DNA from: Inhella inkyongensis
Lineage (GTDB): Bacteria > Pseudomonadota > Gammaproteobacteria > Burkholderiales > Burkholderiaceae_C
Length of the DNA: 64,000 nt
NCBI RefSeq assembly: GCF_005952805.1
Contig: NZ_CP040709.1
Location: 2,604,001 to 2,668,000 of the forward strand
Reading direction: 5' to 3'
Numbering within the stretch: position 1 is the first letter of the stretch; every line of letters starts with the position of its first letter. Shown here piece by piece: positions 1-64,000 of the stretch. Made by a program: the position numbers and the translations under genes. Below the pieces are notes generated by a model. It saw nothing but the letters and a program-made list of their open reading frames with translations, was not told the origin of the DNA and ran no database searches.

Positions 1-653
1 GCCTGCGCCTGCAAGTGCAAGTGGCGACACCGGCGGCGCCACAGGACGGCAAGGCAAAGAGTGGGCTGCAGATCGAACGCCTCTCAGGCCCTGAGCACGT
101 GGCCGCAGGTTGGACCACGGTGCGCCGCGTGCCCGAGCGCAGCGATGCTTTGCACATCCGCAGCGCCGGCCCGGACATGGTGCTGGCCAGCCTGTTCGAA
201 CTGGGCCGCGCCCCGATGCCCCTGGGCCTGCGTTGGGAGCAGCACCAAGATGCCGAGCACTGGACGCTCAATTGGGGGGAAGGTTCAGCGGCCCAGCGCC
301 TGGAGCGCCGGGGGGATGTGATTGAGTTCGGCGCCGTGCAGACCCCCATCCAGCGCATGGCCGCGCCCGATGTACAGCCGCTGCGCCAGGCCATGGCCCA
401 GGCCCTGGAGGCCCACCCCCCCTGGCGCTCCCTGCTGCCGCAGCGCCTGACGGCCAGCAAGGGCGTGCTGGCCCTGACGCTCGCGCTGGAAACCTTGTTC
501 CTGCTGCGCTGGCTGTGGCTGCGCCGCAGCCCGGCCGTTGCGCCAACGTCGCTTGCGCGCTTGACCCATGGCCCGGCTCTCCCACTACTCGCGCTGCTGG
601 TTTGGGCCGCTGCGGCGGTGGTGCTGCTGGGACGCTATTTGCCGCCGGTCTGA
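1..653 (+). CDS. Hypothetical protein with two C-terminal membrane segments (5' partial)
   Basis: The reading frame is open from the left edge (first full codon at 3), so the true start probably lies outside the window; a GTG at 15 is the first possible internal start. The visible part is about 215 residues. The first 150 or so look soluble and Arg/Pro/Ala-rich with no motif I recognise. Two hydrophobic stretches follow near the C-terminus, one around LALTLALETLFLLRWLWL and one around LPLLALLVWAAAAVVLLG, separated by a basic loop, so the protein is probably anchored in the inner membrane by its C-terminus. Its last 19 bases overlap the end of the convergent acyltransferase gene. Being next to an exopolysaccharide locus it could belong to it, but I do not recognise the family and give no function. 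Confidence 0.6.
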   Translation, partial: LRLQVQVATPAAPQDGKAKSGLQIERLSGPEHVAAGWTTVRRVPERSDALHIRSAGPDMVLASLFELGRAPMPLGLRWEQHQDAEHWTLNWGEGSAAQRLERRGDVIEFGAVQTPIQRMAAPDVQPLRQAMAQALEAHPPWRSLLPQRLTASKGVLALTLALETLFLLRWLWLRRSPAVAPTSLARLTHGPALPLLALLVWAAAAVVLLGRYLPPV

Positions 654-2593
654 AGCGGCAACAGCGCTTGTCCACGGAGCGACAACTCCAATGCTCTATC
701 AAGTGACGAAGCGAAACTGGCGCTGAGGTGTTGATCGTCGCTGTACATCCATGCCCCATTGCGCTGCAACTCACAGCGGCGCTGCGGACACAGGCTGGCA
801 CTCAGGTCAACATACCGCAGGCCTATGGTGCTCAATGCCCTACGCTCCTGCTCAGCGAGACGCTCGCGCCAAACCTTCTCATCACTGTCTGAAATGGGGC
901 AAGACGACTCAGCTTGATGCCCGCGCCAATGCGCGCGGGCCAAGCAGCGCACCGGGTTGAAGCCGGGCCTGGGGGTGTCACGCAGTACGGCCAATTTGGC
1001 TTCCCCGGCTGCTTGCTGCGCACGTTGCGCATAACGAACCAAACCCTGAACTTGCTCTGCTTCAGCAAGGCCATAGTGATTCGCGCTGGCCATCAGGATG
1101 AGTTGGGGCTGAAGACGCTGCAACTCCACCAGCACCCCATCACGCCAGCGCTCACACTCCCAATACCGACGCCGCAGTGGCGGGCTGTGCAGGGGCAAGT
1201 CCCAAATTGGGCAGGAGGCTTTGGTCATCGTCACAAGCTTCCAACCCTCACGCAGTGCCAAGCCCTCCAGAGCAGGAAACCACTGCGCCGCGTGGGAATC
1301 GCCGACCAGCGCCACCACGGGCGCCGAGGCGGCCGCTCCGAAGTAGCAAGGAGCGGGCCGTTCATCGAAGAAGAACTGGTGACAGTTCAGGGCATAGAGC
1401 CGAGGTCGATCACTTGCTGCCGCTTCGATGTGCGCCAACCCGTCGTCGCCGTGCTGGGCCGCACGGTGCATGGCCCAGTTACTGAGCGCCAGCATGAGCA
1501 AAGTAGCTACTGCCCCCAACGCCAGCACCCATCGCGAGGCCATGGCGCGGCGTCGAATCGGGTTCTCGATCCCGTACAGACTCACTGCCGCGCAAGCCAG
1601 CGCCAGTAGCAGGGCCAGCCCGCGCTGAACCCCATCAGGGTTGGGCCAGAGCACGGCCAACGCCACCAAGACAGGCCAGTGCCACAGGTAGAGGGAGTAA
1701 GACAAGTCTCCCAAGATAACCAGGGGCTGGGCGCTCAACGGCCGGCGCAGCCAATTTGCGGATTGTTCACCGGCCAACGACCACAACAAGAGAGCGGCGC
1801 CAAGCGCGGGTCCGACGGCCCAAAGCCCCGGATACACCGCGGCGCTGGGCATCAACGCGGCACTTCCCAGCACCAATCCCAATCCGGCAACAGCCCCTAC
1901 CGTGGCCTGCCAACCTTCCGCGCGCTTACCAACCAGCCATGCCCCGATCGCAAACTCCCAGGCACGCATGGGCGTCAAGAAAAAAGCCCAGGGCTGGACC
2001 TTGACGGTGAAATACCAGCAGGCCGCCAACGAGACAGCCCCCAGAATGAGCAGCATCAGTGGGCGACGCCACGGTGCGGCCGGCTTGCGCCAACCCAGAG
2101 CCCAAAGGGTCAGCAATGGCCACACCAAATAGAACTGTTCTTCCACCGCCAGGGACCAGGTATGGAGCAAGGGGTTCTCGGCACTAGCTGGCGCGAAGTA
2201 GTTGAGTGAGCGAGCAGCCAACCAGGCGTTCGACACATAGAGCCCTGCCGCGCGCAACGTGCTGAGGTACTCGGCTTGCTCGCCCGGGGGATAGAGCCAA
2301 ACCCCGACACTGCCAACAACCACGAGAACTGCAAGCGCTGCGGGTAGCAGGCGCTTGATGCGACGCGCGAAGAACGCCGACAGCACGATGCGTCCGGTCT
2401 GCGCGTACTCCGCCTGGAGCAGGGCCGTGATCAAGTAGCCCGAGATCACGAAGAACACATCGACGCCAACGAAACCGGCTCGCAGGCCTGGGAATCCCGC
2501 GTGGTAGAGCACTACCAGCAGAACGGCCAGCGCGCGCAAACCTTGGACTTCAGGACGAAAGTTCAAAACCATGGAGGGATTCGGTGCAGCCAT
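635..2593 (-). CDS. OafA/YrhL-type membrane O-acyltransferase with C-terminal SGNH domain
   Basis: A 652-residue acyltransferase-3 family protein that probably transfers acetyl or another acyl group to an exopolysaccharide or O-antigen sugar. The N-terminal half has the family signature: RPEVQGLRA at residues 13-21, the catalytic-type His31 in LYHAG, the VGVDVFFVISGYL motif, and about ten hydrophobic helices including the SLAVEEQFYLVWPL block. The C-terminal periplasmic part is an SGNH esterase-like domain with GDSHA (Ser about 433) and a DDQH motif (Asp about 620, His 622). This two-domain layout is known from OafA-like O-antigen acetyltransferases. The open frame extends to 3073, but that extension is low-complexity and overlaps the divergent flippase, so I start at ATG 2593; ATG 2572 is the alternative. 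Substrate unknown. Confidence 0.85.
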   Translation of the reverse strand: MAAPNPSMVLNFRPEVQGLRALAVLLVVLYHAGFPGLRAGFVGVDVFFVISGYLITALLQAEYAQTGRIVLSAFFARRIKRLLPAALAVLVVVGSVGVWLYPPGEQAEYLSTLRAAGLYVSNAWLAARSLNYFAPASAENPLLHTWSLAVEEQFYLVWPLLTLWALGWRKPAAPWRRPLMLLILGAVSLAACWYFTVKVQPWAFFLTPMRAWEFAIGAWLVGKRAEGWQATVGAVAGLGLVLGSAALMPSAAVYPGLWAVGPALGAALLLWSLAGEQSANWLRRPLSAQPLVILGDLSYSLYLWHWPVLVALAVLWPNPDGVQRGLALLLALACAAVSLYGIENPIRRRAMASRWVLALGAVATLLMLALSNWAMHRAAQHGDDGLAHIEAAASDRPRLYALNCHQFFFDERPAPCYFGAAASAPVVALVGDSHAAQWFPALEGLALREGWKLVTMTKASCPIWDLPLHSPPLRRRYWECERWRDGVLVELQRLQPQLILMASANHYGLAEAEQVQGLVRYAQRAQQAAGEAKLAVLRDTPRPGFNPVRCLARAHWRGHQAESSCPISDSDEKVWRERLAEQERRALSTIGLRYVDLSASLCPQRRCELQRNGAWMYSDDQHLSASFASSLDRALELSLRGQALLPLQTGGK

Positions 2594-2719
2594 CCGGGTC
2601 AGCGGCCACGGATCGCGCGCCCGCCGTGCCCTGCGCTCAAGGGGGGCTTGAGCAGCAGAAAAGGCGGCGCAGGCTAACATGCGCCGCCCCGCACTGCGGA
2701 TCCTGGCCCCCCGCCTCGG

Positions 2720-4225
2720 GTGGCGCTTCAGACCGCACCTCTCCTTCCCCTCGCACCCAGGTCTTTCCGCGCCTTGTCCGTTCGCCGCGCCCTCGTCTTT
2801 TCCTTTCTGGACCGCAACGCCAGCCTGGTGATCGGCATCGTCAGTTCGATGGTGCTGGCGCGTCTGCTGACGCCGGCCGACATCGGCGTGTTCTCGGTGG
2901 TGATGGTGCTGCTCTCCTTCGTCACCGCCTGGCGCGACTTCGGAGCCGGGCAGTACCTGGTGCAGGAGGCTGAGCTCACGCCGGAGCGCATCCGCGCGGT
3001 GTGGACCCTGCAGTTGGGCATTGGCCTGGGGATGGCGCTGCTGACCCTGGCCGCCAGCTGGCCGGTGGCGCATTTCTACGATGAGCCGCGCATGCGCGGC
3101 ATCATGGCCCTGCTGGCACTGAGCTATCTGGTCAACCCCTTTGGCTCGCTGACCTATGCCTGGCTGATGCGCACCATGCGCTTCGAGGCCCTGACCGTGA
3201 TGCGCTTTTCGGCCACGCTGGCGGGCGCCGTGGTGGGGGTGTTGTGTGCCTGGTGGGGCCTGGGCGCCATCAGCCTGGCTTGGGGCTCCTTGGCCAGCAT
3301 CGTCGTCAACGCCCTGGTATCGCTGGCCTTCCGGCCACCCGACTTCCCGCTCTTGCCGGGCACCCAGGAGATCGGCCGCGTGCTGCGCTTTGGCACCCGG
3401 CTGACCACCACCTCCATGATGGAAACCGCGGCCCAGGGCGCACCCGAGTTGGTGCTGGGCAAGCTGCAGGGCATGACCTCGGTAGGCCTTTATTCGCGCG
3501 GCAACGGCTTGATCGCGCTATTCGCCCGCCTGGTCACGGACTCGGTGAACGCCGTGGCCATGCCGCTGTTCGCCCAGCAAAAGCGCGAGGGCGGCGATCT
3601 GGGGGCAGCCTTCCTGCGTGGCAACGCCTACGTCACGGTGATTGGCTGGAGCTTTGCGCTCGGCGTGGCCCTGCTGGCGCAGCCTCTGATCCGGGTGCTC
3701 TACGGCCCGCAGTGGGAGGGCTCGGTCGAGATCACCCGCTGGCTGGCCCTCTTCATGGCCCTGAGCCTGCCCGCTGCCTTGTGCTTCCAGGTGCTGGTGG
3801 GCTCAGGCGCCTCGGAACGATTGCCTCCGACCATGGCCAAGGCTGCTGGCACCACCGTGCTGGCAGCTGCCATTGGGGCCTGGTTCGGCGTGTTACCCAT
3901 GGTCTGGGGCCTGATCATTGCGGCCGCAATGGGCACCACGCTGTGGCTGAGGACCACCCGGCAGGTGTTGGGCTTTGCGCTTCCAACCTTTTTAGCAGGC
4001 CTGGGCAAAAGTGCGGCCGTGGCTGGGTTCAGCGCCCTGCCGCCCCTGGCCACCATGCTGTGGCTGGGCTGGAGCCCGGCGCAACCGCTGCTGGCCTTGG
4101 GCCTTGGCGGCGTGGGCGCCGCCATCACCGGGGTGGCGGGCCTGCTATTGCTGGATCATCCGCTGGCCCGCGAACTGCGCCCGCTGCTGGCCCGCTTGAG
4201 CCGACGGCGCGACCGCTCGGCCTGA
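2720..4225 (+). CDS. Wzx/MATE-type polysaccharide flippase (oligosaccharide repeat-unit translocase)
   Basis: A 501-residue very hydrophobic protein with roughly 12-14 membrane segments, of the polysaccharide biosynthesis/MVF-type flippase superfamily. The N-terminal pattern SVRRALVFSFLDRNASLVIGI followed by VLARLLTPADIGVFSVV is typical of WzxC-like lipopolysaccharide exporters. It would flip undecaprenyl-linked repeat units across the inner membrane before polymerisation. The GTG at 2720 is the first start in frame; a TTG at 2774, directly before SVRRALVF, is also plausible. It is divergent from the acyltransferase and converges with the BioF2-like gene, ending 12 bases from it. It is the only flippase-like gene seen in this XrtA locus, so it is the best candidate for repeat-unit export. 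Confidence 0.88.
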   Translation: MALQTAPLLPLAPRSFRALSVRRALVFSFLDRNASLVIGIVSSMVLARLLTPADIGVFSVVMVLLSFVTAWRDFGAGQYLVQEAELTPERIRAVWTLQLGIGLGMALLTLAASWPVAHFYDEPRMRGIMALLALSYLVNPFGSLTYAWLMRTMRFEALTVMRFSATLAGAVVGVLCAWWGLGAISLAWGSLASIVVNALVSLAFRPPDFPLLPGTQEIGRVLRFGTRLTTTSMMETAAQGAPELVLGKLQGMTSVGLYSRGNGLIALFARLVTDSVNAVAMPLFAQQKREGGDLGAAFLRGNAYVTVIGWSFALGVALLAQPLIRVLYGPQWEGSVEITRWLALFMALSLPAALCFQVLVGSGASERLPPTMAKAAGTTVLAAAIGAWFGVLPMVWGLIIAAAMGTTLWLRTTRQVLGFALPTFLAGLGKSAAVAGFSALPPLATMLWLGWSPAQPLLALGLGGVGAAITGVAGLLLLDHPLARELRPLLARLSRRRDRSA

Positions 4226-4237
4226 GCCTTTTGAGGC

Positions 4238-5194
4238 TTAGCGGACCCCGCGCAGCCGGCGGACCAATTGCTTGATGCGCTTCTTCAGTCCGGTTCTGTC
4301 GAGCCAATGGCTCAAGGCCATCGAGGCCCGCAACAAGATCCAATGGGCCTGCAATCGCGCGCCATTGAGGCCCTGGGACTGCACGAAATAGAGGTCCACA
4401 GCCGTATCGCAGCGTGTGGCGAAATGCGCTTTGTACTGGGCTTCGCCGGGGCCAAAGTCCAGTACATCCCAGCGTCCCGCGGCGTGCAAATCGGCCAGGA
4501 TGTGGAAGAGCAGCACCGCGCCGGGTGAATGGGCGGAGTGCTCGGTCAGATAGCCGATGGTGTCGTAGAGCATGCGCCGCCCCTGCCCTCGACACCAGGC
4601 AAAGGCCACAGGCTGTGTCCCGACATGCAGCAAATAGCCACGCGCCTGCCCTTCATGGGCGGCGGCCTCGAAGGCGGCAAGGGTGCTGGCGTTGTCTTCC
4701 AGCCCGACGCCCAACATCTTGGTCTGGTAGGTGTGGCGCGAAATGGCGGCGGCCTGCCGCAGGAACGCTGCCATCTCCCCAGGCGCCGTGGCGACCGTCC
4801 AAGCCAGTGCGCCGGCCGGGGCCAGGGCATCCACCTTGCGCACCGAACGTTGCAGGTTCTGACGTGATTTGGGTGAAAACTGGCGCCGCAGGTAGTCGTC
4901 GAACGGACCAGCGACATCCACCACATGCAAGGGATCGTGGCGGGCGACATACTCGACATAGGCCCCACAGCGGCGCACGCCCAGCGGAAAGCCCGCTGCC
5001 GGCGCACCCCGCACCACAAAGCCCTCTCCCCCCTCAGGCAGGCTCGGCGGCAACTGCGCGCGCAGCGCTTCGGCACTTTGCTGCGGGTCTGCCTGAACCA
5101 GGGCCAACCGTGGCCACCACTGAGCCAGCAGCAACTCGCCCAGTCGGTAGCGCATGGGGCGGGGGCGAAAAGCTTCGGCGCCCAAGCCCCTCAT
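4238..5194 (-). CDS. BioF2/FemAB-like GNAT-fold acyltransferase
   Basis: A 318-residue protein resembling the BioF2-like (CelD/BcsL) acetyltransferase domain, a GNAT-fold relative of FemAB peptidyl transferases. Recognisable parts are the region SPKSRQNLQRSVRKV, where such proteins carry basic residues, and the C-terminal block around LYDTIGYLTEHSAHSPG and VLDFGPGEAQYKAHF. These enzymes acylate or aminoacylate sugars; exopolysaccharide loci often carry them. The frame is open to 5269, but ATG 5194 overlaps the stop of the upstream deacetylase-like gene as ATGA, so I use that start; the two genes are probably translationally coupled. The tail is rich in Lys/Arg. It is distinct from the PEP-CTERM FemAB protein at 28,773. 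Substrate not deducible. Confidence 0.8.
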   Translation of the reverse strand: MRGLGAEAFRPRPMRYRLGELLLAQWWPRLALVQADPQQSAEALRAQLPPSLPEGGEGFVVRGAPAAGFPLGVRRCGAYVEYVARHDPLHVVDVAGPFDDYLRRQFSPKSRQNLQRSVRKVDALAPAGALAWTVATAPGEMAAFLRQAAAISRHTYQTKMLGVGLEDNASTLAAFEAAAHEGQARGYLLHVGTQPVAFAWCRGQGRRMLYDTIGYLTEHSAHSPGAVLLFHILADLHAAGRWDVLDFGPGEAQYKAHFATRCDTAVDLYFVQSQGLNGARLQAHWILLRASMALSHWLDRTGLKKRIKQLVRRLRGVR

Positions 5195-6252
5195 AGCTGC
5201 GGCCCCTGGGCACGCACCGTGACCCGCTGGACCGCATGCGCATCGGCCCAGCGACGCGGCCATTGCCAAGGTCCGATCGACAGCGGTCGCTCCTCTCGTG
5301 CCGCAGTGGCGGGCAAGCTGGCACAGGCCGCCAGAGTCGTCACGTCAAATCGATCCGACTGGGCCGCCAGATAGGCACAGAGTTCCTGCAGACGCCGCAT
5401 ATTGACCTCCAGCGGCAAGAAGCGTCGGCTGTCACTCGGCTCCACGGCCACCGAAAACTCGGACGCATGCGTCAGGAGCACCACCGGTCCACAGCCCCGG
5501 GCATGGGCCTGCTCCAGCAGCTTGCGGATCTCCGCGAAGGTACAACCAGCGATGGTGAGCAAGCGACGGTGTTTCCAATGGCCCAGACCCAAGTCCGAAA
5601 AACTGGTCACCGGTACTTCATTCACGCCATCGAACGCCGCCGCGCGATGCCAGAGACCCAGTTCAGGGTCCTTGGGTGGATTGATCGCCAACCCCACGCT
5701 GGAGGACATGTGCAGCCCATGGCGCGCCAAGACCGGATACATCGAGCGCGCAATGCTCAGGCTGCCCGCGCGAAACACACAGGGCCGTCGCCCGGTGGCG
5801 GCCTGGAAATTCTCGATGGCCTCTTCCAGCAAGCTTTCAAAATCGCTCGGGCTCAGGCTGGCGAGCCAGGGGTTGGGGCGCCAGCCCTGCTCCCGGGCTG
5901 TGTGCAATGAATCACGCCAATCGTCCTGACCCAGGTGTTGCCACTCCGGATGAACGTGGAGTTCAATCTCGTGGGTTTGCCCGTTTTGCCCGATGCGATC
6001 CACCAAATGCCGGATCGACTCCACGCCGAAATGACGGGCAGCCAGGGTTTCGACGAAGAAGCTACCGACCAGACCATGGCGGTCCAGGGTGTCGACGAGA
6101 AAACCAAGGCCCTGGTCACCGCCGACGCATTCGCGGAACACCGACTCCACCCCGCGAGGTGTCTGGGTACGCGGATAGGTCAAAGCGCCATTGATGTCGA
6201 ATTCGATGTCGGCACTCAGTACGACACGCAAGCGATCCGCCTGCCTACCCAT
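5191..6252 (-). CDS. Polysaccharide deacetylase-like (NodB-fold) protein
   Basis: A 353-residue protein of the NodB-fold carbohydrate esterase superfamily, similar in outline to WalW-type proteins. Near the N-terminus the metal-binding motif region reads SADIEFDINGAL; an EIELHVHPEWQH segment supplies the His-x-His-Pro metal ligands; FRAGSLS matches the Arg-Ala-x motif lining the groove. It would remove N-acetyl groups from a glycan, although the first motif differs from the usual TFDDG, so the activity is inferred. The start at ATG 6252 has AGGGAGA six to seven bases upstream; the longer open frame to 6309 has no such signal. It overlaps the following BioF2-like gene by ATGA: deacetylation of an amino sugar followed by re-acylation would be a sensible pair. 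Confidence 0.78.
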   Translation of the reverse strand: MGRQADRLRVVLSADIEFDINGALTYPRTQTPRGVESVFRECVGGDQGLGFLVDTLDRHGLVGSFFVETLAARHFGVESIRHLVDRIGQNGQTHEIELHVHPEWQHLGQDDWRDSLHTAREQGWRPNPWLASLSPSDFESLLEEAIENFQAATGRRPCVFRAGSLSIARSMYPVLARHGLHMSSSVGLAINPPKDPELGLWHRAAAFDGVNEVPVTSFSDLGLGHWKHRRLLTIAGCTFAEIRKLLEQAHARGCGPVVLLTHASEFSVAVEPSDSRRFLPLEVNMRRLQELCAYLAAQSDRFDVTTLAACASLPATAAREERPLSIGPWQWPRRWADAHAVQRVTVRAQGPQL

Positions 6253-6521
6253 GCATTCTCCCTGTGCCATCTCAGGATGGACTGTGGTGCGGCCGATCGA
6301 GCGGCTCACGATTGGTTACAGCCCGAACTGTGACATAGCTTTGCACCGAACACGGATTGAGAGCAACAAGCGCTGTGAACAATGACTCGGGTCGTGCATC
6401 CCCCCCGAGTCGACGGGGCGCCCGTAGCGAGCGCCTGCCCCTCACGCACAATCCCGCTCCGGTAATCCCCGCCCAGATTGAATCCCCTTTGCGCGCAGCC
6501 TTTCCTGCCGCTCCCGCCCTG

Positions 6522-8207
6522 ATGAGCCACGCCCTCCAAGACGTCTTGAGCCTGGGTTCGCCCCGCTTTGATCAACCTGAACACCAGCGCCTGTGCCGCG
6601 AGCAAGGTGCGGCGGCAGCCTGGTCCGCCTGGGCCCACGACCTGGGCACGGCCGATCCGGCACCCGCGCTGGCCCGCATCCGCGGCGGCTTTGCCGTGGC
6701 CCTGCCGCTCAGCGGCGATCGCTTGCTGCTGGCGGTGGACCGCTTCGCCATCGAGACCCTGTGCTTCAAGGTGGAGGCTGAAGGCCTGCGCTATGCCGCC
6801 CGCGCCGACACCCTGGCCCGACCGGGCGACGGCCTGGAGGCCCAGGCACTGTTCGACTATCTCTACTTCCACGCCATCCCCTCGCCCGAGACCGTGTTCC
6901 AAGGCGTGCAGCGCCTCAGTGCGGGCCATATGGCGCTCTGGGACATGGGGCGCCTCACCCTCAAGCCCTTCTGGACACCCACTTTCAAAGAACCCAAGAG
7001 TGCCCAGTTCGAGTCGCTGAAGGCCGAGTTCCTGCGCTTGGTCGAACAAGGCGTTCGCTCGCAACTGGACGGCAGCAAGGCCGCCTGTTTCCTGAGCGGC
7101 GGCACCGACAGCTCGACCGTCGCCGGCATGATCACCAAGGTCACGGGCCAGCCGGCGGACTGCTATTCCATCGGCTTCGAGGCTGAAGGGTACGACGAAA
7201 TGGCCTACGCGCGCATCGCCGCGCAGCACTTCGGCGTGCGCCATCACGAGTACTACGTGACGCCGGACGACCTCGTCACCGGCATCCCCAAGCTCGCCCA
7301 GCACTTGGACCAGCCCTTTGGCAACTCGTCGGCGGTGCCGGCTTACTTCTGCGCGGCTCAGGCCAAGGCCGATGGCGTGACGCATCTGCTCGCCGGCGAC
7401 GGCGGTGACGAACTGTTCGGCGGCAACAGCCGCTATGCCAAACAGCGCGTGTTCGGTTGGTACCAGGACGTGCCGCAGTTGCTGCGCAGCGCCCTGCTGG
7501 AGCCGCTGTTCGACAACAGCGTGATGGCCAAGGTGCCGCTGCTGAAGAAGGGCAGCAGCTATATCGAACAAGCCAAGGTGCCGATGCCCGCGCGCCTGCA
7601 GATGTACAACCTGCTGCGCCGGCTGGGGATGGAGCGTGTGCTCACGCCCGGCTTCCTGGGTCAGATCGCCACCGACGGCCCCAACCGCTTGCAGCAGGCC
7701 GTCTGGGACGCGGTACCCGACCACGCCGAGCTCAACCGCATGCTGGCCTTCGACTGGCGCTTCACGCTGGCCGAGAGCGACCTGCCCAAGGTGCGCGGCA
7801 GCTGCCAGCTGGCGGGTGTGACGGTGGGTTACCCGCTACTGGACGAAGCGCTGCTCGACTTTTCTCTGACCTTGCCCGCCGAATACAAGCTCAAGGGCCT
7901 GAAGCTGCGCTGGTTCTTCAAGGAGGCGCTGCGCGGCTTCCTGCCCGAAGCCATCATCACCAAGCAAAAGCACGGTTTCGGCCTGCCCTTCGGCACCTGG
8001 GCCACCCGCCACGCTCCCTTGCGCGAACTGGCCACCGATTCGGTGCAGGCCCTGGCCGCGCGCGGTGTGGTGCAACCGGCCTTCATCAAAGAATTGCTGA
8101 CCGAGTTGATGCCGGCCCACCCCGGCTACTACGGTGAGATGGTCTGGATCCTGATGATGCTGGAGCAGTGGCTCCAGCATCACCGGCCGGAATGGCGGCT
8201 GCGCTGA
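6522..8207 (+). CDS. Asparagine synthetase-like protein lacking the glutaminase cysteine
   Basis: A 561-residue member of the asparagine synthetase (AsnB) family. The synthetase half is intact: the ATP-pyrophosphatase loop SGGTDSS is at about residues 191-197 and the acidic-substrate motif GDGGDELFGG is near residue 292, followed by the family's C-terminal helices and KHGFGLPFG. The N-terminal half is a degenerate glutamine-amidotransferase domain: it does not begin Met-Cys, so the catalytic N-terminal Cys is missing and ammonia cannot come from glutamine hydrolysis in the usual way. ATG 6522 (MSHALQ) is preferred over the open frame from 6357. In this locus it may amidate or ligate onto a sugar acid, or use free ammonia or another amine. 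It converges with the TPR gene at 8,221. Confidence 0.82.
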   Translation: MSHALQDVLSLGSPRFDQPEHQRLCREQGAAAAWSAWAHDLGTADPAPALARIRGGFAVALPLSGDRLLLAVDRFAIETLCFKVEAEGLRYAARADTLARPGDGLEAQALFDYLYFHAIPSPETVFQGVQRLSAGHMALWDMGRLTLKPFWTPTFKEPKSAQFESLKAEFLRLVEQGVRSQLDGSKAACFLSGGTDSSTVAGMITKVTGQPADCYSIGFEAEGYDEMAYARIAAQHFGVRHHEYYVTPDDLVTGIPKLAQHLDQPFGNSSAVPAYFCAAQAKADGVTHLLAGDGGDELFGGNSRYAKQRVFGWYQDVPQLLRSALLEPLFDNSVMAKVPLLKKGSSYIEQAKVPMPARLQMYNLLRRLGMERVLTPGFLGQIATDGPNRLQQAVWDAVPDHAELNRMLAFDWRFTLAESDLPKVRGSCQLAGVTVGYPLLDEALLDFSLTLPAEYKLKGLKLRWFFKEALRGFLPEAIITKQKHGFGLPFGTWATRHAPLRELATDSVQALAARGVVQPAFIKELLTELMPAHPGYYGEMVWILMMLEQWLQHHRPEWRLR

Positions 8208-8220
8208 GCTGAGGCGGGCC

Positions 8221-8943
8221 TCAGCTCGGGGCTGAGGCCGATGAACTGGCAGGCTCCGAGGACGATTCCGCCGACGCCGAAGCAGGCTCAGCGGGTGGTG
8301 GTGGTTCGCGCCATTTGCCCGCAGCTTTCAATGAGTCCGCCAAGCCCGTGCGATTGAAACCCAGGGCCTGGGCCTGATGAGCCTTGGCCAGCGCGGGCTC
8401 GAAGAGGCCCAACTCCAGGTAAACCAGCCCGATGTTGTAGAGCGAGAAGGCATTCCCCTCGGCCAAGCGCTCGGCGGCCTCCAACTGCTTGACGGCGTCG
8501 TCCAGCTTGCCCTTCTTTCCCAGCCAACCTGCATAAATCATGCGGGTGATGCGGTCGTGCGGCGCAAAGTGCACAGCGCGCTCCAACCAGCAGGGGATGG
8601 AGTACTGCGAGCCCTTCGGGTTGTCGGTCTTTTGCTTTTCGCCTAACCGAATGATCGACATCAGGGCGCGGTGGTGGTTGGGAAAGGCGCGCAACACAAA
8701 GCTGATTTCGACACTGACAAAAGCCGAGCTGTTGCCGCTGATCAGCGACTCGATATTGGGCGTGAAGTGGTGCTCCTCAACCACATGCAAACGATGGTCG
8801 CGAACCACCGTGTAGTCGTGCGGGCCGTTGTCGGCACGCGGGAAGCCACCACAGCTCGCGGTGGGCCGGTTGTTCACAGCTGCCATCGCGCCCTGCCCTA
8901 GCAGCATCAAGCCCAACCCCAAACTCAGCAGTACGCGCCTCAC
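8221..8943 (-). CDS. Exported TPR-repeat protein
   Basis: A 240-residue protein with a classical signal peptide (VRRVLLSLGLGLMLLGQGAMA, cleavage near AMA/AV) and two or three tetratricopeptide-like helical repeats between about residues 125 and 200 (WLGKKGKLDDAVKQLEAA, YNIGLVYLELGLFEPALAKA). The tail is Pro/Ala/Ser-rich and probably disordered. The GTG start at 8943 overlaps the stop of the upstream glycosyltransferase as GTGA and has an excellent GGGAGGGG ribosome site 6-8 bases before it; this beats the ATG at 8964. It is the last gene of the long minus-strand XrtA operon. A periplasmic scaffold role in polymer assembly is inferred; I do not recognise a named family. Confidence 0.75.
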   Translation of the reverse strand: MRRVLLSLGLGLMLLGQGAMAAVNNRPTASCGGFPRADNGPHDYTVVRDHRLHVVEEHHFTPNIESLISGNSSAFVSVEISFVLRAFPNHHRALMSIIRLGEKQKTDNPKGSQYSIPCWLERAVHFAPHDRITRMIYAGWLGKKGKLDDAVKQLEAAERLAEGNAFSLYNIGLVYLELGLFEPALAKAHQAQALGFNRTGLADSLKAAGKWREPPPPAEPASASAESSSEPASSSASAPS

Positions 8944-10139
8944 TTTGCCCCTCCCTGCAAACAACGCGCAATGATGCCGTCCAACCGCCGCATCGAGGCG
9001 GCCCAGTCGTGGTGGCTGAGCACACGCTCGCGGCCGGCTTGGGCCAATCGCGCGCGCTCAGCCGGGCTTTCCACCACGCGCAGCACAGCGTCGGCGATGT
9101 CCTGGGCGCTGTCGGCCACCAGCAGGTGCTCGCCGGCCACGGCATCCACACCACCCGCCGCCGCCGGGCTGGTGACCACGGGCACGCCCATGGCCATGGC
9201 TTCCAGGATTTTGTTCTGCGTGCCGCGCGCAATGGCCAGGGGCGCCACATTGACGCAGCTCTTCAGCACATAGGGCTGCACCTTGGGCACCGAGCCGGTC
9301 ACGGTCACACCGGGCAGTTCGCCCAGCGCGCGGATGAAGGGCGGCGGCTCGGCCCCCACGATGGTCAGCTTGAGGCTGGAACGGCGCGCCCGCAGGATGG
9401 GCCACACCTCCTGGCAGAAGCGCAGCATGCACTCCTGATTCGGGTAGTAGTCCATGCGGCCGATGAAGCTCACCAGATCGGGGTCGTGGTGGTCGGGCGC
9501 TGCCGGGCTGAAGGCACTGGCATCCACGCCGTTGGGGAACCAGTCCGTCTTGGCACCGGTGCCGTAGTCTTCCAGCGTCTGCCACTCGGCCCGGGTGGTG
9601 GCCGTGCACAGATCAAATTTGCGCGCCAAGGCCTTTTCGGCGCGCAGCATCTTGTGGCCTTCGAGCAGATAGCCCCAGCTGAGCGGCCAGGGCTTGTAGT
9701 TCGCGTACTCGATCCACTTCTGCGAGTCCATGTCGCCGAAGTCCAGGATCTTTGGAATGCCCTGCACGTCCTCCACGTACTGGGCCACAGACGAGCAATG
9801 CACAAAGATCAGATCAAAGCGCTCGGCCGCCAGCAGGCGCTTGACCTCGGCCGCCGTGTCGCTGCAGTAGAAGTAGCCCATCGACGAGGGCGTGAGCAGG
9901 GGCAGGCGCAGCACCATGCGAATGAACTGCACGGGTTCCCTGACCTGACCGATGTGGAAGCGCTCACAGTGCTCGGCAATCCCCTGGCTCTCGGCCGTCT
10001 CGGCATCCGAGCGGCTGAGCGAACACACCGTCACCTGGTGCCCACTGGCCTGCAGGTGCCGAATCATGTTGAAGGGACGGATCTTGCCGCCGCGCTTCGG
10101 GGGGAAAGGGAAGCGGTGGCAGAGGTAGAGGATCTTCAT
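8940..10139 (-). CDS. PEP-CTERM/XrtA-associated GT4-type sugar transferase (stp1-like)
   Basis: A 399-residue GT-B glycosyltransferase matching the sugar-transferase family found with exosortase A loci (TIGR03087-like). It starts MKILYLCHRFPFPPKRGGKIRPFN, with a typical N-terminal Rossmann domain whose KRGGKIR loop contacts the donor, and has the C-terminal donor-binding block from about residue 215 (FPNGVDASAF, VSFIGRMDYYPN) to GTQNKILEAMAMGVPVV. It would add one sugar to the lipid-linked repeat unit at the cytoplasmic face. Upstream is an unusual 350-bp gap holding two structured elements; downstream it overlaps the TPR gene by GTGA. Donor and linkage cannot be told from sequence. Confidence 0.9.
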   Translation of the reverse strand: MKILYLCHRFPFPPKRGGKIRPFNMIRHLQASGHQVTVCSLSRSDAETAESQGIAEHCERFHIGQVREPVQFIRMVLRLPLLTPSSMGYFYCSDTAAEVKRLLAAERFDLIFVHCSSVAQYVEDVQGIPKILDFGDMDSQKWIEYANYKPWPLSWGYLLEGHKMLRAEKALARKFDLCTATTRAEWQTLEDYGTGAKTDWFPNGVDASAFSPAAPDHHDPDLVSFIGRMDYYPNQECMLRFCQEVWPILRARRSSLKLTIVGAEPPPFIRALGELPGVTVTGSVPKVQPYVLKSCVNVAPLAIARGTQNKILEAMAMGVPVVTSPAAAGGVDAVAGEHLLVADSAQDIADAVLRVVESPAERARLAQAGRERVLSHHDWAASMRRLDGIIARCLQGGAK

Positions 10140-10193
10140 TGCTCTATTGATCTAACTTCAGCAGTTCGTCGCAGGCTGCCAGTGCACCGCAGC

Positions 10194-10296
10194 GCGAGGG
10201 CGTAGGGTGGGCGGCGCAGTGAAGTAAAGGAGGAGCCGGGCGCCGAAAGGCGACCGGTGGAGGACATGAACGGAGCCGCCCACCCTGCGGCCTCGC
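10194..10296 (+). ncRNA. Structured RNA-like element, copy A
   Basis: A 103-bp element in the gap between a glycosyltransferase and an amidotransferase gene. The outer arms 10194-10215 and 10275-10296 pair over 22 positions with one G-G mismatch and one G-U-type pair. Inside are a conserved single-stranded-looking block (AGTGAAGTAAAGGAGGAG), a nine-position hairpin closed by GAAA (10235-10256), and a second conserved block (GGAGGACATGAACG). Copy B, 48 bp away in reverse orientation, has the same conserved blocks but different, still-paired stems, which is the signature of an RNA structure or a structured mobile repeat. Transcription is not shown. I do not recognise the family. Confidence 0.55.
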
Positions 10297-10343
10297 AGAG
10301 CTCGGTCTCAGCACGCGGCGATTGGCCTGCGAGCACCGAGCGA

Positions 10344-10448
10344 ATCAGGCCACTGGGGTACCGTGTTGCGCTCATGTCCCCCTGCAACGGCCTAACGGCC
10401 GTCGCCTCCTCCTTGACTTCACTCCACACGGCACCCCAGCGACCTGAT
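10344..10448 (-). ncRNA. Structured RNA-like element, copy B (inverted)
   Basis: A 105-bp element read on the minus strand, homologous to copy A. Its 23-nt outer arms (10344-10366 and 10426-10448) differ from perfect pairing at three sites, and all three become G-U pairs in the minus-strand RNA. Inside, the blocks AGTGAAGTCAAGGAGGAG and GGGGACATGAGCG match copy A almost base for base, while the inner nine-pair stem and its GTTA loop are different in sequence but still pair. The minus strand is also the direction of the surrounding operon, so copy B would be present in the operon transcript in sense orientation and copy A in antisense. Confidence 0.55.
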
Positions 10449-10488
10449 GTCAAGGCACCGAGCCGTGCGGGAATGGATAGGCAGGCGC

Positions 10489-12423
10489 TCATCGCTTCAA
10501 CATCGCGTGGAATTCATCCGCCAGGCTGGCCGGATCGCGGCCGTCCAGGTAGAGGCGGGCCCAGACTTCCAGATTCAAGAGCGCCAAGAGCACATCGGTG
10601 TGGTCGGCCTTGGCCGCCTGGTGCTCGGCCATCAGGCGTTGCACCGGCTCAGGCGCCAGCCAGCCGCGGGCGCGGATGACTTCGGGGGCCAGCAGGCCCT
10701 GCAGCAGGGGCTGCAGCGAAGCCTTCAGCCAGGCGCCCATGGGCGTGCCGAAGCCGCGCTTGGCGCGGTGCAGGATGTCCTGCGGCAGCTTTTCGGCCAG
10801 GGCAGCCTTGAGCACATGCTTCAACTGCCCACCGGCGATCTTGATGTCGGCGGGCATGCTGGCCGCCATGGCCACCAGTTCCGGGTCCAGCAGCGGCACG
10901 CGGCACTCCAGCGACACCGCCATGCTCATCTTGTCGGTCAGCATCAGGAGGTCGTCGGGCAGCTGGGTCTCGGCGTCCACGGCCAGCAAACGGGTCAAGG
11001 CGTCGCTGCGGGGCGCGGCGGCCAGCGCGGCGCCCAGGGCATCGTGCGTCCCGGCACCGTCCAGCAACAGGGCCTTGACGCCTTCGCGGCCCAGCACCTG
11101 CACGTAGTGGCGGTAGCGGCTGTCGCTATCCAGCTCAGCGGTCTGGATGAAGCCCTTGGCCAGGCGCAGCACGTTCAGCCACTTGGCGTGGCGGTCGGCC
11201 GGCAGGTAGCCCGCCACCGCCGAAGCCACCCGCCGCAACGGGCCGGGGATGGCGCCCCATTTGGCGGCGTAGTGGTCGCCCAGGTAGCGGCGGTAGCCGC
11301 CAAACAGCTCATCGCCGCCGACGCCGGAGAGGATGACCTTCACATCCTGGCGCGCAAACTGGCTCACCAGGTAGGTGGTGATGAAGGCCGAGTCGGCCAG
11401 CGGCTCATCCATATGCCAGAGCAGCTTGGGCAGCAGCCCCACCACATCGGGCTTGACGACGATTTCGTGGTGCTCGGTGCCAAAGAGCTGGCTGACCTGG
11501 CGCGCAAAGGGCAGCTCGTTGTAGAGCGTCTCGGCCGCGCCACCTTCAAAGCCAATGGCATAGGTGCGGATGGGCTGGCTGGACTGCTGGGCCATATAGG
11601 CCACCACCGCGCTGGAATCGACGCCGCCCGACAGGAAGGCGCCGATGGGCACATCGGCCACCATCTGCATGCGCACCGCGCGCTCCAGATGTTCACGCGT
11701 GCGCGCCAGCCAGTCCTCGCGCGTGGCCGTGCGGTCGACGCGGACGTTTTGATCCGACAACCGCCAGTAACGCCATTCCTTGACCTGACCGCCCTGCACC
11801 GACAACAAGGTGGCCGGCGGCAGCTTGCGAATGCCCTTGAAGAGGGACAGCGGCGCGGGCACATAGCCCAGGTGCAGGTAATCCGGCAGGGCTTCGCGGT
11901 TGAGTTCGGCGCGCACGCCGGGCAGCTTCAGCAGGGCCTTGGCCTCGGTGGCGAAGCCCAAACGCTGGCCGTCCTGCAGCACATAGAGCGGCTTGACGCC
12001 CAAGGGATCGCGGCCGATCAGCAGGCGGCGGCTGCGCGCATCCCAGAGCGCGAAGTCGAACATGCCGTTCAGGCGCTCGACCACCGCATCGCCCCAGGCC
12101 AGATAGCCCTGCAGCAGCACCTCGGAGTCACTGTGGGTCTTGAAGCTGTGTCCACGCGCGATCAGCTCCTGACGCAGCTCGCGGTAGTTGTAGATCTCGC
12201 CATTGCAGACCAGCCAGACCTGGCCGTCGGCGCTGGACAGCGGCTGGTGGCCCCCGCTCAGGTCGATGATCGAGAGGCGCCGCATCGCAATGCCGCAGTC
12301 GCCGTCGATGTGCTGGCCCTCGTCATCGGGGCCGCGGTGGGCGGTGATGTCGCCCATGGCCGTCAGCCATTGCGACTCGACGGCGCGGCCGTCGAGCTGG
12401 ATCAATCCGTGAATGCCGCACAT
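10489..12423 (-). CDS. asnB: AsnB-type glutamine amidotransferase (XrtA-associated)
   Basis: A 644-residue complete asparagine synthetase (glutamine-hydrolysing) family protein. It begins MCGIHG, so the glutaminase nucleophile Cys2 is present after Met removal; the class-II amidotransferase domain continues through RLSIIDLSGGHQPL and CNGEIYNY. The synthetase half has the PP-loop SGGVDSSAVV and GVGGDELFGGYRRY. Exosortase A loci typically carry such amidotransferases, thought to amidate a sugar carboxylate of the polymer rather than make asparagine; this is inference here, supported by the UDP-HexNAc dehydrogenase in the same operon. It starts four bases after the stop of the glycosyltransferase upstream. 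The paralogues at 13,657 and 6,522 differ from it. Confidence 0.9.
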   Translation of the reverse strand: MCGIHGLIQLDGRAVESQWLTAMGDITAHRGPDDEGQHIDGDCGIAMRRLSIIDLSGGHQPLSSADGQVWLVCNGEIYNYRELRQELIARGHSFKTHSDSEVLLQGYLAWGDAVVERLNGMFDFALWDARSRRLLIGRDPLGVKPLYVLQDGQRLGFATEAKALLKLPGVRAELNREALPDYLHLGYVPAPLSLFKGIRKLPPATLLSVQGGQVKEWRYWRLSDQNVRVDRTATREDWLARTREHLERAVRMQMVADVPIGAFLSGGVDSSAVVAYMAQQSSQPIRTYAIGFEGGAAETLYNELPFARQVSQLFGTEHHEIVVKPDVVGLLPKLLWHMDEPLADSAFITTYLVSQFARQDVKVILSGVGGDELFGGYRRYLGDHYAAKWGAIPGPLRRVASAVAGYLPADRHAKWLNVLRLAKGFIQTAELDSDSRYRHYVQVLGREGVKALLLDGAGTHDALGAALAAAPRSDALTRLLAVDAETQLPDDLLMLTDKMSMAVSLECRVPLLDPELVAMAASMPADIKIAGGQLKHVLKAALAEKLPQDILHRAKRGFGTPMGAWLKASLQPLLQGLLAPEVIRARGWLAPEPVQRLMAEHQAAKADHTDVLLALLNLEVWARLYLDGRDPASLADEFHAMLKR

Positions 12424-12427
12424 GCTC

Positions 12428-13660
12428 TCAAGCTCCTAGGGCCGCATGGCTGCGGCCCTGCCGCGCCAACGCACGGCGGTACACCTCAGGGTAGCGCGCC
12501 ACACTGTTGCGCCAGGTGCGTTCGGTTTCGACAAAGGCTCGCCCTTGGCGCCGGATCTGATCCCACTGGGCCTGACCCGCCAAGGCGCGCTCCACGCCAG
12601 CGGCCCACTCTTGGGCCGAACCGGCCGGGCAGAGGTAGCCGGTGTGGCCGTCGCGAATCAGCTCGCGGTGCCCCCCCACGTCACTGGCCAGCAGCACGCG
12701 GCCCTGGGCCATGGCCTCCAGGGGCTTGAGCGGCGTCACCAGCTCGGTCAGGCGAATGGGCAATCGCGCATAGCAGAGCAGGTCGATCTGCTCGTAATAG
12801 CGCGCCACCTGTGCATGCGGCACGCGGCCGGTGAAGCGCACGATGTCACCCACACCCAAGGCAGCCACCTGGGCCTTCAAGCGTTCTTCCTCCGGCCCGC
12901 CGCCCACCAGCAGCAGGCGCAGGCTGGGGTGGCGCGAGCGCAGCGCCGCCAGGGCCTCGATCACCAGATGCAGGCCTTCGTACTTGTAGAAGGAGCCGGC
13001 AAAGCCCAGCACCGTGCAGCCCTCCAGGCCCAACTCGCGCCGCAGGGCCGGGTCCGCGGCCACGCCGAACTGGAAGGACTCGACATCGACCGCGTTGGGG
13101 ATGACGGTGACGGCTTCGGCGGCCAGGCCGCGGCTCAGGATGTCGCCGCGCAGTCCTTCGCAGATGGTGGTCACGGCATCTGCCCGTTTCAGGGCAAAGC
13201 TCTCCAGCGCGCGCGAGACGCGGTAGCGCAGGCTGCCCTCGGTGGTCGTGCCATGGTCGACGGCCGCGTCCTCCCAGGATGCACGCATCTCGTAAACCAC
13301 CGGCACCCCGGTCGCGCGGCCCACCCACAGCGCCGGCAGCGCATTGAGCACCGGCGAATGGGCATGGATCACATCGGGTCGGTGCTGATCCACCAACTGG
13401 CGCAGTCGCGCGGCGGTCTGGCGCATCTGCGTCAACAAGCCGTCCTGCGCGCTGGAGGGCGTGCGATAGAAGGTCCAACCATCGACTTGGCTCTCCAACG
13501 CAGTGTCGGCGCCCTGCTTCGGGCTGGTCAGGTGCAAAGTGTCCCAGCCGCGCTTGCGCTGTTCACGCAGCAGGGCCAGGGTGCGGAAGGTGTAGCCGCT
13601 GTGCAGCGGCAGGGAATGGTCCAGCACATGCAGGACCTTCAAGGGACTGACAGCGCTCAT
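12428..13660 (-). CDS. XrtA-associated GT4-type glycosyltransferase (Daro_2409-like)
   Basis: A 410-residue GT-B glycosyltransferase resembling the PEP-CTERM/exosortase A-associated family TIGR04063. The start VLHVLDHSLPLHSGYTFRT is characteristic, with the acceptor-side Rossmann domain up to about residue 190. The donor-binding domain includes VIPNAVDVESF, GFAGSFYKYEGL and ELVTPLKPLEAMAQG, the last carrying the usual Glu. It should act on the cytoplasmic side, extending the lipid-linked repeat unit. It overlaps the upstream amidotransferase by ATGA and is followed four bases after its stop by the next amidotransferase, so glycosyltransferase and AsnB genes alternate in this operon. Sugar specificity unknown. 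Confidence 0.9.
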   Translation of the reverse strand: MSAVSPLKVLHVLDHSLPLHSGYTFRTLALLREQRKRGWDTLHLTSPKQGADTALESQVDGWTFYRTPSSAQDGLLTQMRQTAARLRQLVDQHRPDVIHAHSPVLNALPALWVGRATGVPVVYEMRASWEDAAVDHGTTTEGSLRYRVSRALESFALKRADAVTTICEGLRGDILSRGLAAEAVTVIPNAVDVESFQFGVAADPALRRELGLEGCTVLGFAGSFYKYEGLHLVIEALAALRSRHPSLRLLLVGGGPEEERLKAQVAALGVGDIVRFTGRVPHAQVARYYEQIDLLCYARLPIRLTELVTPLKPLEAMAQGRVLLASDVGGHRELIRDGHTGYLCPAGSAQEWAAGVERALAGQAQWDQIRRQGRAFVETERTWRNSVARYPEVYRRALARQGRSHAALGA

Positions 13661-15600
13661 GCGAACTGGGGCGCAGCTTGTGGCACCGGCAAACCAATGG
13701 ATTCAGGGGCGTCCACCACCTGGCGAAGGAAGGCTTCAAACATCATCAGCGTCCACAGCGGGGCGCTGTAGTCACTCTTGCCGGACTGGTGGGCGTCCAC
13801 CAGATGCTCCAGGTAGGCGCGGTTGAACCAGCCGGTGCTGGCCAGACGCTCGCCCAGAATGGCGTCGCGCACACGCTGCTTCAAGGGACCACGGAACCAG
13901 CGCGCCAGCGGCACGGCAAAGCCCATCTTGGGGCGATAGAGGATGTCGTCGGGCAACAGCGGCTCCATGGCCTTCTTGAAGAGGTACTTGCCCTCCTGGC
14001 CCTGGATCTTGAGGCTGGAAGGCAGCGTGGCCAGCCACTCGATCAGTGGGTGATCCATCAACGGCTCGCGCACCTCCAGCGAATGCGCCATCGAGGCGCG
14101 ATCCACCTTGGTGTTGATGTCGCCCACCAGATAAGTCTTGTAGTCCAGGTACTGGATCAGGGCCAGCGGGTCATCCGTTCCGGCTGCCGCGCCATGGCGT
14201 TCGAAAACCTCAAAGGCGTTGTAGCCCGCCAGCTCGCGCTTGAACTGGTCGGAAAACAGCTGCGCGCGCATCGGCCCACGCAGGATGGAGACCGAGTGGA
14301 AATAGGCCTGCACCGAACTGCGCGCCAGGCCCTCGAAGGTGGTCTTGCCGCGCAGGAAGCGCGGCGCCCAGTCCAGCTTGGGATAGACCCTGCCCAGAGT
14401 GCCAAACACCGTTTTGCGCAAGCCATAGGGCAGCGCGGCGCGCATGCGCTCTTCCATCAGGTGCATGCGGTAGCGCCGGTACCCGCCAAAGGTCTCGTCG
14501 CCCCCGTCACCCGACAAGGCCACCGTCACATGCTGGCGCGCCAGCTGGCAGACGCGGTAGGTCGGGATGGCCGAGCTGTCGGCATAGGGCTCGTCATAGA
14601 GCCGCGCCAGGGTGTCGATCAGGTCGAAGTCGTCGCTCTTGACCATCTCCACCCGGTGGTTGGTCTTGTAGCGGTCGGCGACGATTTGCGCGAACTGGCT
14701 CTCGTTGAACTTGGGGTCGTCAAAGGCAATTGAGCAGGTGTTGACCGGCTCGCTCATCATGCCGGCCATGGAGGCCACGACGGCGCTCGAGTCCACCCCA
14801 CCCGAGAGGAAGGCGCCCAAGGTGCGCTCGCTCTGAAGACGCAGCTTCACGGCCTCGTCCAGGCGCTGGCGCAGCTCCACCTCCGCATCGCGCTGGCTGA
14901 TGGTGTTGTCCAGTGTGAAGCGCACATCCCAATAGGGACGCGACTGTGGAGGCGCTTCGCCACGCTTCCAGAGCACGCAATGCCCGGGCTCCAACTTTTT
15001 GGCGCCCTTGAACACGGTGCGCGGCTCGGCCGCATAACCCAGCGCGAAGTACTCCTCGACCGCATGCGGGTCGAGCTCGCGGCTCAATCCACCATGGGCC
15101 AAGAGGCTCTTAAGTTCGGAGCCGAACAGCAGCCAGCCATCGGGCAGCAGCGCGTAATGGAAAGGCTTGACCCCCATGCGGTCGCGCGCCATGAAGAGCG
15201 TCTGGCGTCGCGCGTCATGGATGGCAAAAGCAAACATGCCGCGCAGGTGCTTGACGCAGTCCTCGCCCCAGTGCTCCCAGGCGCGCACGATGGTCTCGCT
15301 GTCGCTCTTGGTACGGAAGCTGTAGCCGGCGGCGCGCAGCTCCTGCATCAGCTCCAGGTAGTTGTAGATCTCACCGTTGAAGACCAAGGCCACCGAACGG
15401 TCGTCGTTGAAGATGGGCTGCTGGCCGGTGGCGATGTCGATGATCGACAGGCGCCGATGGCCCAGGCCCAGGCCGGGCTGAATGTGCAGCTCGCCCTCAT
15501 CGGGGCCACGGTGGTGCTGCGATTCATTCATCCGGTGCAGGCGCTCACGCTCGGGCGTGCGCGTCTGGCGGGTGTCAAAAAGTCCGGTAATGCCGCACAT
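13657..15600 (-). CDS. asnB: XrtA-associated amidotransferase 1 (AsnB family)
   Basis: A 647-residue asparagine synthetase-family enzyme matching the exosortase A-associated amidotransferase type (TIGR03108-like). MCGITGLFDTRQ gives the catalytic Cys2; the glutaminase domain has RLSIIDIATGQQPIFND and FNGEIYNYLEL. The synthetase half has SGGVDSSAVVASMAGM and GDGGDETFGGYRRYRMH, and the C-terminal region contains REPLMDHPL and PKMGFAVPLARWF. The open frame reaches 15651, but ATG 15600 (Met-Cys) must be the start because the Cys has to be N-terminal. It lies four bases after the stop of the upstream sugar transferase and overlaps the next gene by ATGA. Its likely role is amidation of a sugar acid or acyl group in the exopolysaccharide. 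Confidence 0.92.
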   Translation of the reverse strand: MCGITGLFDTRQTRTPERERLHRMNESQHHRGPDEGELHIQPGLGLGHRRLSIIDIATGQQPIFNDDRSVALVFNGEIYNYLELMQELRAAGYSFRTKSDSETIVRAWEHWGEDCVKHLRGMFAFAIHDARRQTLFMARDRMGVKPFHYALLPDGWLLFGSELKSLLAHGGLSRELDPHAVEEYFALGYAAEPRTVFKGAKKLEPGHCVLWKRGEAPPQSRPYWDVRFTLDNTISQRDAEVELRQRLDEAVKLRLQSERTLGAFLSGGVDSSAVVASMAGMMSEPVNTCSIAFDDPKFNESQFAQIVADRYKTNHRVEMVKSDDFDLIDTLARLYDEPYADSSAIPTYRVCQLARQHVTVALSGDGGDETFGGYRRYRMHLMEERMRAALPYGLRKTVFGTLGRVYPKLDWAPRFLRGKTTFEGLARSSVQAYFHSVSILRGPMRAQLFSDQFKRELAGYNAFEVFERHGAAAGTDDPLALIQYLDYKTYLVGDINTKVDRASMAHSLEVREPLMDHPLIEWLATLPSSLKIQGQEGKYLFKKAMEPLLPDDILYRPKMGFAVPLARWFRGPLKQRVRDAILGERLASTGWFNRAYLEHLVDAHQSGKSDYSAPLWTLMMFEAFLRQVVDAPESIGLPVPQAAPQFA

Positions 15601-15604
15601 GGGT

Positions 15605-16750
15605 TCAGTCTTGAAGCAAAGAGCGGCCCAAAAGGCCGCGATAGAGCGCATCGTAGGCCCCCACCATGGCTTTCAGACTGAAGCGCCCCTCAGCTCGGTG
15701 GCGCGCCGCCCGACCCATAGCCTGCACGGCAACCGGGTCGGTGGCCCAGGTGCATAGGGTGTCGACCATGGCCAAAGGCTGGCCCGCAGGAACCAAGGCG
15801 CCAGTGCGCGGGGCATCCACCAGCTCGGCATTGCCCCCCACATCGGTGGCCAGCACGGGCAGGCCGCTGGCCATGGCCTCCAGGATGGTGTTGGAAATGC
15901 CCTCGGCCAACGAGGGCAGCACAAAGGCGTCCAGGCCCTGCATCACGGCCGGCACGTCGCGGCGCTCGCCCGCCAGCCAGGCCAGATCGGCCACGCCGGC
16001 GGCCGACAGCCGCTGCTGACACTGCGCCCGCAGCGGCCCGTCACCCACCAGAGCCAGGCGCAAGCGGCTGCGCAGTTCCGGTTGGCGCTGCAGCGCCAAG
16101 ATGAAAGCCTCGACCAGGTCGGTCTGGGCCTTGACCGCCTGCATGCGCCCAACAGTGCCAACGACAAAGAGGCTCGGGTCGTTGAAGGGCGAGCCCTCCA
16201 GCGCCAGACGGCGGCTGCCGGGCTGGAAGCGCTCGGTGTCCACCCCGTTGCAAATGCGCTGGATGCGCGCGGCCGGCACGCCCACTCGATCGCGCAGATA
16301 GCCCTCCAACTCGCCAGAAAGGGCCACATAGCGCTGCACAAAGGGCATGTAGATCCGCCGCATCCACTGATGGCGTTTGGACAACCCCGCCAAGTCATCG
16401 GCATCGCGGCCGTGTTCACCGTGCACGCGCGCTGCGCGGCCATCCCACCAAGCGGGCAACTGCATCTCCAGTGCCGCCAGATTGCGGGTGTGCACCACCG
16501 CGGGCTTGAGTCGCCGCAGCGCACTCAGGAACGCCGGTGCCACCTTGAGCGATTGCCCGGGCGGCTTGTTCAGGGCCAGAAACTCGGTGTCCGTACGCTG
16601 TACCCGGGCGCAAAAGCTCGGCTCACAGCGGTCCAGGGCCAGCACCGCGTGGCGGTAGCCCTCCAAGCGGTTGATCAGATTGACCACGCCGTTTTCAAGA
16701 CCGCCCGTATCGAAGCGGTAGACGACGTGCAGGATGAGGGGGGCGTTCAA
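15605..16750 (-). CDS. PEP-CTERM/XrtA-associated sugar transferase (stp2-like)
   Basis: A 381-residue GT4-type glycosyltransferase like the exosortase-associated family TIGR03088. The N-terminus LILHVVYRFDTGGLENGVVNLIN is diagnostic; later blocks are VHTRNLAALEM, ICNGVDTERFQPG, VGTVGRMQAVKAQ and EGISNTILEAMASGLPVLATDVGGN. No ATG fits the family start: the frame runs to 17002, but a TTG at 16750 overlaps the upstream stop as TTGA and has GGAG eight bases before it, so I choose TTG. This keeps the coupling pattern seen in the rest of the operon. Cytoplasmic repeat-unit assembly is the inferred role. Confidence 0.9.
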   Translation of the reverse strand: MNAPLILHVVYRFDTGGLENGVVNLINRLEGYRHAVLALDRCEPSFCARVQRTDTEFLALNKPPGQSLKVAPAFLSALRRLKPAVVHTRNLAALEMQLPAWWDGRAARVHGEHGRDADDLAGLSKRHQWMRRIYMPFVQRYVALSGELEGYLRDRVGVPAARIQRICNGVDTERFQPGSRRLALEGSPFNDPSLFVVGTVGRMQAVKAQTDLVEAFILALQRQPELRSRLRLALVGDGPLRAQCQQRLSAAGVADLAWLAGERRDVPAVMQGLDAFVLPSLAEGISNTILEAMASGLPVLATDVGGNAELVDAPRTGALVPAGQPLAMVDTLCTWATDPVAVQAMGRAARHRAEGRFSLKAMVGAYDALYRGLLGRSLLQD

Positions 16751-18243
16751 CAGGACTCCAGGGAAAAAAGCAGTGCAGGTTGAGGCGTGACCAGGGCCTG
16801 CATGGGAACGGGCAAAGGCCCGGGCCAGACTTGAAACAAGCCGCGAAGCAGGGCCGGTCCAGCACCCTGGGCACGACCTTGCAGTTCGCCGGCTGGCTGC
16901 CAACAGATCGGTCGCTCGGCCACACTTGGGAAGCGTTCCATTCGCCCCCAAGCGAGAGTCTGGGGATCCAGGTAGGCCAGTCCGGGCTGCCCGGGCGTCC
17001 ACAGATCCAGTGATCGCACCTGCGGCAGAGGCTGTCGCACCAACATCTCGAACACGGCCGCCCGATGGGCATTGGAGCTGACCCAGAAAATCTGCTCAGG
17101 CGTCAGGCGTGCGCGCTCTAGCAACGCACGACTGTTGGCCGTGAACACCGCCACCTGGGCTTGCAACAGTGCAGCGAACAACAGGCCCGTGACCGCCATC
17201 GCACCCCAGACAGCGCGCGGCAGTCGCTGCAAGCCAAGCGCCGCCAGCAGCGCCAACGGCGCCAGGAACAGCGCCATGTAGTTGGTTTGCTTGGGGATCA
17301 AGACCAGAGGCGACCACCCAATCGGCAAAAGTGACAGCAAGGCCAGCAGGCCCATGCTCCAAAGTAGCGTCAAGCGCGCGCCAGGCGCCGAGCGCTGCCG
17401 CCACAACGCGCCCAGACCCAGCAGAGCCAGGGGCCCCATCAGCCCGGTATGGTGGATCTTGAAAAACAAGTACTGGAGATAGAAGTACGGTGCATCGCGC
17501 GCCGCGCCGGCGGCCATCTCGGCCTCCAGATAGCCGCTGGCGCGGCGCGCGGACATCGCCTTGAAGAGAAAGGCACCATCTCCCGTAAGCACGCCAAACC
17601 ACAGGCAGTTGGCGCCCACCATCAGCGCCAGGCCCAGCACCGCCCAGACCCAGGCCGAGCGCCAGCGCCAAAGAACCACAGGCAGGAGCGCAAAAACTCC
17701 CAAGTAGACGCAAGCTGCCGGCTTGAGCCAGAAGGCCCAGCCCGCCGCCAATCCGGCGGCCAGAAAACCCAGGCGGCGGACTTGCAGTTCGCCCCAGCAG
17801 AACAGCAAGAAGCTGGCGCTCACAGCGAGGGCCATGGGAGCGTCGGCGTCCAGGCGGCCGGACAGATGGATGTGCATGGGCGTGAAGGCCAGCACCCAGG
17901 CCGCCGCCCAGGCCGTGCGCTGCCCTACCAGGACTCCTCCCAGGCCGGCGAGCAAGGCGATCTCGGCTACCGAGCAGGCCATGGAATAGCTGGCTGCTAC
18001 CCATTCGGCCCGTCCCAGAAGCGCTGCCAGTCCGGCTACTGGCAGACTCCACCCATAACGATTGCCGCCCACATAGGGAGATACCGACCAGTCGCCGTCC
18101 AGCAGCCGGTAGGCGTGCAGCACATAGGTCAACTCGTCCGAGCCAAAAAAACCCGAATAAAAGAGCAGACGCAAGCCCAGCGCCGTGCCCAAGAGCAGGC
18201 ACCAGGCGCGCCAATCGGCGCGCTCCGGACAGAAGCAATTCAC
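16747..18243 (-). CDS. GT39/ArnT-like multi-pass membrane glycosyltransferase
   Basis: A 498-residue protein with about ten membrane helices and the layout of GT-C glycosyltransferases (dolichyl-phosphate mannosyltransferase/ArnT superfamily). The first periplasmic loop carries GSDELTYVLHAYRLL, matching the conserved acidic Asp-Glu motif. A poorly conserved soluble tail follows from about residue 390. Such enzymes use a polyprenyl-phosphate sugar on the periplasmic face, which fits the DPM1-like GT2 gene at 24,856 that could make that donor. GTG 18243 overlaps the stop of the wecE-like gene as GTGA; a GTG two codons earlier (18249) is possible. The annotation to family level is good; the sugar is unknown. 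Confidence 0.82.
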   Translation of the reverse strand: MNCFCPERADWRAWCLLLGTALGLRLLFYSGFFGSDELTYVLHAYRLLDGDWSVSPYVGGNRYGWSLPVAGLAALLGRAEWVAASYSMACSVAEIALLAGLGGVLVGQRTAWAAAWVLAFTPMHIHLSGRLDADAPMALAVSASFLLFCWGELQVRRLGFLAAGLAAGWAFWLKPAACVYLGVFALLPVVLWRWRSAWVWAVLGLALMVGANCLWFGVLTGDGAFLFKAMSARRASGYLEAEMAAGAARDAPYFYLQYLFFKIHHTGLMGPLALLGLGALWRQRSAPGARLTLLWSMGLLALLSLLPIGWSPLVLIPKQTNYMALFLAPLALLAALGLQRLPRAVWGAMAVTGLLFAALLQAQVAVFTANSRALLERARLTPEQIFWVSSNAHRAAVFEMLVRQPLPQVRSLDLWTPGQPGLAYLDPQTLAWGRMERFPSVAERPICWQPAGELQGRAQGAGPALLRGLFQVWPGPLPVPMQALVTPQPALLFSLESC

Positions 18244-19373
18244 AAACACGCCCGCACGGCCTCGATCACCCGATCCTGTTCGGGCTCCAGCCCCAACCAA
18301 AGCGGCAGGCGTAGAAGCCGCTCACTGACGGCATCGGTCACCGGCAGGGCCCCGGCCGCGCGAGCAAAGCGCTGCCCGGCCGGGGCCCTGTGCAAGGGCA
18401 CGTAATGGAACACTGCCTGCACGCCGCGTGCCTTCAGGCCCTCGATCAGGGCGCTGCGACGCGCCAGATCCGGCAGCAGCAGGTAGTACATATGGGCGTT
18501 GTGCTCGCAATGCGCCGGCAGCACCGGCCGGCGCACCAGGCCCTGCCGCTCCTGTTCGGCAAAGGCCTCGTGATAGCGCTGCCAAAGCGCCATGCGTGCG
18601 GCCGTGATGGCCTGCGCTTCCTCAAACTGCGCCAGCAAGAAGGCCGCAATCAACTCACCGGGCAGGAAGGACGAGCCCACATCGACCCAGGTGTACTTGT
18701 CCACCTGACCGCGAAAGAACTGCGCACGGTTGGTGCCCTTCTCGCGCATCACTTCGGCGCGCTCAGACCATTCAGGGGCGTTGACCAGTAGCGCCCCGCC
18801 CTCCCCGGCAATGATGTTCTTGGTCTCGTGAAACGAGAGCGCGGCCGCATCGCCCAGGCTGCCCAGGGGTCGGCCGCGGTAGCTTGAACCCAGGGCCTGC
18901 GCGGCGTCCTCGATGACTCTCAGACCGTGACGCTGCGCCAGGGCCAGGATGGCATCCATCTCACAGCCCACCCCGGCGTAATGGACCACCACGATGGCGC
19001 GCGTACGCGGCGTGATGGCCGCTTCGATCTGCGTCTCGTCCAGATTCAAGGTGTCGGCACGGATGTCCACGAACACCGGCACCGCGCCGCGCAGCACAAA
19101 GGCATTGGCGGTGGAGACAAAGGTGTAGCTGGGCATGATGACCTCGTCGCCCGGCTGCAAATCCAGCAGCAGGGCCGCCATCTCCAGCGCCGCCGTGCAG
19201 GAGTGGGTCAACAGGGCACGGCCACAGCCGGTCTGCGCTTCCAGCCAGACGTGGCAGCGGCGAGTGAACTCGCCATTCCCCGCCAGATGCCCCAGGCCAT
19301 GGGCTTGGGCGATGTAGGCCAACTCGCGGCCCGTCATGTGCGGCTTGTTGAAGGGAATCATGGCCTTCTCCAT
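18240..19373 (-). CDS. wecE: dTDP-4-amino-4,6-dideoxygalactose transaminase-like aminotransferase
   Basis: A 377-residue PLP-dependent sugar aminotransferase of the DegT/DnrJ/EryC1 family, closest in pattern to WecE/RffA. MIPFNKPHMTGRELAYI at the start, SCTAALEMAALLLDLQPGDEVIMPSYTF, the DAAQALGS motif and SFHETKNIIAGEGGAL with the Schiff-base Lys are all present, and the C-terminus carries HVP-like HYVPLH. WecE converts dTDP-4-keto-6-deoxyglucose to dTDP-4-amino-4,6-dideoxygalactose (dTDP-Fuc4N precursor) with glutamate as amino donor. ATG 19373 is used; ATG 19361 (MIPFNKP) has a GGAG eight bases upstream and may be the true start. No dTDP-glucose synthesis genes are in the window, so the nucleotide sugar must come from elsewhere. 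Confidence 0.88.
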   Translation of the reverse strand: MEKAMIPFNKPHMTGRELAYIAQAHGLGHLAGNGEFTRRCHVWLEAQTGCGRALLTHSCTAALEMAALLLDLQPGDEVIMPSYTFVSTANAFVLRGAVPVFVDIRADTLNLDETQIEAAITPRTRAIVVVHYAGVGCEMDAILALAQRHGLRVIEDAAQALGSSYRGRPLGSLGDAAALSFHETKNIIAGEGGALLVNAPEWSERAEVMREKGTNRAQFFRGQVDKYTWVDVGSSFLPGELIAAFLLAQFEEAQAITAARMALWQRYHEAFAEQERQGLVRRPVLPAHCEHNAHMYYLLLPDLARRSALIEGLKARGVQAVFHYVPLHRAPAGQRFARAAGALPVTDAVSERLLRLPLWLGLEPEQDRVIEAVRACL

Positions 19374-19378
19374 TGCGT

Positions 19379-19774
19379 TCAGCCCCGTGCAATCAGCACC
19401 AGACCCGCCACCACCATCAAGGTGCCCAGAATCTTTGCCGAGCCCACGCTCTCACCCAGGAACAACGCGCCAAAGCCCATCACGATCACGAAGGCCAAGC
19501 TCATAAAGGGGTAGGCATAGCCCAGCTCAAAGCGCGTCATCGCCGCCATCCAGGCCAGCGAGGCCAGCAAGGCCGAGACATAGCCACTCAGGATCCAAGG
19601 GTTGAGCAACTGGCGCAGCAAGAAGATCAACTTCTCCAGTGCACCGGGCGGCAGGGCACCGACCTGGCCCATCTGCCACTTCAGCACCAGCTGGCCGTAG
19701 ACGGTCAGTAGCAGGGTCAGGGCAATGAAGGCATGCCCCAGCATGTCGAATGTGGGCGGCATTGCGGGCTTCAT
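19379..19774 (-). CDS. Small four-helix EmrE/ArnE-like membrane transporter
   Basis: A 131-residue protein with four hydrophobic helices, of the drug/metabolite transporter superfamily's small branch (EmrE or ArnE/ArnF-like). Helix 4 reads AKILGTLMVVAGLVLIARG and helix 3 YAYPFMSLAFVIVMGFGALFLGE, with the family's internal Glu. ArnE/F-type proteins flip undecaprenyl-phosphate sugars, which would suit the GT39-like transferase nearby; export of another metabolite cannot be excluded. ATG 19774 overlaps the amidohydrolase stop as ATGA. The gene is followed five bases later by the wecE-like gene. Confidence 0.8.
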   Translation of the reverse strand: MKPAMPPTFDMLGHAFIALTLLLTVYGQLVLKWQMGQVGALPPGALEKLIFLLRQLLNPWILSGYVSALLASLAWMAAMTRFELGYAYPFMSLAFVIVMGFGALFLGESVGSAKILGTLMVVAGLVLIARG

Positions 19775-20553
19775 GGTTGCGGGAACCAACGGTTCAGATT
19801 GCCCCACACAATGTTCTCCAGGCGCTCAGGCTCAATGCCGATCGTGAGCTCCGCAAAACGCTTGAGCGTGGCGGCCGGGCTGTACTCGGGCCAGTCCGAA
19901 CCGATGGTGACGAGCTGATCGGTGCTCTTGAACAAAAAATGCATATCAGCGTCCAGCCGCTCATTGCCGCGGTAGCGCATCAGCGTGAAGGACAGGTCCA
20001 GGCGCAGCTGGTCGTAGGCCCGCACGATCTCGTAGAGCTCCATCATGCTGGGGCCGGTACCGTGCAGCAGCAGCATGCGGGTGTGCGGAAAACTGGCCGC
20101 CAGTTGGTCGATCACATCGGGCGCATGACGGGTGGCCAGGCCGCGACGGCGAAACAGGGTATCCAGCAACACAGTCAGGCCCAGGTCGCCGGCCACATCG
20201 ATGGCAGCCTGGCAGCGTTCGCTCAAGGGGTCGTAGCCGTTCAGGCGCGGGTGCAGCTTGATGCCGACAAAACCCTGGGCTTTGAGGCTCTTGAGCACGG
20301 CCTCGACCCGCCGCGTGGTGGCCAGCAGACTGGGGTCCAAGCCGGCAATGGGCACAAATCGCCCCGGGTGGGACAAGGTGGCGGCCAGGATGCTGGCGTT
20401 ATCCGTGTAGCCGGCAATACCCACCAACAGTGCGCGCTGGACCTGCGCGGCTTCCATATCGCTCAGCAAGGTGTCAAGTCGGGCATCACAGTGGGTTTCG
20501 CCAAACCAGCGCCCGTCATGGGTCACATGGGTGAGGGAATCAAAGAATCGCAT
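19771..20553 (-). CDS. TIM-barrel metal-dependent amidohydrolase
   Basis: A 260-residue amidohydrolase-2/TatD-type hydrolase. Visible landmarks are the N-terminal FFDSLTHV strand, in place of the usual His-x-His metal pair, GFVGIKLHPRLNGYDP with the Lys/His that bind the metals, LLLHGTGPSM on strand 6, and TIGSDWPEYSP with the C-terminal Asp. The first metal motif is altered, so whether it is a fully active hydrolase is uncertain. AAGGAG stands seven bases before ATG 20553, within the last codons of the ATP-grasp gene (14-base overlap). In context it may hydrolyse or form an amide on a sugar substituent; this is inference. Confidence 0.78.
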   Translation of the reverse strand: MRFFDSLTHVTHDGRWFGETHCDARLDTLLSDMEAAQVQRALLVGIAGYTDNASILAATLSHPGRFVPIAGLDPSLLATTRRVEAVLKSLKAQGFVGIKLHPRLNGYDPLSERCQAAIDVAGDLGLTVLLDTLFRRRGLATRHAPDVIDQLAASFPHTRMLLLHGTGPSMMELYEIVRAYDQLRLDLSFTLMRYRGNERLDADMHFLFKSTDQLVTIGSDWPEYSPAATLKRFAELTIGIEPERLENIVWGNLNRWFPQP

Positions 20554-21766
20554 CGCACGCTCCTTGGGGGATCGGGGGCTGGGACTGGATTTCCCAGTTC
20601 AGGGCCCGCAGCGCAGCCTGGGCGCGTTGGCGCGCCACTTCCAACTCAGGGGCGCCGGCCACCACCCAGGCTGGGCGCGCATCCTTGTCCACCGCCACGC
20701 CCAGGCGGTCGCCCACCTTGGCCGCCACATGCCAGCCCAGAACGCCCGGCAGCCTGGGCAAACGCTCCAGACCTTGCACACCGCGCAGCCAACCGGCATC
20801 GGTGCGGGCAAAGGCCACGCAAACGGCCTGGCGTGCCCCGGTGCGCAGGTCCGGGGTGCGACCCAGCGCAGCCTGGATGGAAGCGGCCACGGCGTCCACC
20901 CCGCTGACGGCCGGCAGCACATGCGTGTAGATCATGGCGCCGCCACCGCGCGCGGCGCAGTCGATGGGCCACAGCCCGGTGCCGTTGAGAATGAACTCGA
21001 GGTGGCAGATGCCCTGGCGCAGGCCGATCAACTCCAACCAAGTGCGCAGCACAGGCTCAACCTGTTCGGCCAGGGCGCAGAACTCGGCCCCGGCCAGATA
21101 GTTCAGCTCGGCCGCCACGGTGGGGTTGGTCGGATCGGCCGTCTTGCGGCACAGACCGAGGAAGGTGATCCGCCCCTGCCAGACAAAGACATCCGCGATG
21201 TGCTCCACGCCTGGGATCCAGGGGTCCAGCAGCACCCGGCCGCTGCGGCTGTGCGCGCGCGCGTGGGCCAGGGCGGCCGGCAGCGCATCGGCCTGCTGCA
21301 CGATGCGCACCCCACGGCCCGACTGTGCATCCACCGGTTTCACCACCACAGGCCAAGCCGTCCAATCGCATGCGGGCTCCTGATCGGGCCATAGACACAG
21401 GCTGTCGCGCCCCCCTTGAGGCGCGCGGCGCAGGGTCTGGGCCAGTGCCGACTTGTCGGTGCAAGCCAGGGCTGCGGCCCGGCCGATGCCGGGCAGTCCC
21501 AATGCTTCAGCCACCGCCGCCGCGCTCGCCACGCCCACGTCGCTGGTGGGGGCCAGCACCCCATCCACGCGGTGCTCACGAGCCAATCGCGTCAAGGCCT
21601 CGACGTCGTAAAGATCGGCCTGCGCGCAAGCCTGGGCTTCGCGGTAGCCGGGGCGGTCGGCGTCACGGTCCACCGCCAACACGCGCACACCCAAGGCCTT
21701 AGCCCGGCGGATCACCGGCAGCTGCCAGGGGCCGGCGCCCAGCACCATCAGCAGCGGCGGTCTCAT
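20540..21766 (-). CDS. ATP-grasp carboxylate-amine ligase
   Basis: A 408-residue ATP-grasp protein. The N-terminal pre-ATP-grasp Rossmann part reads LLMVLGAGPWQLPVIRRAKALG; the ATP-grasp core has WPVVVKPVDAQSGRGVRIV (ATP-binding Lys and Gly-rich loop), DPWIPGVEHIADVF and a metal-binding region CHLEFILNGTGLWPIDCAARGGG. The C-terminal domain is like that of biotin carboxylase/PurK-type ligases. Family members join a carboxylate to an amine with ATP hydrolysis. With WbqC, an aminotransferase and another ATP-grasp protein next to it, ligation of an amino acid or other acid onto an amino sugar is a reasonable hypothesis. GGAGG six bases upstream supports ATG 21766, which overlaps the wbqC stop by ATGA. 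Confidence 0.85.
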   Translation of the reverse strand: MRPPLLMVLGAGPWQLPVIRRAKALGVRVLAVDRDADRPGYREAQACAQADLYDVEALTRLAREHRVDGVLAPTSDVGVASAAAVAEALGLPGIGRAAALACTDKSALAQTLRRAPQGGRDSLCLWPDQEPACDWTAWPVVVKPVDAQSGRGVRIVQQADALPAALAHARAHSRSGRVLLDPWIPGVEHIADVFVWQGRITFLGLCRKTADPTNPTVAAELNYLAGAEFCALAEQVEPVLRTWLELIGLRQGICHLEFILNGTGLWPIDCAARGGGAMIYTHVLPAVSGVDAVAASIQAALGRTPDLRTGARQAVCVAFARTDAGWLRGVQGLERLPRLPGVLGWHVAAKVGDRLGVAVDKDARPAWVVAGAPELEVARQRAQAALRALNWEIQSQPPIPQGACDAIL

Positions 21767-22470
21767 GCAGACCTCCGCTGCAAATGCAGAGCGGCCTCGG
21801 GGCCGACGTGGAAAAGCAGATCCAGCACCGTCACCGCATGCTCAAAGGGGCCGTGCAGTTGCGGGTACTCCGGGTAGGCGCTGTAGTCCATCCAGCTCAA
21901 GCCGATGCCGGCCTGCTCGAAGCGCTCGGGCTCGATGTAGGAGCGCGCGGCAGGGCCAGACAGATAGTGGGTGGCCCCGGCCTTGACCAGCAGATGGAGC
22001 AAACGATCGAGTCGCCGGCCTTCGGCCGGGTAGTCGCGCGAATCGGCAAAGCGCGTGCTCAGGCCCAGCTCGGTCTGAGCGATGTGACGCACCAGGGTCT
22101 GGTTGAGCTGGCTCAAGTGAGTCCAGCGCTGCTCGCAGTAAACCCACTCCAGGAAGGGCCGGTAGCGTTCGAAGTGCGGTGCCCGCCCATAGGCCTGCTG
22201 CAGGCTGGTCCAGTGCTTGCGCTGCCAATGGGCGTCTTCAATCTGCACTTCGTGAATCAGGCGCTGGCGCGAGGCGCCGACCGGCACGCTCAACCACTGC
22301 AGGCCCTGGGCGGTCTTGATTCGATTGCGATTGCGCCAGTCGGAGTGGGTGTACTGCACATCGTCATAGAAGATGAACAGATCCACCGAGGCAATCAGGT
22401 CGAAGTAGCCCTTCCAGGGGATGTAGTTGGACTGCAGGACGGCCACCTTCAGCGCTGCCGTGGCGCTCAT
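21763..22470 (-). CDS. WbqC-like family protein
   Basis: A 235-residue WbqC-like protein (PF08889 type). The hallmark start VAVLQSNYIPWKGYFDLIASVDLFIFYDD is present, followed by NRNRIKT, WLSVPVG and a C-terminal SWMDYSAYPEYPQL block. WbqC-like genes recur in O-antigen and exopolysaccharide loci; the biochemical reaction is not firmly known to me, though attachment of amino-acid-type groups to sugars has been suggested. The ATG at 22470 overlaps the upstream ATP-grasp/HAD stop as ATGA; the open frame up to 22788 is an out-of-context extension. It sits between two ATP-grasp genes, making a shared acylation or ligation pathway likely. Confidence 0.88.
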   Translation of the reverse strand: MSATAALKVAVLQSNYIPWKGYFDLIASVDLFIFYDDVQYTHSDWRNRNRIKTAQGLQWLSVPVGASRQRLIHEVQIEDAHWQRKHWTSLQQAYGRAPHFERYRPFLEWVYCEQRWTHLSQLNQTLVRHIAQTELGLSTRFADSRDYPAEGRRLDRLLHLLVKAGATHYLSGPAARSYIEPERFEQAGIGLSWMDYSAYPEYPQLHGPFEHAVTVLDLLFHVGPEAALHLQRRSA

Positions 22471-24104
22471 CGCAGATCCCCCAGCACCCAATGCAGTTCG
22501 TGCAGGCCTTCTTCCAGCACGGTGTGGCGGTGGGCCGGCAACCAGGCCTGGCGCTGGGCCGCACCGAAGTTGAAGAAGGCGCCGGGGCGCTGCACCAAGA
22601 AGGCATGGGCATAGCCCGCGTCCAGCGCGCCGCGTGCATCGCGCCAGGGGTGATCGCCGACCATGGCGAGTTGCTGCGGGGCCAGCTGCAGGGCCTGGGC
22701 GGCCGCCTCGAAGCAAGCGGGGGCGGGCTTGCGCAGGCCCAGATCGCCGGTGAGCACCACCGCGTCCAGGGCGCTCTCCAAATTGCAAGCCGCCAGCTTG
22801 GCGCGCTGCGAGACCGCCGGGTTGTCACTCAGCAGGCCCAGGCGCCAACCTTGCGACCGCAACTGGGCCAACACCGCCGCCACATCCGGGTAGACCGGAC
22901 AGTGCGCGGGTTGGACAGCACGGTAGGCTTCGATCAGGCGCAGCCTCAAGGCCTCACCCGCCCCCGCCTGCTCGCACCAGCTGTCAAAGCAGCGCGCCCG
23001 CTCGCCCTCCTCGAGGATCAGCATCACGGCATCGCGCCACGCCGGCCATTGCGGCAATTCGGACTCAAGAGCCGCATGCGTGAGCGCCAGCTTGGCCAGG
23101 ATCCAGGCCTTCTGGTCGACCAGGGTGTCGTCCAGGTCAAACACCAGTCCTCGCAATCCGCTGAAGTCGTGCGCTGGCACACGGCGTTCTCGCAATTGGC
23201 GCAGGGTTCGCCTCGCAGGCGCCTCCCCCAAGTTGGGCGCCTCGGCTTTCAGCAAATGTGCCAAGGGATTCGGGCCTGCGGCCAGGGTCAGCGGCAGCGA
23301 GCTGCCCACCCGCGCATTCAAGTCCGAAATCCACGCCGCACCGCTGAGCTCCAGCAGGATTTGCACATTAAAGACGCCGCGCCCGCCCAGATCCGCAAGG
23401 GCTTGCATCAAATGCGCTACCAGTGCCATCACTGGCGGCGGTGCGCCGGGTTCGCCCAGCATGGCAAAGCCACCCATGACCCGAACGCGCCGGCGCGGCT
23501 GGATGGGGCTGCAGCGGCCCTCGTCGTCCAGGGCCAGGTCGACGGAGTACTCGTCAAATTCGGCCAGGGCGGCCTGCCAGACCCAGTCGCCCTCCGGCAC
23601 CGCGTCCGCGGCGGGCGGCGACTGCAGGGTCACCAGCCCCCGCCCGCCCCAGCCGAGGTCGGGCTTGCCCAAGAGCGGAAAGGACGCACCTGGCGCGCAG
23701 GGATCGGCCCAGAACGGCAGCACCGGCAGGCCTAGATCCCGCAGCCAACCATAGAAGCTGCGCTTGCTGCGAGCCAGGGCGAGTACCGCCGCGTCAGACA
23801 CCCAAGCCTTGCAGCCCATGGCCGCCAGTGCGGGGCGAAGAGCCAGCAAGGCCGGCAGTTCGTGGTCGGTGGCCGGGAAAACCGCCTGCACGCCCTCGCG
23901 CCGCACCAGGTCCTGCACGAAGTGGGCAAACGCTCCCTGCTGCGCCAGCGGTGGGGCCTGGTGATAGCCGTGGGCCTCGTAGCGGGTCAGGTTCTCGTCG
24001 AAGTGGTCGGCCACCAGCACCCGCCAGCCCGGCAGCGCCCGCAAGGCGCGCACCAAGGCCAGGCCGGCCAGGCCACCCCCTGAGAGCACCAGGGCGACGC
24101 TCAT
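22467..24104 (-). CDS. Fusion of ATP-grasp domain and HAD-family phosphatase
   Basis: A 545-residue two-domain protein. Residues 1 to about 305 form an ATP-grasp-like unit (LSGGGLAGLALVRALRAL, PATDHELPALLALRP, FPLLGKPDLGWGGRGLV with the ATP-binding Lys, and a late DLNARVGSSLPLTLAAG metal region). Residues from about 318 form a HAD hydrolase with all four motifs: FDLDDTL (Asp323 nucleophile, Asp325), LLSDN, the Lys of RKPAP, and GDHPWRDARGA. The two activities in one chain suggest that a phosphorylated intermediate made or released around the ligation step is dephosphorylated. It begins at ATG 24104 (ATGA overlap with the methyltransferase). The substrate is unknown, and I do not know this fusion from a characterised pathway. 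Confidence 0.85.
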   Translation of the reverse strand: MSVALVLSGGGLAGLALVRALRALPGWRVLVADHFDENLTRYEAHGYHQAPPLAQQGAFAHFVQDLVRREGVQAVFPATDHELPALLALRPALAAMGCKAWVSDAAVLALARSKRSFYGWLRDLGLPVLPFWADPCAPGASFPLLGKPDLGWGGRGLVTLQSPPAADAVPEGDWVWQAALAEFDEYSVDLALDDEGRCSPIQPRRRVRVMGGFAMLGEPGAPPPVMALVAHLMQALADLGGRGVFNVQILLELSGAAWISDLNARVGSSLPLTLAAGPNPLAHLLKAEAPNLGEAPARRTLRQLRERRVPAHDFSGLRGLVFDLDDTLVDQKAWILAKLALTHAALESELPQWPAWRDAVMLILEEGERARCFDSWCEQAGAGEALRLRLIEAYRAVQPAHCPVYPDVAAVLAQLRSQGWRLGLLSDNPAVSQRAKLAACNLESALDAVVLTGDLGLRKPAPACFEAAAQALQLAPQQLAMVGDHPWRDARGALDAGYAHAFLVQRPGAFFNFGAAQRQAWLPAHRHTVLEEGLHELHWVLGDLR

Positions 24105-24859
24105 ACAGAGTGACCCGCCGGCGCAGCGCGGAGTTCCATGCAGAAGGCATTCGACAGCTCCGGATACGGTGCCGCCACCTGCTGCAGGGCGGACCAGACC
24201 GCCGGACTCAGGGTCAGCTGGTCCAGTTGCGCGGTGGTGAAGGGCTTAAGCAGCAGGCCCTCACAGCACTCGACCTGCCAGCCACAGGAGCGCACCAGTT
24301 CCGTCAGACCCGCAACATCGAAGTAGCGACGGTGGCCGAGCGCGTGATCGGCCGGGCTGAGCTGGTGGCAGTCAGCCAGGAGGCCCGCCGCATGACCCAG
24401 GCGCCGATGCAGTGACAGGGCATTGGGCACGGCCACACACAAGCGGCCACCCGGCTTCAAAAGCCCATGCAAATGGCACAGCAACCGAGCTGGGTCGTCC
24501 ACATGCTCGAGCACAAAGCCGGCCTCGATGAGGTCGAAGCCCTGCGCGTCCTCATAGGACTCGAACCAGGCCTCCACCAGGCTCAAGCCCAGTGGTAAGG
24601 GCGCCTGGGCGACCGCAAAGGCTTGCAGCAGGCTGGGTGCTGCATCGATCAAGACATAGCGACCGAGCTGTCCCTGGCGCAGCGCGCCCAACAGGGCCTG
24701 CCCGACCTCTTGATGGCCCACTCCCAAGCTCAACACAGCCTGACCCGGCGCCAGCATCGCGCGCAAGCGTTGGCCGTACGCGGCATGAACGAGGCGGTTC
24801 TCCTCGTAGTGCACAAAACCCGGGGCAAATGCACCGGCGTGTTGGTCCAGGGCGCTCAC
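24101..24859 (-). CDS. Class I SAM-dependent methyltransferase
   Basis: A 252-residue methyltransferase-11/23-type protein. The SAM-binding strand-loop reads VLSLGVGHQEVGQALL (in place of the usual Gly-x-Gly-x-Gly), with the acidic end of strand 2 in VLIDAAP, and motif FDLIEAGFVLEHVDDPARLL followed by LLKPGGRLCVAVPNALSLHRRLG. That pattern is shared with methyltransferases acting on sugars in surface-polysaccharide loci. The GTG start at 24859 overlaps the upstream GT2 stop by GTGA. It could O- or N-methylate the repeat unit or a building block made by the neighbouring ATP-grasp genes. Confidence 0.83.
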   Translation of the reverse strand: MSALDQHAGAFAPGFVHYEENRLVHAAYGQRLRAMLAPGQAVLSLGVGHQEVGQALLGALRQGQLGRYVLIDAAPSLLQAFAVAQAPLPLGLSLVEAWFESYEDAQGFDLIEAGFVLEHVDDPARLLCHLHGLLKPGGRLCVAVPNALSLHRRLGHAAGLLADCHQLSPADHALGHRRYFDVAGLTELVRSCGWQVECCEGLLLKPFTTAQLDQLTLSPAVWSALQQVAAPYPELSNAFCMELRAAPAGHSV

Positions 24860-25812
24860 CGGTGCAAGTCCCGAATGATGAAGGTCGGCCTAGCCTGCAC
24901 TTGGGTGTAGACCTTGCCCAGGTAGATGCCCAAGAGCCCCAGGCCGGTGGTGAGCACCCCGAGGCTGAGCGCACCCAAGGCCATCAAGGACGTAAATCCG
25001 AGCAAGGCATCCCCCCAGATCAGCTTGCGCAGCACCAGGTAGAGCGCGTAGCCAAAGGCCAGCAGCGTGATGGTGAGGCCTGCCGGAAACATGGCGGTGA
25101 GCGGCTTTGCAGAGAACGAACTGACCGCTGTGGTCATGAGCTGCAAGCGCTTGGCCAGGGTGTAGGTGCTGGCCCCCTCGCGCTGGCTCTTGGCAATGGG
25201 CATGCCAATCTGCAGGTAACCGGTCCAGCTCATCATGCCGCCCAAGAACAGGCTGCGATCACCCAGGCTGAGCAGGGACTGCACGAAGCGCCGGCTCATG
25301 ACACGCTCGGTCAGCACGTTCTCAGGCACCGCGGTGTCCGACAGGCGATTGAGTAAGCGCCAGAACAGCGCGCCACTGGCTTGCTCGAACCATCCCCCTT
25401 TGCGGCGCTCCTGATAACCGAACACCAGATCGGCACCGCTGCTGAGCAGCTTGTCGTGCAACTCGGGCAGTACCGCGGGAGCGACTTCCAGATCCGCATC
25501 GATCAGCCAGACGTGCTCGCCGCGCGCCACGCTCAGACCGGCCTGAATCGCCGCGTGATGGCCGAAATTGCGCGACAGGTCCACCACCACCAGGCCGGGG
25601 ACGTCGGCGCGGCGACTCAAGGCATAGGCCAGGGAGTCATCGGGTGACCCGTCGTTGACCAGCACAATCTCGAAGTCGTCGCCGGCACGACTGCGCAGTG
25701 CCGCTTGGCACTCGTCCAGAAAGCGCGGCAGAAAGGCGCGCGAGCGATAGAGCGTGGCCACCAAGCTGATGGCGGGCCGGGCGGCTTCAACAGTCGGCGG
25801 GGACGAGGGCAT
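24856..25812 (-). CDS. DPM1/GtrB-like GT2 polyprenyl-phosphate glycosyltransferase
   Basis: A 318-residue GT2 protein: a GT-A domain with SLVATLYRSRAFLPRFLDE, DFEIVLVNDGSPDDS and the DADLE metal motif, followed by two C-terminal transmembrane helices (around PAGLTITLLAFGYALYLV and LGVLTTGLGLLGIYLG). This layout is that of DPM1/GtrB enzymes, which charge undecaprenyl phosphate with a sugar from a nucleotide donor. It could supply the GT39-like transferase at 16,747. I use ATG 25812, which has GGAG seven bases upstream, rather than ATG 25836. The 116 bases between it and the dehydrogenase stop hold no obvious terminator. Confidence 0.87.
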   Translation of the reverse strand: MPSSPPTVEAARPAISLVATLYRSRAFLPRFLDECQAALRSRAGDDFEIVLVNDGSPDDSLAYALSRRADVPGLVVVDLSRNFGHHAAIQAGLSVARGEHVWLIDADLEVAPAVLPELHDKLLSSGADLVFGYQERRKGGWFEQASGALFWRLLNRLSDTAVPENVLTERVMSRRFVQSLLSLGDRSLFLGGMMSWTGYLQIGMPIAKSQREGASTYTLAKRLQLMTTAVSSFSAKPLTAMFPAGLTITLLAFGYALYLVLRKLIWGDALLGFTSLMALGALSLGVLTTGLGLLGIYLGKVYTQVQARPTFIIRDLHR

Positions 25813-25928
25813 CCTGGCTCCTGGTTGAGCATCCATCAGGGCGAGCCTGACCCCGGCGCTGGTGTTGCGCCCGTCAAACCCCGCGCAAACCCAAGGGCAC
25901 CCGCCGAGCGGCCGGCGCCCTCAATCGA

Positions 25929-27209
25929 TCAAAGACGCCAGACGTGCAGGCCCGCAGCACGCAGGGCCGGTGCATCAAAGGCCGCCTTCACGTCAATGAA
26001 GACACCCTCAGGCAGCAATTTGGCAGCAAATTCATCGACGCCCATGGCCATGAACTCACGATGCGAGACCGCCGCGACGATGGCATCGGCCTTGGGCAGC
26101 TCAGCCCAGGGCGTCAGGCGCACGCCGTACTCATGCATCGCTTCCTCGGTCTCGGCTTGCGGGTCAGTGACGAACACATCCACGCCATAACTTTCCAGCT
26201 CACGGATGATGTCGATGACCTTGGAGTTGCGCAGATCGCCGCAGTTCTCCTTGAAGGTCAGGCCCAGCACATTGACGCGCGCGCCCTTCACATGGCTGCC
26301 CGCGGCAATCATCTGCTTGATGGTCTGCTCGGCGATGAACTTGGCCATGCCGTCGTTGATGCGCCGGCCGGCCAGGATGACCTGGGGGTGATAGCCCAGC
26401 ATCTCGGCCTTGTGGGTCAGGTAATAGGGGTCCACACCAATGCAGTGGCCGCCCACCAGGCCCGGCTTGAACTTCAGGAAGTTCCACTTCGTGCCGGCGG
26501 CCTCCAGCACTTCCGAGGTGTCGATGCCGACCTTGTCGAAGATGATGGCCAGCTCGTTCATCAGCGCAATGTTCAAGTCGCGCTGGGTGTTCTCGATCAC
26601 CTTGGCGGCTTCGGCCGCCTTGATGGAGCTGGCGCGGTGCACGCCGGGCTCAACGATGCGCTCGTAGAGCTTGGCCACGGCGTCCAGGGTCTCGGGCGTG
26701 TCGCCGCTGACGATCTTGAGGATCTTGGTCAGCGTATGTTCCTTGTCGCCCGGGTTGATGCGCTCGGGGCTGTAACCGACAAAGAAGTCCTGCTTCCACT
26801 TCAGGCCGGACTCCTTCTCCAACACGGGGATGCAGACCTCTTCGGTGGCGCCCGGGTAGACCGTGCTCTCGTAGACCACGATGGCGCCCTTCTTCATGTG
26901 GCGGCCGGCGCTGGTGGAGCTGCCGATCAGGGGCTTGAAGTCAGGGATGTGCGCTTCGTCCACCGGCGTGGGCACGGCGACGATGATGATGTCAGCCTCG
27001 CCCAGCATCTTGGGGTCCGAGGTGTAAATGGCATGGGTGGCCAAGGCCATCTGCTCGTCGCTGAGTTCGCGCGAAGGGTCGGTGCCCTTCAAGCAGGCAT
27101 CCACCTTGTGCTGCGCAATGTCAAAGCCGATGGTGCGCATCTGCTTGCCAAACTCCACCACCAGCGGCAGGCCCACATAGCCCAGCCCAATCACTGCCAA
27201 GGTCGTCAT
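25929..27209 (-). CDS. tviB: UDP-N-acetylhexosamine 6-dehydrogenase (TviB/WbpA type)
   Basis: A 426-residue NAD-dependent UDP-sugar dehydrogenase that oxidises UDP-GlcNAc or UDP-GalNAc at C6 to the uronic acid. It starts MTTLAVIGLGYVGLPL (dinucleotide-binding Gly loop), has VAVPTPVDEAHIPD, YESTVYPGATEEVC, the KAAEAAKVIENTQRDLNIAL helix with the catalytic Lys, and GGHCIGVDPYYL with the catalytic Cys. These features match the Vi-antigen type (TviB/VipA). The start at 27209 has GGAG seven bases upstream; the frame open to 27314 overlaps the end of xrtA and is not used. A HexNAc uronic acid provides a carboxylate for the AsnB-type amidotransferases and ATP-grasp ligases of the operon. Confidence 0.93.
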   Translation of the reverse strand: MTTLAVIGLGYVGLPLVVEFGKQMRTIGFDIAQHKVDACLKGTDPSRELSDEQMALATHAIYTSDPKMLGEADIIIVAVPTPVDEAHIPDFKPLIGSSTSAGRHMKKGAIVVYESTVYPGATEEVCIPVLEKESGLKWKQDFFVGYSPERINPGDKEHTLTKILKIVSGDTPETLDAVAKLYERIVEPGVHRASSIKAAEAAKVIENTQRDLNIALMNELAIIFDKVGIDTSEVLEAAGTKWNFLKFKPGLVGGHCIGVDPYYLTHKAEMLGYHPQVILAGRRINDGMAKFIAEQTIKQMIAAGSHVKGARVNVLGLTFKENCGDLRNSKVIDIIRELESYGVDVFVTDPQAETEEAMHEYGVRLTPWAELPKADAIVAAVSHREFMAMGVDEFAAKLLPEGVFIDVKAAFDAPALRAAGLHVWRL

Positions 27210-27252
27210 CTTGTTCTCCAGCACGGATCGTTCGTTCGTAGTCTTCAGCGAC

Positions 27253-28776
27253 TCAGTCGCAGCGGGCGGCATTGTGCCGGCCACTCGGTAAGGCCAGGGC
27301 CTGCAGGCATCCATTCAAGGGGGCCAAGACCTGCTCGGTGAAGGCCTGCAGGCGCTGCGCGCCCTGCCCCTCTTCGGGCGTCAACAGCACCACTTGAGCG
27401 GCGGCATCCCCCTGGCCCTTCAGCATTTGCCAGACCTGGGCCAGTTTGGCCGCTTCCGCGGCTTGGATGAAGCGGCCATCAACCCAGTGCAGCCGGCGCA
27501 GCAGGTAGACCTGATCTCGCCCCCAAAGGCCTGGCCCCAGCACGCGCCAATGGTCTCGGCCCCGTGCCAGCACCCGCCAAAGACGATCCTCACTGTCCAA
27601 CAAAAGGTTTTGCCCCCCGATGGCCTTGGCCTGGCCTGTGAGTCGAACGCCCAGGCCGACATCGAGCAAGACCCAATGGCCGTCCGCCCCCTTCAGGGCC
27701 TGCTGGCGGTGCAGCAAAGCGGGTTCCAGCTTGGGGCGCCAAGGCAGGGTCAACTCTTGAGGCGACCAACCCGACACAGTGAGCGCCGGCAAGGACGCTG
27801 GGGCCTGCACATCGGCCCGCCGCAAGCGCTCCAGCCAGAGCGGCGCAGTCACCAGCGAGAGGCTCAGCATGATCAGAGGCGCCCACAGGGCCAGCGCCCG
27901 CGAGACCTCACCCCTTGAAATGATCCGACGTTCTGGGCTCTGCCCCGGCGGCAAATCAGAAAACCGTGCGCCCACGGCAAACATCAGAAACATCACGATG
28001 CCGAAAAAGACCCAGCCGTAGATCAGGTGGTCAACCCCAGCGGCGATCTTGTTGTTCGACAGATGCCCCAGCATCACGATGAAATAAGCACGCAGCCAAT
28101 TGGCGAGCAGCGGCACGACAAAGGCGACACCGACAAAAAGCAGACGCCGCCGCAAGCCACCGAAGTTCAGGTAGGCAAACAAGGTGCCCACCATCACCGA
28201 GGCCATCAGGTAGCGGACCCCCGAGCAGGCCTCCACCACCGACCAATGGCCGGTCGGGATGACGAAGTTCAGGCCTTCACGATAGACCGGTACCCCACTG
28301 AGGCGCAACGCGCTGACCGTGAAGTCTGCGGTCAGATCCATCATCGTGGGCAGCATGAACTCGCCGATGGGCACCCCGAACAGTAAGAACAACAGCGGGA
28401 AGGCCAGAGCCCGGCCGACCTGAGGACCCAACACGGACAGCACCAGGGCCTGCACCATCAGCACCACCGCGAGCTGCGCGGCCGCATCAACCTGGGCCAG
28501 TTGTCCCAAACCGCCCATCAGTGCGGCCAGCGCAAGGGGCAGCAGCGGCCAGGCCCAGCGCTGAGGATTCAGCGCAATCAGGCGCTCCCGGTCACGCCAG
28601 ACCAGCCAGCCGGCAATCGGCAACACCAACAGGCCATGCGCAAAGGTGTCACTGCGCCACCAGATGCCCACCATCCCGAACGTAGCCTCACGCCAAATCC
28701 CCAGCAGCCCCGCCAGGGCCAGTCCAAGGATCAGGAGTGACTTGCGCCAATTCATGGCCATGGTTTGCGTGTTCAT
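27253..28776 (-). CDS. xrtA: Exosortase A fused to EpsI domain
   Basis: A 507-residue inner-membrane cysteine transpeptidase-like enzyme that recognises PEP-CTERM tails. The first 270 residues have about eight helices and the full exosortase catalytic set: Cys184 in VVEACSGVRYL, Arg229 in NWLRAY, and His250 in DHLIYGW. Residues from about 300 form a periplasmic EpsI-like (DUF3485) domain after one more membrane helix, an arrangement normal for XrtA of Proteobacteria. The protein would cut near Pro-Glu-Pro and transfer substrates such as the protein at 41,380. ATG 28776 overlaps the FemAB-like gene's stop as ATGA. This gene defines the whole locus. Confidence 0.95.
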   Translation of the reverse strand: MNTQTMAMNWRKSLLILGLALAGLLGIWREATFGMVGIWWRSDTFAHGLLVLPIAGWLVWRDRERLIALNPQRWAWPLLPLALAALMGGLGQLAQVDAAAQLAVVLMVQALVLSVLGPQVGRALAFPLLFLLFGVPIGEFMLPTMMDLTADFTVSALRLSGVPVYREGLNFVIPTGHWSVVEACSGVRYLMASVMVGTLFAYLNFGGLRRRLLFVGVAFVVPLLANWLRAYFIVMLGHLSNNKIAAGVDHLIYGWVFFGIVMFLMFAVGARFSDLPPGQSPERRIISRGEVSRALALWAPLIMLSLSLVTAPLWLERLRRADVQAPASLPALTVSGWSPQELTLPWRPKLEPALLHRQQALKGADGHWVLLDVGLGVRLTGQAKAIGGQNLLLDSEDRLWRVLARGRDHWRVLGPGLWGRDQVYLLRRLHWVDGRFIQAAEAAKLAQVWQMLKGQGDAAAQVVLLTPEEGQGAQRLQAFTEQVLAPLNGCLQALALPSGRHNAARCD

Positions 28777-29822
28777 CCCAGATTGCGCACGATGGGCGGC
28801 CCCAATCGATTCACCAGAGCGCGCGGCAGGCGGCGCCAGGTCTTGATCAAGGCCTGGTACTTGGGGTTGTTGGGGTTTTGCTGGGGCACGTCCTGCTGCC
28901 CGCGCAGCAACTGGAACTCATAGCTCAGCGGCTGCGGCTCAAAGCCCCAGTTCTTCTTGAAGCTGTAGGGGCCAGTGCCCTGCTTGCTGCGTCCGTAGTC
29001 AAACAACCGGGCACCACGCCGCACCGCGTGCTGCATCAGCGCCCAATATTTGAAGTCGTTGGCTGCCAACTCGCGCGCCGCCAGCGCGTCACCCGCGTAG
29101 TAGGGCAGCACCTCATCGCGAAAATAGAAGCTCAGCACCGAGGACAGGGGCGTGCCGTCGGGGCCTTCCACCGTCAGCACTTCCGCATCGGGGCCGAACT
29201 CCTTGAGCAGCGCCTCAAACCAGCGGCGCGGCATGGCAGGGGTTCCGTGGCGGTGGACGTTGTCCGAGAAAAGCGCAAAGAAGCGAGCCGCGTCGTCGTC
29301 CCTCTGCGCCCGCAATCCATTGCCCAGCCCTTTACGGACCATGGCGCGCTGCTTGCGCGGAATGGCCAGCATATTGGTCTCGTCGTCAACGGACAGTGAT
29401 TTGCGAAACGTGACGTAGAGATCCTGACGCGGCCAGTCAATGTGCCGGGCCTGCAGCTGGCGCAACTCAAGGCTGTCGGCACCACGGTCCTGGGTCCAGG
29501 CCAATGCCGCTTGATCCAGTGCCTGGCCGGCCTGCTCGTCGTCGGCGGCCACCCCGCCATAGACCGCGAAAGGCATGGAGCAGACGCTGTGACCGAACAG
29601 CAGGCTGTCGATTTCGGCCAGCGGCAACACCCCCACCAGATGCCCGTCACGCCACGCCCCCAACAGTCGGCAGCGGTGACCCCAGACCTGCTCAACCACC
29701 CGAGCCCAGCCGCTCAAATGGAAAAAGCTGGCCTGCGGACAAGCCCGCACATAGGCATCCCAGACCCTGCACTGGGCAGGCTCATGCAGCGCCAGCGGGC
29801 GCACTTGAATCGGCACGTCCAT
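28773..29822 (-). CDS. PEP-CTERM system-associated FemAB-like protein
   Basis: A 349-residue protein of the exosortase-associated FemAB family (TIGR03019-like), a double-GNAT-fold relative of peptidoglycan aminoacyltransferases. Landmarks are FFHLSGWARVVEQVWGH at the start, RKQRAMVRKGL in the middle, and FDYGRSKQGTGPYSFKKNWGFEP near the end, the latter typical of this family. It probably transfers an amino-acyl or acyl group to the exopolysaccharide or lipid intermediate. The neighbours are xrtA (ATGA overlap) and the DUF3473-type deacetylase two bases upstream, the usual order in such loci. Confidence 0.92.
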   Translation of the reverse strand: MDVPIQVRPLALHEPAQCRVWDAYVRACPQASFFHLSGWARVVEQVWGHRCRLLGAWRDGHLVGVLPLAEIDSLLFGHSVCSMPFAVYGGVAADDEQAGQALDQAALAWTQDRGADSLELRQLQARHIDWPRQDLYVTFRKSLSVDDETNMLAIPRKQRAMVRKGLGNGLRAQRDDDAARFFALFSDNVHRHGTPAMPRRWFEALLKEFGPDAEVLTVEGPDGTPLSSVLSFYFRDEVLPYYAGDALAARELAANDFKYWALMQHAVRRGARLFDYGRSKQGTGPYSFKKNWGFEPQPLSYEFQLLRGQQDVPQQNPNNPKYQALIKTWRRLPRALVNRLGPPIVRNLG

Positions 29823-29824
29823 GC

Positions 29825-30658
29825 TCAGGCCGGCAAGAAAATCTGGTCCATGCGGCCCCAGCTGAAATCACTCAGCAGGCGCCGGATGCGGCCCTCGGTC
29901 CGCCCCAAATTGACGTAGTGCCGAAAGCGCGTTTTGGCATCGATGCCCTTGACGCGTGGTTGCTCGGGGTCCACTTCCCAGGGGTGGAAATAGAACACCG
30001 CCGACTGCTGATCGCGTTGGTTGACGCGCTGAATCAGCCACCGCGACAGGCTGTAGGGCAGCAGGCGGAAATAGCCACCACCACTGGACGGCACATTGCG
30101 CTGGCCAAAGCGATTGGTGGTCACCGGTACCTCGATCAAGCCCGGACGCACCGGGTAGGCAAAGCGCGGCGAATCCGGCATGCCATAGTGGTCGTGGGCG
30201 ATCGGATAGACGCTGCTGGAATAGCGATAGCCCGCCTCCAGAAGGACATCAAAAGCCCAGAGGTTATCGGTGCCGATGGAGAAACTGGGGGCCCGATAGC
30301 CCTGCACCGCTACGCCGCCAATGTCTTCCAACAAGGCCTTGGCGCGCCGCACATCATCTGAAAAGGCTGTCGGGCTCATGTCGCTGGCGCGCTCGTGGCC
30401 ATAGCCATGGCTGGCCAGCTCATGCCCGCCGGCCACGATGGCCCGTACCAGACCCGGATGACGCTCGGCGATCCAGCCCAAAGTGAAAAAAGTGGCCTTG
30501 ACGCCCTGCTCGTCCAGCATGGCGAGGATGCGCATGACGTTGTCCTCGGCCCTGCAGCGGATGCGCGCCCAATCGGATCGCGGGATGTAAGGCGCCATCG
30601 CCGAGACTTGGAAATAGTCTTCGACGTCAATGGTCATCGCATTGCGCAAGGTGCTCAT
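29825..30658 (-). CDS. XrtA-associated polysaccharide deacetylase (DUF3473 type)
   Basis: A 277-residue NodB-fold deacetylase of the family linked to exosortase A (TIGR03006-like). MTIDVEDYFQV carries the Asp-x-Asp metal/catalytic motif, ASHGYGHE the His-x-x-x-His metal ligands, and GYRAPSFSIG the conserved Arg motif; the C-terminal part FYFHPWEVDPEQPR is the DUF3473 signature. It should remove acetyl groups from HexNAc units, exposing amines. No signal peptide is visible, so a cytoplasmic or peripheral site is likely. ATG 30658 overlaps the ATPase stop by ATGA. Confidence 0.92.
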   Translation of the reverse strand: MSTLRNAMTIDVEDYFQVSAMAPYIPRSDWARIRCRAEDNVMRILAMLDEQGVKATFFTLGWIAERHPGLVRAIVAGGHELASHGYGHERASDMSPTAFSDDVRRAKALLEDIGGVAVQGYRAPSFSIGTDNLWAFDVLLEAGYRYSSSVYPIAHDHYGMPDSPRFAYPVRPGLIEVPVTTNRFGQRNVPSSGGGYFRLLPYSLSRWLIQRVNQRDQQSAVFYFHPWEVDPEQPRVKGIDAKTRFRHYVNLGRTEGRIRRLLSDFSWGRMDQIFLPA

Positions 30659-31773
30659 TGCGATCCCTCGTTGTTGGGTGCGCGCAGGGCACCCACTAGT
30701 TTTTGCAGCAGATTGAGCGTTTGCAGATTGATGCGTTCCAAGCGCATCAGGCTGCGCTCCAGGCGCTGCATGCGATCTTGCATTTGATCGGCGCTGAGCT
30801 GGGCAAAGCCGCCCGCCAACTTCTGCGCCTGAGGCGCCGACAAAGTGGCCAACTGGCTGAGGTCCAGGTCCACGCCCGACAGCGACTCGGGGCCTGCGCG
30901 CGCAGCCTCCTGCGCCTCAGTCCCCCCATCCAACGGCATGGGCCGCGAAGGGGCGGGCAATTCGGTCTCTTTGGCCAGATCCTTCAAGACCTCGTCGACA
31001 TCCCCCAGGGCCAAGTGGACCCTGCCCTGCATGAAGCCCAACAGCAGCAGGCGATCGCAAAGCGTGTTGATGCGGCGCGGAATGCCCTTGGTGGCCCGGT
31101 GGATGACCAAGAAAGCCTCGGGGTCAAAGGTCGGCTTGTCGGTCGCGCCTGCGCATTTGAGCCGGTGCTCGATGTAGCGCTGGGTTTCTTCCTCGTCGAG
31201 CGGACCGATGTGGCAGGTGGCCGCCACGCGCTGGCGGAACTGCTCCATTTCGGGGCGCTGCAGGATGTGGCGGAACTCCGGCTGACCCACCACGAAGGTC
31301 TGCAACAGCGACTGATTGCCGAACTGAAAATTCGACAGCATCCGCAGCTCTTCCACCGCCCGCGCGCTCAGGTTCTGTGCCTCGTCCACCACCAGCAAGC
31401 AGCGCTTGTTCTGGCTGGCCTGGGCCACGAAAAAGGCCTCCAGCGTCATCAAGAGCTCGGACTTCTGCACATCCTTGGCGCGCACACCAAAGGCCGCAGC
31501 GACCATGCGCAGGGTGTCTTCGGCGTCCAACTGCGTGGTGACCAGATTGCCGATCACCACCTGGTCCTTATTCAGGCCATCGAGCAGACCGCGCAACAAG
31601 GTGGTCTTGCCAGCGCCGATCTCGCCGGTGATGACGATGAAGCCGTCATTGCGCAGCACGCCGTAGTCCAAATAGGCCTTGGCGCGGCGGTGCTGCTTCG
31701 AGCCGAAATAAAAACTGGGGTCCGGGCTGAGCTGAAAGGGCTTGGCGCTCAGACCGTAAAAAGCTTCGTACAT
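30655..31773 (-). CDS. XrtA-associated AAA ATPase (ExeA-like)
   Basis: A 372-residue AAA ATPase of the exosortase-locus family (TIGR03015-like), resembling ExeA/GspA secretion ATPases. It begins MYEAFYGLSAKPFQLSPDP, has Walker A GEIGAGKTT at residues 50-58 and Walker B CLLVVDEAQNL (Asp130, Glu131), then a sensor region GQPEFRHIL and KGIPRRINTLCDRLLLLG. A Pro-rich linker and an amphipathic, coiled-coil-like tail (MQDRMQRLERSLMRLERI) follow from about residue 270. It probably powers or regulates assembly of the export machinery at the inner membrane. Located between the beta-barrel gene and the deacetylase. Confidence 0.92.
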   Translation of the reverse strand: MYEAFYGLSAKPFQLSPDPSFYFGSKQHRRAKAYLDYGVLRNDGFIVITGEIGAGKTTLLRGLLDGLNKDQVVIGNLVTTQLDAEDTLRMVAAAFGVRAKDVQKSELLMTLEAFFVAQASQNKRCLLVVDEAQNLSARAVEELRMLSNFQFGNQSLLQTFVVGQPEFRHILQRPEMEQFRQRVAATCHIGPLDEEETQRYIEHRLKCAGATDKPTFDPEAFLVIHRATKGIPRRINTLCDRLLLLGFMQGRVHLALGDVDEVLKDLAKETELPAPSRPMPLDGGTEAQEAARAGPESLSGVDLDLSQLATLSAPQAQKLAGGFAQLSADQMQDRMQRLERSLMRLERINLQTLNLLQKLVGALRAPNNEGSQ

Positions 31774-31790
31774 GGGAGCCTAGGCGGGAA

Positions 31791-33344
31791 CTAGAACTGC
31801 TGAGTCAGCGTGCCGAGAAATGCGTTCTCGGTATAGGGACGCAAAGTAGCGCGGAATTCACTGCGCCGCAGCGAAAGATTGATCTGATTGCGCGGCCCCA
31901 GTCGGGTGGTCCAGGCCAGACCGGCTGACTTCAGGGAGTTTGCCAATTCGGCCCGGTCCCCCTGAGTGCGCTGCCAATTGGCGTAGGCATTCAAGCTGTC
32001 CTTGGGGTTGAGCCGGTAGGCAAGATTGAAGCCCAGGCCACGCTGCAGCACGAAGCTGCTCTGCGCCAGGTCGTCGCTACGGGCCTCGCTGCCGAGGCGA
32101 AAACTGCGACTCCAACTGCCATTGCCGCTCAGGCTCCAACGCGCCAGGTCCCAGTTGAAGGCCAGCTGCCCACGCCGTGTCAGGGTCGGGCCGCTGCTGA
32201 TGAATCCTGCCGCGGCAGGCGCATCGGCGCTCAGCCCCAGACGCGCCAACTCTTGTCGCACCAAGGCATCGCGCAGCACCGGGTCGGGCTCCTGGCTGGC
32301 GTATTGCTGAAACAGCAAGTCGTACCGGGTCTGCTGCCCCGCCGAACCAAGCACACCGCCCTGGCTCTCGCTTTGCGACACCAAGGCGTTGATTGCCAAG
32401 CGGGCCCAGCGATGTTGAGCCTTGAAGTTGAACTGATCAGCCACCACGGACTTGCCGGCATCCAATTCAACGTGCGTGCGTGGGCCGGGCTGCCATCGCA
32501 GCCCCCCTCCATAGGTGGTGGTCCGCTCGCCGTCCAGTTGAACCAAATTGCTACGCCCCGCACCTACCGTGCCACGTAGGGCCCACTCGGAATTCACTTT
32601 CCCGCGGAGTTCTAACGCGGCCTGGTCACTCTCCGTGCTGCGCTGGGCCTTGGGTTTGGCAACCTGCTGCTGGGCTGTCAGGCGCCATTGCAGCCGAGCC
32701 ACCTCCGGCCCCCGCAGCGTAATGTTGCTGACATGGCCATGCTGATCGCCCTGAGTGCTAGCGCGCGTCTGCTGAGCATTGAGGGTATGGCTAGCCTCTA
32801 GGCCGATGTCAGAACCTCTCCCCAGGTCAATGCGCGGCGTGAAGACCACGCTTCCGACTTCCTTCTGGTTGGCTCGCGCCAGGCTGCCGCTGCTTCCCAA
32901 TCCTTGCGCGCCAAAGGCCGACTGAGCCTGCTGGCCGACCTGCGCCTGAAGGCTCAGATCCAACCATCGCGTACCCATGCCGCTATTGAGCGTAGCGCGC
33001 AAATGGTTCTGCTGCCGGCTTTGCTGCAGTTCGGTTCGGATGGCCTCTTGGCCCGTGAGACCAAAGTCCACCGTACCGCGCACCAAGCCAGCGCGGGACT
33101 GCCACAACAGACTAGGACGCACACTGAGCAAGGCACCGCGATCATTGGTGGCCTCGGCGCCCCGGCCGATCTGATCGCTTACCGTCAGCGTGCTGCTGAG
33201 CTGAAAGCGCAGCCGACTACCCTCGCCTGAAGTGGAAGCCTGCGCCTGCGCCCCGACGGCCAAGCACAGCCAGCCCGCCAATGCACATCCGCCCCAGACA
33301 GGCGTCAGCTCAAGCCGGCTTGGCGCCATGGTCTTCGTGGTCAT
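31791..33344 (-). CDS. PEP-CTERM system-associated outer-membrane beta-barrel protein
   Basis: A 517-residue secreted protein like the exosortase-associated outer-membrane family TIGR03016. After a signal peptide (ALAGWLCLAVGAQAQA) the sequence is a succession of amphipathic strands with alternating hydrophobic residues, and it ends TLTQQF, with the C-terminal Phe that marks BAM substrates. It is probably the outer-membrane component of polymer export. The frame continues into the hexanucleotide repeat of the kinase gene; I start at ATG 33344 directly beside the repeat, with ATG 33329 as alternative. Either way the gene overlaps the kinase's 3' end by 20-35 bases, so changes in repeat number would alter the distance to its own ribosome-binding region. 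Confidence 0.85.
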   Translation of the reverse strand: MTTKTMAPSRLELTPVWGGCALAGWLCLAVGAQAQASTSGEGSRLRFQLSSTLTVSDQIGRGAEATNDRGALLSVRPSLLWQSRAGLVRGTVDFGLTGQEAIRTELQQSRQQNHLRATLNSGMGTRWLDLSLQAQVGQQAQSAFGAQGLGSSGSLARANQKEVGSVVFTPRIDLGRGSDIGLEASHTLNAQQTRASTQGDQHGHVSNITLRGPEVARLQWRLTAQQQVAKPKAQRSTESDQAALELRGKVNSEWALRGTVGAGRSNLVQLDGERTTTYGGGLRWQPGPRTHVELDAGKSVVADQFNFKAQHRWARLAINALVSQSESQGGVLGSAGQQTRYDLLFQQYASQEPDPVLRDALVRQELARLGLSADAPAAAGFISSGPTLTRRGQLAFNWDLARWSLSGNGSWSRSFRLGSEARSDDLAQSSFVLQRGLGFNLAYRLNPKDSLNAYANWQRTQGDRAELANSLKSAGLAWTTRLGPRNQINLSLRRSEFRATLRPYTENAFLGTLTQQF

Positions 33345-34272
33345 AGCCGTAGCCGTAGCCATAGCCATAGCCATAGCCATAGCCATAGCCATAGCCGTAG
33401 CCACCTTGCGCATCGGTCTGCACTTGGTTCAGCAACAGCATTTTCAGCGGATGGGCTTCGATGGTGGAGAGCGCCTGCTGTACCGCACTCTGCGGCGTGT
33501 GCTCCGCCGCGACGACCATCACGATCTGGCCCATTTGACTGGCCAGCACCCGGGACTCCGTTGTCAACAGCAAGGGCGGCGAGTCAAAAATAATGATCCG
33601 GTCAGGATACCGACGGGCCATCTCATTGAGCAGCTCGTGCATGGCCTCGCTGGCCAACAATTCGGTGGCGCGCGGGTGCGGAGTTCCGCTGGGCAACAAG
33701 GTGAGTTTGTCTATGTTGGTGCGCAGCAGCACATCGGCCATGTCGACACGGTCTTCCAACACGTCCAGCAAACCCGGCCCCGGCTGCAGCCCAAGCATGC
33801 GCAACAACGAGGGGCGCGCGACATCGGCGTCCACCAGCATGACGGTGTGGTCTTGCTCGGCCGCCATGCTCAAAGCCAGATTGAGCGAGGTAAAGCTCTT
33901 GCCCTCACCGGCCAGCGCGCTGGTCACCATGATCAGGTTCGCATGCGTCAGGGTCGCTGCCCCCTGACCCATCGCGTTCTTGATCAAAGGGCGCTTGATG
34001 ACGCGGTATTGATCGGCCATCAGGCTGCGCGGAGCGCCCGGGGCCAGCATGCCCATGGCGTTGAGCGCCTCGAAATTCAAATCAACACTGCGCGAACGCA
34101 ATGTTGTCTCCGCACGACCGGTCGCCACGGCAGAAGGTGCTGATACAGGACTAGCGTCGACTGGCGTGGACGGCACTGGGGCCACAGGTGCAGGCTTAGC
34201 CTCAGGCAAGACCACGCCGGCTTGGCGCAGCTGTTCCAGGCGCTGTGCTGCTTGTTCGATCAAACTGGCCAT
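33310..34272 (-). CDS. XrtA-associated tyrosine autokinase with (Gly-Tyr)10 tail
   Basis: A 320-residue BY-kinase of the CpsD/Wzc C-terminal-domain type (TIGR03018-like). Walker A is SALAGEGKS at residues 118-126, Walker A' is MLVDADVARP (Asp148, Asp150) and Walker B lies in IIIFDSPP. The N-terminal 60 residues are a low-complexity Pro/Ala linker. The C-terminus has ten Gly-Tyr dipeptides at about residues 291-310 before DHEDHGAKPA; this is the tyrosine cluster that BY-kinases autophosphorylate, here unusually regular. Phosphorylation state should tune polymer length together with the Wzz-like protein encoded seven bases upstream. ATG 34272 is the start; the open frame to 34332 overlaps the upstream gene. 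Confidence 0.93.
   Translation of the reverse strand: MASLIEQAAQRLEQLRQAGVVLPEAKPAPVAPVPSTPVDASPVSAPSAVATGRAETTLRSRSVDLNFEALNAMGMLAPGAPRSLMADQYRVIKRPLIKNAMGQGAATLTHANLIMVTSALAGEGKSFTSLNLALSMAAEQDHTVMLVDADVARPSLLRMLGLQPGPGLLDVLEDRVDMADVLLRTNIDKLTLLPSGTPHPRATELLASEAMHELLNEMARRYPDRIIIFDSPPLLLTTESRVLASQMGQIVMVVAAEHTPQSAVQQALSTIEAHPLKMLLLNQVQTDAQGGYGYGYGYGYGYGYGYGYGYDHEDHGAKPA
33343..33402. repeat. Hexanucleotide tandem repeat (10 units)
   Basis: Ten head-to-tail copies of ATAGCC/GTAGCC: one ATAGCC, two GTAGCC, six ATAGCC and one GTAGCC. On the minus strand they encode ten consecutive Gly-Tyr dipeptides at the C-terminus of the tyrosine kinase. Because the unit is six bases, slippage would change the number of Tyr residues without breaking the frame. 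Confidence 0.95.
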
Positions 34273-34279
34273 GGCGTGC

Positions 34280-35860
34280 TCAGCCTCCCTGGCGAGCACT
34301 GATGACCACCAGGGCCAACATGGCTGCACCAAACATTAACAACAGGGCCGCAGAACCCCCCAGGAATCGCAGGCGATCCAAGCGGACCCGGCGTGTCTCG
34401 GCCTCGCTGATGATGCGAGAAACCACGCCCAGGATGGGCAACTCGGTGCGCGCCCGCAGCTCACCCGGCTCAAAGAAGACCGGACGCAGTTGGCTGGCTG
34501 CGAAAGACGCAAACAAGCCGCCCCCCAGAGCTGCCGCCAGCGCCGCACCCAACAAAAGGAAGCGGTTGGGGGCCACCGGACGAGGAGAAACCCGGGGCGG
34601 GTCAATCAGACGAAAGTCGGCCACACCTGCGGCCACATCCAGATCGCCCGAAATGGCAGCGGCCTCGCGGCGGGCCACCAGCTCCTCGTACTTTTTCTTG
34701 TGGATTTCGTAGTCGCGATTGAGCTGCGCGGCTTCGGCCTCGACCTGCGGCGCGGTCTTCATCGCCTCCATGGCCTGGCTATAGCGACTCTGAAACTCAT
34801 TGACTCGCGCCTTGAGTGCCGCAACTTGAATTTCAGAGGAGGCCAATAGACGGCTCAATTCCTGCTGAACAGCGCCGACCGCACCACCGGCCGTGGCCGG
34901 GTTCGCCAATGCCTGGCGGCGCAACTCAGCGACCTCGCGCTTCTTTTGGTCTTCCAGGTCGCGGATCAAGCGCCGCGTCGTCTGAACGTCCGGATGCTGA
35001 TCGGTATAGCGCTGCAGCAGGCCATCGAGACCGCGGCGCAAGGAATCCAGGCGCGAATCAATTTCTGGCGTCGCCACCGAAAGACTTGACTCTTGCATCA
35101 GAGAAGCGGCCGTTGCATCTTGACCCCGTCCGCGTTCACCCTCGAGTTGTGCCCGAGCAGCGTCGCGGGCGTTTTCCGCCTCGCGCAACTCCAGCTTCGC
35201 CCGGTTCAGTTGCTGGCTCATTTCCGCCAAGCGCGAGGTGGCATCCTTGCCATCGGGCTGAGCCAATTCCAAATTGCGCAGACGGAACTCCTTCAAGCGC
35301 TGCTCAGCCTCTTCCAGCTTGGCCTCGTAGGTCTTGATCTGCTCATTGATGAAGGTAGTAGCCGAAGCCGAGTCCTTGCGCGTAGCCCCCAATGAAGACT
35401 CGACAAAAATCGAAACCAAGGACTGCACCACTTTCTTGGCTACTTCCGGGTTAGGGTTGTTGTAGGCCAGGGTGTAGAGGTTGTCGCGACCGGTGGTGGC
35501 GATCGACAAGGTCTTCATCAGATGCTCGATCTGCGCCTCCTGCTGTGCCTTGGTCTGCTTCTTCAGGTCGAGATCGGCCATCCGAATCAACTTCTCAATA
35601 TTGGGCCGGGAGATCAAAGTCTTGCTCAGCTGAGTGACCTGCATCTCCACATTGGGCTGCACCGCCAAGCCCCCCATCAAAGGCTTGAGAATTGACTGCG
35701 TATCGACATAGATCCGCGCACTGGATTCATAGCGGTTGGGCACCAAAAACGAGCCCACCAGGCCGACCACGCCCACCAGCCAGGCCACACCCAGTCCGAT
35801 CCAACGGTACTTCCACACCCGACGCGCAAGCGCGTAGAGCTGGCTCATCAACAAATCCAT
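34280..35860 (-). CDS. XrtA system polysaccharide chain-length determinant (Wzz-like)
   Basis: A 526-residue polysaccharide co-polymerase of the exosortase family (TIGR03007-like). A first membrane helix (WIGLGVAWLVGVVGLVGSFL, residues about 19-38) is followed by the Wzz motif NRYESSARIYVDTQSIL, a long periplasmic coiled-coil region (about 160-400) rich in Glu/Arg/Gln heptads, and a second helix near residue 430 (FLLLGAALAAALGGGLF), with a third hydrophobic stretch at the end (AALLLMFGAAMLALVVI). It works with the tyrosine kinase encoded directly downstream and the Wza-like lipoprotein upstream. ATG 35860 is used; ATG 35848 is possible. Confidence 0.92.
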   Translation of the reverse strand: MDLLMSQLYALARRVWKYRWIGLGVAWLVGVVGLVGSFLVPNRYESSARIYVDTQSILKPLMGGLAVQPNVEMQVTQLSKTLISRPNIEKLIRMADLDLKKQTKAQQEAQIEHLMKTLSIATTGRDNLYTLAYNNPNPEVAKKVVQSLVSIFVESSLGATRKDSASATTFINEQIKTYEAKLEEAEQRLKEFRLRNLELAQPDGKDATSRLAEMSQQLNRAKLELREAENARDAARAQLEGERGRGQDATAASLMQESSLSVATPEIDSRLDSLRRGLDGLLQRYTDQHPDVQTTRRLIRDLEDQKKREVAELRRQALANPATAGGAVGAVQQELSRLLASSEIQVAALKARVNEFQSRYSQAMEAMKTAPQVEAEAAQLNRDYEIHKKKYEELVARREAAAISGDLDVAAGVADFRLIDPPRVSPRPVAPNRFLLLGAALAAALGGGLFASFAASQLRPVFFEPGELRARTELPILGVVSRIISEAETRRVRLDRLRFLGGSAALLLMFGAAMLALVVISARQGG

Positions 35861-35906
35861 GCGCTGCTTTCCGTTCTGCCCAGGGCCTGCCGATCCGAGA
35901 CGCGGC

Positions 35907-36536
35907 TCAGAACAGGCTTTGCGGAATGATCAAGATATCGCCCGGCCGCACATCCACATTGGCCGACACATCGCCGCGCTTGATGAGATCCTTGAGCCGC
36001 ACCGAGTACTGTTTGTTGCCCTCAGACGTGCGCAGAATGGTGGCCGAGTTGCCATCGGCGAAATCCGTCAACCCACCCACAGCAATCATCACGTCCAACA
36101 GGGTCATCTGCTGCTTGAAGGGCAAGAACTGCGGCTTGCTGGCCTCGCCGACCACACGAATCTGCTCGCTATAAGGGCCGACGAAATTGGTCACCATGAC
36201 GGTCACCACCGGATCGCGAACATACTTGCCGAGCACCCGCTCGACTTCGCGCGACACCTCGGTTGGGTTCTTGCCCTGCACCAGCAACTCGTCAACCAGC
36301 GGCGCAGAGATCTTGCCGTCCGGGCGCACTGGCACGGACATGGAGAGCTCGGGGTTGCGCCACACCACGATGTTCAGACTGTCACCGGGGCCGATCACAT
36401 AGCTGTAGTTCTCCAGAGCCGCCTTGGCCGGTGCCGGTGGATGCGCTTCTTCCATCAGCGCACAACCACTCAAGAGCAGCAGGCAACTCACACCGAGGGC
36501 CAGGAAACGGCCGGCAACAGGCTGTCCCAAGTTCAT
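35907..36536 (-). CDS. XrtA-associated polysaccharide export lipoprotein (Wza-like)
   Basis: A 209-residue outer-membrane export protein (TIGR03027-like; Poly_export and SLBB-type domains). The lipobox LLSGC puts the lipidated Cys at residue 25. YVIGPGDSLNIVVWRNPELS is the Poly_export signature and EASKPQFLPFKQQMTLLDVMIAVGGL the SLBB-like part. It should form the periplasm-spanning exit channel. It is the first gene of the minus-strand XrtA core operon. ATG 36536 is preferred (GGTGG upstream, good signal peptide); ATG 36551 would add five residues. The 211 bases between it and the divergent oxidase should contain both promoters; I see no convincing sigma-70 or sigma-54 boxes there. Confidence 0.92.
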   Translation of the reverse strand: MNLGQPVAGRFLALGVSCLLLLSGCALMEEAHPPAPAKAALENYSYVIGPGDSLNIVVWRNPELSMSVPVRPDGKISAPLVDELLVQGKNPTEVSREVERVLGKYVRDPVVTVMVTNFVGPYSEQIRVVGEASKPQFLPFKQQMTLLDVMIAVGGLTDFADGNSATILRTSEGNKQYSVRLKDLIKRGDVSANVDVRPGDILIIPQSLF

Positions 36537-36747
36537 AGCTTTACCACCCATTAAGGTCAGTCGTTGAGAGGACGCCGCAGCTCCTCGATAGGAGCGCGGG
36601 ATGATGCCATAGGCCATTGCGCCGCCTCCCGCAGGCCCCCGAGGCCGGGCCCCTTTGTTTCGGGGGGATCACGCCCTCACCAAGGCACGATTGCACGATC
36701 CATCTTGCCGGCCGGATTAAGCTGCGCCAAGGCAACTCAAAGCACGC

Positions 36748-38409
36748 ATGGCATTGTCCGAGTCTTCGCAAAACTCCCTCGCTCTCGCACCAGCCCTAGA
36801 GGCCTGGCGGCAGCTGCTGGGCCCTGATCAAGTGGACGATGCAGCCACCGCTCGGCAGCGCTATGGACAGGACACCGGCGCCCAGCAGCGTGAGCTGAGC
36901 GGCGCGCTGCGCCTACCAGCCATCGAGGCCAGGAATGCAGCCGAGCGCGCCTCTCACGTTGATCGACTGGTGGCCCAAGTGCTGGAGATCGCACGCCAGT
37001 ATCGCCAAGCCTTGCACCCCATCTCCACCGGCCGCAACTGGGGCTACGGGACTGCACTCCCTGCACGATCGGGATGTGTGTTGCTGGACCTGGGCACCCT
37101 ATGCCAATTGGAAGTCGACCCCGAACTCGGGGTCGCCAGCGTGGAGCCCGGCGTCACCCAGGAACAATTGGCGCAGCACCTGAAGGACAAGGGACTGCCT
37201 TTTCTGGTTCCCGTTACAGGCGCGGGGCCTCGCTGCAGCTTGCTGTCCAACGCCCTGGAGCGCGGCTACGGGGTCACGCCCGTGACCGACCATTACGCGG
37301 CCGTCACCAATCTTGAAGCAGTCATGGCCGACGGCAGTCGCTTTCGAAGCGCTTTGCGTGAGGCCGCAGGCCCTGAGCTGGCACGACTCTTCAAATGGGG
37401 CCTGGGGCCTCACGGTCAGGGGCTATTCACGCAAAGCGGTATGGGCGTGGTGACACGTCTCTCCATTGCACTCGCGCGTCGCCCCGATGCCATTCAGGCC
37501 TGCCTCTTCAGCATCCCCGATGACGCCCGCTTGGAGCGAACAGTCGAGGCCATGCGCGCTCTGCTGCAGCGACTGCCCGGGTTGATTGGCGCCATCAATC
37601 TGATGAACCGCCACCGGGTCCTTTCGATGTCTGCGCCCTACCCGTGGACCGAGTTGGATCCCCAGGGATTGATTCCTCCTGAGGTGCTGCTGCGACTGGG
37701 GCGACAGTACCAAGTCCAGGCTTGGACTGGGTTTTGCACGCTATATGGAACCCGCGCCACGGTAGCTGCAGCACGCGCGGAATTGAGGCGCGCCCTAGGC
37801 CCGCTGGCCTCGCGCCTGCTCTTTGTCACCCCTGATCGCGCGGCCTTTCTGGCACGGGCTACAGCACGTCTGCCTTCATGGGCCAACGGACTCAAGCGCC
37901 TGACCCAGACCCTGCGCAGCTCACTCGAACTGGTAGCCGGCCAACCCAATGAGACTGCGCTGCCCCTGGCCTATTGGCGAAATCGTCGGGCCGCACCGCA
38001 GGACGTGCCACGCGAACCCCATGCCCATGGGTGCGGATTGCTCTGGTACGCCCCTCTGGTTCCCATGCGCGGCCAGGATGCCAGGCGCTATGCCGACATG
38101 GTCCACGAGGTGGCCCGTGCGCATGGTGTCGAACCCTTGATCACCTTCACCACACTGGGCGAGCGCGTGTTTGACAGCACGGTGCCGATCCTCTTCGACC
38201 GCGACAACCCTGAGGCAACCGCACGCGCCCAGGCCTGTGCAGCGCAGTTGTTGCGGCGCGGACAGGCCCTGGGATTTTTCCCTTATCGACTAGGCATCCA
38301 AGCCATGGCCGATTTACGTGAATTAGCCCCTGAAGCTTGCGCCTGGCACCGCCGCTTGCGCAGCACCTGGGATCCAGAGGACCTGCTGGCCCCCGATCGC
38401 TACTGCTGA
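36748..38409 (+). CDS. FAD-linked oxidase of the vanillyl-alcohol oxidase superfamily
   Basis: A 553-residue flavoprotein with a PCMH-type FAD-binding domain. The stretch HPISTGRNWGYGTALP (about residues 92-107) binds the FAD pyrophosphate, and EPGVTQEQLAQHL and NALERGYGVTPVTDHYA follow as in 4-cresol dehydrogenase and vanillyl-alcohol oxidase. The C-terminal substrate-cap domain contains HGCGLLWYAPLVPMRG and ends WDPEDLLAPDRYC. Its substrate is unknown; oxidation of an alcohol or amine-containing sugar or aromatic is possible. It is divergent from the export operon and 27 bases upstream of prsT, so it probably shares that transcript. Confidence 0.82.
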   Translation: MALSESSQNSLALAPALEAWRQLLGPDQVDDAATARQRYGQDTGAQQRELSGALRLPAIEARNAAERASHVDRLVAQVLEIARQYRQALHPISTGRNWGYGTALPARSGCVLLDLGTLCQLEVDPELGVASVEPGVTQEQLAQHLKDKGLPFLVPVTGAGPRCSLLSNALERGYGVTPVTDHYAAVTNLEAVMADGSRFRSALREAAGPELARLFKWGLGPHGQGLFTQSGMGVVTRLSIALARRPDAIQACLFSIPDDARLERTVEAMRALLQRLPGLIGAINLMNRHRVLSMSAPYPWTELDPQGLIPPEVLLRLGRQYQVQAWTGFCTLYGTRATVAAARAELRRALGPLASRLLFVTPDRAAFLARATARLPSWANGLKRLTQTLRSSLELVAGQPNETALPLAYWRNRRAAPQDVPREPHAHGCGLLWYAPLVPMRGQDARRYADMVHEVARAHGVEPLITFTTLGERVFDSTVPILFDRDNPEATARAQACAAQLLRRGQALGFFPYRLGIQAMADLRELAPEACAWHRRLRSTWDPEDLLAPDRYC

Positions 38410-38436
38410 CCCCCCCCTTTCCCCATCTCTGATCCC

Positions 38437-41217
38437 ATGACCCTCATGAACTTACCTCGCCTGCGCCTGCTCGCCGCCAGTCTCGCCACGGCTGGAGCGC
38501 TGAGCGCCTGCCTGAGTCCCAGCAGCGAAGAGTTGATGGCGCGCGCGAAGGATCAAATGCGTCAAGGCGCCTGGCAGACCGCCGCCATCGACCTCAAGAG
38601 CGCGCTACAGCAAGACGGCAGTTTGATTGAAGCCCGTGTATTGCTGGCCACTGCTCTTGTGGAGTTGGGGGATGGCACGGGCGCATGGATCGAACTCGAG
38701 AAGCTACCCGAGGGACAAATCCCACGCGAACGTTTGGCTCCCCTGCAAGCTCGCGCAATGGTGGCCAAAGGAGAAATGCGTCAGGTTATCGAGCGCTTTG
38801 GCTCGGCCCAGTTCTCCGACCCCCAAGCGGCGGCCAGTCTGGAAGTCAGTTTGGCACGTGCTTACTTTGCCCTCGGCGATGTAGCGAAGGGGCTCACCGC
38901 CACCCGCAAAGCCCTGGGACACGAGCCACAGCGCCTGGAGGCAAGGCTTCTGGAAGCCCGAGCCATGGCCGCCACAAATGAAGTGGATACCGCAGTGTCG
39001 CGCGCTCAAGCAATCCTGAACGAGCACCCCAAGAATCTCAAGGTCTTGCTATTGCTCGGCGACCTGGAGGCGATCAGACCACAGGGCAGCCAAGCCGCCA
39101 TGGCGCATTACCTGGCCGCACAGGCCATCGCCCCAACAGACTTGGAGTCCTTCAGCCGCATCTTGCCCATCCAGCTGAAAGAGCGCCAACTGGACAAAGC
39201 CAAGCTCCAGCTTGAAGCGATGCGCAAGGCGGCACCGACGCACCCCAATACGCAGTACTACGTCGCCTGGCTGGCCTTTGAGAACAAAGAGTACGAGGCA
39301 GCCGCACTGGCCATTGAGCAAGTGCTGAAGCAGGTTTTTGACAGTGCCGACGTTCACCAGCTGGCCGGCCTGATCGACCTGCAACGCAAGCGCCACACTC
39401 GCGCAACCGACCACCTGCGGCGCGCCGTGAATCTCTCGCCGCAGAACCAGGCGGCTCGACTCAGTCTGGCGCAGGCCCTGCTGCAAAGCGGCGATGCCAG
39501 CGGCACGCTCAATGCGCTCCAACCCTTGATCAATCAACAACAGCCTGCTGCGCAAGCACGCCTGCTCGCCGCACAAGCGCACACCCAGCTAGGCCAAGGT
39601 GCGCAGGCCGAACGCATCCTGTTGGCCTTGAAGGCGCAAGAACCTGACTTTGCCGCCGGACGCGTAGCGCTGGGTATAACCCTCGCCCAAAACAGCAAGA
39701 CAGCTCAGGGCCTGGAGGAATTGCGTCGACTGGCTGCGGCAGAGAACGACCCCCAGGGGGATATGGCCCTGATCGGCCTCCTCAACCGGCTCGACCGACT
39801 GGAGGAAGCGATACAAGCCGTAGACGCCCTGGAGAAAAAGCTTTCCAAGGACCCTTTGCCGCAGCTGTTGCGCGGTCAGTTCTTGACCCGCAAAGGCGAC
39901 TCCGCAGCGGCTACTCAAGCGTTTAGCAAGGCGCTCGAGAGAGAAAGCGCATACTTGCCCGCCGTCCATGGCCTGGTGAATCTGGACCTATTGGCAAAAA
40001 AACCCGCGGACGCGCAGGCTCGGCTGGAGAAGTTCACACGTGAACATCCTAAGAGCGCTGCCGCCTGGTTCTCGCTGCTCCAAGTACGCCAAAGCCAAGG
40101 GGCAAAGATAGACGAGCAAAAGCAGCTGCTGAACAAAGCCCTGAGCGCAGAGCCACAGCATTTGCCAGCCCATCTGGAACTGACCAAGATCCTGCGCGAG
40201 CAAAAGGACAACGCCGGTGCGATGGCCGCCGTCAAGACCGCCCTCTCGCGCCTTCCAGAGCAACCTCAGTTGCTAGAACATTTGGCACTGCTGCATGAGG
40301 ACGCAGGCGACTTTAATCAAGCTGCAGCAGTGCTAAATCAATGGATCGGTGCCTTCCCGAAAGACGCAAAGGCCTACGCCCTGTTGGCGGGCATCCAACT
40401 GCGGCAGGGCGACAAGACGGCGCCACTTGCCACACTCAGAAAGGGCTTTGAGACTAGCCCGGAGTCCATCCCCATTGCCAAGCTATTGGTGTCCAGTGAA
40501 ATCACTGCCGGCAACCGGGAGCGGGCTCGCACTGTGGCACAGGCCGTGCAGCGACGTCACCCTGCGAGCCCCGAAGGCCATCTGCTAGAAGGAGACATTG
40601 CGTTCCAGGCCAAGGACTACACGAAGGCGGCAGCGGCTTACAGGAAAGGCTGGGAGATTGATGCGGGCGCGGGCATGGCGGTGCGTCTGCATCGCAGCCT
40701 ACTTTTGGCAAAGCGCGGCGTAGAAGCCACGACCTTCGAAGCAACCCACCAAGCACGCGCACCGGGTGATTTGTACTTTCAGCTGTACCTCGCCGACCTC
40801 GCCTTTGCCGAGCGGCGCTGGGATGTGGCTGAGACGCACTATCGGCGCGCGCTGGCGATCGACCCGAAACGCGCAGGTGCTCAAAACAACCTGGCCTTGG
40901 CCCTGGACCAGGCTGGCAAGGCAGGTGCTCTGGCCGCAGCGGAAGCGGCCGCGTCGCTCGAACCCGAACGCGCCGAGATCTTGGACACATTGGCCACCTT
41001 GCTGGCCAAGGAAGGGCAGATCGAACGCGCGATCAAAACCCAGGAAAAGGCACTGCGCCTGGCGCCCGGCGCAGCCCCTCATCAGCTGACCCATGCCAAG
41101 CTACTGATTCAAGCCAAGCGCGGCGCTGAAGCCCGAGCCGTGCTCCAGCAACTTGCCGGCCTAGGCGCCCGGTTTCCCCACCAAGACGAGGTCGCGCGCT
41201 TGCTTCGCAATCTTTGA
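38437..41217 (+). CDS. prsT: PEP-CTERM system TPR-repeat lipoprotein PrsT
   Basis: A 926-residue lipoprotein with a signal peptide and lipobox LSAC (Cys25), followed by TPR repeats covering almost the whole chain (for example YFALGDVAKGLTATRKAL, YTKAAAAYRKGWEI, WDVAETHYRRALAIDP). Length and architecture match the PrsT family (TIGR02917-like) that accompanies exosortase A. It is probably a periplasmic scaffold that connects sorting, polymer synthesis and export. It lies between the FAD oxidase and the PEP-CTERM substrate gene; a 162-base gap with a sigma-54 promoter separates it from the latter. Confidence 0.93.
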   Translation: MTLMNLPRLRLLAASLATAGALSACLSPSSEELMARAKDQMRQGAWQTAAIDLKSALQQDGSLIEARVLLATALVELGDGTGAWIELEKLPEGQIPRERLAPLQARAMVAKGEMRQVIERFGSAQFSDPQAAASLEVSLARAYFALGDVAKGLTATRKALGHEPQRLEARLLEARAMAATNEVDTAVSRAQAILNEHPKNLKVLLLLGDLEAIRPQGSQAAMAHYLAAQAIAPTDLESFSRILPIQLKERQLDKAKLQLEAMRKAAPTHPNTQYYVAWLAFENKEYEAAALAIEQVLKQVFDSADVHQLAGLIDLQRKRHTRATDHLRRAVNLSPQNQAARLSLAQALLQSGDASGTLNALQPLINQQQPAAQARLLAAQAHTQLGQGAQAERILLALKAQEPDFAAGRVALGITLAQNSKTAQGLEELRRLAAAENDPQGDMALIGLLNRLDRLEEAIQAVDALEKKLSKDPLPQLLRGQFLTRKGDSAAATQAFSKALERESAYLPAVHGLVNLDLLAKKPADAQARLEKFTREHPKSAAAWFSLLQVRQSQGAKIDEQKQLLNKALSAEPQHLPAHLELTKILREQKDNAGAMAAVKTALSRLPEQPQLLEHLALLHEDAGDFNQAAAVLNQWIGAFPKDAKAYALLAGIQLRQGDKTAPLATLRKGFETSPESIPIAKLLVSSEITAGNRERARTVAQAVQRRHPASPEGHLLEGDIAFQAKDYTKAAAAYRKGWEIDAGAGMAVRLHRSLLLAKRGVEATTFEATHQARAPGDLYFQLYLADLAFAERRWDVAETHYRRALAIDPKRAGAQNNLALALDQAGKAGALAAAEAAASLEPERAEILDTLATLLAKEGQIERAIKTQEKALRLAPGAAPHQLTHAKLLIQAKRGAEARAVLQQLAGLGARFPHQDEVARLLRNL

Positions 41218-41324
41218 ACCAATGTCGACACTCTTTACAGCCTTGATTCGAAGAACCGCCGGAACGTTCTTAACTGGCAATTTTTTCCATACAAATCAAT
41301 GCCTTACAAGAAAAAGCAAAAAGC

Positions 41325-41340
41325 TGGCACGCAGCATGCA
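41325..41340 (+). promoter_or_regulatory. Sigma-54 (RpoN) promoter upstream of PEP-CTERM gene
   Basis: TGGCAC at 41325-41330, five bases, then ATGCA at 41336-41340. The GG and GC dinucleotides are 12 bases apart, as required for -24/-12 promoters, and the match to TGGCAC-N5-TTGCA has one difference. A start near 41351 leaves a leader of about 30 bases containing AAGGAG before the GTG at 41380. PEP-CTERM genes in other species are known to be controlled by the PrsK/PrsR two-component system with RpoN; prsK and prsR are not in this window. Confidence 0.75.
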
Positions 41341-41379
41341 TTAACAGGTGACACCACCCCTTCTGTCAAGGAGAAGACT

Positions 41380-42339
41380 GTGAAACTGACGAACACCAAG
41401 ATCGCCGCCGCAATCGCCGCTGGCACCCTGGCATTCGCCTCCGCCCCGGCTCACGCTGGCGCCATGGCTATGTCGGACCTGAACATTACCCAGCTGTTCC
41501 TGGCCACGCCCGCCGGCCCGGTCCCTCAGAACGGTGCCATCAGCATTCTGAATGAGTCGCGTACCGGCACTTCGGCCGCCAACTACAACGGCGCAGTCGG
41601 CACGGGTGCGGGCGCGAGCAGCATCACTTCAAACACCGTGGGCGCCACGGTGGACGTCAAAGCCCGCTGCGCCGGCCCGGACTGCGGCGTGATCGCTGGC
41701 GCGCTGTACGGCGGCAACACCGAAAACAACACCGGCACCTTTGTGACGCCCCCACCCTCGGCCAACTACGCACTGGGTGACATGTACATCAGCGGCTCCG
41801 CGGTCGGTGGTGCAGTGTCGGGCCTGACCCGCGCCGACGCGGCTGCGGTTGGCCCGAACAATGAGGGCGGTGCCAACTCGACCATTCTGAACAGCGCCAC
41901 CACCCAATTGGCCTTCACTGTTGGTGCCGACTTTTCCGCATCCGTCGCGGTGACTGCTTCTGCTTATCAGGCGCTATGGGTCAGCAACGCTGCAGACCGT
42001 ATTGACCAGGCGTCGGCTGGCATGGGTTGGACCATGACCCTGCGTTGCATTTCGAGCGCAGCGTTGTGCGCGGGCTTTGGTGGTGATCTGATTTTTTCGC
42101 CGAGCGAGATCAATCAGACCGGCTTCGTGACTGACTCGTCAGACAATTTCAGCTATAGCTTCGCCGGCACCATTCTGTCAGCCTCCCGCACCTTCAAGGC
42201 CGGTAACCGCTATGCCCTGTCGATCAATCAGTCGAGCAACGCGACGGTCGTGAGCAAGATCCCCGAGCCGGCCGGTCTGGCTCTGGCCGGTGTGGCTCTG
42301 CTGGGCCTGGGTCTGTCGACCCGCCGCCGCGCCAAGTAA
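41380..42339 (+). CDS. PEP-CTERM sorting-domain protein (exosortase A substrate)
   Basis: A 319-residue exported protein. The signal peptide reads MKLTNTKIAAAIAAGTLAF with cleavage near AHA/GA (about residue 26); the mature part is Ala/Gly/Ser/Thr/Asn-rich with few charges and contains two Cys pairs; the C-terminal sorting signal is PEP at residues 295-297, a hydrophobic helix (LALAGVALLGLGLS) and the basic end TRRRAK. XrtA should cleave at PEP and release or anchor it. The GTG at 41380 has AAGGAG just upstream and lies downstream of the sigma-54 promoter; the ATG at 41299 would be upstream of that promoter and is rejected. Function of the mature protein unknown; it may be a biofilm or matrix protein. 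Confidence 0.92.
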   Translation: MKLTNTKIAAAIAAGTLAFASAPAHAGAMAMSDLNITQLFLATPAGPVPQNGAISILNESRTGTSAANYNGAVGTGAGASSITSNTVGATVDVKARCAGPDCGVIAGALYGGNTENNTGTFVTPPPSANYALGDMYISGSAVGGAVSGLTRADAAAVGPNNEGGANSTILNSATTQLAFTVGADFSASVAVTASAYQALWVSNAADRIDQASAGMGWTMTLRCISSAALCAGFGGDLIFSPSEINQTGFVTDSSDNFSYSFAGTILSASRTFKAGNRYALSINQSSNATVVSKIPEPAGLALAGVALLGLGLSTRRRAK

Positions 42340-42385
42340 TCATTGCAGCGAAGGGTTCGCCCTTCGGCTGCTTTGGGCGCAAGAC

Positions 42386-42409
42386 AAAAGGGACCTTCGG
42401 GTCCCTTTT
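42386..42409 (+). terminator. Intrinsic terminator after PEP-CTERM gene
   Basis: AAAAGGGACC, a TTCG loop, then GGTCCCTTTT followed by one more T: a perfect ten-pair hairpin. It lies 46 bases after the stop codon. A first hairpin (GAAGGG, TTCG, CCCTTC, with flanking GCAGC/GCTGC) directly follows the stop at 42345-42371. Confidence 0.9.
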
Positions 42410-42472
42410 TCATTTGCGCGCTAGCTGAGGACGAACTCATCGGCCAAGCGCCAGGACGATCAACCGGGCGGG

Positions 42473-43370
42473 TTACGCAGGGATGTTGGGCATCCTGTCC
42501 AAGGCCCGGTACCAGCCGAGATAGTTCTCCAGGTAGTACGTGGCCACGCCTTGGAACCGGCGAATCCAGGTCTTGTGCCGCGAGTAGTAGGCGTTAACGT
42601 TCTGGATGTGCCAGGCGCCCATGGTGTGTTTGCCGCTAGAGCCCAAGGACAGCCTGGTGCTCCAGGCCGAGTTCCTTCCCCGCGTAGCTGATGGAGCCGG
42701 TGCCATCGGAGCAGACGACGGCATAGACCGGCAGCAGTGGCTTGGGCAAGGTCATCAGGGCGACCTTTCGGGTGTCGGTCAGGACGAAATCGGTGGTCAC
42801 GCCGGAGCGGTCGCGGGCCACGAGCACCGGAATCTGCTCTCGCGACAGGCCACGATTGGCGGCGCGCCCGCCTCGCCTTCGCGCCGGGCGCCCAATGACC
42901 TTGCGGCCCTTGTACGACGCCAGGAAGTACGTTTCGTCCATCTCCGCCACGCCGGCCAGGCGGCCAGGTTTGACGTTCCCCGGCTGTGAGAGGAAGCGGT
43001 GGCGCAGCCGAAAGGCCGTGCTCGGTGCGACTCCCAGGAAATCAGCCGCCCGATGCACCTTGAGGCCATCCGCCAGAGCCGGGGTCTGTTCCAGCCACTT
43101 GCCCTTCTGGCGCAACCGCGCCAAGGGCGTCCCGGTAAGGGCGTTGAAGGTCTTGTTGCAGCCTCGGCACTTGTATCGCTGCAGTCCGTTGGCCATGCTA
43201 TTGCGCACAACCCGATGGCTCGCGCAGTGTGGGCACACCCTGGCTTGGCTGCCGGCCGCCTCCAACACTTCCACGGACGCCAAGGCGCTGGTCTGCGCCT
43301 TGAGCTTGTCGACCAGCTCCTGCCTCTGCGCCCTCGTTAGACGCTCGACCAGCGCCAGCAAACGCTGCAT
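42473..43370 (-). pseudogene. IS1595-family (ISXO2-like) transposase, frameshifted
   Basis: Reads as one transposase broken by a single frameshift near 42636-42660. The first 244 codons carry the N-terminal zinc ribbon (CPHCASHRVV ... CRGCNKTF), the first catalytic Asp in AEMDETYFLA and the second in [10 protein letters not shown], then hit a stop. The remaining 50 or so residues continue in another frame: [22 protein letters not shown], then [17 protein letters not shown], which is the end of the DDE/N domain. With the catalytic region split the element is probably dead. I could not place terminal inverted repeats or a target duplication confidently. It sits between the PEP-CTERM gene's terminator and unrelated metabolic genes, so it marks the locus edge. 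Confidence 0.85.
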
Positions 43371-43504
43371 CTCCTACTTTTTCATCCCGGCCTCAAACGG
43401 CCACGGTGGCCAGTTCGGGGGTAAGTCTCGGCAGCAGCTGGCTCATGGCATGAGCCACGTCACTAGCTAACGCGTAAAGCGCCTTTTTTTCGGTCAACCT
43501 AAAT

Positions 43505-44617
43505 TCACTGAAGATCTGCGAGAGGGTGTTTGGCCCACGGGCTCTCGAACATAGCCTGGACGGTCTGCGGGCTCACATCCTCGCTGTGGGCAGGAGACCA
43601 GCGAGGCTGATGGTCTTTGTCCACCGCCAGTGCCCGAATGCCCTCCAGGGTTTCACAATGGGCATCGCGCCAAGCTGGCTCAAAACACCAGTGAACCAAA
43701 TTGCGCTCTAAGCGCAAGTCCTCAGCCAAGCTGAGGTTGCGGCCACGGCGCACCAATTCCAAGCTGATGGCCAGAGCCAATGGGGAGTTGGCATTCAATT
43801 GCCCCAAAGCCTGTTGGGCCCATTCTGAGTTGTCGCCAGCCAGAGAAGCCTTGATTTCCAGCATCGCCCCAAAGCCAAAGTGACGGTCGATCGCCTCTCG
43901 GTGAGCCAGCAATTGAGGCTCGGGAGCCAGTTCGGCACGCTCCATCACCGTGGCAACGACATGTTCAGCACTTGTTTGATCAGCGTGGCGCAATTGCTCA
44001 ATCAGGCCGGGCAGCTCCTCGGCGCGCACAAACACATCCCCCAGTCCCAGGGCGATGGCATCTCCGGCGCCCAAAACCTGTCCGGTCAATGCCAGCCACT
44101 CGCCCACATGCCCCGGGCACTGCGCCAGGAAATAGCCTCCGCCTACATCTGGGAACAGGCCGATATGGGCCTCTGGCATGGCCAACTTGCTGCGCTCGGT
44201 CAGGACGCGCAGCTTTGCGCCCTGGCTGATGCCCATGCCACCGCCCATCACGATGCCATCCATCAGCGCGATATAGGGTTTCGGGTAGACATGGATTTCG
44301 TGATTGAGGGCGTACTCCTCGGTGAAGAAGTCGCCCAAGGCCGGATCCTTGGCCTTGGCCGCCGTATGAAAGAAGCGGATATCGCCGCCGGCGCAAAACG
44401 CGGGGCCCTTGCCTTCGCGACCTTGCCCCAAGATGGCAACAGCTTGAATCGAGTCGTCATCGCGCCAGGCCCGCAGCAGGGTGCGCATGTCGCGGATCAT
44501 GGCCAGTGACAATGCATTGAGCGCTTGCGGACGATTCAGGATGATCAAGCCGAGGCAGCCGTTCACTTCGGCCAGCACCTGGCCGTCGCTGCAGAGGGCG
44601 GGAATGGAAGTGCTCAT
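43505..44617 (-). CDS. 3-hydroxyisobutyryl-CoA hydrolase-like enoyl-CoA hydratase/isomerase
   Basis: A 370-residue crotonase-superfamily protein of the long (ECH_2/HIBCH) type. Landmarks: ILNRPQALNALSLAMI, the oxyanion-hole loop FCAGGDIRFFH, IVMGGGMGISQGAKLRV for the second oxyanion region, and MPEAHIGLFPDVGGGYFLA with the Glu/Asp acid residues of HIBCH enzymes. The C-terminal extension beyond residue 260 also fits. In valine degradation it would hydrolyse 3-hydroxyisobutyryl-CoA; members with other acyl-CoA substrates exist. ATG 44617 overlaps the transporter stop as ATGA. About 50 bases past its stop lies the IS remnant's upstream flank. Confidence 0.88.
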   Translation of the reverse strand: MSTSIPALCSDGQVLAEVNGCLGLIILNRPQALNALSLAMIRDMRTLLRAWRDDDSIQAVAILGQGREGKGPAFCAGGDIRFFHTAAKAKDPALGDFFTEEYALNHEIHVYPKPYIALMDGIVMGGGMGISQGAKLRVLTERSKLAMPEAHIGLFPDVGGGYFLAQCPGHVGEWLALTGQVLGAGDAIALGLGDVFVRAEELPGLIEQLRHADQTSAEHVVATVMERAELAPEPQLLAHREAIDRHFGFGAMLEIKASLAGDNSEWAQQALGQLNANSPLALAISLELVRRGRNLSLAEDLRLERNLVHWCFEPAWRDAHCETLEGIRALAVDKDHQPRWSPAHSEDVSPQTVQAMFESPWAKHPLADLQ

Positions 44618-45498
44618 CGAGGGGTCTCCTGCGCCCGAGGCCGGCGCAATTCATTCAAAAACAAGGCGAATAGAACCAAACAGCCACCAGTGAGCGTCGA
44701 TGCGCTGGGGCGTTCGCCGGCCAACCACCAAACCCAAGCCACGCCAAAAAGCAGTTCCAACTGGGCCAATAAGGCCAGTTCTGTGGCGCTCAGGACTTTA
44801 GAAAGGTGCACCACCAGTACACAAGGCAGGCCAAGTTGAAACACACCCAGGTAGGCCAGCCAAAGCAAATCAGCAGGTGCCGCTGCGAACGGCCACGCCA
44901 AGGGCAAGGTCAATGCGGCAGAGATCAGTCCACCCAATGCGACCGCGTGCGGCAAAGACACGCTGTCCGCCTGACTGTGAGCTAGGCTGCGCGCTTGGCG
45001 CTGTAGCACGATCCAATTGACAGCAGCCGCCAGCGGAACGGCCAAAGCCACCAAGGCACCCACACCGGGCCGAGCTTCGGCACCGAACATCCACGCTACG
45101 CCGAAACCGGCCAGCGCCACGGCCACCCCGGTGCGGCGGGCGATGGGCTGGCGCAGCAGCAACCAAGCCAGCAATGCGGTGATCAGCGGGCCCAAGGACA
45201 TCACGACCAGGACCTGGGCCACCGGACTGATGGAGACCGCCACCATGAAGGCCGTGAACATCACCGCCCAGCACGCGGCCGACGCCCAAAGCATGGGACT
45301 GGGATGCCGCATGGGTGCCAAACCCGCCCGACCCTCTCGCACGCCCCACCAGAGCAGAAGGGCCAGCACGGTGAAAGCCGAGCGCCAAAACGTCACTTCA
45401 AACGGGCGCGCACTCTGCAACTGACGGCTGACGATGCCCGCGCTACTCCAGAGCAGCGTGACCAGCACCATCAGCAGCAGGGCTCGGCGATGTGTCAT
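44614..45498 (-). CDS. EamA-family (DMT) transporter
   Basis: A 294-residue inner-membrane protein with ten hydrophobic helices in two EamA repeats (LLMVLVTLLWSSAGIVSRQL at the start and LGGLISAALTLPLAWPF in the second half). Proteins of this drug/metabolite superfamily export amino acids, nucleosides or other small metabolites. The motif SLGPLITALLAWLLLRQPI is typical of the end of repeat one. It overlaps the HIBCH-like gene by ATGA, suggesting an operon, but substrate and link to acyl-CoA metabolism are unknown. Upstream, 45,534-45,600 holds two GC-rich hairpins between this gene and typA. Confidence 0.85.
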   Translation of the reverse strand: MTHRRALLLMVLVTLLWSSAGIVSRQLQSARPFEVTFWRSAFTVLALLLWWGVREGRAGLAPMRHPSPMLWASAACWAVMFTAFMVAVSISPVAQVLVVMSLGPLITALLAWLLLRQPIARRTGVAVALAGFGVAWMFGAEARPGVGALVALAVPLAAAVNWIVLQRQARSLAHSQADSVSLPHAVALGGLISAALTLPLAWPFAAAPADLLWLAYLGVFQLGLPCVLVVHLSKVLSATELALLAQLELLFGVAWVWWLAGERPSASTLTGGCLVLFALFLNELRRPRAQETPR

Positions 45499-45608
45499 CG
45501 GACGGTCGGTTGATCCAGTTCTCAGTCCATCCAGCGGACGCGGTGGGTCCGGCTTTGCCGGTCACCCGCATCGCCCCCTTGAGGGGGCATCGGGGAAGGC
45601 GCGGGGGA

Positions 45609-47438
45609 TCAGCCGCCACGCGCCATGCGCTTGCGCTCGTGCTCGGCGAGGTAACGCTTTCGCAGACGCACGCTCTTGGGCGTGATTTCGACCAGTTCGT
45701 CGTCTTCAATGAACTCGACGCCGTACTCCAGCGTCAGGTCGATCGGGGGGGTGATCTTGATGGCATCTTCCTTGCCGCTGACGCGGAAGTTGGTCAGCTG
45801 CTTGGTGCGGGTGGCATTCACCACCAGATCGTTGTCACGGCTGTGGATGCCCACGATCATGCCCTCGTACACCGGGTCGCCGGCCTTCACAAACATGCGG
45901 CCGCGATCGTCCAGTTTGCCCAGCGCATACGTGAAGATCTCGCCGGCATCCATCGAGATCAGGACGCCGTTCTTACGGCTGCCGATGTCGCCCTTGTGCG
46001 GCTCGTAGCCGTCAAAGATGTTGGAGATCAAGCCCGAGCCGCGCGTCAGGTTCAGGAACTCGTTGCTGAAACCGATCAGACCGCGTGCAGGGATGCGGTA
46101 TTCCAGGCGGGTGCGGCCATTGCCGTCCGGCTCCATGTTCACCAGTTCGCCCTTGCGCTCGCCCAGAGCCTGCATCACGCCGCCCTGGTGCTGCTCCTCC
46201 ACGTCGGCCGTCACCAGCTCGATGGGTTCGCACTTCTCGCCGTTGATCTCTTTGAACACCACGCGCGGCTTGCCCACGGCCAGCTCAAAGCCCTCGCGGC
46301 GCATGTTCTCCAGCAGGATGGTCAGGTGCAATTCACCGCGACCGCTGACTTCGAAGATGCCGTCCTCGTCGGTCTCCTTCACACGCAGGGCCACGTTGTG
46401 CTGCAGTTCCTTCTGCAGACGGTCCCAGATCTGGCGGCTGGTCACAAACTTGCCTTCGCGGCCGGCCAGGGGGCTGGTGTTGACGCAGAAATTCATGGTG
46501 AGCGTGGGCTCGTCCACCTTCAGCATCGGAAGGGGCTGGGGATTCAGCGGATCGGTGATGGTCACACCCATGCCGATGTCCTCAATGCCGTTGATCAGCA
46601 CGATGTCGCCAGGTCCAGCCTCTTGAACCATCATGCGATCCAAGCCCTTGAATTTCAGCACCTGGTTGATGCGACCCTTCACAGACTTGCCATCCGGCCC
46701 CTCCATCACCAGCACGTCCATGCCGGGCTTGACGGTGCCTTGGTTGATGCGACCCACGCCAATGCGACCCACATAGGACGAATAGTCCAGCGAGCTGATC
46801 TGCATCTGCAGCGGTGCGTTTTCCTCGCCCTCGTGCGGCTGCACATGGCGCAGGATGGTTTCGAACAGCGGGGTCATGCTCTCGCCCCACTTCTGGCCCG
46901 GCTCGCCCTCTTCCAGCGAGGACCAGCCGTTGATGCCGGAGGCATAGACCACCGGGAAGTCGAGCTGCTCGTCGGTGGCACCCAGCTTGTCAAACAGATC
47001 GAACGCGGCGTTGATCACGGCGTCCGGCTTTGCACCCGGCTTGTCCACCTTGTTCACCACCACGATGGGGCGCAGGCCCAAGGCCAAGGCCTTCTTGGTC
47101 ACGAAGCGAGTCTGCGGCATCGGGCCTTCTTGGGCGTCGATCAGCAACACCACGCCGTCCACCATAGAGAGCGCGCGCTCCACTTCACCGCCGAAGTCCG
47201 CGTGGCCCGGGGTGTCGACGATGTTGATGTGCGTGCCTTCCCAGCTCACCGCACAGTTCTTGGCCAAGATGGTGATACCGCGCTCTTTTTCGATCGCGTT
47301 GCTGTCCATCACACACTCTTCAACCTGCTCGTGCGCGGCGAAGGTGCCGCTTTGGCGCAGCAGCTGGTCCACCAGGGTGGTCTTGCCATGGTCCACGTGG
47401 GCAATGATGGCGATGTTGCGGATTTGCTTGTTGCTCAT
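45609..47438 (-). CDS. typA: Ribosome-associated GTPase TypA/BipA
   Basis: A 609-residue translational GTPase. The G1 loop AHVDHGKTT is at residues 13-21, G3 is DTPGHADF, and G4 NKVD; after the G domain come EF-G-like domains II, III and V and the BipA-specific C-terminal domain ([20 protein letters not shown]). It binds 70S ribosomes and assists 50S assembly and stress or low-temperature growth. It is the last gene of the rimP-nusA-infB-rbfA-truB-typA series, eight bases after truB. Length is normal (E. coli 607). Confidence 0.97.
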
Positions 47439-47446
47439 GGCAGGTC

Positions 47447-48397
47447 TCAGGTCAGTGATGCGGGGCCGGCGAGCAGGGTCTGCAGCTCGACGGGGCTGAG
47501 CAATCGCTCAGGAATCAATTCGCCACCAGCCACCCGGGCGCTGCCCAGGAAGGCCAGGGGCTCGGGGCCGAAGGCACGCACACGCGCCGCCGGTGCGGCC
47601 GAAGTGCGTCGCCGGATGCCGGCCAACAATTTGCCAGCCTCCTCGGCACTCAGCCGAATCTGCGGGCAGTCTGCAAGCAGGGTATCGGGTGGCAGCAGAG
47701 TGGCCAGGCGCTGCTCGTCGTTCATGTCTTCCAACTGGTCCAGGGTGACGGCCTGGGCCAGATCGAGCGGACCGCTTTGGGTGCGGCGCAGCGCGCTCAG
47801 GTGGGCGCCGCAGCCCAGCAATTCGCCCAGATCTTGCGCCAGGGTGCGGATGTAGGTGCCTTTGGAGCAGCGCACCGCCAATTGCATCGTCTCGCCCGCA
47901 TGTGACAGCAGTTCCAGCGCATGAATACAGACCCGGCGCGGTGTGCGCTCCACCTCCACGCCTTGGCGGGCCAGCTCGTACAAGGCCTTGCCCTGGTGCT
48001 TGAGGGCCGAATGCATGGGCGGAATCTGATCGATCTCACCGCGCAGGGCCTGCAAGGCTTGCTGCAACTGCTCGTCGCTGAAGTTCACCTCGCGCTCGCG
48101 CAGGATCTCCCCCTCGCGGTCCGCCGTGCTCGTGGTCTGGCCCAGGCGCAAGGTCGCCACATAGGCTTTGTCAGCCTCCAGGTTCAGCTGACTGAACTTG
48201 GTGGCGGCGCCAAAGCACAGGGGCAACAAGCCGGTGGCCAGCGGATCGAGCGTGCCGGTATGGCCCGCCTTCTCTGCGCGCAGCAATCGCTTGGCGCGCT
48301 GCAACGCGTCATTGCTCGACAGACCCAAGGGCTTGTCGAGCAGCAGCACTCCGTGCAGCGCACGGCGTGGCAGGCGGACGCGTTGCTGCGGGTTCAT
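47447..48397 (-). CDS. truB: tRNA pseudouridine(55) synthase TruB
   Basis: A 316-residue TruB. The catalytic Asp51 is in [36 protein letters not shown] precedes it, and the second motif region [17 protein letters not shown] and the C-terminal PUA-like part follow. It makes pseudouridine 55 in the T-loop of tRNAs. Its ATG overlaps the rbfA stop by one base (TGATG), a coupled arrangement commonly seen for rbfA-truB. Confidence 0.97.
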
Positions 48398-48795
48398 CAG
48401 TCCTCGCGGGTCTCATCCGCGGCAGCAGCCGCATCGTCCAGCGCGCGCGTGCTGTTAGCTCGGGTGATCAGCACATTCATCTCGGCCGCTCGCTCGGTGC
48501 TGCGATCAAAGTGGAAATGCAGGGTCGGAACCGTGTGGATCTGCAAGCGCTTGAAAAGGCCATTGCGCAGGAAGCCGGCGGCCTCATTGAGGGCCTCAGC
48601 AGTGTCCTCGGGCGAACCCACCAACAAGGTGAATCGCACCTTGGCATGGGCGTAGTCCGGAGTCACATCGACGCCAGAGATCGTCAGCATGCCGATGCGC
48701 GGATCCTTCAACTCGCGCACCAACTCGGCCAGATCTCGTTGGATCTGGTCGGCGACGCGAAAGCTGCGATTGGGAGTGGATTTCTTGTGGCGCAT
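48397..48795 (-). CDS. rbfA: Ribosome-binding factor A
   Basis: A 132-residue RbfA with the KH-type fold: [17 protein letters not shown] at the start, [23 protein letters not shown] in the middle and [19 protein letters not shown] at the end. It binds 30S precursors during 16S rRNA 5'-end maturation. It is separated from infB by 75 bases that hold a strong terminator-like hairpin, so its expression probably depends on read-through. Confidence 0.95.
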
Positions 48796-48816
48796 GGGGG
48801 ATACCTGATGATGGAC

Positions 48817-48847
48817 AAAACCCCGCCGGCAGAGGCTGCCGGCGGGG
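48817..48847 (-). terminator. Terminator-like hairpin between infB and rbfA
   Basis: On the minus strand: an 11-pair perfect stem (CCCCGCCGGCA / TGCCGGCGGGG) with a five-base loop, followed by TTTT (48820-48817). It lies 24 bases after the infB stop (48871) and 22 bases before the rbfA start, so it could lower rbfA-truB-typA transcription relative to infB. Confidence 0.75.
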
Positions 48848-48870
48848 CTTGTCGCGAACCTGATGCCGGC

Positions 48871-51801
48871 TTACAGGGTTCGGGCGACTTCCTTGATTTC
48901 GAAGAATTCGAGTTGGTCGCCTTCGTGGATGTCGGTGTAGTTCTTCAGCTTGACACCGCACTCGAAGCCTTCCTTGACTTCCTTGACGTCGTCCTTGAAG
49001 CGTTTGAGCGAATCCAGCTCGCCGGTGTAGATGACCACGTTGTCGCGCAGCAAGCGGAAGCGTGCATCGCGCTTGACCGTGCCATTCGTGACCATACAGC
49101 CCGCAATCGTGCCGATCTTGGTCGCGACGATGACGTTGCGGATCTCGGCGGTACCCAGGATCTCTTCGCGCTGCTCGGGAGCCAGCATGCCGCTCATGGC
49201 CGCCTTGACATCGTCCACCGCGTCATAGATGACGTTGTAGTAACGCAGATCCACGCCATTGCCCTCGGCCAACTTGCGCGCGCCGGCGTCAGCACGGGTG
49301 TTGAAGCCGATGACCACAGCCTTTGAGGCGATAGCCAGGTTGATGTCGGTCTCGCTGATGCCGCCCACGGCCGCATGCACGATCTGCACCCGCACCTCTT
49401 CGGTGCTGAGCTTGAGCAGCGAAGCGGCCAGCGCTTCTTGCGAACCCTGCACATCGGCCTTGACGATCAGCGCCAGGGTCTGCACATCGCCCTTGCCCAT
49501 GATCTCGAACATGTTCTCGAGCTTGGCGGCCTGCTGCTTGGCCAACTTCACGTCACGGTACTTGCCGGCGCGGAAGGTGGCGATTTCACGGGCGCGGCGC
49601 TCATCGCCCAGCACCATGAATTCGTCGCCGGCGCGCGGCACATCGGACAGACCCTGAATTTCCACCGGAATCGACGGGCCAGCCTCGGTGGTGGCCTTGC
49701 CATCTTCGTCCAGCATGGCGCGCACACGGCCGAAGGTCGAGCCAGCCAGCACCACGTCGCCGCGCTTGAGCGTGCCGCTCTGCACCAGCACCGTGGCCAC
49801 CGGGCCGCGACCCTTGTCCAGCTTGGCTTCGATGACCAGGCCCTTGGCCATGGACTCGACCGGCGCCTTGAGTTCCAGCACTTCGGCTTGCAGCAGCACT
49901 TGCTCCAGCAGGCTGTCGATGCCCTCTCCCGTCTTGGCCGACACCGGCACGAAGGGGGAATCGCCGCCGTACTCTTCAGGCACGACTTCTTCGCCCACCA
50001 GCTCTTGCTTGACGCGGTCGAGGTTGGAGCCCGGCTTGTCGATCTTGTTGATCGCCACCACCAGCGGCACGCCGGCCGCCTTGGCGTGGTGAATGGCTTC
50101 CTTGGTCTGGGGCATCACGCCGTCGTCGGCGGCCACCACCAGGATTACCAAGTCAGTCGCCTTGGCGCCGCGAGCACGCATGGCCGTGAAGGCCTCGTGA
50201 CCCGGGGTGTCCAGGAAGGTGATCACGCCACGCGGCGTTTCCACATGGTAGGCGCCGATGTGCTGCGTGATGCCGCCGGCTTCGCCCGAGGCAACGCGCG
50301 CGCTGCGGATCTTGTCCAGCAACGAGGTCTTGCCATGGTCCACGTGACCCATCACGGTCACCACCGGCGGACGCGTCAGCGCCTCGAATTCCTTCTCGGT
50401 GGCGTCGTCTTCCAGGAAAGCATCCGGATCATCCAGCTTGGCCGCGAAGGCCTTGTGGCCCATTTCCTCGACCACGATCATGGCCGTCTCTTGGTCCAGC
50501 GCCTGGTTGATGGTGACCATCTGACCGAGCTGCATCATCTTCTTGATGACCTCAGCGGCCTTGACTGACATCTTGTGGGCCAGATCCGCCACCGTGATGG
50601 TCTCAGGGATGTGGACCTCTTGAATCACCGGCTCAGTCGGCGCCACAAAGTTGCTCGGGCTGTCGCCGCGATCGCCGCGACGGCCGGCGCCGCCGCGCGG
50701 CGACTTCCAGCCCGGCGTGCCACGACCCGCGCTGGCGGTATCGCCGCGGGTCTTGAGGCCACGCTTCTTAGCGGCGTCATCGGCCCAGCTGGAGCTGAGT
50801 TTCTCGCTCTTGACGGACTTCTTGTCGCCCGGCTTGGCCGCGCCCGGCGCTGCCGGAGCCGGAGCTCCGGTCGCACCCGGCTTCTTGTGCAGGGTGCCCT
50901 TGATGCCCGCTGGCTCGGCCGGCTTGGGCTCCTCGGGCTTCTTGGCCACCATCACCTTCTTGGGCGCATTCATCATGGCCCGGATGGCGGCCGCTTCGGC
51001 CTCGGCCGCCTTGCGGCGACGATCCAATTCGGCAGCCTTGGCGGCCGTCTCGGCGTTGATATCGGCCGCCTTCACCACGCGGACCGTGGGTTTGGGGGGC
51101 TCGACCGGAGCAGGCGCAGGCGCCTCCACCTTGGGTTCGACCTTGGCTTCAACCTTGGTTTCAACCTTCGCCTCAGGCTTGGCTTCAGCTTTGGCCGCTG
51201 ACTTGGCGCCGGCCTTGGCGCTGGCGTTGAGGGCCGCAGCGGCGGCTTCAGCTGCCTGTTTGGCCGCTGCTTCGGCCGCCACCTTGGCAGCCGCTTCGGC
51301 CGCGGCGCGCTCAGCGGCGGCGCGTTCCTCAGCAGCCTTGCGCTCAGCGGCAGCACGGGCCTCGGCCTCGGCGCGTTCGCGCGCTTGACGCTCCAGCTCC
51401 GCTTGCTCCTGAGCCAGGGCCTCAGCCTGCGCGCGTGCCTCTTCCTCGCGGCGGGCCAGATCGGCAGCTTCTTGCGTGGCCAAGTCTTCGCCAGCCGGCG
51501 CGTCATCGCGCTTCACAAACACGCGCTTCTTGCGCACTTCCACCTGGATGGTGCGTGCCTTGCCGCTGGCATCGGCTTGCTTGATTTCGCTGGTCGATTT
51601 TTTGACCAGGGTGATCTTCTTGCGGTCAGCGCCCGTGCCATGAGACTGGCGCAGGTGTTCGAGTAGACGCTCTTTGTCGCTATCGGTCAGCGCATCAGCG
51701 GCAGAGGCTTTGGGCACCCCGGCGGCCTGCAGCTGCTCCAGCAGCGTGCCGGCCGGGCGATTGAGCTCGGCAGCGAATTGGGCGACGGTGGTCACAGCCA
51801 T
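48871..51801 (-). CDS. infB: Translation initiation factor IF-2
   Basis: A 976-residue IF-2, long as is usual in Burkholderiales. The IF2N domain is at 1-55; residues about 95-245 are a charged Ala/Glu/Lys/Arg-rich region (coding for the [15 protein letters not shown] type of repeat); a Gly/Arg-rich stretch ([18 protein letters not shown]) and a second IF2N domain precede the G domain. G1 is GHVDHGKT at about 485-492, with DTPGHEAF and NKIDKPG following, then domains II-IV ending at [10 protein letters not shown]. It positions initiator fMet-tRNA on the 30S subunit. It is 73 bases after nusA. Confidence 0.97.
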
Positions 51802-51874
51802 CAGTGGAATCCTTGGGGGTCGGTGTTGCTGCGGTGGGGCAGGAGGGCGGTCGGTTCGGTTCGATTCGTGGTGG

Positions 51875-53350
51875 TCAGGCGAACCAGTGTTCGCGCGCCT
51901 TCAGAATCAGCGCCTTCGCGCCCTCTTCGGACATGCCAGTCATTTCGACCAGCTCATCCACCGCCAAATCGGCCAGTTCGTCTCGGGTGTGCACGCCGCC
52001 GTCGGCCAACTTGGCCACCAGCTCCTGCGTCACCCCTTCGAGGTCACGCAGGTCTTGAGACACCTCTTCCACCGACTCCTCGCGGGCGATTTCCATCGTC
52101 AGCAGAGCGTCCTTGGCCCGAGCGCGCAACTCGTGCACGGTGTCTTCGTCAAAGCTCTCGATTTCCAGCATTTCAGCCAGCGGCACATAGGCCACCTCTT
52201 CCAGGCTGGTAAAGCCCTCGGCAATCAGGATGTCGGCGACTTCTTCGTCCACGTCCAGCTTGTCGATGAAGACACGGCGCACGCCCTGGTCTTCTTCGGC
52301 CTTGCGTGCAGCCGATTCCTCGGCCGTCATGATGTTGATGCGCCAACCCGTCAATTCAGAAGCCAGGCGCACGTTCTGCCCGCCGCGGCCGATGGCGATG
52401 GCGAGGTTTTCCTCATCCACCACCACGTCCATGGCATGGCGCTCTTCATCCACCACGATGGACGAGACGTTGGCCGGGGCCAGGGCGCCAATGACGAACT
52501 GCGCCGGGTCTTCGCTCCACAGCACGATGTCGACACGCTCGCCGGCCAGTTCATTGGTCACGGCGGTCACGCGCGAACCGCGCACGCCCACACAGGTACC
52601 AATCGGATCCACGCGCCGGTCGTGCGACACCACGGCGATCTTGGCGCGGCTGCCAGCGTCGCGGGCGCAGCTCTTGATCTCCAGCAGGCCTTGCTCGATC
52701 TCAGGCACTTCCTGGGCGAACAATTCCTTCATGAAGTCGCCATGCGAGCGCGACAGCATGATCTGCGGGCCGCGCGCGGTCGGGTCGATGCCCAGCAGCA
52801 CAGCGCGCACGCGGTCGCCGCTGCGCAGGTTTTCCTTCGGGATCATCTCGCCGCGCTTGAGACGGCCTTCCACTCGGCCGGACTCGACAATGATGTCGCC
52901 CTTGTCCAGACGCTTGACAGTGCCGACGAAGATCTTTTCGCCGCGAGCCAGGAAATCGTTGAGCAATTGCTCGCGCTCGGCGTCACGGATTTTTTGCAGG
53001 ATGACCTGCTTGGCAGCCTGCGCGCCGATGCGGCCAATGGGCACCGACTCGATCGCCTCTTCGATGTAGTCACCCTCATCGATGTCCGCAATGCGGTCAC
53101 GCGCGTCCGTCAGCAACTCTTCGGAGTCCGGGTTCTGCAGACCCGCGCTATCGGGCACCACCAGCCAGCGGCGGAAGCTCTCGTACTCGCCCGACTCGCG
53201 ATCGATGGCCACACGAATGTCGACCTCACCGCCGACAAACTTCTTGGTGGCCTGCGCCAGGGCCGATTCCACGGCACCGAACACCACCTCTCGTTCCACG
53301 CTCTTTTCGCGGGAAATGGCATCCACCAACAACAACAGTTCGCGGTTCAT
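51875..53350 (-). CDS. nusA: Transcription termination/antitermination protein NusA
   Basis: A 491-residue NusA: N-terminal RNA polymerase-binding domain ([21 protein letters not shown]), S1 domain around 130-200 ([20 protein letters not shown]), KH domains ([20 protein letters not shown] and [18 protein letters not shown]), and two C-terminal acidic helical repeats typical of proteobacterial NusA. It modulates pausing, termination and antitermination. ATG 53350 overlaps the rimP stop by ATGA. Confidence 0.97.
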
Positions 53351-53883
53351 GGGGTCTGATCTCCGTCGGGCTTCTTTTGATCTTGGGGCTGGGCCGGCTT
53401 GTTCTTCCGACCCTTGAAATCGATCACCGGCACCAGGCGCGCATCACGCACCTCGTCCAGCTTGAAATCCAAGGCTTGCTCTTGGCCGGGCTCGCCGAAC
53501 ACCAGGCGCCAGCTGCCTTCTTCCTCGGCCTGTTGCAGCAGGCCACGGTATTTCTTCCGCCCCTGAAAGGGCGCACGCAGGGTGATGTCCACCTGCGAGC
53601 CGCTGAAGCGGGCGTAGTGCTCAGGCGTGCGCAGAGGACGATCCAAGCCCGGCGAGGACACCTCAAGCCGGCTGTAATCGCATCCCTCCACTTCCAGCAC
53701 GTATTGCAACTGGCGGGTGACACGTTCGCAGTCATCCACCGTCACAAAGGGCTGCGGCTGGTCGGCCGGGACCGGGAGGCGATCGATAAACACGCGCAGC
53801 AAGCCACCGGCCGAGCGCTCGCACTCGACCAACTCCAGGTTCAAACCCGTGACTGTTTTCTCAACTGCTGCTTGCCAGTTCAT
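53347..53883 (-). CDS. rimP: Ribosome maturation factor RimP
   Basis: A 178-residue RimP with the family's [20 protein letters not shown] strand and [15 protein letters not shown] motif, followed by the SH3-like C-terminal domain and a Lys-rich tail. It helps 30S maturation and is the first gene of the nusA-infB operon. ATG 53883 is preceded by GTGAGCGGG; GTG 53898 would add five residues. The 205 bases up to fabI should hold both divergent promoters; a TAGAAT (-10-like) is visible on the minus strand at 54000-53995 without a clear -35. Confidence 0.94.
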
Positions 53884-54088
53884 CCGCGACCCGCTCACCC
53901 CTAGGACTGCACGGCCAAAACACCCAAAAGCGTTTAGCCAAAAAAAATGGGCTGGAAGCCCCGCCCACGTTTACACATCTACAGCGAAGCCGCGATTCTA
54001 GCCCGAAAGCCGGGCTTACCCGATACATGAACCCAGCACGCAACAGAAGTGCCAGAATCCCGGCCCTTTCGCAGCAACGAGATTCAAC

Positions 54089-54871
54089 ATGGGATTTCTG
54101 GCCGGCAAGCGCTTCTTGATCAGCGGCGTGCTCTCCAACCGCTCCATCGCCTATGGCATCGCCAAGGCCTGCCACCGTGAGGGCGCTGAGTTGGCGTTTT
54201 CCTACGTTGGCGAACGCTTCAAGGACCGCATCACCGACTTCGCAGCCGAATTCGGCTCGGATCTGATTTACGACTGCGACGTGGGCGATGACGCCCAAAT
54301 TGAGCGCACCTTTGCGCAGTTGGGCGAGGTCTGGCCGGAATTCGACGGCTTTGTGCACTCGATCGGCTTTGCCCCGCGCGAAGCCATCGCTGGCAATTTC
54401 CTCGACGGCCTCTCGCGCGAATCCTTCCGCATCGCCCACGACATCAGCGCCTACAGCTTCCCCGCCATGGCTAAGGCCGCCGCGCCGCGCCTGCGCCCCG
54501 GCGCCTCGCTGCTGACCCTCTCCTATCTGGGCGCCATGCGCTACGTGCCCAACTACAACACGATGGGTCTTGCCAAGGCCAGCCTGGAAGCCAGCGTGCG
54601 CTATCTGGCCCACGCCATGGGCGACAAAGGCGTGCGGGTCAACGGCATTTCCGCCGGCCCCATAAAGACCTTGGCCGCCTCAGGCATCAAGGACTTCGGC
54701 AAGTTGCTCTCGGCCTTCGCCGCCAGCGCGCCGATTCGCCGCAACATCACCATCGAAGATGTGGGCAACGCGGCCGCCTTCCTGTTGTCGGACCTGTCGG
54801 CCGGCGTGAGCGCCGAGATCTTGTACGTGGATGGCGGATTCAGCCACGTGGCCCTTGCCGCCGACGAATAA
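54089..54871 (+). CDS. fabI: Enoyl-[acyl-carrier-protein] reductase (NADH) FabI
   Basis: A 260-residue short-chain dehydrogenase-fold reductase that performs the last step of each fatty-acid elongation round. The N-terminal [15 protein letters not shown] is the FabI-type nucleotide site; catalytic Tyr146, Tyr156 and Lys163 fall in [20 protein letters not shown], exactly as in E. coli FabI. It ends at a strong bidirectional terminator. It is a single-gene unit, divergent from rimP and convergent with the decarboxylase. Confidence 0.97.
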
Positions 54872-54894
54872 GCCAAGCTCCACTTCCCCAAACA

Positions 54895-54920
54895 AAAAGG
54901 GCTCCTTGCGGAGCCCTTTT
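54895..54920. terminator. Bidirectional terminator between fabI and decarboxylase
   Basis: AAAAGGGCTCC, loop TTGC, GGAGCCCTTTT: an 11-pair perfect stem with A and T tracts on both sides. It is 24 bases after the fabI stop and 15 bases beyond the decarboxylase stop, serving both convergent genes. Confidence 0.92.
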
Positions 54921-54934
54921 CTTTTGCCGAACTT

Positions 54935-57196
54935 TTACTGCTTCACACAGTCCACGTAATAGCGCCCCTTGCCGGTCTCCTCGTCCACCTCGTGCACAAG
55001 GCCGTGCACATCGGTTGCGAAGCCCGGGAACTTGGCATTGAAGTTGCGGGTGAACTTCAGGTAGTCGCAAATCTTCTTGTTGAAGCGCTCGCCCGGAATC
55101 AGCAGCGGAATGCCCGGCGGGTAAGGCGTCAGCAGGCTGGTGGTGATGCGCCCCTCCAACTCGTCGATGCCCACCCGCTCGGTGCGGCGCTGCGCAATAT
55201 GGGCATAAGCGTCGGTGGGCGTCATCGCCGGCTGCAGATTGGACAGATACATATCCGTCGTCAGGCGCGCGATATCGCCTTCGGCATAGGCCTCGTGGAT
55301 GCTCTGGCAAAGGTCGCGCAGACCCATGCGTTCGTATTTCGGGTACTTGGCGCAGAACTCCGGCAGGATGCGCCACAGCGGTGCGTTCTTGTCGTAGTCA
55401 TCCTTGAACTGCTGCAACGCCGTCAGCAACGTGTTCCAACGGCCCTTGGTGATGCCGATGGTGAACATGATGAAGAAGCTGTAAAGCCCGGTCTTCTCCA
55501 CCACCACGCCGTGCTCGACCAGGAATTTGGTCACCACCGAGGCCGGAATACCGGTCTTGGCAAAGCGCCCTTCCATATCCATGCCGGGAGTGATCACGGT
55601 GGACTTGATCGGGTCCAGCATGTTGAAGCCCTCGGCCAGCGCGCCGAAGCCATGCCATTCCTCATTGGCGTGCAGCAGCCAGTCGGCCGACTTCGGATCG
55701 CTGGTCTCGGCCAGGTGATCGGGGCCCCAGACCTTGAACCACCAGTCGTCGCCATAGTCCTCGTCCACCTTGCGCATGGCACGGCGGAAGTCCAGCGACT
55801 CGCGAATGCTCTCCTCCACCAAGGCCGTGCCGCCCGGAGGCTCCATCATGGCCGCCGCCACATCGCAGCTGGCGATGATGGAGTACTGCGGTGAGGTTGA
55901 GGTGTGCATCAGATAGGCCTCGTTGAACAAATGCTTGTCCAACTTGACCTGCTGGGAATCCTGCACCAGCACCTGCGAAGCCTGCGAGATACCGGCCAGC
56001 AACTTATGCGTGGACTGCGTGGCATAGACCATCGCTTCCTTGGGGCGTGGGCGGTTCTTGCCCATCGCATGGAACTGACCGTAGAAGTCATGGAAGGCTG
56101 CGTGCGGCAGCCAGGCCTCATCGAAATGCAGAGTCGGGATGTAGCCGTCAAGCTTGTTCTTGATGGTCTCGGTGTTGTAGAGCACACCGTCGTAGGTGCT
56201 CTGCGTCAGCGTCAGGATGGAGGGCTTGACGGTGGCCGGATCCACATGCTTCAAAAGCGGGTTGGCGGCGATCTTGGCGCGGATAGTCTCAGGCGAGAAC
56301 TCGCTCTCGGGGATGGGGCCAATGATGCCGTGATGGTTGCGCGTCGGCGTCAGGAATACGGGGATGGCCCCGGTCATGATGATGGCGTGCAGATTGCTCT
56401 TGTGGCAGTTGCGGTCGATCACCACCACGTCGCCCGGCGCCACCGTGTGATGCCAGACCATTTTGTTGCTGGTGCTGGTGCCGTTGGTGACAAAGAAGCA
56501 ATGATCGGCATTGAAGATGCGGGCCGCATTCTTCTCTGAGGCCGCCACCGGGCCGGTGTGGTCCAGCAGCTGACCCAGTTCTTCCACCGCGTTGCAGACG
56601 TCAGCGCGCAGCATGTTCTCGCCAAAGAACTGGTGGAACATCTGACCCACCGGACTCTTCAGAAACGCCACGCCACCGCTATGGCCCGGGCAGTGCCAGC
56701 TGTAGGAGCCGTCCTGCGCGTAGTCCATCAGCGCCTTGAAGAACGGGGGCGCCAGGCCGTCCAGATAGCTCTTGGCCTCGCGGATGATGTGACGCGCCAC
56801 GAACTCCGGCGTGTCCTCGAACATATGAATGAAGCCATGCAGTTCGCGCAGAACATCATTGGGCAGGTGCTGGCTGGTGCGCGTCTCGCCGTAGATGTAG
56901 ATCGGGATGTCCGGATTACGGAAACGGATTTCCTCGATGAACTTGCGCAGGTTCAGCACGGCCGGGTCCAGCTCAGGGCCGGGCGTGAACTCCTCGTCGT
57001 CGATAGACAGGATGAAGGCTGACGCACGGCTTTGCTGCTGGGCGAACTGGCTCAGATCGCCGTAGCTGGTGACCCCCAGGACATCCATGCCCTCCTTCTT
57101 GATCGCGTCCGCCAGCGCACGAATGCCCAGACCCGAGGCGTTCTCGGAGCGGTAGTCCTCATCAATGATGACGATGGGGAAGTGAAAACGCAGCAT
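54935..57196 (-). CDS. Fold-type I arginine/lysine/ornithine decarboxylase
   Basis: A 753-residue PLP-dependent basic amino acid decarboxylase (Orn/Lys/Arg major domain). An N-terminal receiver-like wing domain (FPIVIIDEDYRSENASGLG) covers about 130 residues; the PLP core contains WHCPGHSGGVAF, FVTNGTSTSNKMVWH, HFDEAWLPHAAF and the Schiff-base Lys398 in QSTHKLLAG; the C-terminal domain ends at residue 753. Related betaproteobacterial enzymes act on lysine and/or ornithine; the substrate here is not decided by sequence alone. It would produce cadaverine or putrescine and consume protons. An inverted repeat lies just upstream of the start. Confidence 0.92.
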   Translation of the reverse strand: MLRFHFPIVIIDEDYRSENASGLGIRALADAIKKEGMDVLGVTSYGDLSQFAQQQSRASAFILSIDDEEFTPGPELDPAVLNLRKFIEEIRFRNPDIPIYIYGETRTSQHLPNDVLRELHGFIHMFEDTPEFVARHIIREAKSYLDGLAPPFFKALMDYAQDGSYSWHCPGHSGGVAFLKSPVGQMFHQFFGENMLRADVCNAVEELGQLLDHTGPVAASEKNAARIFNADHCFFVTNGTSTSNKMVWHHTVAPGDVVVIDRNCHKSNLHAIIMTGAIPVFLTPTRNHHGIIGPIPESEFSPETIRAKIAANPLLKHVDPATVKPSILTLTQSTYDGVLYNTETIKNKLDGYIPTLHFDEAWLPHAAFHDFYGQFHAMGKNRPRPKEAMVYATQSTHKLLAGISQASQVLVQDSQQVKLDKHLFNEAYLMHTSTSPQYSIIASCDVAAAMMEPPGGTALVEESIRESLDFRRAMRKVDEDYGDDWWFKVWGPDHLAETSDPKSADWLLHANEEWHGFGALAEGFNMLDPIKSTVITPGMDMEGRFAKTGIPASVVTKFLVEHGVVVEKTGLYSFFIMFTIGITKGRWNTLLTALQQFKDDYDKNAPLWRILPEFCAKYPKYERMGLRDLCQSIHEAYAEGDIARLTTDMYLSNLQPAMTPTDAYAHIAQRRTERVGIDELEGRITTSLLTPYPPGIPLLIPGERFNKKICDYLKFTRNFNAKFPGFATDVHGLVHEVDEETGKGRYYVDCVKQ

Positions 57197-57240
57197 GGCA
57201 GAGGCTCCAGAATGGGCCGAACAAGAAAAAGGGCGCGAAG

Positions 57241-57285
57241 TTTAGGGCGCATGCACCGGCAAAGTCTTGATGGTGCCGCCCTAAA
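57241..57285. promoter_or_regulatory. Inverted repeat in divergent intergenic region
   Basis: TTTAGGGCG, CAT, GCACC (57241-57257) pairs with GGTGC, CGCCCTAAA (57272-57285): 14 pairs with a three-base bulge. It lies 45 bases upstream of the decarboxylase start and 35 bases before nfeD, so it may be an operator or the hairpin of an untranslated leader. No function shown. Confidence 0.45.
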
Positions 57286-57319
57286 CTGACCCGCGTATGA
57301 AATTCACAGGGAGGACTGT

Positions 57320-57751
57320 ATGAATGACGCCACCGCTTGGTGGATCTTGGCCGGACTCTTGGTCGCAGTTGAGCTCGGAACCGGCAGTTTTTACCTGCTG
57401 ATGCTGGCCCTGGGGGCTGCAGCCGGAGCCTTGGGGGCGCATGGGGGGCTGAGCCCTTCCACCCAGATCGTTCTGGCTGCGCTGACTGGTGCCGTCACGA
57501 CCTTTGGCTGGTACCGCTATCGCCGCCAGTCCGGCGCAGCGACTCCTGACGTTGAAGGCAACCGTGACGTCAATCTGGACGTCGGAGAAACCGTCCAGGT
57601 CCAAGGCTGGGGGCCACAGGGGCAAACCAAGGTGATGTACCGCGGCACCCAGTGGGACGCGCACTACCAGGGGCAGGGCGTCCCCCAACCTGGCCCCCAC
57701 CGTATTGCCGCCCTGCGCGGCAATACGCTTGAGTTGACACGCTCGAACTGA
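57320..57751 (+). CDS. NfeD-family membrane protein
   Basis: A 143-residue protein with two or three N-terminal hydrophobic helices (WWILAGLLVAVELGTG, FYLLMLALGAAAGALGA) and a C-terminal OB-fold-like domain from about residue 80 (VNLDVGETVQVQGWGPQGQTKVMYRGTQW), which is the short NfeD1b type without the protease part. Such proteins are encoded next to SPFH/stomatin genes and act with them in membrane microdomains or quality control. GGGAGG is placed five bases before ATG 57320. The SPFH gene follows after 17 bases. Confidence 0.88.
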   Translation: MNDATAWWILAGLLVAVELGTGSFYLLMLALGAAAGALGAHGGLSPSTQIVLAALTGAVTTFGWYRYRRQSGAATPDVEGNRDVNLDVGETVQVQGWGPQGQTKVMYRGTQWDAHYQGQGVPQPGPHRIAALRGNTLELTRSN

Positions 57752-57768
57752 GCCCATTCGGAGAATCC

Positions 57769-58677
57769 ATGGAAATCGCCCTCGTCATCGCCGCCATCGC
57801 GGTGCTCTTCATCAGCCGCGCGATCAAGATCGTTCCGCAGCAACACGCCTGGGTCGTCGAACGCCTGGGCAAGTACGACCGCACCATGGCTCCCGGCCTG
57901 CACCTGCTGGTGCCCTTTATTGACCGCCTGGCCTACAAGCACTCTTTGAAGGAAATCCCGCTGGACGTCCCCAGCCAGGTATGCATTACCAAAGACAACA
58001 CCCAGCTGACCGTCGACGGCATCCTTTACTTCCAGGTGACGGACGCCATGCGTGCCAGCTACGGCTCCAGCAACTTCATCGTCGCCATCACTCAATTGGC
58101 ACAGACCACCTTGCGCTCGGTGATCGGCCGCATGGAGTTGGACAAGACTTTTGAAGAACGCGACGCCATCAACGCCTCCGTGGTCTCGGCCCTGGACGAG
58201 GCCGCCTCCAACTGGGGCGTCAAGGTGCTGCGCTACGAAATCAAGGACCTCACGCCCCCGCCGGCAATCCTGCACTCCATGCAGGCCCAGATCACGGCCG
58301 AGCGCGAGAAGCGTGCGCTGATCGCCGCCTCCGAGGGGCGTCGCCAAGAGCAGATCAACATTGCCACCGGCGAGCGCGAAGCCTCCATCGCCCGCTCTGA
58401 AGGCGAAAAGCAGGCAGAGATCAACAAGGCCCTGGGTGAAGCGGCTGCCATCACGGCCGTGGCCGACGCCACCGCTGACGCCATCACCAAAATCGCCAAA
58501 GCCATTCAGCAACCGGGCGGCGACCAGGCGGTGCAACTCAAGGTCGCCGAGAAGGCCGTGGATGCCTACGCCCAGCTGGCACAGAAGAACAACACCATGA
58601 TCGTTCCAGGCAATATGAGTGAGGTTGGCGGCCTAATCGGCACTGCCATGGCACTCATCAAGAGCGGGAAGTCCTGA
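57769..58677 (+). CDS. SPFH/Band 7 stomatin-like protein (QmcA-type)
   Basis: A 302-residue SPFH-domain protein: one N-terminal membrane anchor (IALVIAAIAVLFISRAIKI), the Band 7 domain (VPQQHAWVVERLGKYDRTMAPGL, DVPSQVCITKDNTQL), and a coiled-coil region rich in Glu/Ala/Arg (AEREKRALIAASEGRRQE, GEREASIARSEGEKQAE) that drives oligomer rings. Matches bacterial QmcA/stomatin-like proteins, which organise membrane domains and modulate FtsH-type proteolysis. Coupled with the nfeD gene upstream. Ends 34 bases before tRNA-Ser. Confidence 0.93.
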   Translation: MEIALVIAAIAVLFISRAIKIVPQQHAWVVERLGKYDRTMAPGLHLLVPFIDRLAYKHSLKEIPLDVPSQVCITKDNTQLTVDGILYFQVTDAMRASYGSSNFIVAITQLAQTTLRSVIGRMELDKTFEERDAINASVVSALDEAASNWGVKVLRYEIKDLTPPPAILHSMQAQITAEREKRALIAASEGRRQEQINIATGEREASIARSEGEKQAEINKALGEAAAITAVADATADAITKIAKAIQQPGGDQAVQLKVAEKAVDAYAQLAQKNNTMIVPGNMSEVGGLIGTAMALIKSGKS

Positions 58678-58711
58678 TCGCCCCAAAAAGTCGCCTAGAA
58701 TGGCGGGCTTC

Positions 58712-58803
<92 letters not shown>

Positions 58804-58809
58804 TTGCAA

Positions 58810-58844
58810 AAAACCCTTGTAAGTCAAGCACTTACAAGGGTTTT
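58810..58844 (+). terminator. Terminator hairpin after tRNA-Ser
   Basis: AAAACCCTTGTAAGT, loop CAAGC, ACTTACAAGGGTTTT: 15 perfect pairs ending in a T run, eight bases after the tRNA. It belongs to the inserted side and may also shield the integrase from tRNA transcription. Downstream, GGTAGCAA occurs twice (58855-58879), a possible integrase arm site. Confidence 0.8.
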
Positions 58845-58877
58845 CTTGTTTTGGGTGGTAGCAAAACTGGTAGCAAC

Positions 58878-60167
58878 ATGCTCGGTTTGCCCATCTATCT
58901 CCTTGGTTCAAGCTACTACCTGCACACCCGCATCGGTGGCAAGCAGGTCAAACGCTCCCTACGAACCAGCTACCAGCGGGTAGCTATCATCCGAGCTATC
59001 ACTCTGCTGGATAGCTTGATGCGCAAAGACCTGCCCCAAAAGTACGAGCTAGACCTCTCCCGAGGCATCCTGAAAGCCGATGGCGACGAAGACCACGCCC
59101 GGCTAATGCAGGCCCTGCAAGCCATGCAGCAATTACAGCAGGCACAACCCCAAGCACCCGCACCCGTAGCGGCACCAGTCCAGGCCGACGACCCCACCGC
59201 CCTGAAATTGGCTGAATTGCTCGAAAAATTCTTGTTGCTCAAAAAGGTAACGCAAGCTACCGCAATTGCATACAAGAATTGCATAGAAGAAATTTCGAAG
59301 TTCTTAAAAAACCCGGCGATTACGCGCATCACCGCTAGCGATGTAACCCGCTATCAAGAATTCCTAGCCGAAAAAGGAAATGGCGTCCGCACGATTGACA
59401 ACAAGATTTCAATTGTCCGCGCAGTTTTCAATTTTGCTGTCAAGCAAGGCTACACACGAAACGGCAACCCGGCACAAAACCGCGCACTACTTACGAAGAA
59501 GCAGCGCCTTAAAGGCGGCTATGCCATTTTTGAGAAAGAAGAAATAGAACAGTTTTTCAATAGTGAATTCTTCAAAGAGCAAGAAGAAAAAGACCCCGAC
59601 TATACAACCGCTGTACTATTTGGACTTTTTACGGGCTGTCGCATTGGTGAAATTACTAGCCTCAAAAAAGACAATTTCAAAAAAAGCACGACCGAGATAA
59701 ATTATCTCGTTATACGCGATAGCAAAACAAACGCTGGAATTCGTGAAGTTCCACTTCATCCCTACCTACTAGAACGAATTTCAGAATTTCTCGATAAGAA
59801 AACAGATAAGATTTTCAAATACGTAGAAAAAGAAGGTAAGGGCACCGGCAACGCAGTAGGCAAGAAGTTCGCAAGAAATTTAGAGAGCGCTAAAATCACG
59901 CGAGAAAAATTAGTTTTTCACAGCCTAAGAAAATTCGTAAACAATGAGCTCATGAAAAATGGAGTGAGTTTAGAGAATCGCTGTCAATTCATTGGACATG
60001 AAATTGAGAACGTGAACGTTGCGATATACACAAATAAAATTAACGTTGACGAACTTGCCGCCGCTATTTTCCCGACCCTTGAAAAATTCCGCGACCTGAT
60101 AGGCGAAAAAAAAGCCCCTTGGGAGGGCTTAGTTAGCGACTTTTCAGAACTCATTGACCCGATGTAG
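58878..60167 (+). CDS. Tyrosine-type site-specific integrase
   Basis: A 429-residue phage-type integrase. The N-terminus (YLLGSSYYLHTRIGGKQVKRSL) is an arm-binding/DUF6538-like region, a SAM-like core-binding domain spans about 110-200, and the catalytic domain has Arg255 (TGCRIGEIT), His348-x-x-Arg351 (HSLRK), His374 (GHE) and the nucleophile Tyr384. The open frame runs back through the tRNA to 58722; that part is not coding, and ATG 58878 is the first sensible start, although no clear ribosome site precedes it. It should integrate and excise the element at tRNA-Ser. The final 17 bases overlap the end of the convergent TraD-like gene. Confidence 0.92.
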   Translation: MLGLPIYLLGSSYYLHTRIGGKQVKRSLRTSYQRVAIIRAITLLDSLMRKDLPQKYELDLSRGILKADGDEDHARLMQALQAMQQLQQAQPQAPAPVAAPVQADDPTALKLAELLEKFLLLKKVTQATAIAYKNCIEEISKFLKNPAITRITASDVTRYQEFLAEKGNGVRTIDNKISIVRAVFNFAVKQGYTRNGNPAQNRALLTKKQRLKGGYAIFEKEEIEQFFNSEFFKEQEEKDPDYTTAVLFGLFTGCRIGEITSLKKDNFKKSTTEINYLVIRDSKTNAGIREVPLHPYLLERISEFLDKKTDKIFKYVEKEGKGTGNAVGKKFARNLESAKITREKLVFHSLRKFVNNELMKNGVSLENRCQFIGHEIENVNVAIYTNKINVDELAAAIFPTLEKFRDLIGEKKAPWEGLVSDFSELIDPM

Positions 60168-60432
60168 TCTCCTCAGTCTTTTCTAAAAACTCCTTAAAAA
60201 GTTCTTTATCACGCTCTCGCAGCGTGCTCAACAAACCTACGACATACTTTCGTAGATTTTCTCTTTTTTTAATTTCTGCAAGGATGATAGCCCCTAGGAC
60301 GATTTTCCGCCTAGTGTCTTCATCCTTTTTCTTTTTATTCATGAGTGCTTCGAGATTCCGCTGACGTTTGTCTAGCTGACTTTTCTCAACTTTTAGCTTC
60401 TCTATTTTATTTTTTATATCATCTGCTTTCAT
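60151..60432 (-). CDS. TraD-like small coiled-coil mobilization protein
   Basis: A 93-residue Lys/Glu-rich protein: a heptad-type coiled coil (IKNKIEKLKVEKSQLDKRQRN) followed by DTRRKIVLGAIILAEI and a leucine-rich C-terminal helix. The second part resembles the TraD/MobC-type accessory proteins encoded divergently from MOBQ relaxases on mobilizable plasmids, which help form the relaxosome. ATG 60432 has GGGGGT nine to fourteen bases upstream; a TTG at 60447 would add five residues. It is divergent from the relaxase with the candidate oriT between them. The assignment is by pattern and position, so it is moderate. Confidence 0.6.
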   Translation of the reverse strand: MKADDIKNKIEKLKVEKSQLDKRQRNLEALMNKKKKDEDTRRKIVLGAIILAEIKKRENLRKYVVGLLSTLRERDKELFKEFLEKTEETTSGQ

Positions 60433-60574
60433 TTTAATTACCCCCAATAAAATAAGGGTAGCATAAAGTTAATTCAGATTCTAATTAAATTCGCATATCG
60501 TGATTTTTTCTGCTATTCTGAAATTAGCAGAGAAGATATATGTTAGCGTATAACTTAAATAGTCATCATCAATT

Positions 60575-60640
60575 AGCCCCCTGCAAGGGCTCACTTATGC
60601 AAACTCCCCACAAGGGGGAGATTTGCGTTCGCCCTGCGGG
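60575..60640 (+). other. Candidate origin of transfer (oriT)
   Basis: Upstream of the relaxase are two adjacent hairpins: AGCCC/GGGCT (60575-60591) and a longer one, GCAAACTCCCC (60599-60609) against GGGGAG-A-TTTGC (60615-60626). Directly after the second comes GTTCGCCCTG, similar to the TGCG/CCCT nick region of IncQ-type (MOBQ) origins. A further inverted repeat TCTGCTA/TAGCAGA lies at 60509-60531. The function is inferred from position and this resemblance. Confidence 0.4.
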
Positions 60641-60672
60641 GCCATTGCTTCGCAACCTTGGAGATTTAGCTT

Positions 60673-62034
60673 ATGTCTAAATCTCTTGCCACTTGGTTTA
60701 CTCCGTCTCTGCAAACCATATCGCGCAGCGCTGGGCGCAGTGCGGTGGCTGCTGCTGCTTATCGTGCGTGTGTAAAGCTCATAGACCAGACTACGGGATT
60801 AATTCACGACTACACGCGCAAAAAAGGCCACGTTGAAACGTTGCTTATTGGTGCCGATGACATTTCAGAATTATGGAATAAAGCCGAAGCCGCAGAGAAT
60901 CGTAAGAATTCGACGGTTGCCCGTGAGCTGATGCTCCCCCTTCCCGATGAGTGGACAAATGACGAGCGGCGCGAATGCGTCCGCGACATTGCGCAGCACC
61001 TGCGCAATACTTACGGCGTAGCCGTCTCTGGCTCAATTCACGCCCCCAATAAACATCATCGAAACAATCACGTACACATGATGTTCACCACGAGAGCCGT
61101 GGACGAATTTGGACAATTTGGAAAAAAGACCCGAATTCTTGATGATATGAAGACTGGCGAAGTTTCGAAACTTCGGGAAGCAATTTGCAAAATTGTCAAC
61201 GACCACGCCGAAAAGGTTGGCTCAGATTTTTATGTCTATTCGGGAAAATTTGTGGACATTGACCCCACACACATTCCAACGAAACATATCCCCATTCAAG
61301 CCGGAAAAGAATACCGAGCCGCTATTACCAAACAAAACACGCAAGTGAAAATACATCGCGCCAATGTAGCCACACATGAAAAAAAAGCCGAGCTGTTGAA
61401 AGCAGAGCTTTCTAACGCTTCAAATTTGAAAATCCCTGAAAGCACACCCGCGCCAGATGTTCCTAAAAGCGTCGATATGGAAAAGGTTGAGGCTACCCCA
61501 CCAGCCGAATTAGAAATTCCTTTTAAACGCAAAAAAATCCCTCATGCCTGCGAAATCGCATATCAAAAGCATCAAGACACGCTAAAAAAAGCGCGAGATT
61601 TGAAAGTTGTTGAAGAGAAATGGAAGGCTAACTATGACGCACTTTTAGCCCATGAGCCGACCAGAACTCAAAGACTTTTTGCAAAAATTGGCTTGGGCGC
61701 AGAAAAAATTGAACGCTACGACTTGAAGTTAGCACAAGCTACAAAAGCTTTATCCGCCATAGAGCACAAGAGAACCATATACAAAAAAACTCTTGGAGAT
61801 AACAATTTGTTGTCACTTGTTGAGCAGTACAACGAAATAATCAGCCACAACGCTAAAATTTCAGAAGCAGAAGCACAAATAAAAATTGCACACGCCGCAA
61901 AATTAGAACGTGAACGCGAATTAAAAGAAGAACAAGCGCGCCAATCGTTCGAGCCATATAGAGATTGGACAGTAGGTCTAGACCCCACGAAAGAAGATAA
62001 TTATTGGTCGAAATATATTGAATTCGGTCGTTAA
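60673..62034 (+). CDS. MobA/MobL-type (MOBQ) relaxase
   Basis: A 453-residue conjugative relaxase. Motif I is SRSAGRSAVAAAAYRA, with Tyr30 matching the nicking Tyr of RSF1010 MobA; the HUH-type metal site is His123 (SIHAPN) and His133/His135 (NNHVHMMFTT). The rest is a Lys/Glu-rich helical region (about 210-440) probably involved in DNA or partner binding; there is no primase domain. It cuts oriT and pilots the strand through a helper's secretion channel. ATG 60673 has GGAGA 13 bases upstream. AT-rich codon use differs strongly from the chromosome. Confidence 0.9.
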   Translation: MSKSLATWFTPSLQTISRSAGRSAVAAAAYRACVKLIDQTTGLIHDYTRKKGHVETLLIGADDISELWNKAEAAENRKNSTVARELMLPLPDEWTNDERRECVRDIAQHLRNTYGVAVSGSIHAPNKHHRNNHVHMMFTTRAVDEFGQFGKKTRILDDMKTGEVSKLREAICKIVNDHAEKVGSDFYVYSGKFVDIDPTHIPTKHIPIQAGKEYRAAITKQNTQVKIHRANVATHEKKAELLKAELSNASNLKIPESTPAPDVPKSVDMEKVEATPPAELEIPFKRKKIPHACEIAYQKHQDTLKKARDLKVVEEKWKANYDALLAHEPTRTQRLFAKIGLGAEKIERYDLKLAQATKALSAIEHKRTIYKKTLGDNNLLSLVEQYNEIISHNAKISEAEAQIKIAHAAKLERERELKEEQARQSFEPYRDWTVGLDPTKEDNYWSKYIEFGR

Positions 62035-62068
62035 AATTTTAATATAAACGCAATTAAGAAAGACCGAT

Positions 62069-62482
62069 ATGTTCAATAATCCAGACGTTACAACTAATTT
62101 TGTAAAATTAATATATCCAGAACGACATGGAAATCTTGATGTTGATTTTTTATTTTCAAAAAAACGCGCAAAACGTTTAAAAATACCACTGCAAGATGAC
62201 CCTATCGCTTATCGACCTCTTAGTCGTGGTAAGTACAAATGCGAATACCTTTATTTACCCGTTTTAAATAGTTCTAGGTTTTTGAACTACGTCAAACAAA
62301 TTAATTTACTGCGGCTTGCAGGTTTTTACCCGCCCCTCGGGTTGCTTGGTTACAGTATCGAAGATTATTCAAGTATCGACCTTTTGCCGATACAGCATCA
62401 ATTAGATGAAGCTAAAAAATATGCCAGATACCGTCTCGACGAAGTCATGAAAGGTCTTATTAACCCAGTGTACCCAGAATAA
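62069..62482 (+). CDS. Hypothetical protein of the mobile element
   Basis: A 137-residue protein that I do not recognise. It is basic and aromatic-rich, with no signal peptide or membrane helix; blocks such as FLFSKKRAKRLKIPLQDD and GKYKCEYLYLPVLNSSRFLNYVKQ suggest a small folded protein with several beta strands. It starts 34 bases after the relaxase stop and ends two bases before a terminator, so it is probably the last gene of the relaxase operon. An accessory mobilization or anti-defence role is possible but unsupported. Confidence 0.65.
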   Translation: MFNNPDVTTNFVKLIYPERHGNLDVDFLFSKKRAKRLKIPLQDDPIAYRPLSRGKYKCEYLYLPVLNSSRFLNYVKQINLLRLAGFYPPLGLLGYSIEDYSSIDLLPIQHQLDEAKKYARYRLDEVMKGLINPVYPE

Positions 62483-62483
62483 A

Positions 62484-62507
62484 AAAAGCGGCTCTTAGGC
62501 CGCTTTT
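62484..62507. terminator. Intrinsic terminator after relaxase operon
   Basis: AAAAGCGGC, loop TCTTAG, GCCGCTTTT: nine pairs with A and T tracts on both sides, directly after the hypothetical gene. It can also serve the restriction endonuclease gene arriving from the right. Confidence 0.88.
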
Positions 62508-62579
62508 CTGCTTTGTGGGGTAATGCTCCCCCGCGCTGGGGCATGGGGGCTGGGGGGTCACCAGCTAGATAGCCTTCGG

Positions 62580-63152
62580 TTAGTCCAGCGTTCTAGCACG
62601 CTTTCTCACCGGGCGATTTGGGTCTTTTACCAATTTTGGTTTAACGAATGCTTTTACATTCGCAGGAAGCCAAACAATGTCTCCATGTTCCATTACATAT
62701 GTTAGAGAGATTTTTGGGTTGTTCTCATCGACCCCTCCCTTATCATGCCATTTCTTTTCCCACTTAGAGTAGTAGTGCTCCATGTCAGCGGGTTTAAGCC
62801 GATAAATTACCTGCAACTCAATTCCCTTAAACGCAGCAAAGTACCAATCAACCTTGCGATATTTTGCAATAATTCGAGGATTCATATGGTGATGAGTCGT
62901 AAACTGATGCTGTAAATCAAGATTTACAGTTTTGATTTCGTACTCATTGCCCTGGGCATCAATTGCATCGTTGCCTTCGCGGGCTCCATCAGTAGAAAGG
63001 CCCAACAACATTAGCAATTGCAGGTATTTGCCACCGTTGTCTTGAAAAATATCTTTGATATTAAATTTTGACGCTAATTCTTGGTATTCGCGTACATACG
63101 GAAAAAGGCGGTCAAATTTTTCCTTATCGGATTCTGTCGGAAGGGTTGTCAT
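62580..63152 (-). CDS. pvuIIR: PvuII-like type II restriction endonuclease
   Basis: A 190-residue protein strikingly like R.PvuII, which cuts CAGCTG. Matching blocks include NIKDIFQDNGGKYLQLL, GAREGNDAIDAQGNEYEIKTVN, TTHHHMNPRIIAKYR, MEHYYSKWEKKWHD and NNPKISLTYVMEHG. The PvuII active site Glu55, Asp58, Glu68 and Lys70 corresponds to Glu59, Asp62, Glu72 and Lys74 here, and the DNA-reading His pair lies in HHH at 87-89. R.PvuII is 157 residues and ends soon after YVMEHG; this one has a basic tail of about 33 more residues (ending RKRARTLD). ATG 63152 is used; it overlaps the C gene by 29 bases, as in the PvuII system. Confidence 0.93.
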   Translation of the reverse strand: MTTLPTESDKEKFDRLFPYVREYQELASKFNIKDIFQDNGGKYLQLLMLLGLSTDGAREGNDAIDAQGNEYEIKTVNLDLQHQFTTHHHMNPRIIAKYRKVDWYFAAFKGIELQVIYRLKPADMEHYYSKWEKKWHDKGGVDENNPKISLTYVMEHGDIVWLPANVKAFVKPKLVKDPNRPVRKRARTLD

Positions 63153-63357
63153 TGGGTTGCAGCAGGTCTCTGATGTCAACACCCAGAGCAGCAGCCAACT
63201 TTTCCATGTTGTCTATGGAAATGTTCCGCTCACAGCGCTCAACCGAACTAACATATGTACGATGCAATTCTGCTAAGTCCGCAAGTCTCTCTTGCGAGAT
63301 ACCTTTGGTGCTCCTGAGACTTCTCAGGTTGTACGCAAAATTTTGTCGTGCTGTCAT
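63124..63357 (-). CDS. pvuIIC: Controller protein C of PvuII-like restriction-modification system
   Basis: A 77-residue helix-turn-helix (XRE/Cro type) regulator like C.PvuII: NLRSLRSTKGISQERLADLAELHRTYVSSVERCERNISIDNMEKLAAALGVDIRDLL. In PvuII-type systems C dimers bind C-boxes in front of the C-R operon, activating it at low and repressing it at high levels, which delays endonuclease until the methylase has modified the host. The gene is divergent from the methylase with C-boxes between them and overlaps the endonuclease gene by 29 bases. Confidence 0.93.
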   Translation of the reverse strand: MTARQNFAYNLRSLRSTKGISQERLADLAELHRTYVSSVERCERNISIDNMEKLAAALGVDIRDLLQPNDNPSDRIR

Positions 63358-63393
63358 GCTCTGGACGTCGGTGAAAGCCCAGATGATCCTTGC

Positions 63394-63422
63394 TTGACAA
63401 CTTTGTATCTACAGACTATAAG
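63394..63422 (+). promoter_or_regulatory. Sigma-70 promoter for the methyltransferase gene
   Basis: TTGACA at 63394-63399, a 17-base spacer, TATAAG at 63417-63422, about 25 bases before the methylase ATG. The -10 lies within the perfect C-box, so the controller protein should also repress this promoter. Confidence 0.75.
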
Positions 63423-63424
63423 TC
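63399..63424 (-). promoter_or_regulatory. C-box operator pair
   Basis: Read on the minus strand: GACTTATAGTC (63424-63414), a perfect GACT-N3-AGTC palindrome, a four-base spacer TGTA, and a weaker second box GATACAAAGTT (63409-63399). Strong box plus weak box with this spacing is the known C-protein operator layout of PvuII-type systems. Confidence 0.8.
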
Positions 63425-63446
63425 TCATTTTCGACACTGAACCCCT

Positions 63447-64000
63447 ATGCACCTGCCTAAACTGACCGACGCACCGCTTTATACGACAGGGCTAGGAGCG
63501 GCCTATGTGGGTGACTCCCTTGAACTGTTGCGTCAACTACCAGATGAATCTGTCAATCTGGTTATGACATCTCCGCCCTTCGCATTGCAGCGTCAGAAGT
63601 CCTACGGAAATAAAGACGAGCATGAATACATTGACTGGCTTGCGGAATTCGCTGAACTTGTTCATAAGAAATTAAAAGCCGATGGCTCTTTTGTAGTTGA
63701 TTTAGGAGGCGCTTACCGGAAAGGAGTTCCGGTGCGAAGCCTTTACAATTACCGCGTACTCATCAAGTTTTGCGATGAAATTGGCTTTCATCTCGCAGAA
63801 GAATTTTTTTGGTACAACCCTTCAAAATTGCCGTCACCTATTGAATGGGTAAATAAACGAAAAATAAGAGCGAAGGATTCGGTAAATACGGTGTGGTGGC
63901 TCTCAAAAACTGAGTGGCCAAAGGCGGACGTGTCTAAGGTTCTTGCCGAATACTCGGAAAAGATGAAAAAGCTAATAAAGAATCCGGAGGCTTATTACAC
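63447..64000 (+). CDS. pvuIIM: PvuII-like N4-cytosine DNA methyltransferase (3' partial)
   Basis: About 184 codons are visible before the window ends. From ATG 63447 the frame reads YVGDSLELLRQLPDESVNLV, then the catalytic motif IV MTSPPFALQRQKSYG typical of N4-cytosine methyltransferases, then GSFVVDLGGAYRKGVPVRSL, FFWYNPSKLPSPIEWVNKRK and VNTVWWLSKTEWPKADV, all matching M.PvuII nearly block for block. It should methylate the inner cytosine of CAGCTG and protect DNA from the divergent endonuclease. M.PvuII is a permuted (beta-class) enzyme, so the SAM-binding part lies beyond the window. Confidence 0.93.
   Translation, partial: MHLPKLTDAPLYTTGLGAAYVGDSLELLRQLPDESVNLVMTSPPFALQRQKSYGNKDEHEYIDWLAEFAELVHKKLKADGSFVVDLGGAYRKGVPVRSLYNYRVLIKFCDEIGFHLAEEFFWYNPSKLPSPIEWVNKRKIRAKDSVNTVWWLSKTEWPKADVSKVLAEYSEKMKKLIKNPEAYY

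Follow-up and report, generated by a model that had tools for sequence, protein, structure and literature searches.

What are the two inverted hairpins that lie between neighboring genes of the XrtA operon, a sugar-polymer operon, in Inhella inkyongensis? The window, meaning the whole stretch of 64,000 nucleotides analyzed here, holds motif A at 10194-10296 on the plus strand and motif B at 10345-10447 on the minus strand, inverted and separated by 48 nt. A sequence-only reading had placed them inside the operon, and that label is right. The left neighbor of the doublet is a TIGR03087 glycosyltransferase gene on the minus strand (464 bits, cut-off 317). The other neighbor is an XrtA-type amidotransferase gene at 10489-12423, also on the minus strand, which matches TIGR03108 with 545 bits, under the cut-off of 817; the two genes that follow score above cut-off for TIGR04063 and TIGR03108 and thereby secure the operon assignment. 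The explanation favored here, with slightly better than even confidence, is that the locus is one copy of a non-autonomous mobile doublet composed of two inverted hairpin arms of ~100 nt, in which the strand bearing the core folds, more likely as single-stranded DNA than as RNA, and which would be moved by a core-binding protein. The parts of the doublet are as follows.

10194-10296, plus strand: arm A (type I), the whole folded motif, with outer stem 10194-10215 pairing with 10275-10296; matched by the models
10216-10234, plus strand: 5' side of the arm A core (GCA GT GAAGT AAAGGAGGA)
10235-10258, plus strand: inner hairpin of arm A, with a C[GAAA]G loop
10259-10274, plus strand: 3' side of the arm A core (GGAGGACATGA AC GGA)
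10297-10344: 48-nt spacer of the [+ -] doublet, with an inverted GCTCGGT...ACCGAGC inside
10345-10447, minus strand: arm B (type II), the whole folded motif, with outer stem 10447-10426 pairing with 10366-10345
10407-10425, minus strand: 5' side of the arm B core (GGA GT GAAGT CAAGGAGGA)
10383-10406, minus strand: inner hairpin of arm B, with a C[GTTA]G loop
10367-10382, minus strand: 3' side of the arm B core (GGGGGACATGA GC GCA)
10448-10462: right end of the repeat unit in the own genome (last letters CACCGAG), up to which most own-genome matches extend; the left end is less sharp

Both arms share one layout. From the outside in, an outer stem of 22 positions leads to a 3x3 step (G.A / C-G / A.G, with G-C as the middle pair in arm B), followed by two more pairs, a tandem G.A, the purine-rich core and finally an inner hairpin with about nine pairs. 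A two-block pattern has two matches in the window and none in 100 shuffles. The two copies lie where the sequence-only reading had put them, with the exact stem ends of arm B at 10345 and 10447, and both of the blocks that it had called conserved are found in each arm. The 22 positions of the arm A outer stem give 20 Watson-Crick pairs, one G-T, one other mismatch and no A-C; those of arm B give 19 Watson-Crick pairs, three G-T and no A-C, so that all three departures are indeed wobbles on the motif strand. Although the two outer stems share only 9 of 22 positions, each of them pairs, as had been proposed. Reading A and B as two samples of one stem was nevertheless mistaken, as they are actually two arm types of one recurring unit.

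The own genome contains ten copies, arranged as four inverted pairs and two singles. All four pairs are [+ -] with gaps of 48-51 nt. Their stems belong to two types, one of each per pair; stems of the same type are identical at 13-20 of 22 positions and partners at 7-13 of 22. This makeup of one arm of each type per pair explains why the stems of A and B are unlike. Arm P1b falls between the types, agreeing with type I at 12-14 and with type II at 14-16 of the 22 positions. Together, the outer stems of the ten copies hold 196 Watson-Crick pairs, 20 G-T, no A-C and four others.

Beyond this genome, the eight-copy model R1 was run on 200 sampled genomes of the same bacterial family and detected the motif in 84, the per-genome matches being the best 19 scored candidates. 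With ten copies at home and further copies with paired stems in these relatives, the suspected repeat family is upheld. Five genomes picked for high counts (13-19 matches with R1) have 20, 46, 28, 15 and 13 copies at E 1e-5. Across the class, model R2 found the motif in five of 369 genomes, an undercount given strict filters and the scoring of the best 10 candidates; besides the own genome, the carriers are a second member of its family, two from family f14 and a weak case (E 8e-5). Carriers of the two-block pattern among the matches listed include Rubrivivax, Hydrogenophaga, Rhodoferax, Aquabacterium and Methylibium, as well as Variovorax, Sulfurisoma, Luteimonas, Pseudoxanthomonas and others. 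Of 72,556 plasmid records one matches, over 27% of the query; none of 50,697 phage records does, and viral contigs yielded one matching stretch. The plasmid record is that of a conjugative Burkholderia anthina plasmid (NZ_CP071828.1), with a copy-like match at 178028-178120.

The inverted doublet is the prevailing arrangement. Neighboring pairs less than 200 nt apart in the examined loci (n=76, with one locus taken twice, L034 = L108) comprise 69 [- +], six [+ -] and one [+ +], and five of the six [+ -] pairs are in the own genus. Spacers between paired arms are mostly 40-60 nt. The outer stem has a modal length of 24 pairs, and 269 of 306 copies have 20-30 pairs. By crude, own-made ORF calls, which also underlie the sense and antisense counts given below, of 123 elements 94 lie between genes and the other 29 overlap an ORF call; the 73 intergenic elements with both neighbors called lie between convergent (28), codirectional (40) or divergent (5) genes. 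No neighbor gene recurs: the largest cluster holds six of 215 neighbor ORFs, and from its letters we take it to be an ABC transporter ATPase. One genome (G082) carries two doublets in tandem, [- +][- +] (L304, L309).

The pairing of the arms is backed by very strong covariation. In an alignment of eight own-genome copies, 98.0% of outer-helix cells are paired, 19 of 25 outer pairs have changed on both sides, and none of 500 shuffles scores as high on any of five pairing measures; the inner helix is 76.5% paired in this small alignment, against ~94% in larger ones. Alignment A4, made of 131 copies out of the loci fetched by pattern, has 4085 cells, of which 95.2% are paired; double changes occur at every one of its 34 pairs, and covariation is 0.760 compared with 0.182 in shuffles. 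Alignment A7, built from 150 R1 matches and still including eight of the nine duplicates mentioned below, gives 95.1% of 4826 cells paired and a covariation of 0.768 against 0.187 when shuffled and at most 0.120 in slid controls. This wide separation from shuffles upholds the earlier argument for selection on structure. Pairs with a change on both sides number 33 in A7, a value that 27 of 500 shuffles reach. Since the outer stem needs pairing alone, its letters drift by compensatory change. Copies are not independent of one another in any of the counts given here.

Between outer stem and inner hairpin lies a near-fixed purine core, AGTMAAGGRGGAG / CGGNGGACA. Its conservation was counted on model-found copies because the two-block pattern imposes the core on the loci fetched with it (at least 120 stretches, of which 80 were used). 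The model-found copies come from 80 regions of the best-scoring listed matches in the 200 genomes, from L020-L048 and from 12 class-survey loci, and the set leans towards well-kept copies. Nine of 219 matches were removed as identical or as opposite-strand matches to a place already counted, leaving 210; a further 14 whose core could not be placed were removed for the set of 196. Each of the eight core Gs is kept in 205-209 of the 210 copies. The base R between the first two GG steps covaries with the base N between the last two (n=196): A.G occurs in 149 copies and G.A in 34, followed by C-G (5), G-C (2) and A-U (1), with A.A (3), G.G (1) and A.C (1) as exceptions. A second core pair is A-U in 173 copies, G-C in 13, G.G in five, C-G in three, and G-U and C.U in one each. 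The tandem G.A is present in 153 of 196 copies; 32 have G-C plus A-U in its place and four have other ordinary pairs. Six of the 196 depart at one GG step. In one genome of family f14 (G478; L240, L246), the lower non-canonical core pairs have become plain Watson-Crick pairs. As a guess, the four GG steps might make up either a G-quadruplex of two layers or consecutive purine pairs; a simple quadruplex with free one-base loops was dropped, since the R/N covariation suggests that the two bases contact each other.

The core had also been read as carrying Shine-Dalgarno-like GGAGG followed by ATG, and this interpretation is not supported. In the 210 model-found copies the T of the ATG is kept in 182 and the G in 171, and the middle base of GGAGG covaries with a base of the other strand. 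Replacement of the tandem G.A by ordinary pairs alters the ATG, which is therefore meaningless as a start. A translation start and a Shine-Dalgarno mimic were both rejected on account of this variation.

Which strand folds can be read from the imperfect pairs. In the outer stems of the model-found set, GU outnumbers AC by 320 to 22, with 135 other mismatches among 3915 cells; in A4 the counts are 217 and 24, and GU exceeds AC in 96 of 131 copies, falls below it in three and equals it in 32. Mutation of a double-stranded palindrome should, by inference, give GU and AC alike. The excess of GU thus identifies the core-bearing strand as the folding strand and as the one under selection.

The excess of GU is also what RNA would be expected to show, and an RNA element is the strongest competing explanation, with an appreciable but lesser chance of being correct. 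Under it, the core strand is transcribed and the hairpin serves as a 3'-UTR element or small RNA, acting through stability, processing, or binding of 16S rRNA or of a protein, CsrA for example, by way of GGA/GGAGG. The scarcity of copies between divergent genes (5 of 73) fits such a role. CsrA, a candidate partner, binds GGA, and two GGA steps are near invariant in the 210 model-found copies; AAAGGAGG could presumably pair with the 16S 3' end, though the Shine-Dalgarno-like center varies. Against an RNA element, the strand bias is as strong in antisense as in sense copies. Among 197 copies sorted by context, GU:AC is 51:1 in those antisense to codirectional neighbors and 63:2 in those in sense, compared with 76:7 between convergent genes, 61:6 in ORF-call overlaps, 8:2 for copies flanked by divergent genes and 41:9 for those at contig edges. 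Read-through mRNA is not sufficient by itself to account for the bias. One consensus scan of this one locus found no promoter-like or terminator-like site at 9900-10700, where 0.1 and 0.5, respectively, are expected by chance, and words flanking the 306 copies are only weakly enriched (CGGTG in 61/306, against 6%).

The inner hairpin loops likewise speak against an RNA element. Among 267 distinct hairpins, whose loops are not independent events, C[GNA]G accounts for 114 (145 of 312 before removal of identical hairpins), C[GNYA]G for 23 and C[GNRA]G for 17, so that the 40 C[GNNA]G loops have no purine preference, and UNCG is absent. GNA and GNNA loops on G-C stems are described, in the part of PMC4686876 consulted, as extraordinarily stable DNA mini-hairpins. 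Tri- and tetraloop energies in ViennaRNA do not separate DNA from RNA parameters, and RNA may tolerate GNA loops too. Three lines, namely the antisense bias, the DNA-type loops and the lack of a promoter-like site at this locus, lean towards single-stranded DNA, none of them decisively; the lean is to a DNA fold as somewhat less than twice as probable as an RNA fold. The strand bias could help to tell whether repeats of this kind work as RNA or as single-stranded DNA, and strong covariation with wobble pairs is by itself no proof of RNA.

Mobility shows in the way whole doublets recur within genomes. In one genome (G060), five other loci match the doublet at L038 with 79-90% identity over 276-292 bp, with unrelated flanks. 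Another (G044) has units of ~350 bp that are 89-96% identical, again with unrelated flanks, and in a third (G069) the best unit matches are 80-92%. A whole pair that recurs at up to 96% identity in unrelated surroundings is therefore a small mobile repeat, and the mobile behavior that had been put forward as one option is borne out in these three genomes. Recent amplification does not show in every carrier: in a further genome (G150, 28 copies), none of ten loci matches another over 150 bp. Most arms have a partner, the two spread together in several genomes, and pairing is selected on the core strand. Two attempts at a clean empty site both gave breaks of synteny, and no target duplication was seen by eye in the G060, G044 and G069 units. 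Unit ends are of the CTCATAC type in G044 and short GCG..CGC in G060, with no clear ones in G069. The G044 doublet (L027, L287, L291, L294, L322), unlike the G060 and G069 units, is part of a larger unit whose terminal repeats, CTCATAC..., are imperfect.

For the mobile doublet, the proposed sequence of events is that the core-bearing strand would act single-stranded, more likely as DNA than as RNA; that a protein bound to the core fold would copy or move the doublet; and that the host would tolerate it mostly between genes, adjoining gene 3' ends. A more specific version is offered tentatively, as possible rather than probable: mobilization of the doublets may depend on single-stranded DNA folded like an aptamer, with a purine core that possibly forms a two-layer G-quadruplex flanked by two helices and is read by an enzyme other than the known REP-type Y1/HUH transposases. 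The repeat points to a mobilizing protein yet to be found. No transposase was recognized by eye between spaced copies at four loci, and the search for an autonomous version, by eye in these four loci plus L365 and L366, gave ordinary-looking ORFs alone; three ORFs from between spaced copies were run against Pfam. In one genome (G035, L365 648-2275), a doublet and a single copy enclose two genes, one helix-turn-helix and one hipA-like. Another (G103, L367 488-1379) has ~890 bp between two arms, with a 184-aa ORF that has no Pfam match; the stretch looks as if it were an insertion into the doublet spacer.

Among known repeats, the closest in build are REP sequences and the BIME/REPIN doublets mobilized by RAYT. 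In the portions of PMC3733652 and PMC6006769 drawn on, these resemble the present family as dispersed inverted doublets that have short spacers and are mainly intergenic, located by gene 3' ends, few of them between divergent genes, and often heterodimers. A genuine REP/REPIN, mobilized by a RAYT transposase (HUH, Y1), is nonetheless an improbable identity for the locus. The doublet build, the spacers of mostly 40-60 nt and the position by 3' ends agree with REPs as portrayed in the consulted part of PMC3733652, and GTGG is somewhat raised at the foot (43/306 against 52/641). REP arms, however, are given there as 20-40 bp, and in the corresponding part of PMC6006769 as 21-65 nt, compared with ~100 nt here. 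The stem of CGTC-type REPs is 8-9 bp against the modal 24 pairs, and this family differs from REPs in its large near-fixed purine core.

Most copies also lack the tags of GTAG- or CGTC-type REPs, which were accordingly rejected despite the mildly raised GTGG and CGGTG. GT[AG]G stands at the 5' foot in 50/306 copies against 80/641 in the control, leaving 256/306 without either form, and GTAG alone in 8/306 against 32/641. CGTC occurs in 31/306 5' flanks and GACG in 36/306 3' flanks, with a control level of 11%. Nor is there an association with RAYT/Y1: Y1_Tnp is found in 65 of 84 carriers and 82 of 116 non-carriers (Fisher p 0.33), and 19 motif-positive genomes have no Y1 match, including G060, its congener G172, G103 and G074. 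The family is thus a mobile doublet repeat, frequent in its bacterial family, that has a REPIN-like build but is of another kind.

Correia, ERIC and YPAL elements are bacterial MITE-like repeats, which are short non-autonomous mobile units that fold. The present family shares with them a short non-autonomous unit amplified amid unrelated flanks (in G060, G044 and G069, not in G150), and differs in its two separately folding arms, its near-invariant internal loop and the lack of a parent IS among the loci searched. Another multi-copy structured element of Burkholderiales is the Betaproteobacteria toxic small RNA RF02278; the consulted part of PMC4603805 gives it 64 positions, compared with ~103 here, and it was set aside because its model has no match in the own genome, a negative tempered by the equal silence of the 14 control genomes. 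The Burkholderiales-1 motif, a table row without Rfam accession in the part of PMC2864571 used, is likewise from Burkholderiales and may or may not be the same family. At gathering score, Rfam finds nothing in the window but a tRNA, in keeping with the description of the element as unrecognised. Permissive scans of 451 bases here and of 19 other loci gave sub-threshold matches alone, the best being a microRNA model over both arms of a doublet (E 2e-5, 43.8 of 200 bits). No earlier description was found in the open-licence literature, as judged largely from titles and abstracts, and the element is apparently unnamed. It would add a repeat family absent from Rfam and present in a large share of the sampled family genomes, with a core too elaborate for a plain palindrome.

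Template switching can correct long inverted repeats, and the arms could in principle be palindromes kept perfect in this way, with no selection on a folded strand. This is very unlikely, given that a process on double-stranded DNA should by inference yield GU and AC equally, which the observed excess contradicts, and that the core is near-fixed though mostly outside ordinary pairs. Least credible of all is a decayed gene, IS remnant or translation start, for although the region is covered by an open frame and GGAGG-AC-ATG resembles a start, the ATG is not conserved and the spanning frames have no family matches, so that a protein gene was rejected as well.

Two features of the operon itself deserve mention. 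The open frame, of 118 aa at 10136-10492 on the minus strand, covers the whole gap and overlaps both neighbor genes by ATGA; it has no NCBIfam or Pfam match and is probably a chance product of GC-rich DNA, though the double overlap is neat. The operon also includes two TIGR03108-like amidotransferase genes, at 10489-12423 and 13657-15651 on the minus strand, of which the second alone passes the curated cut-off.
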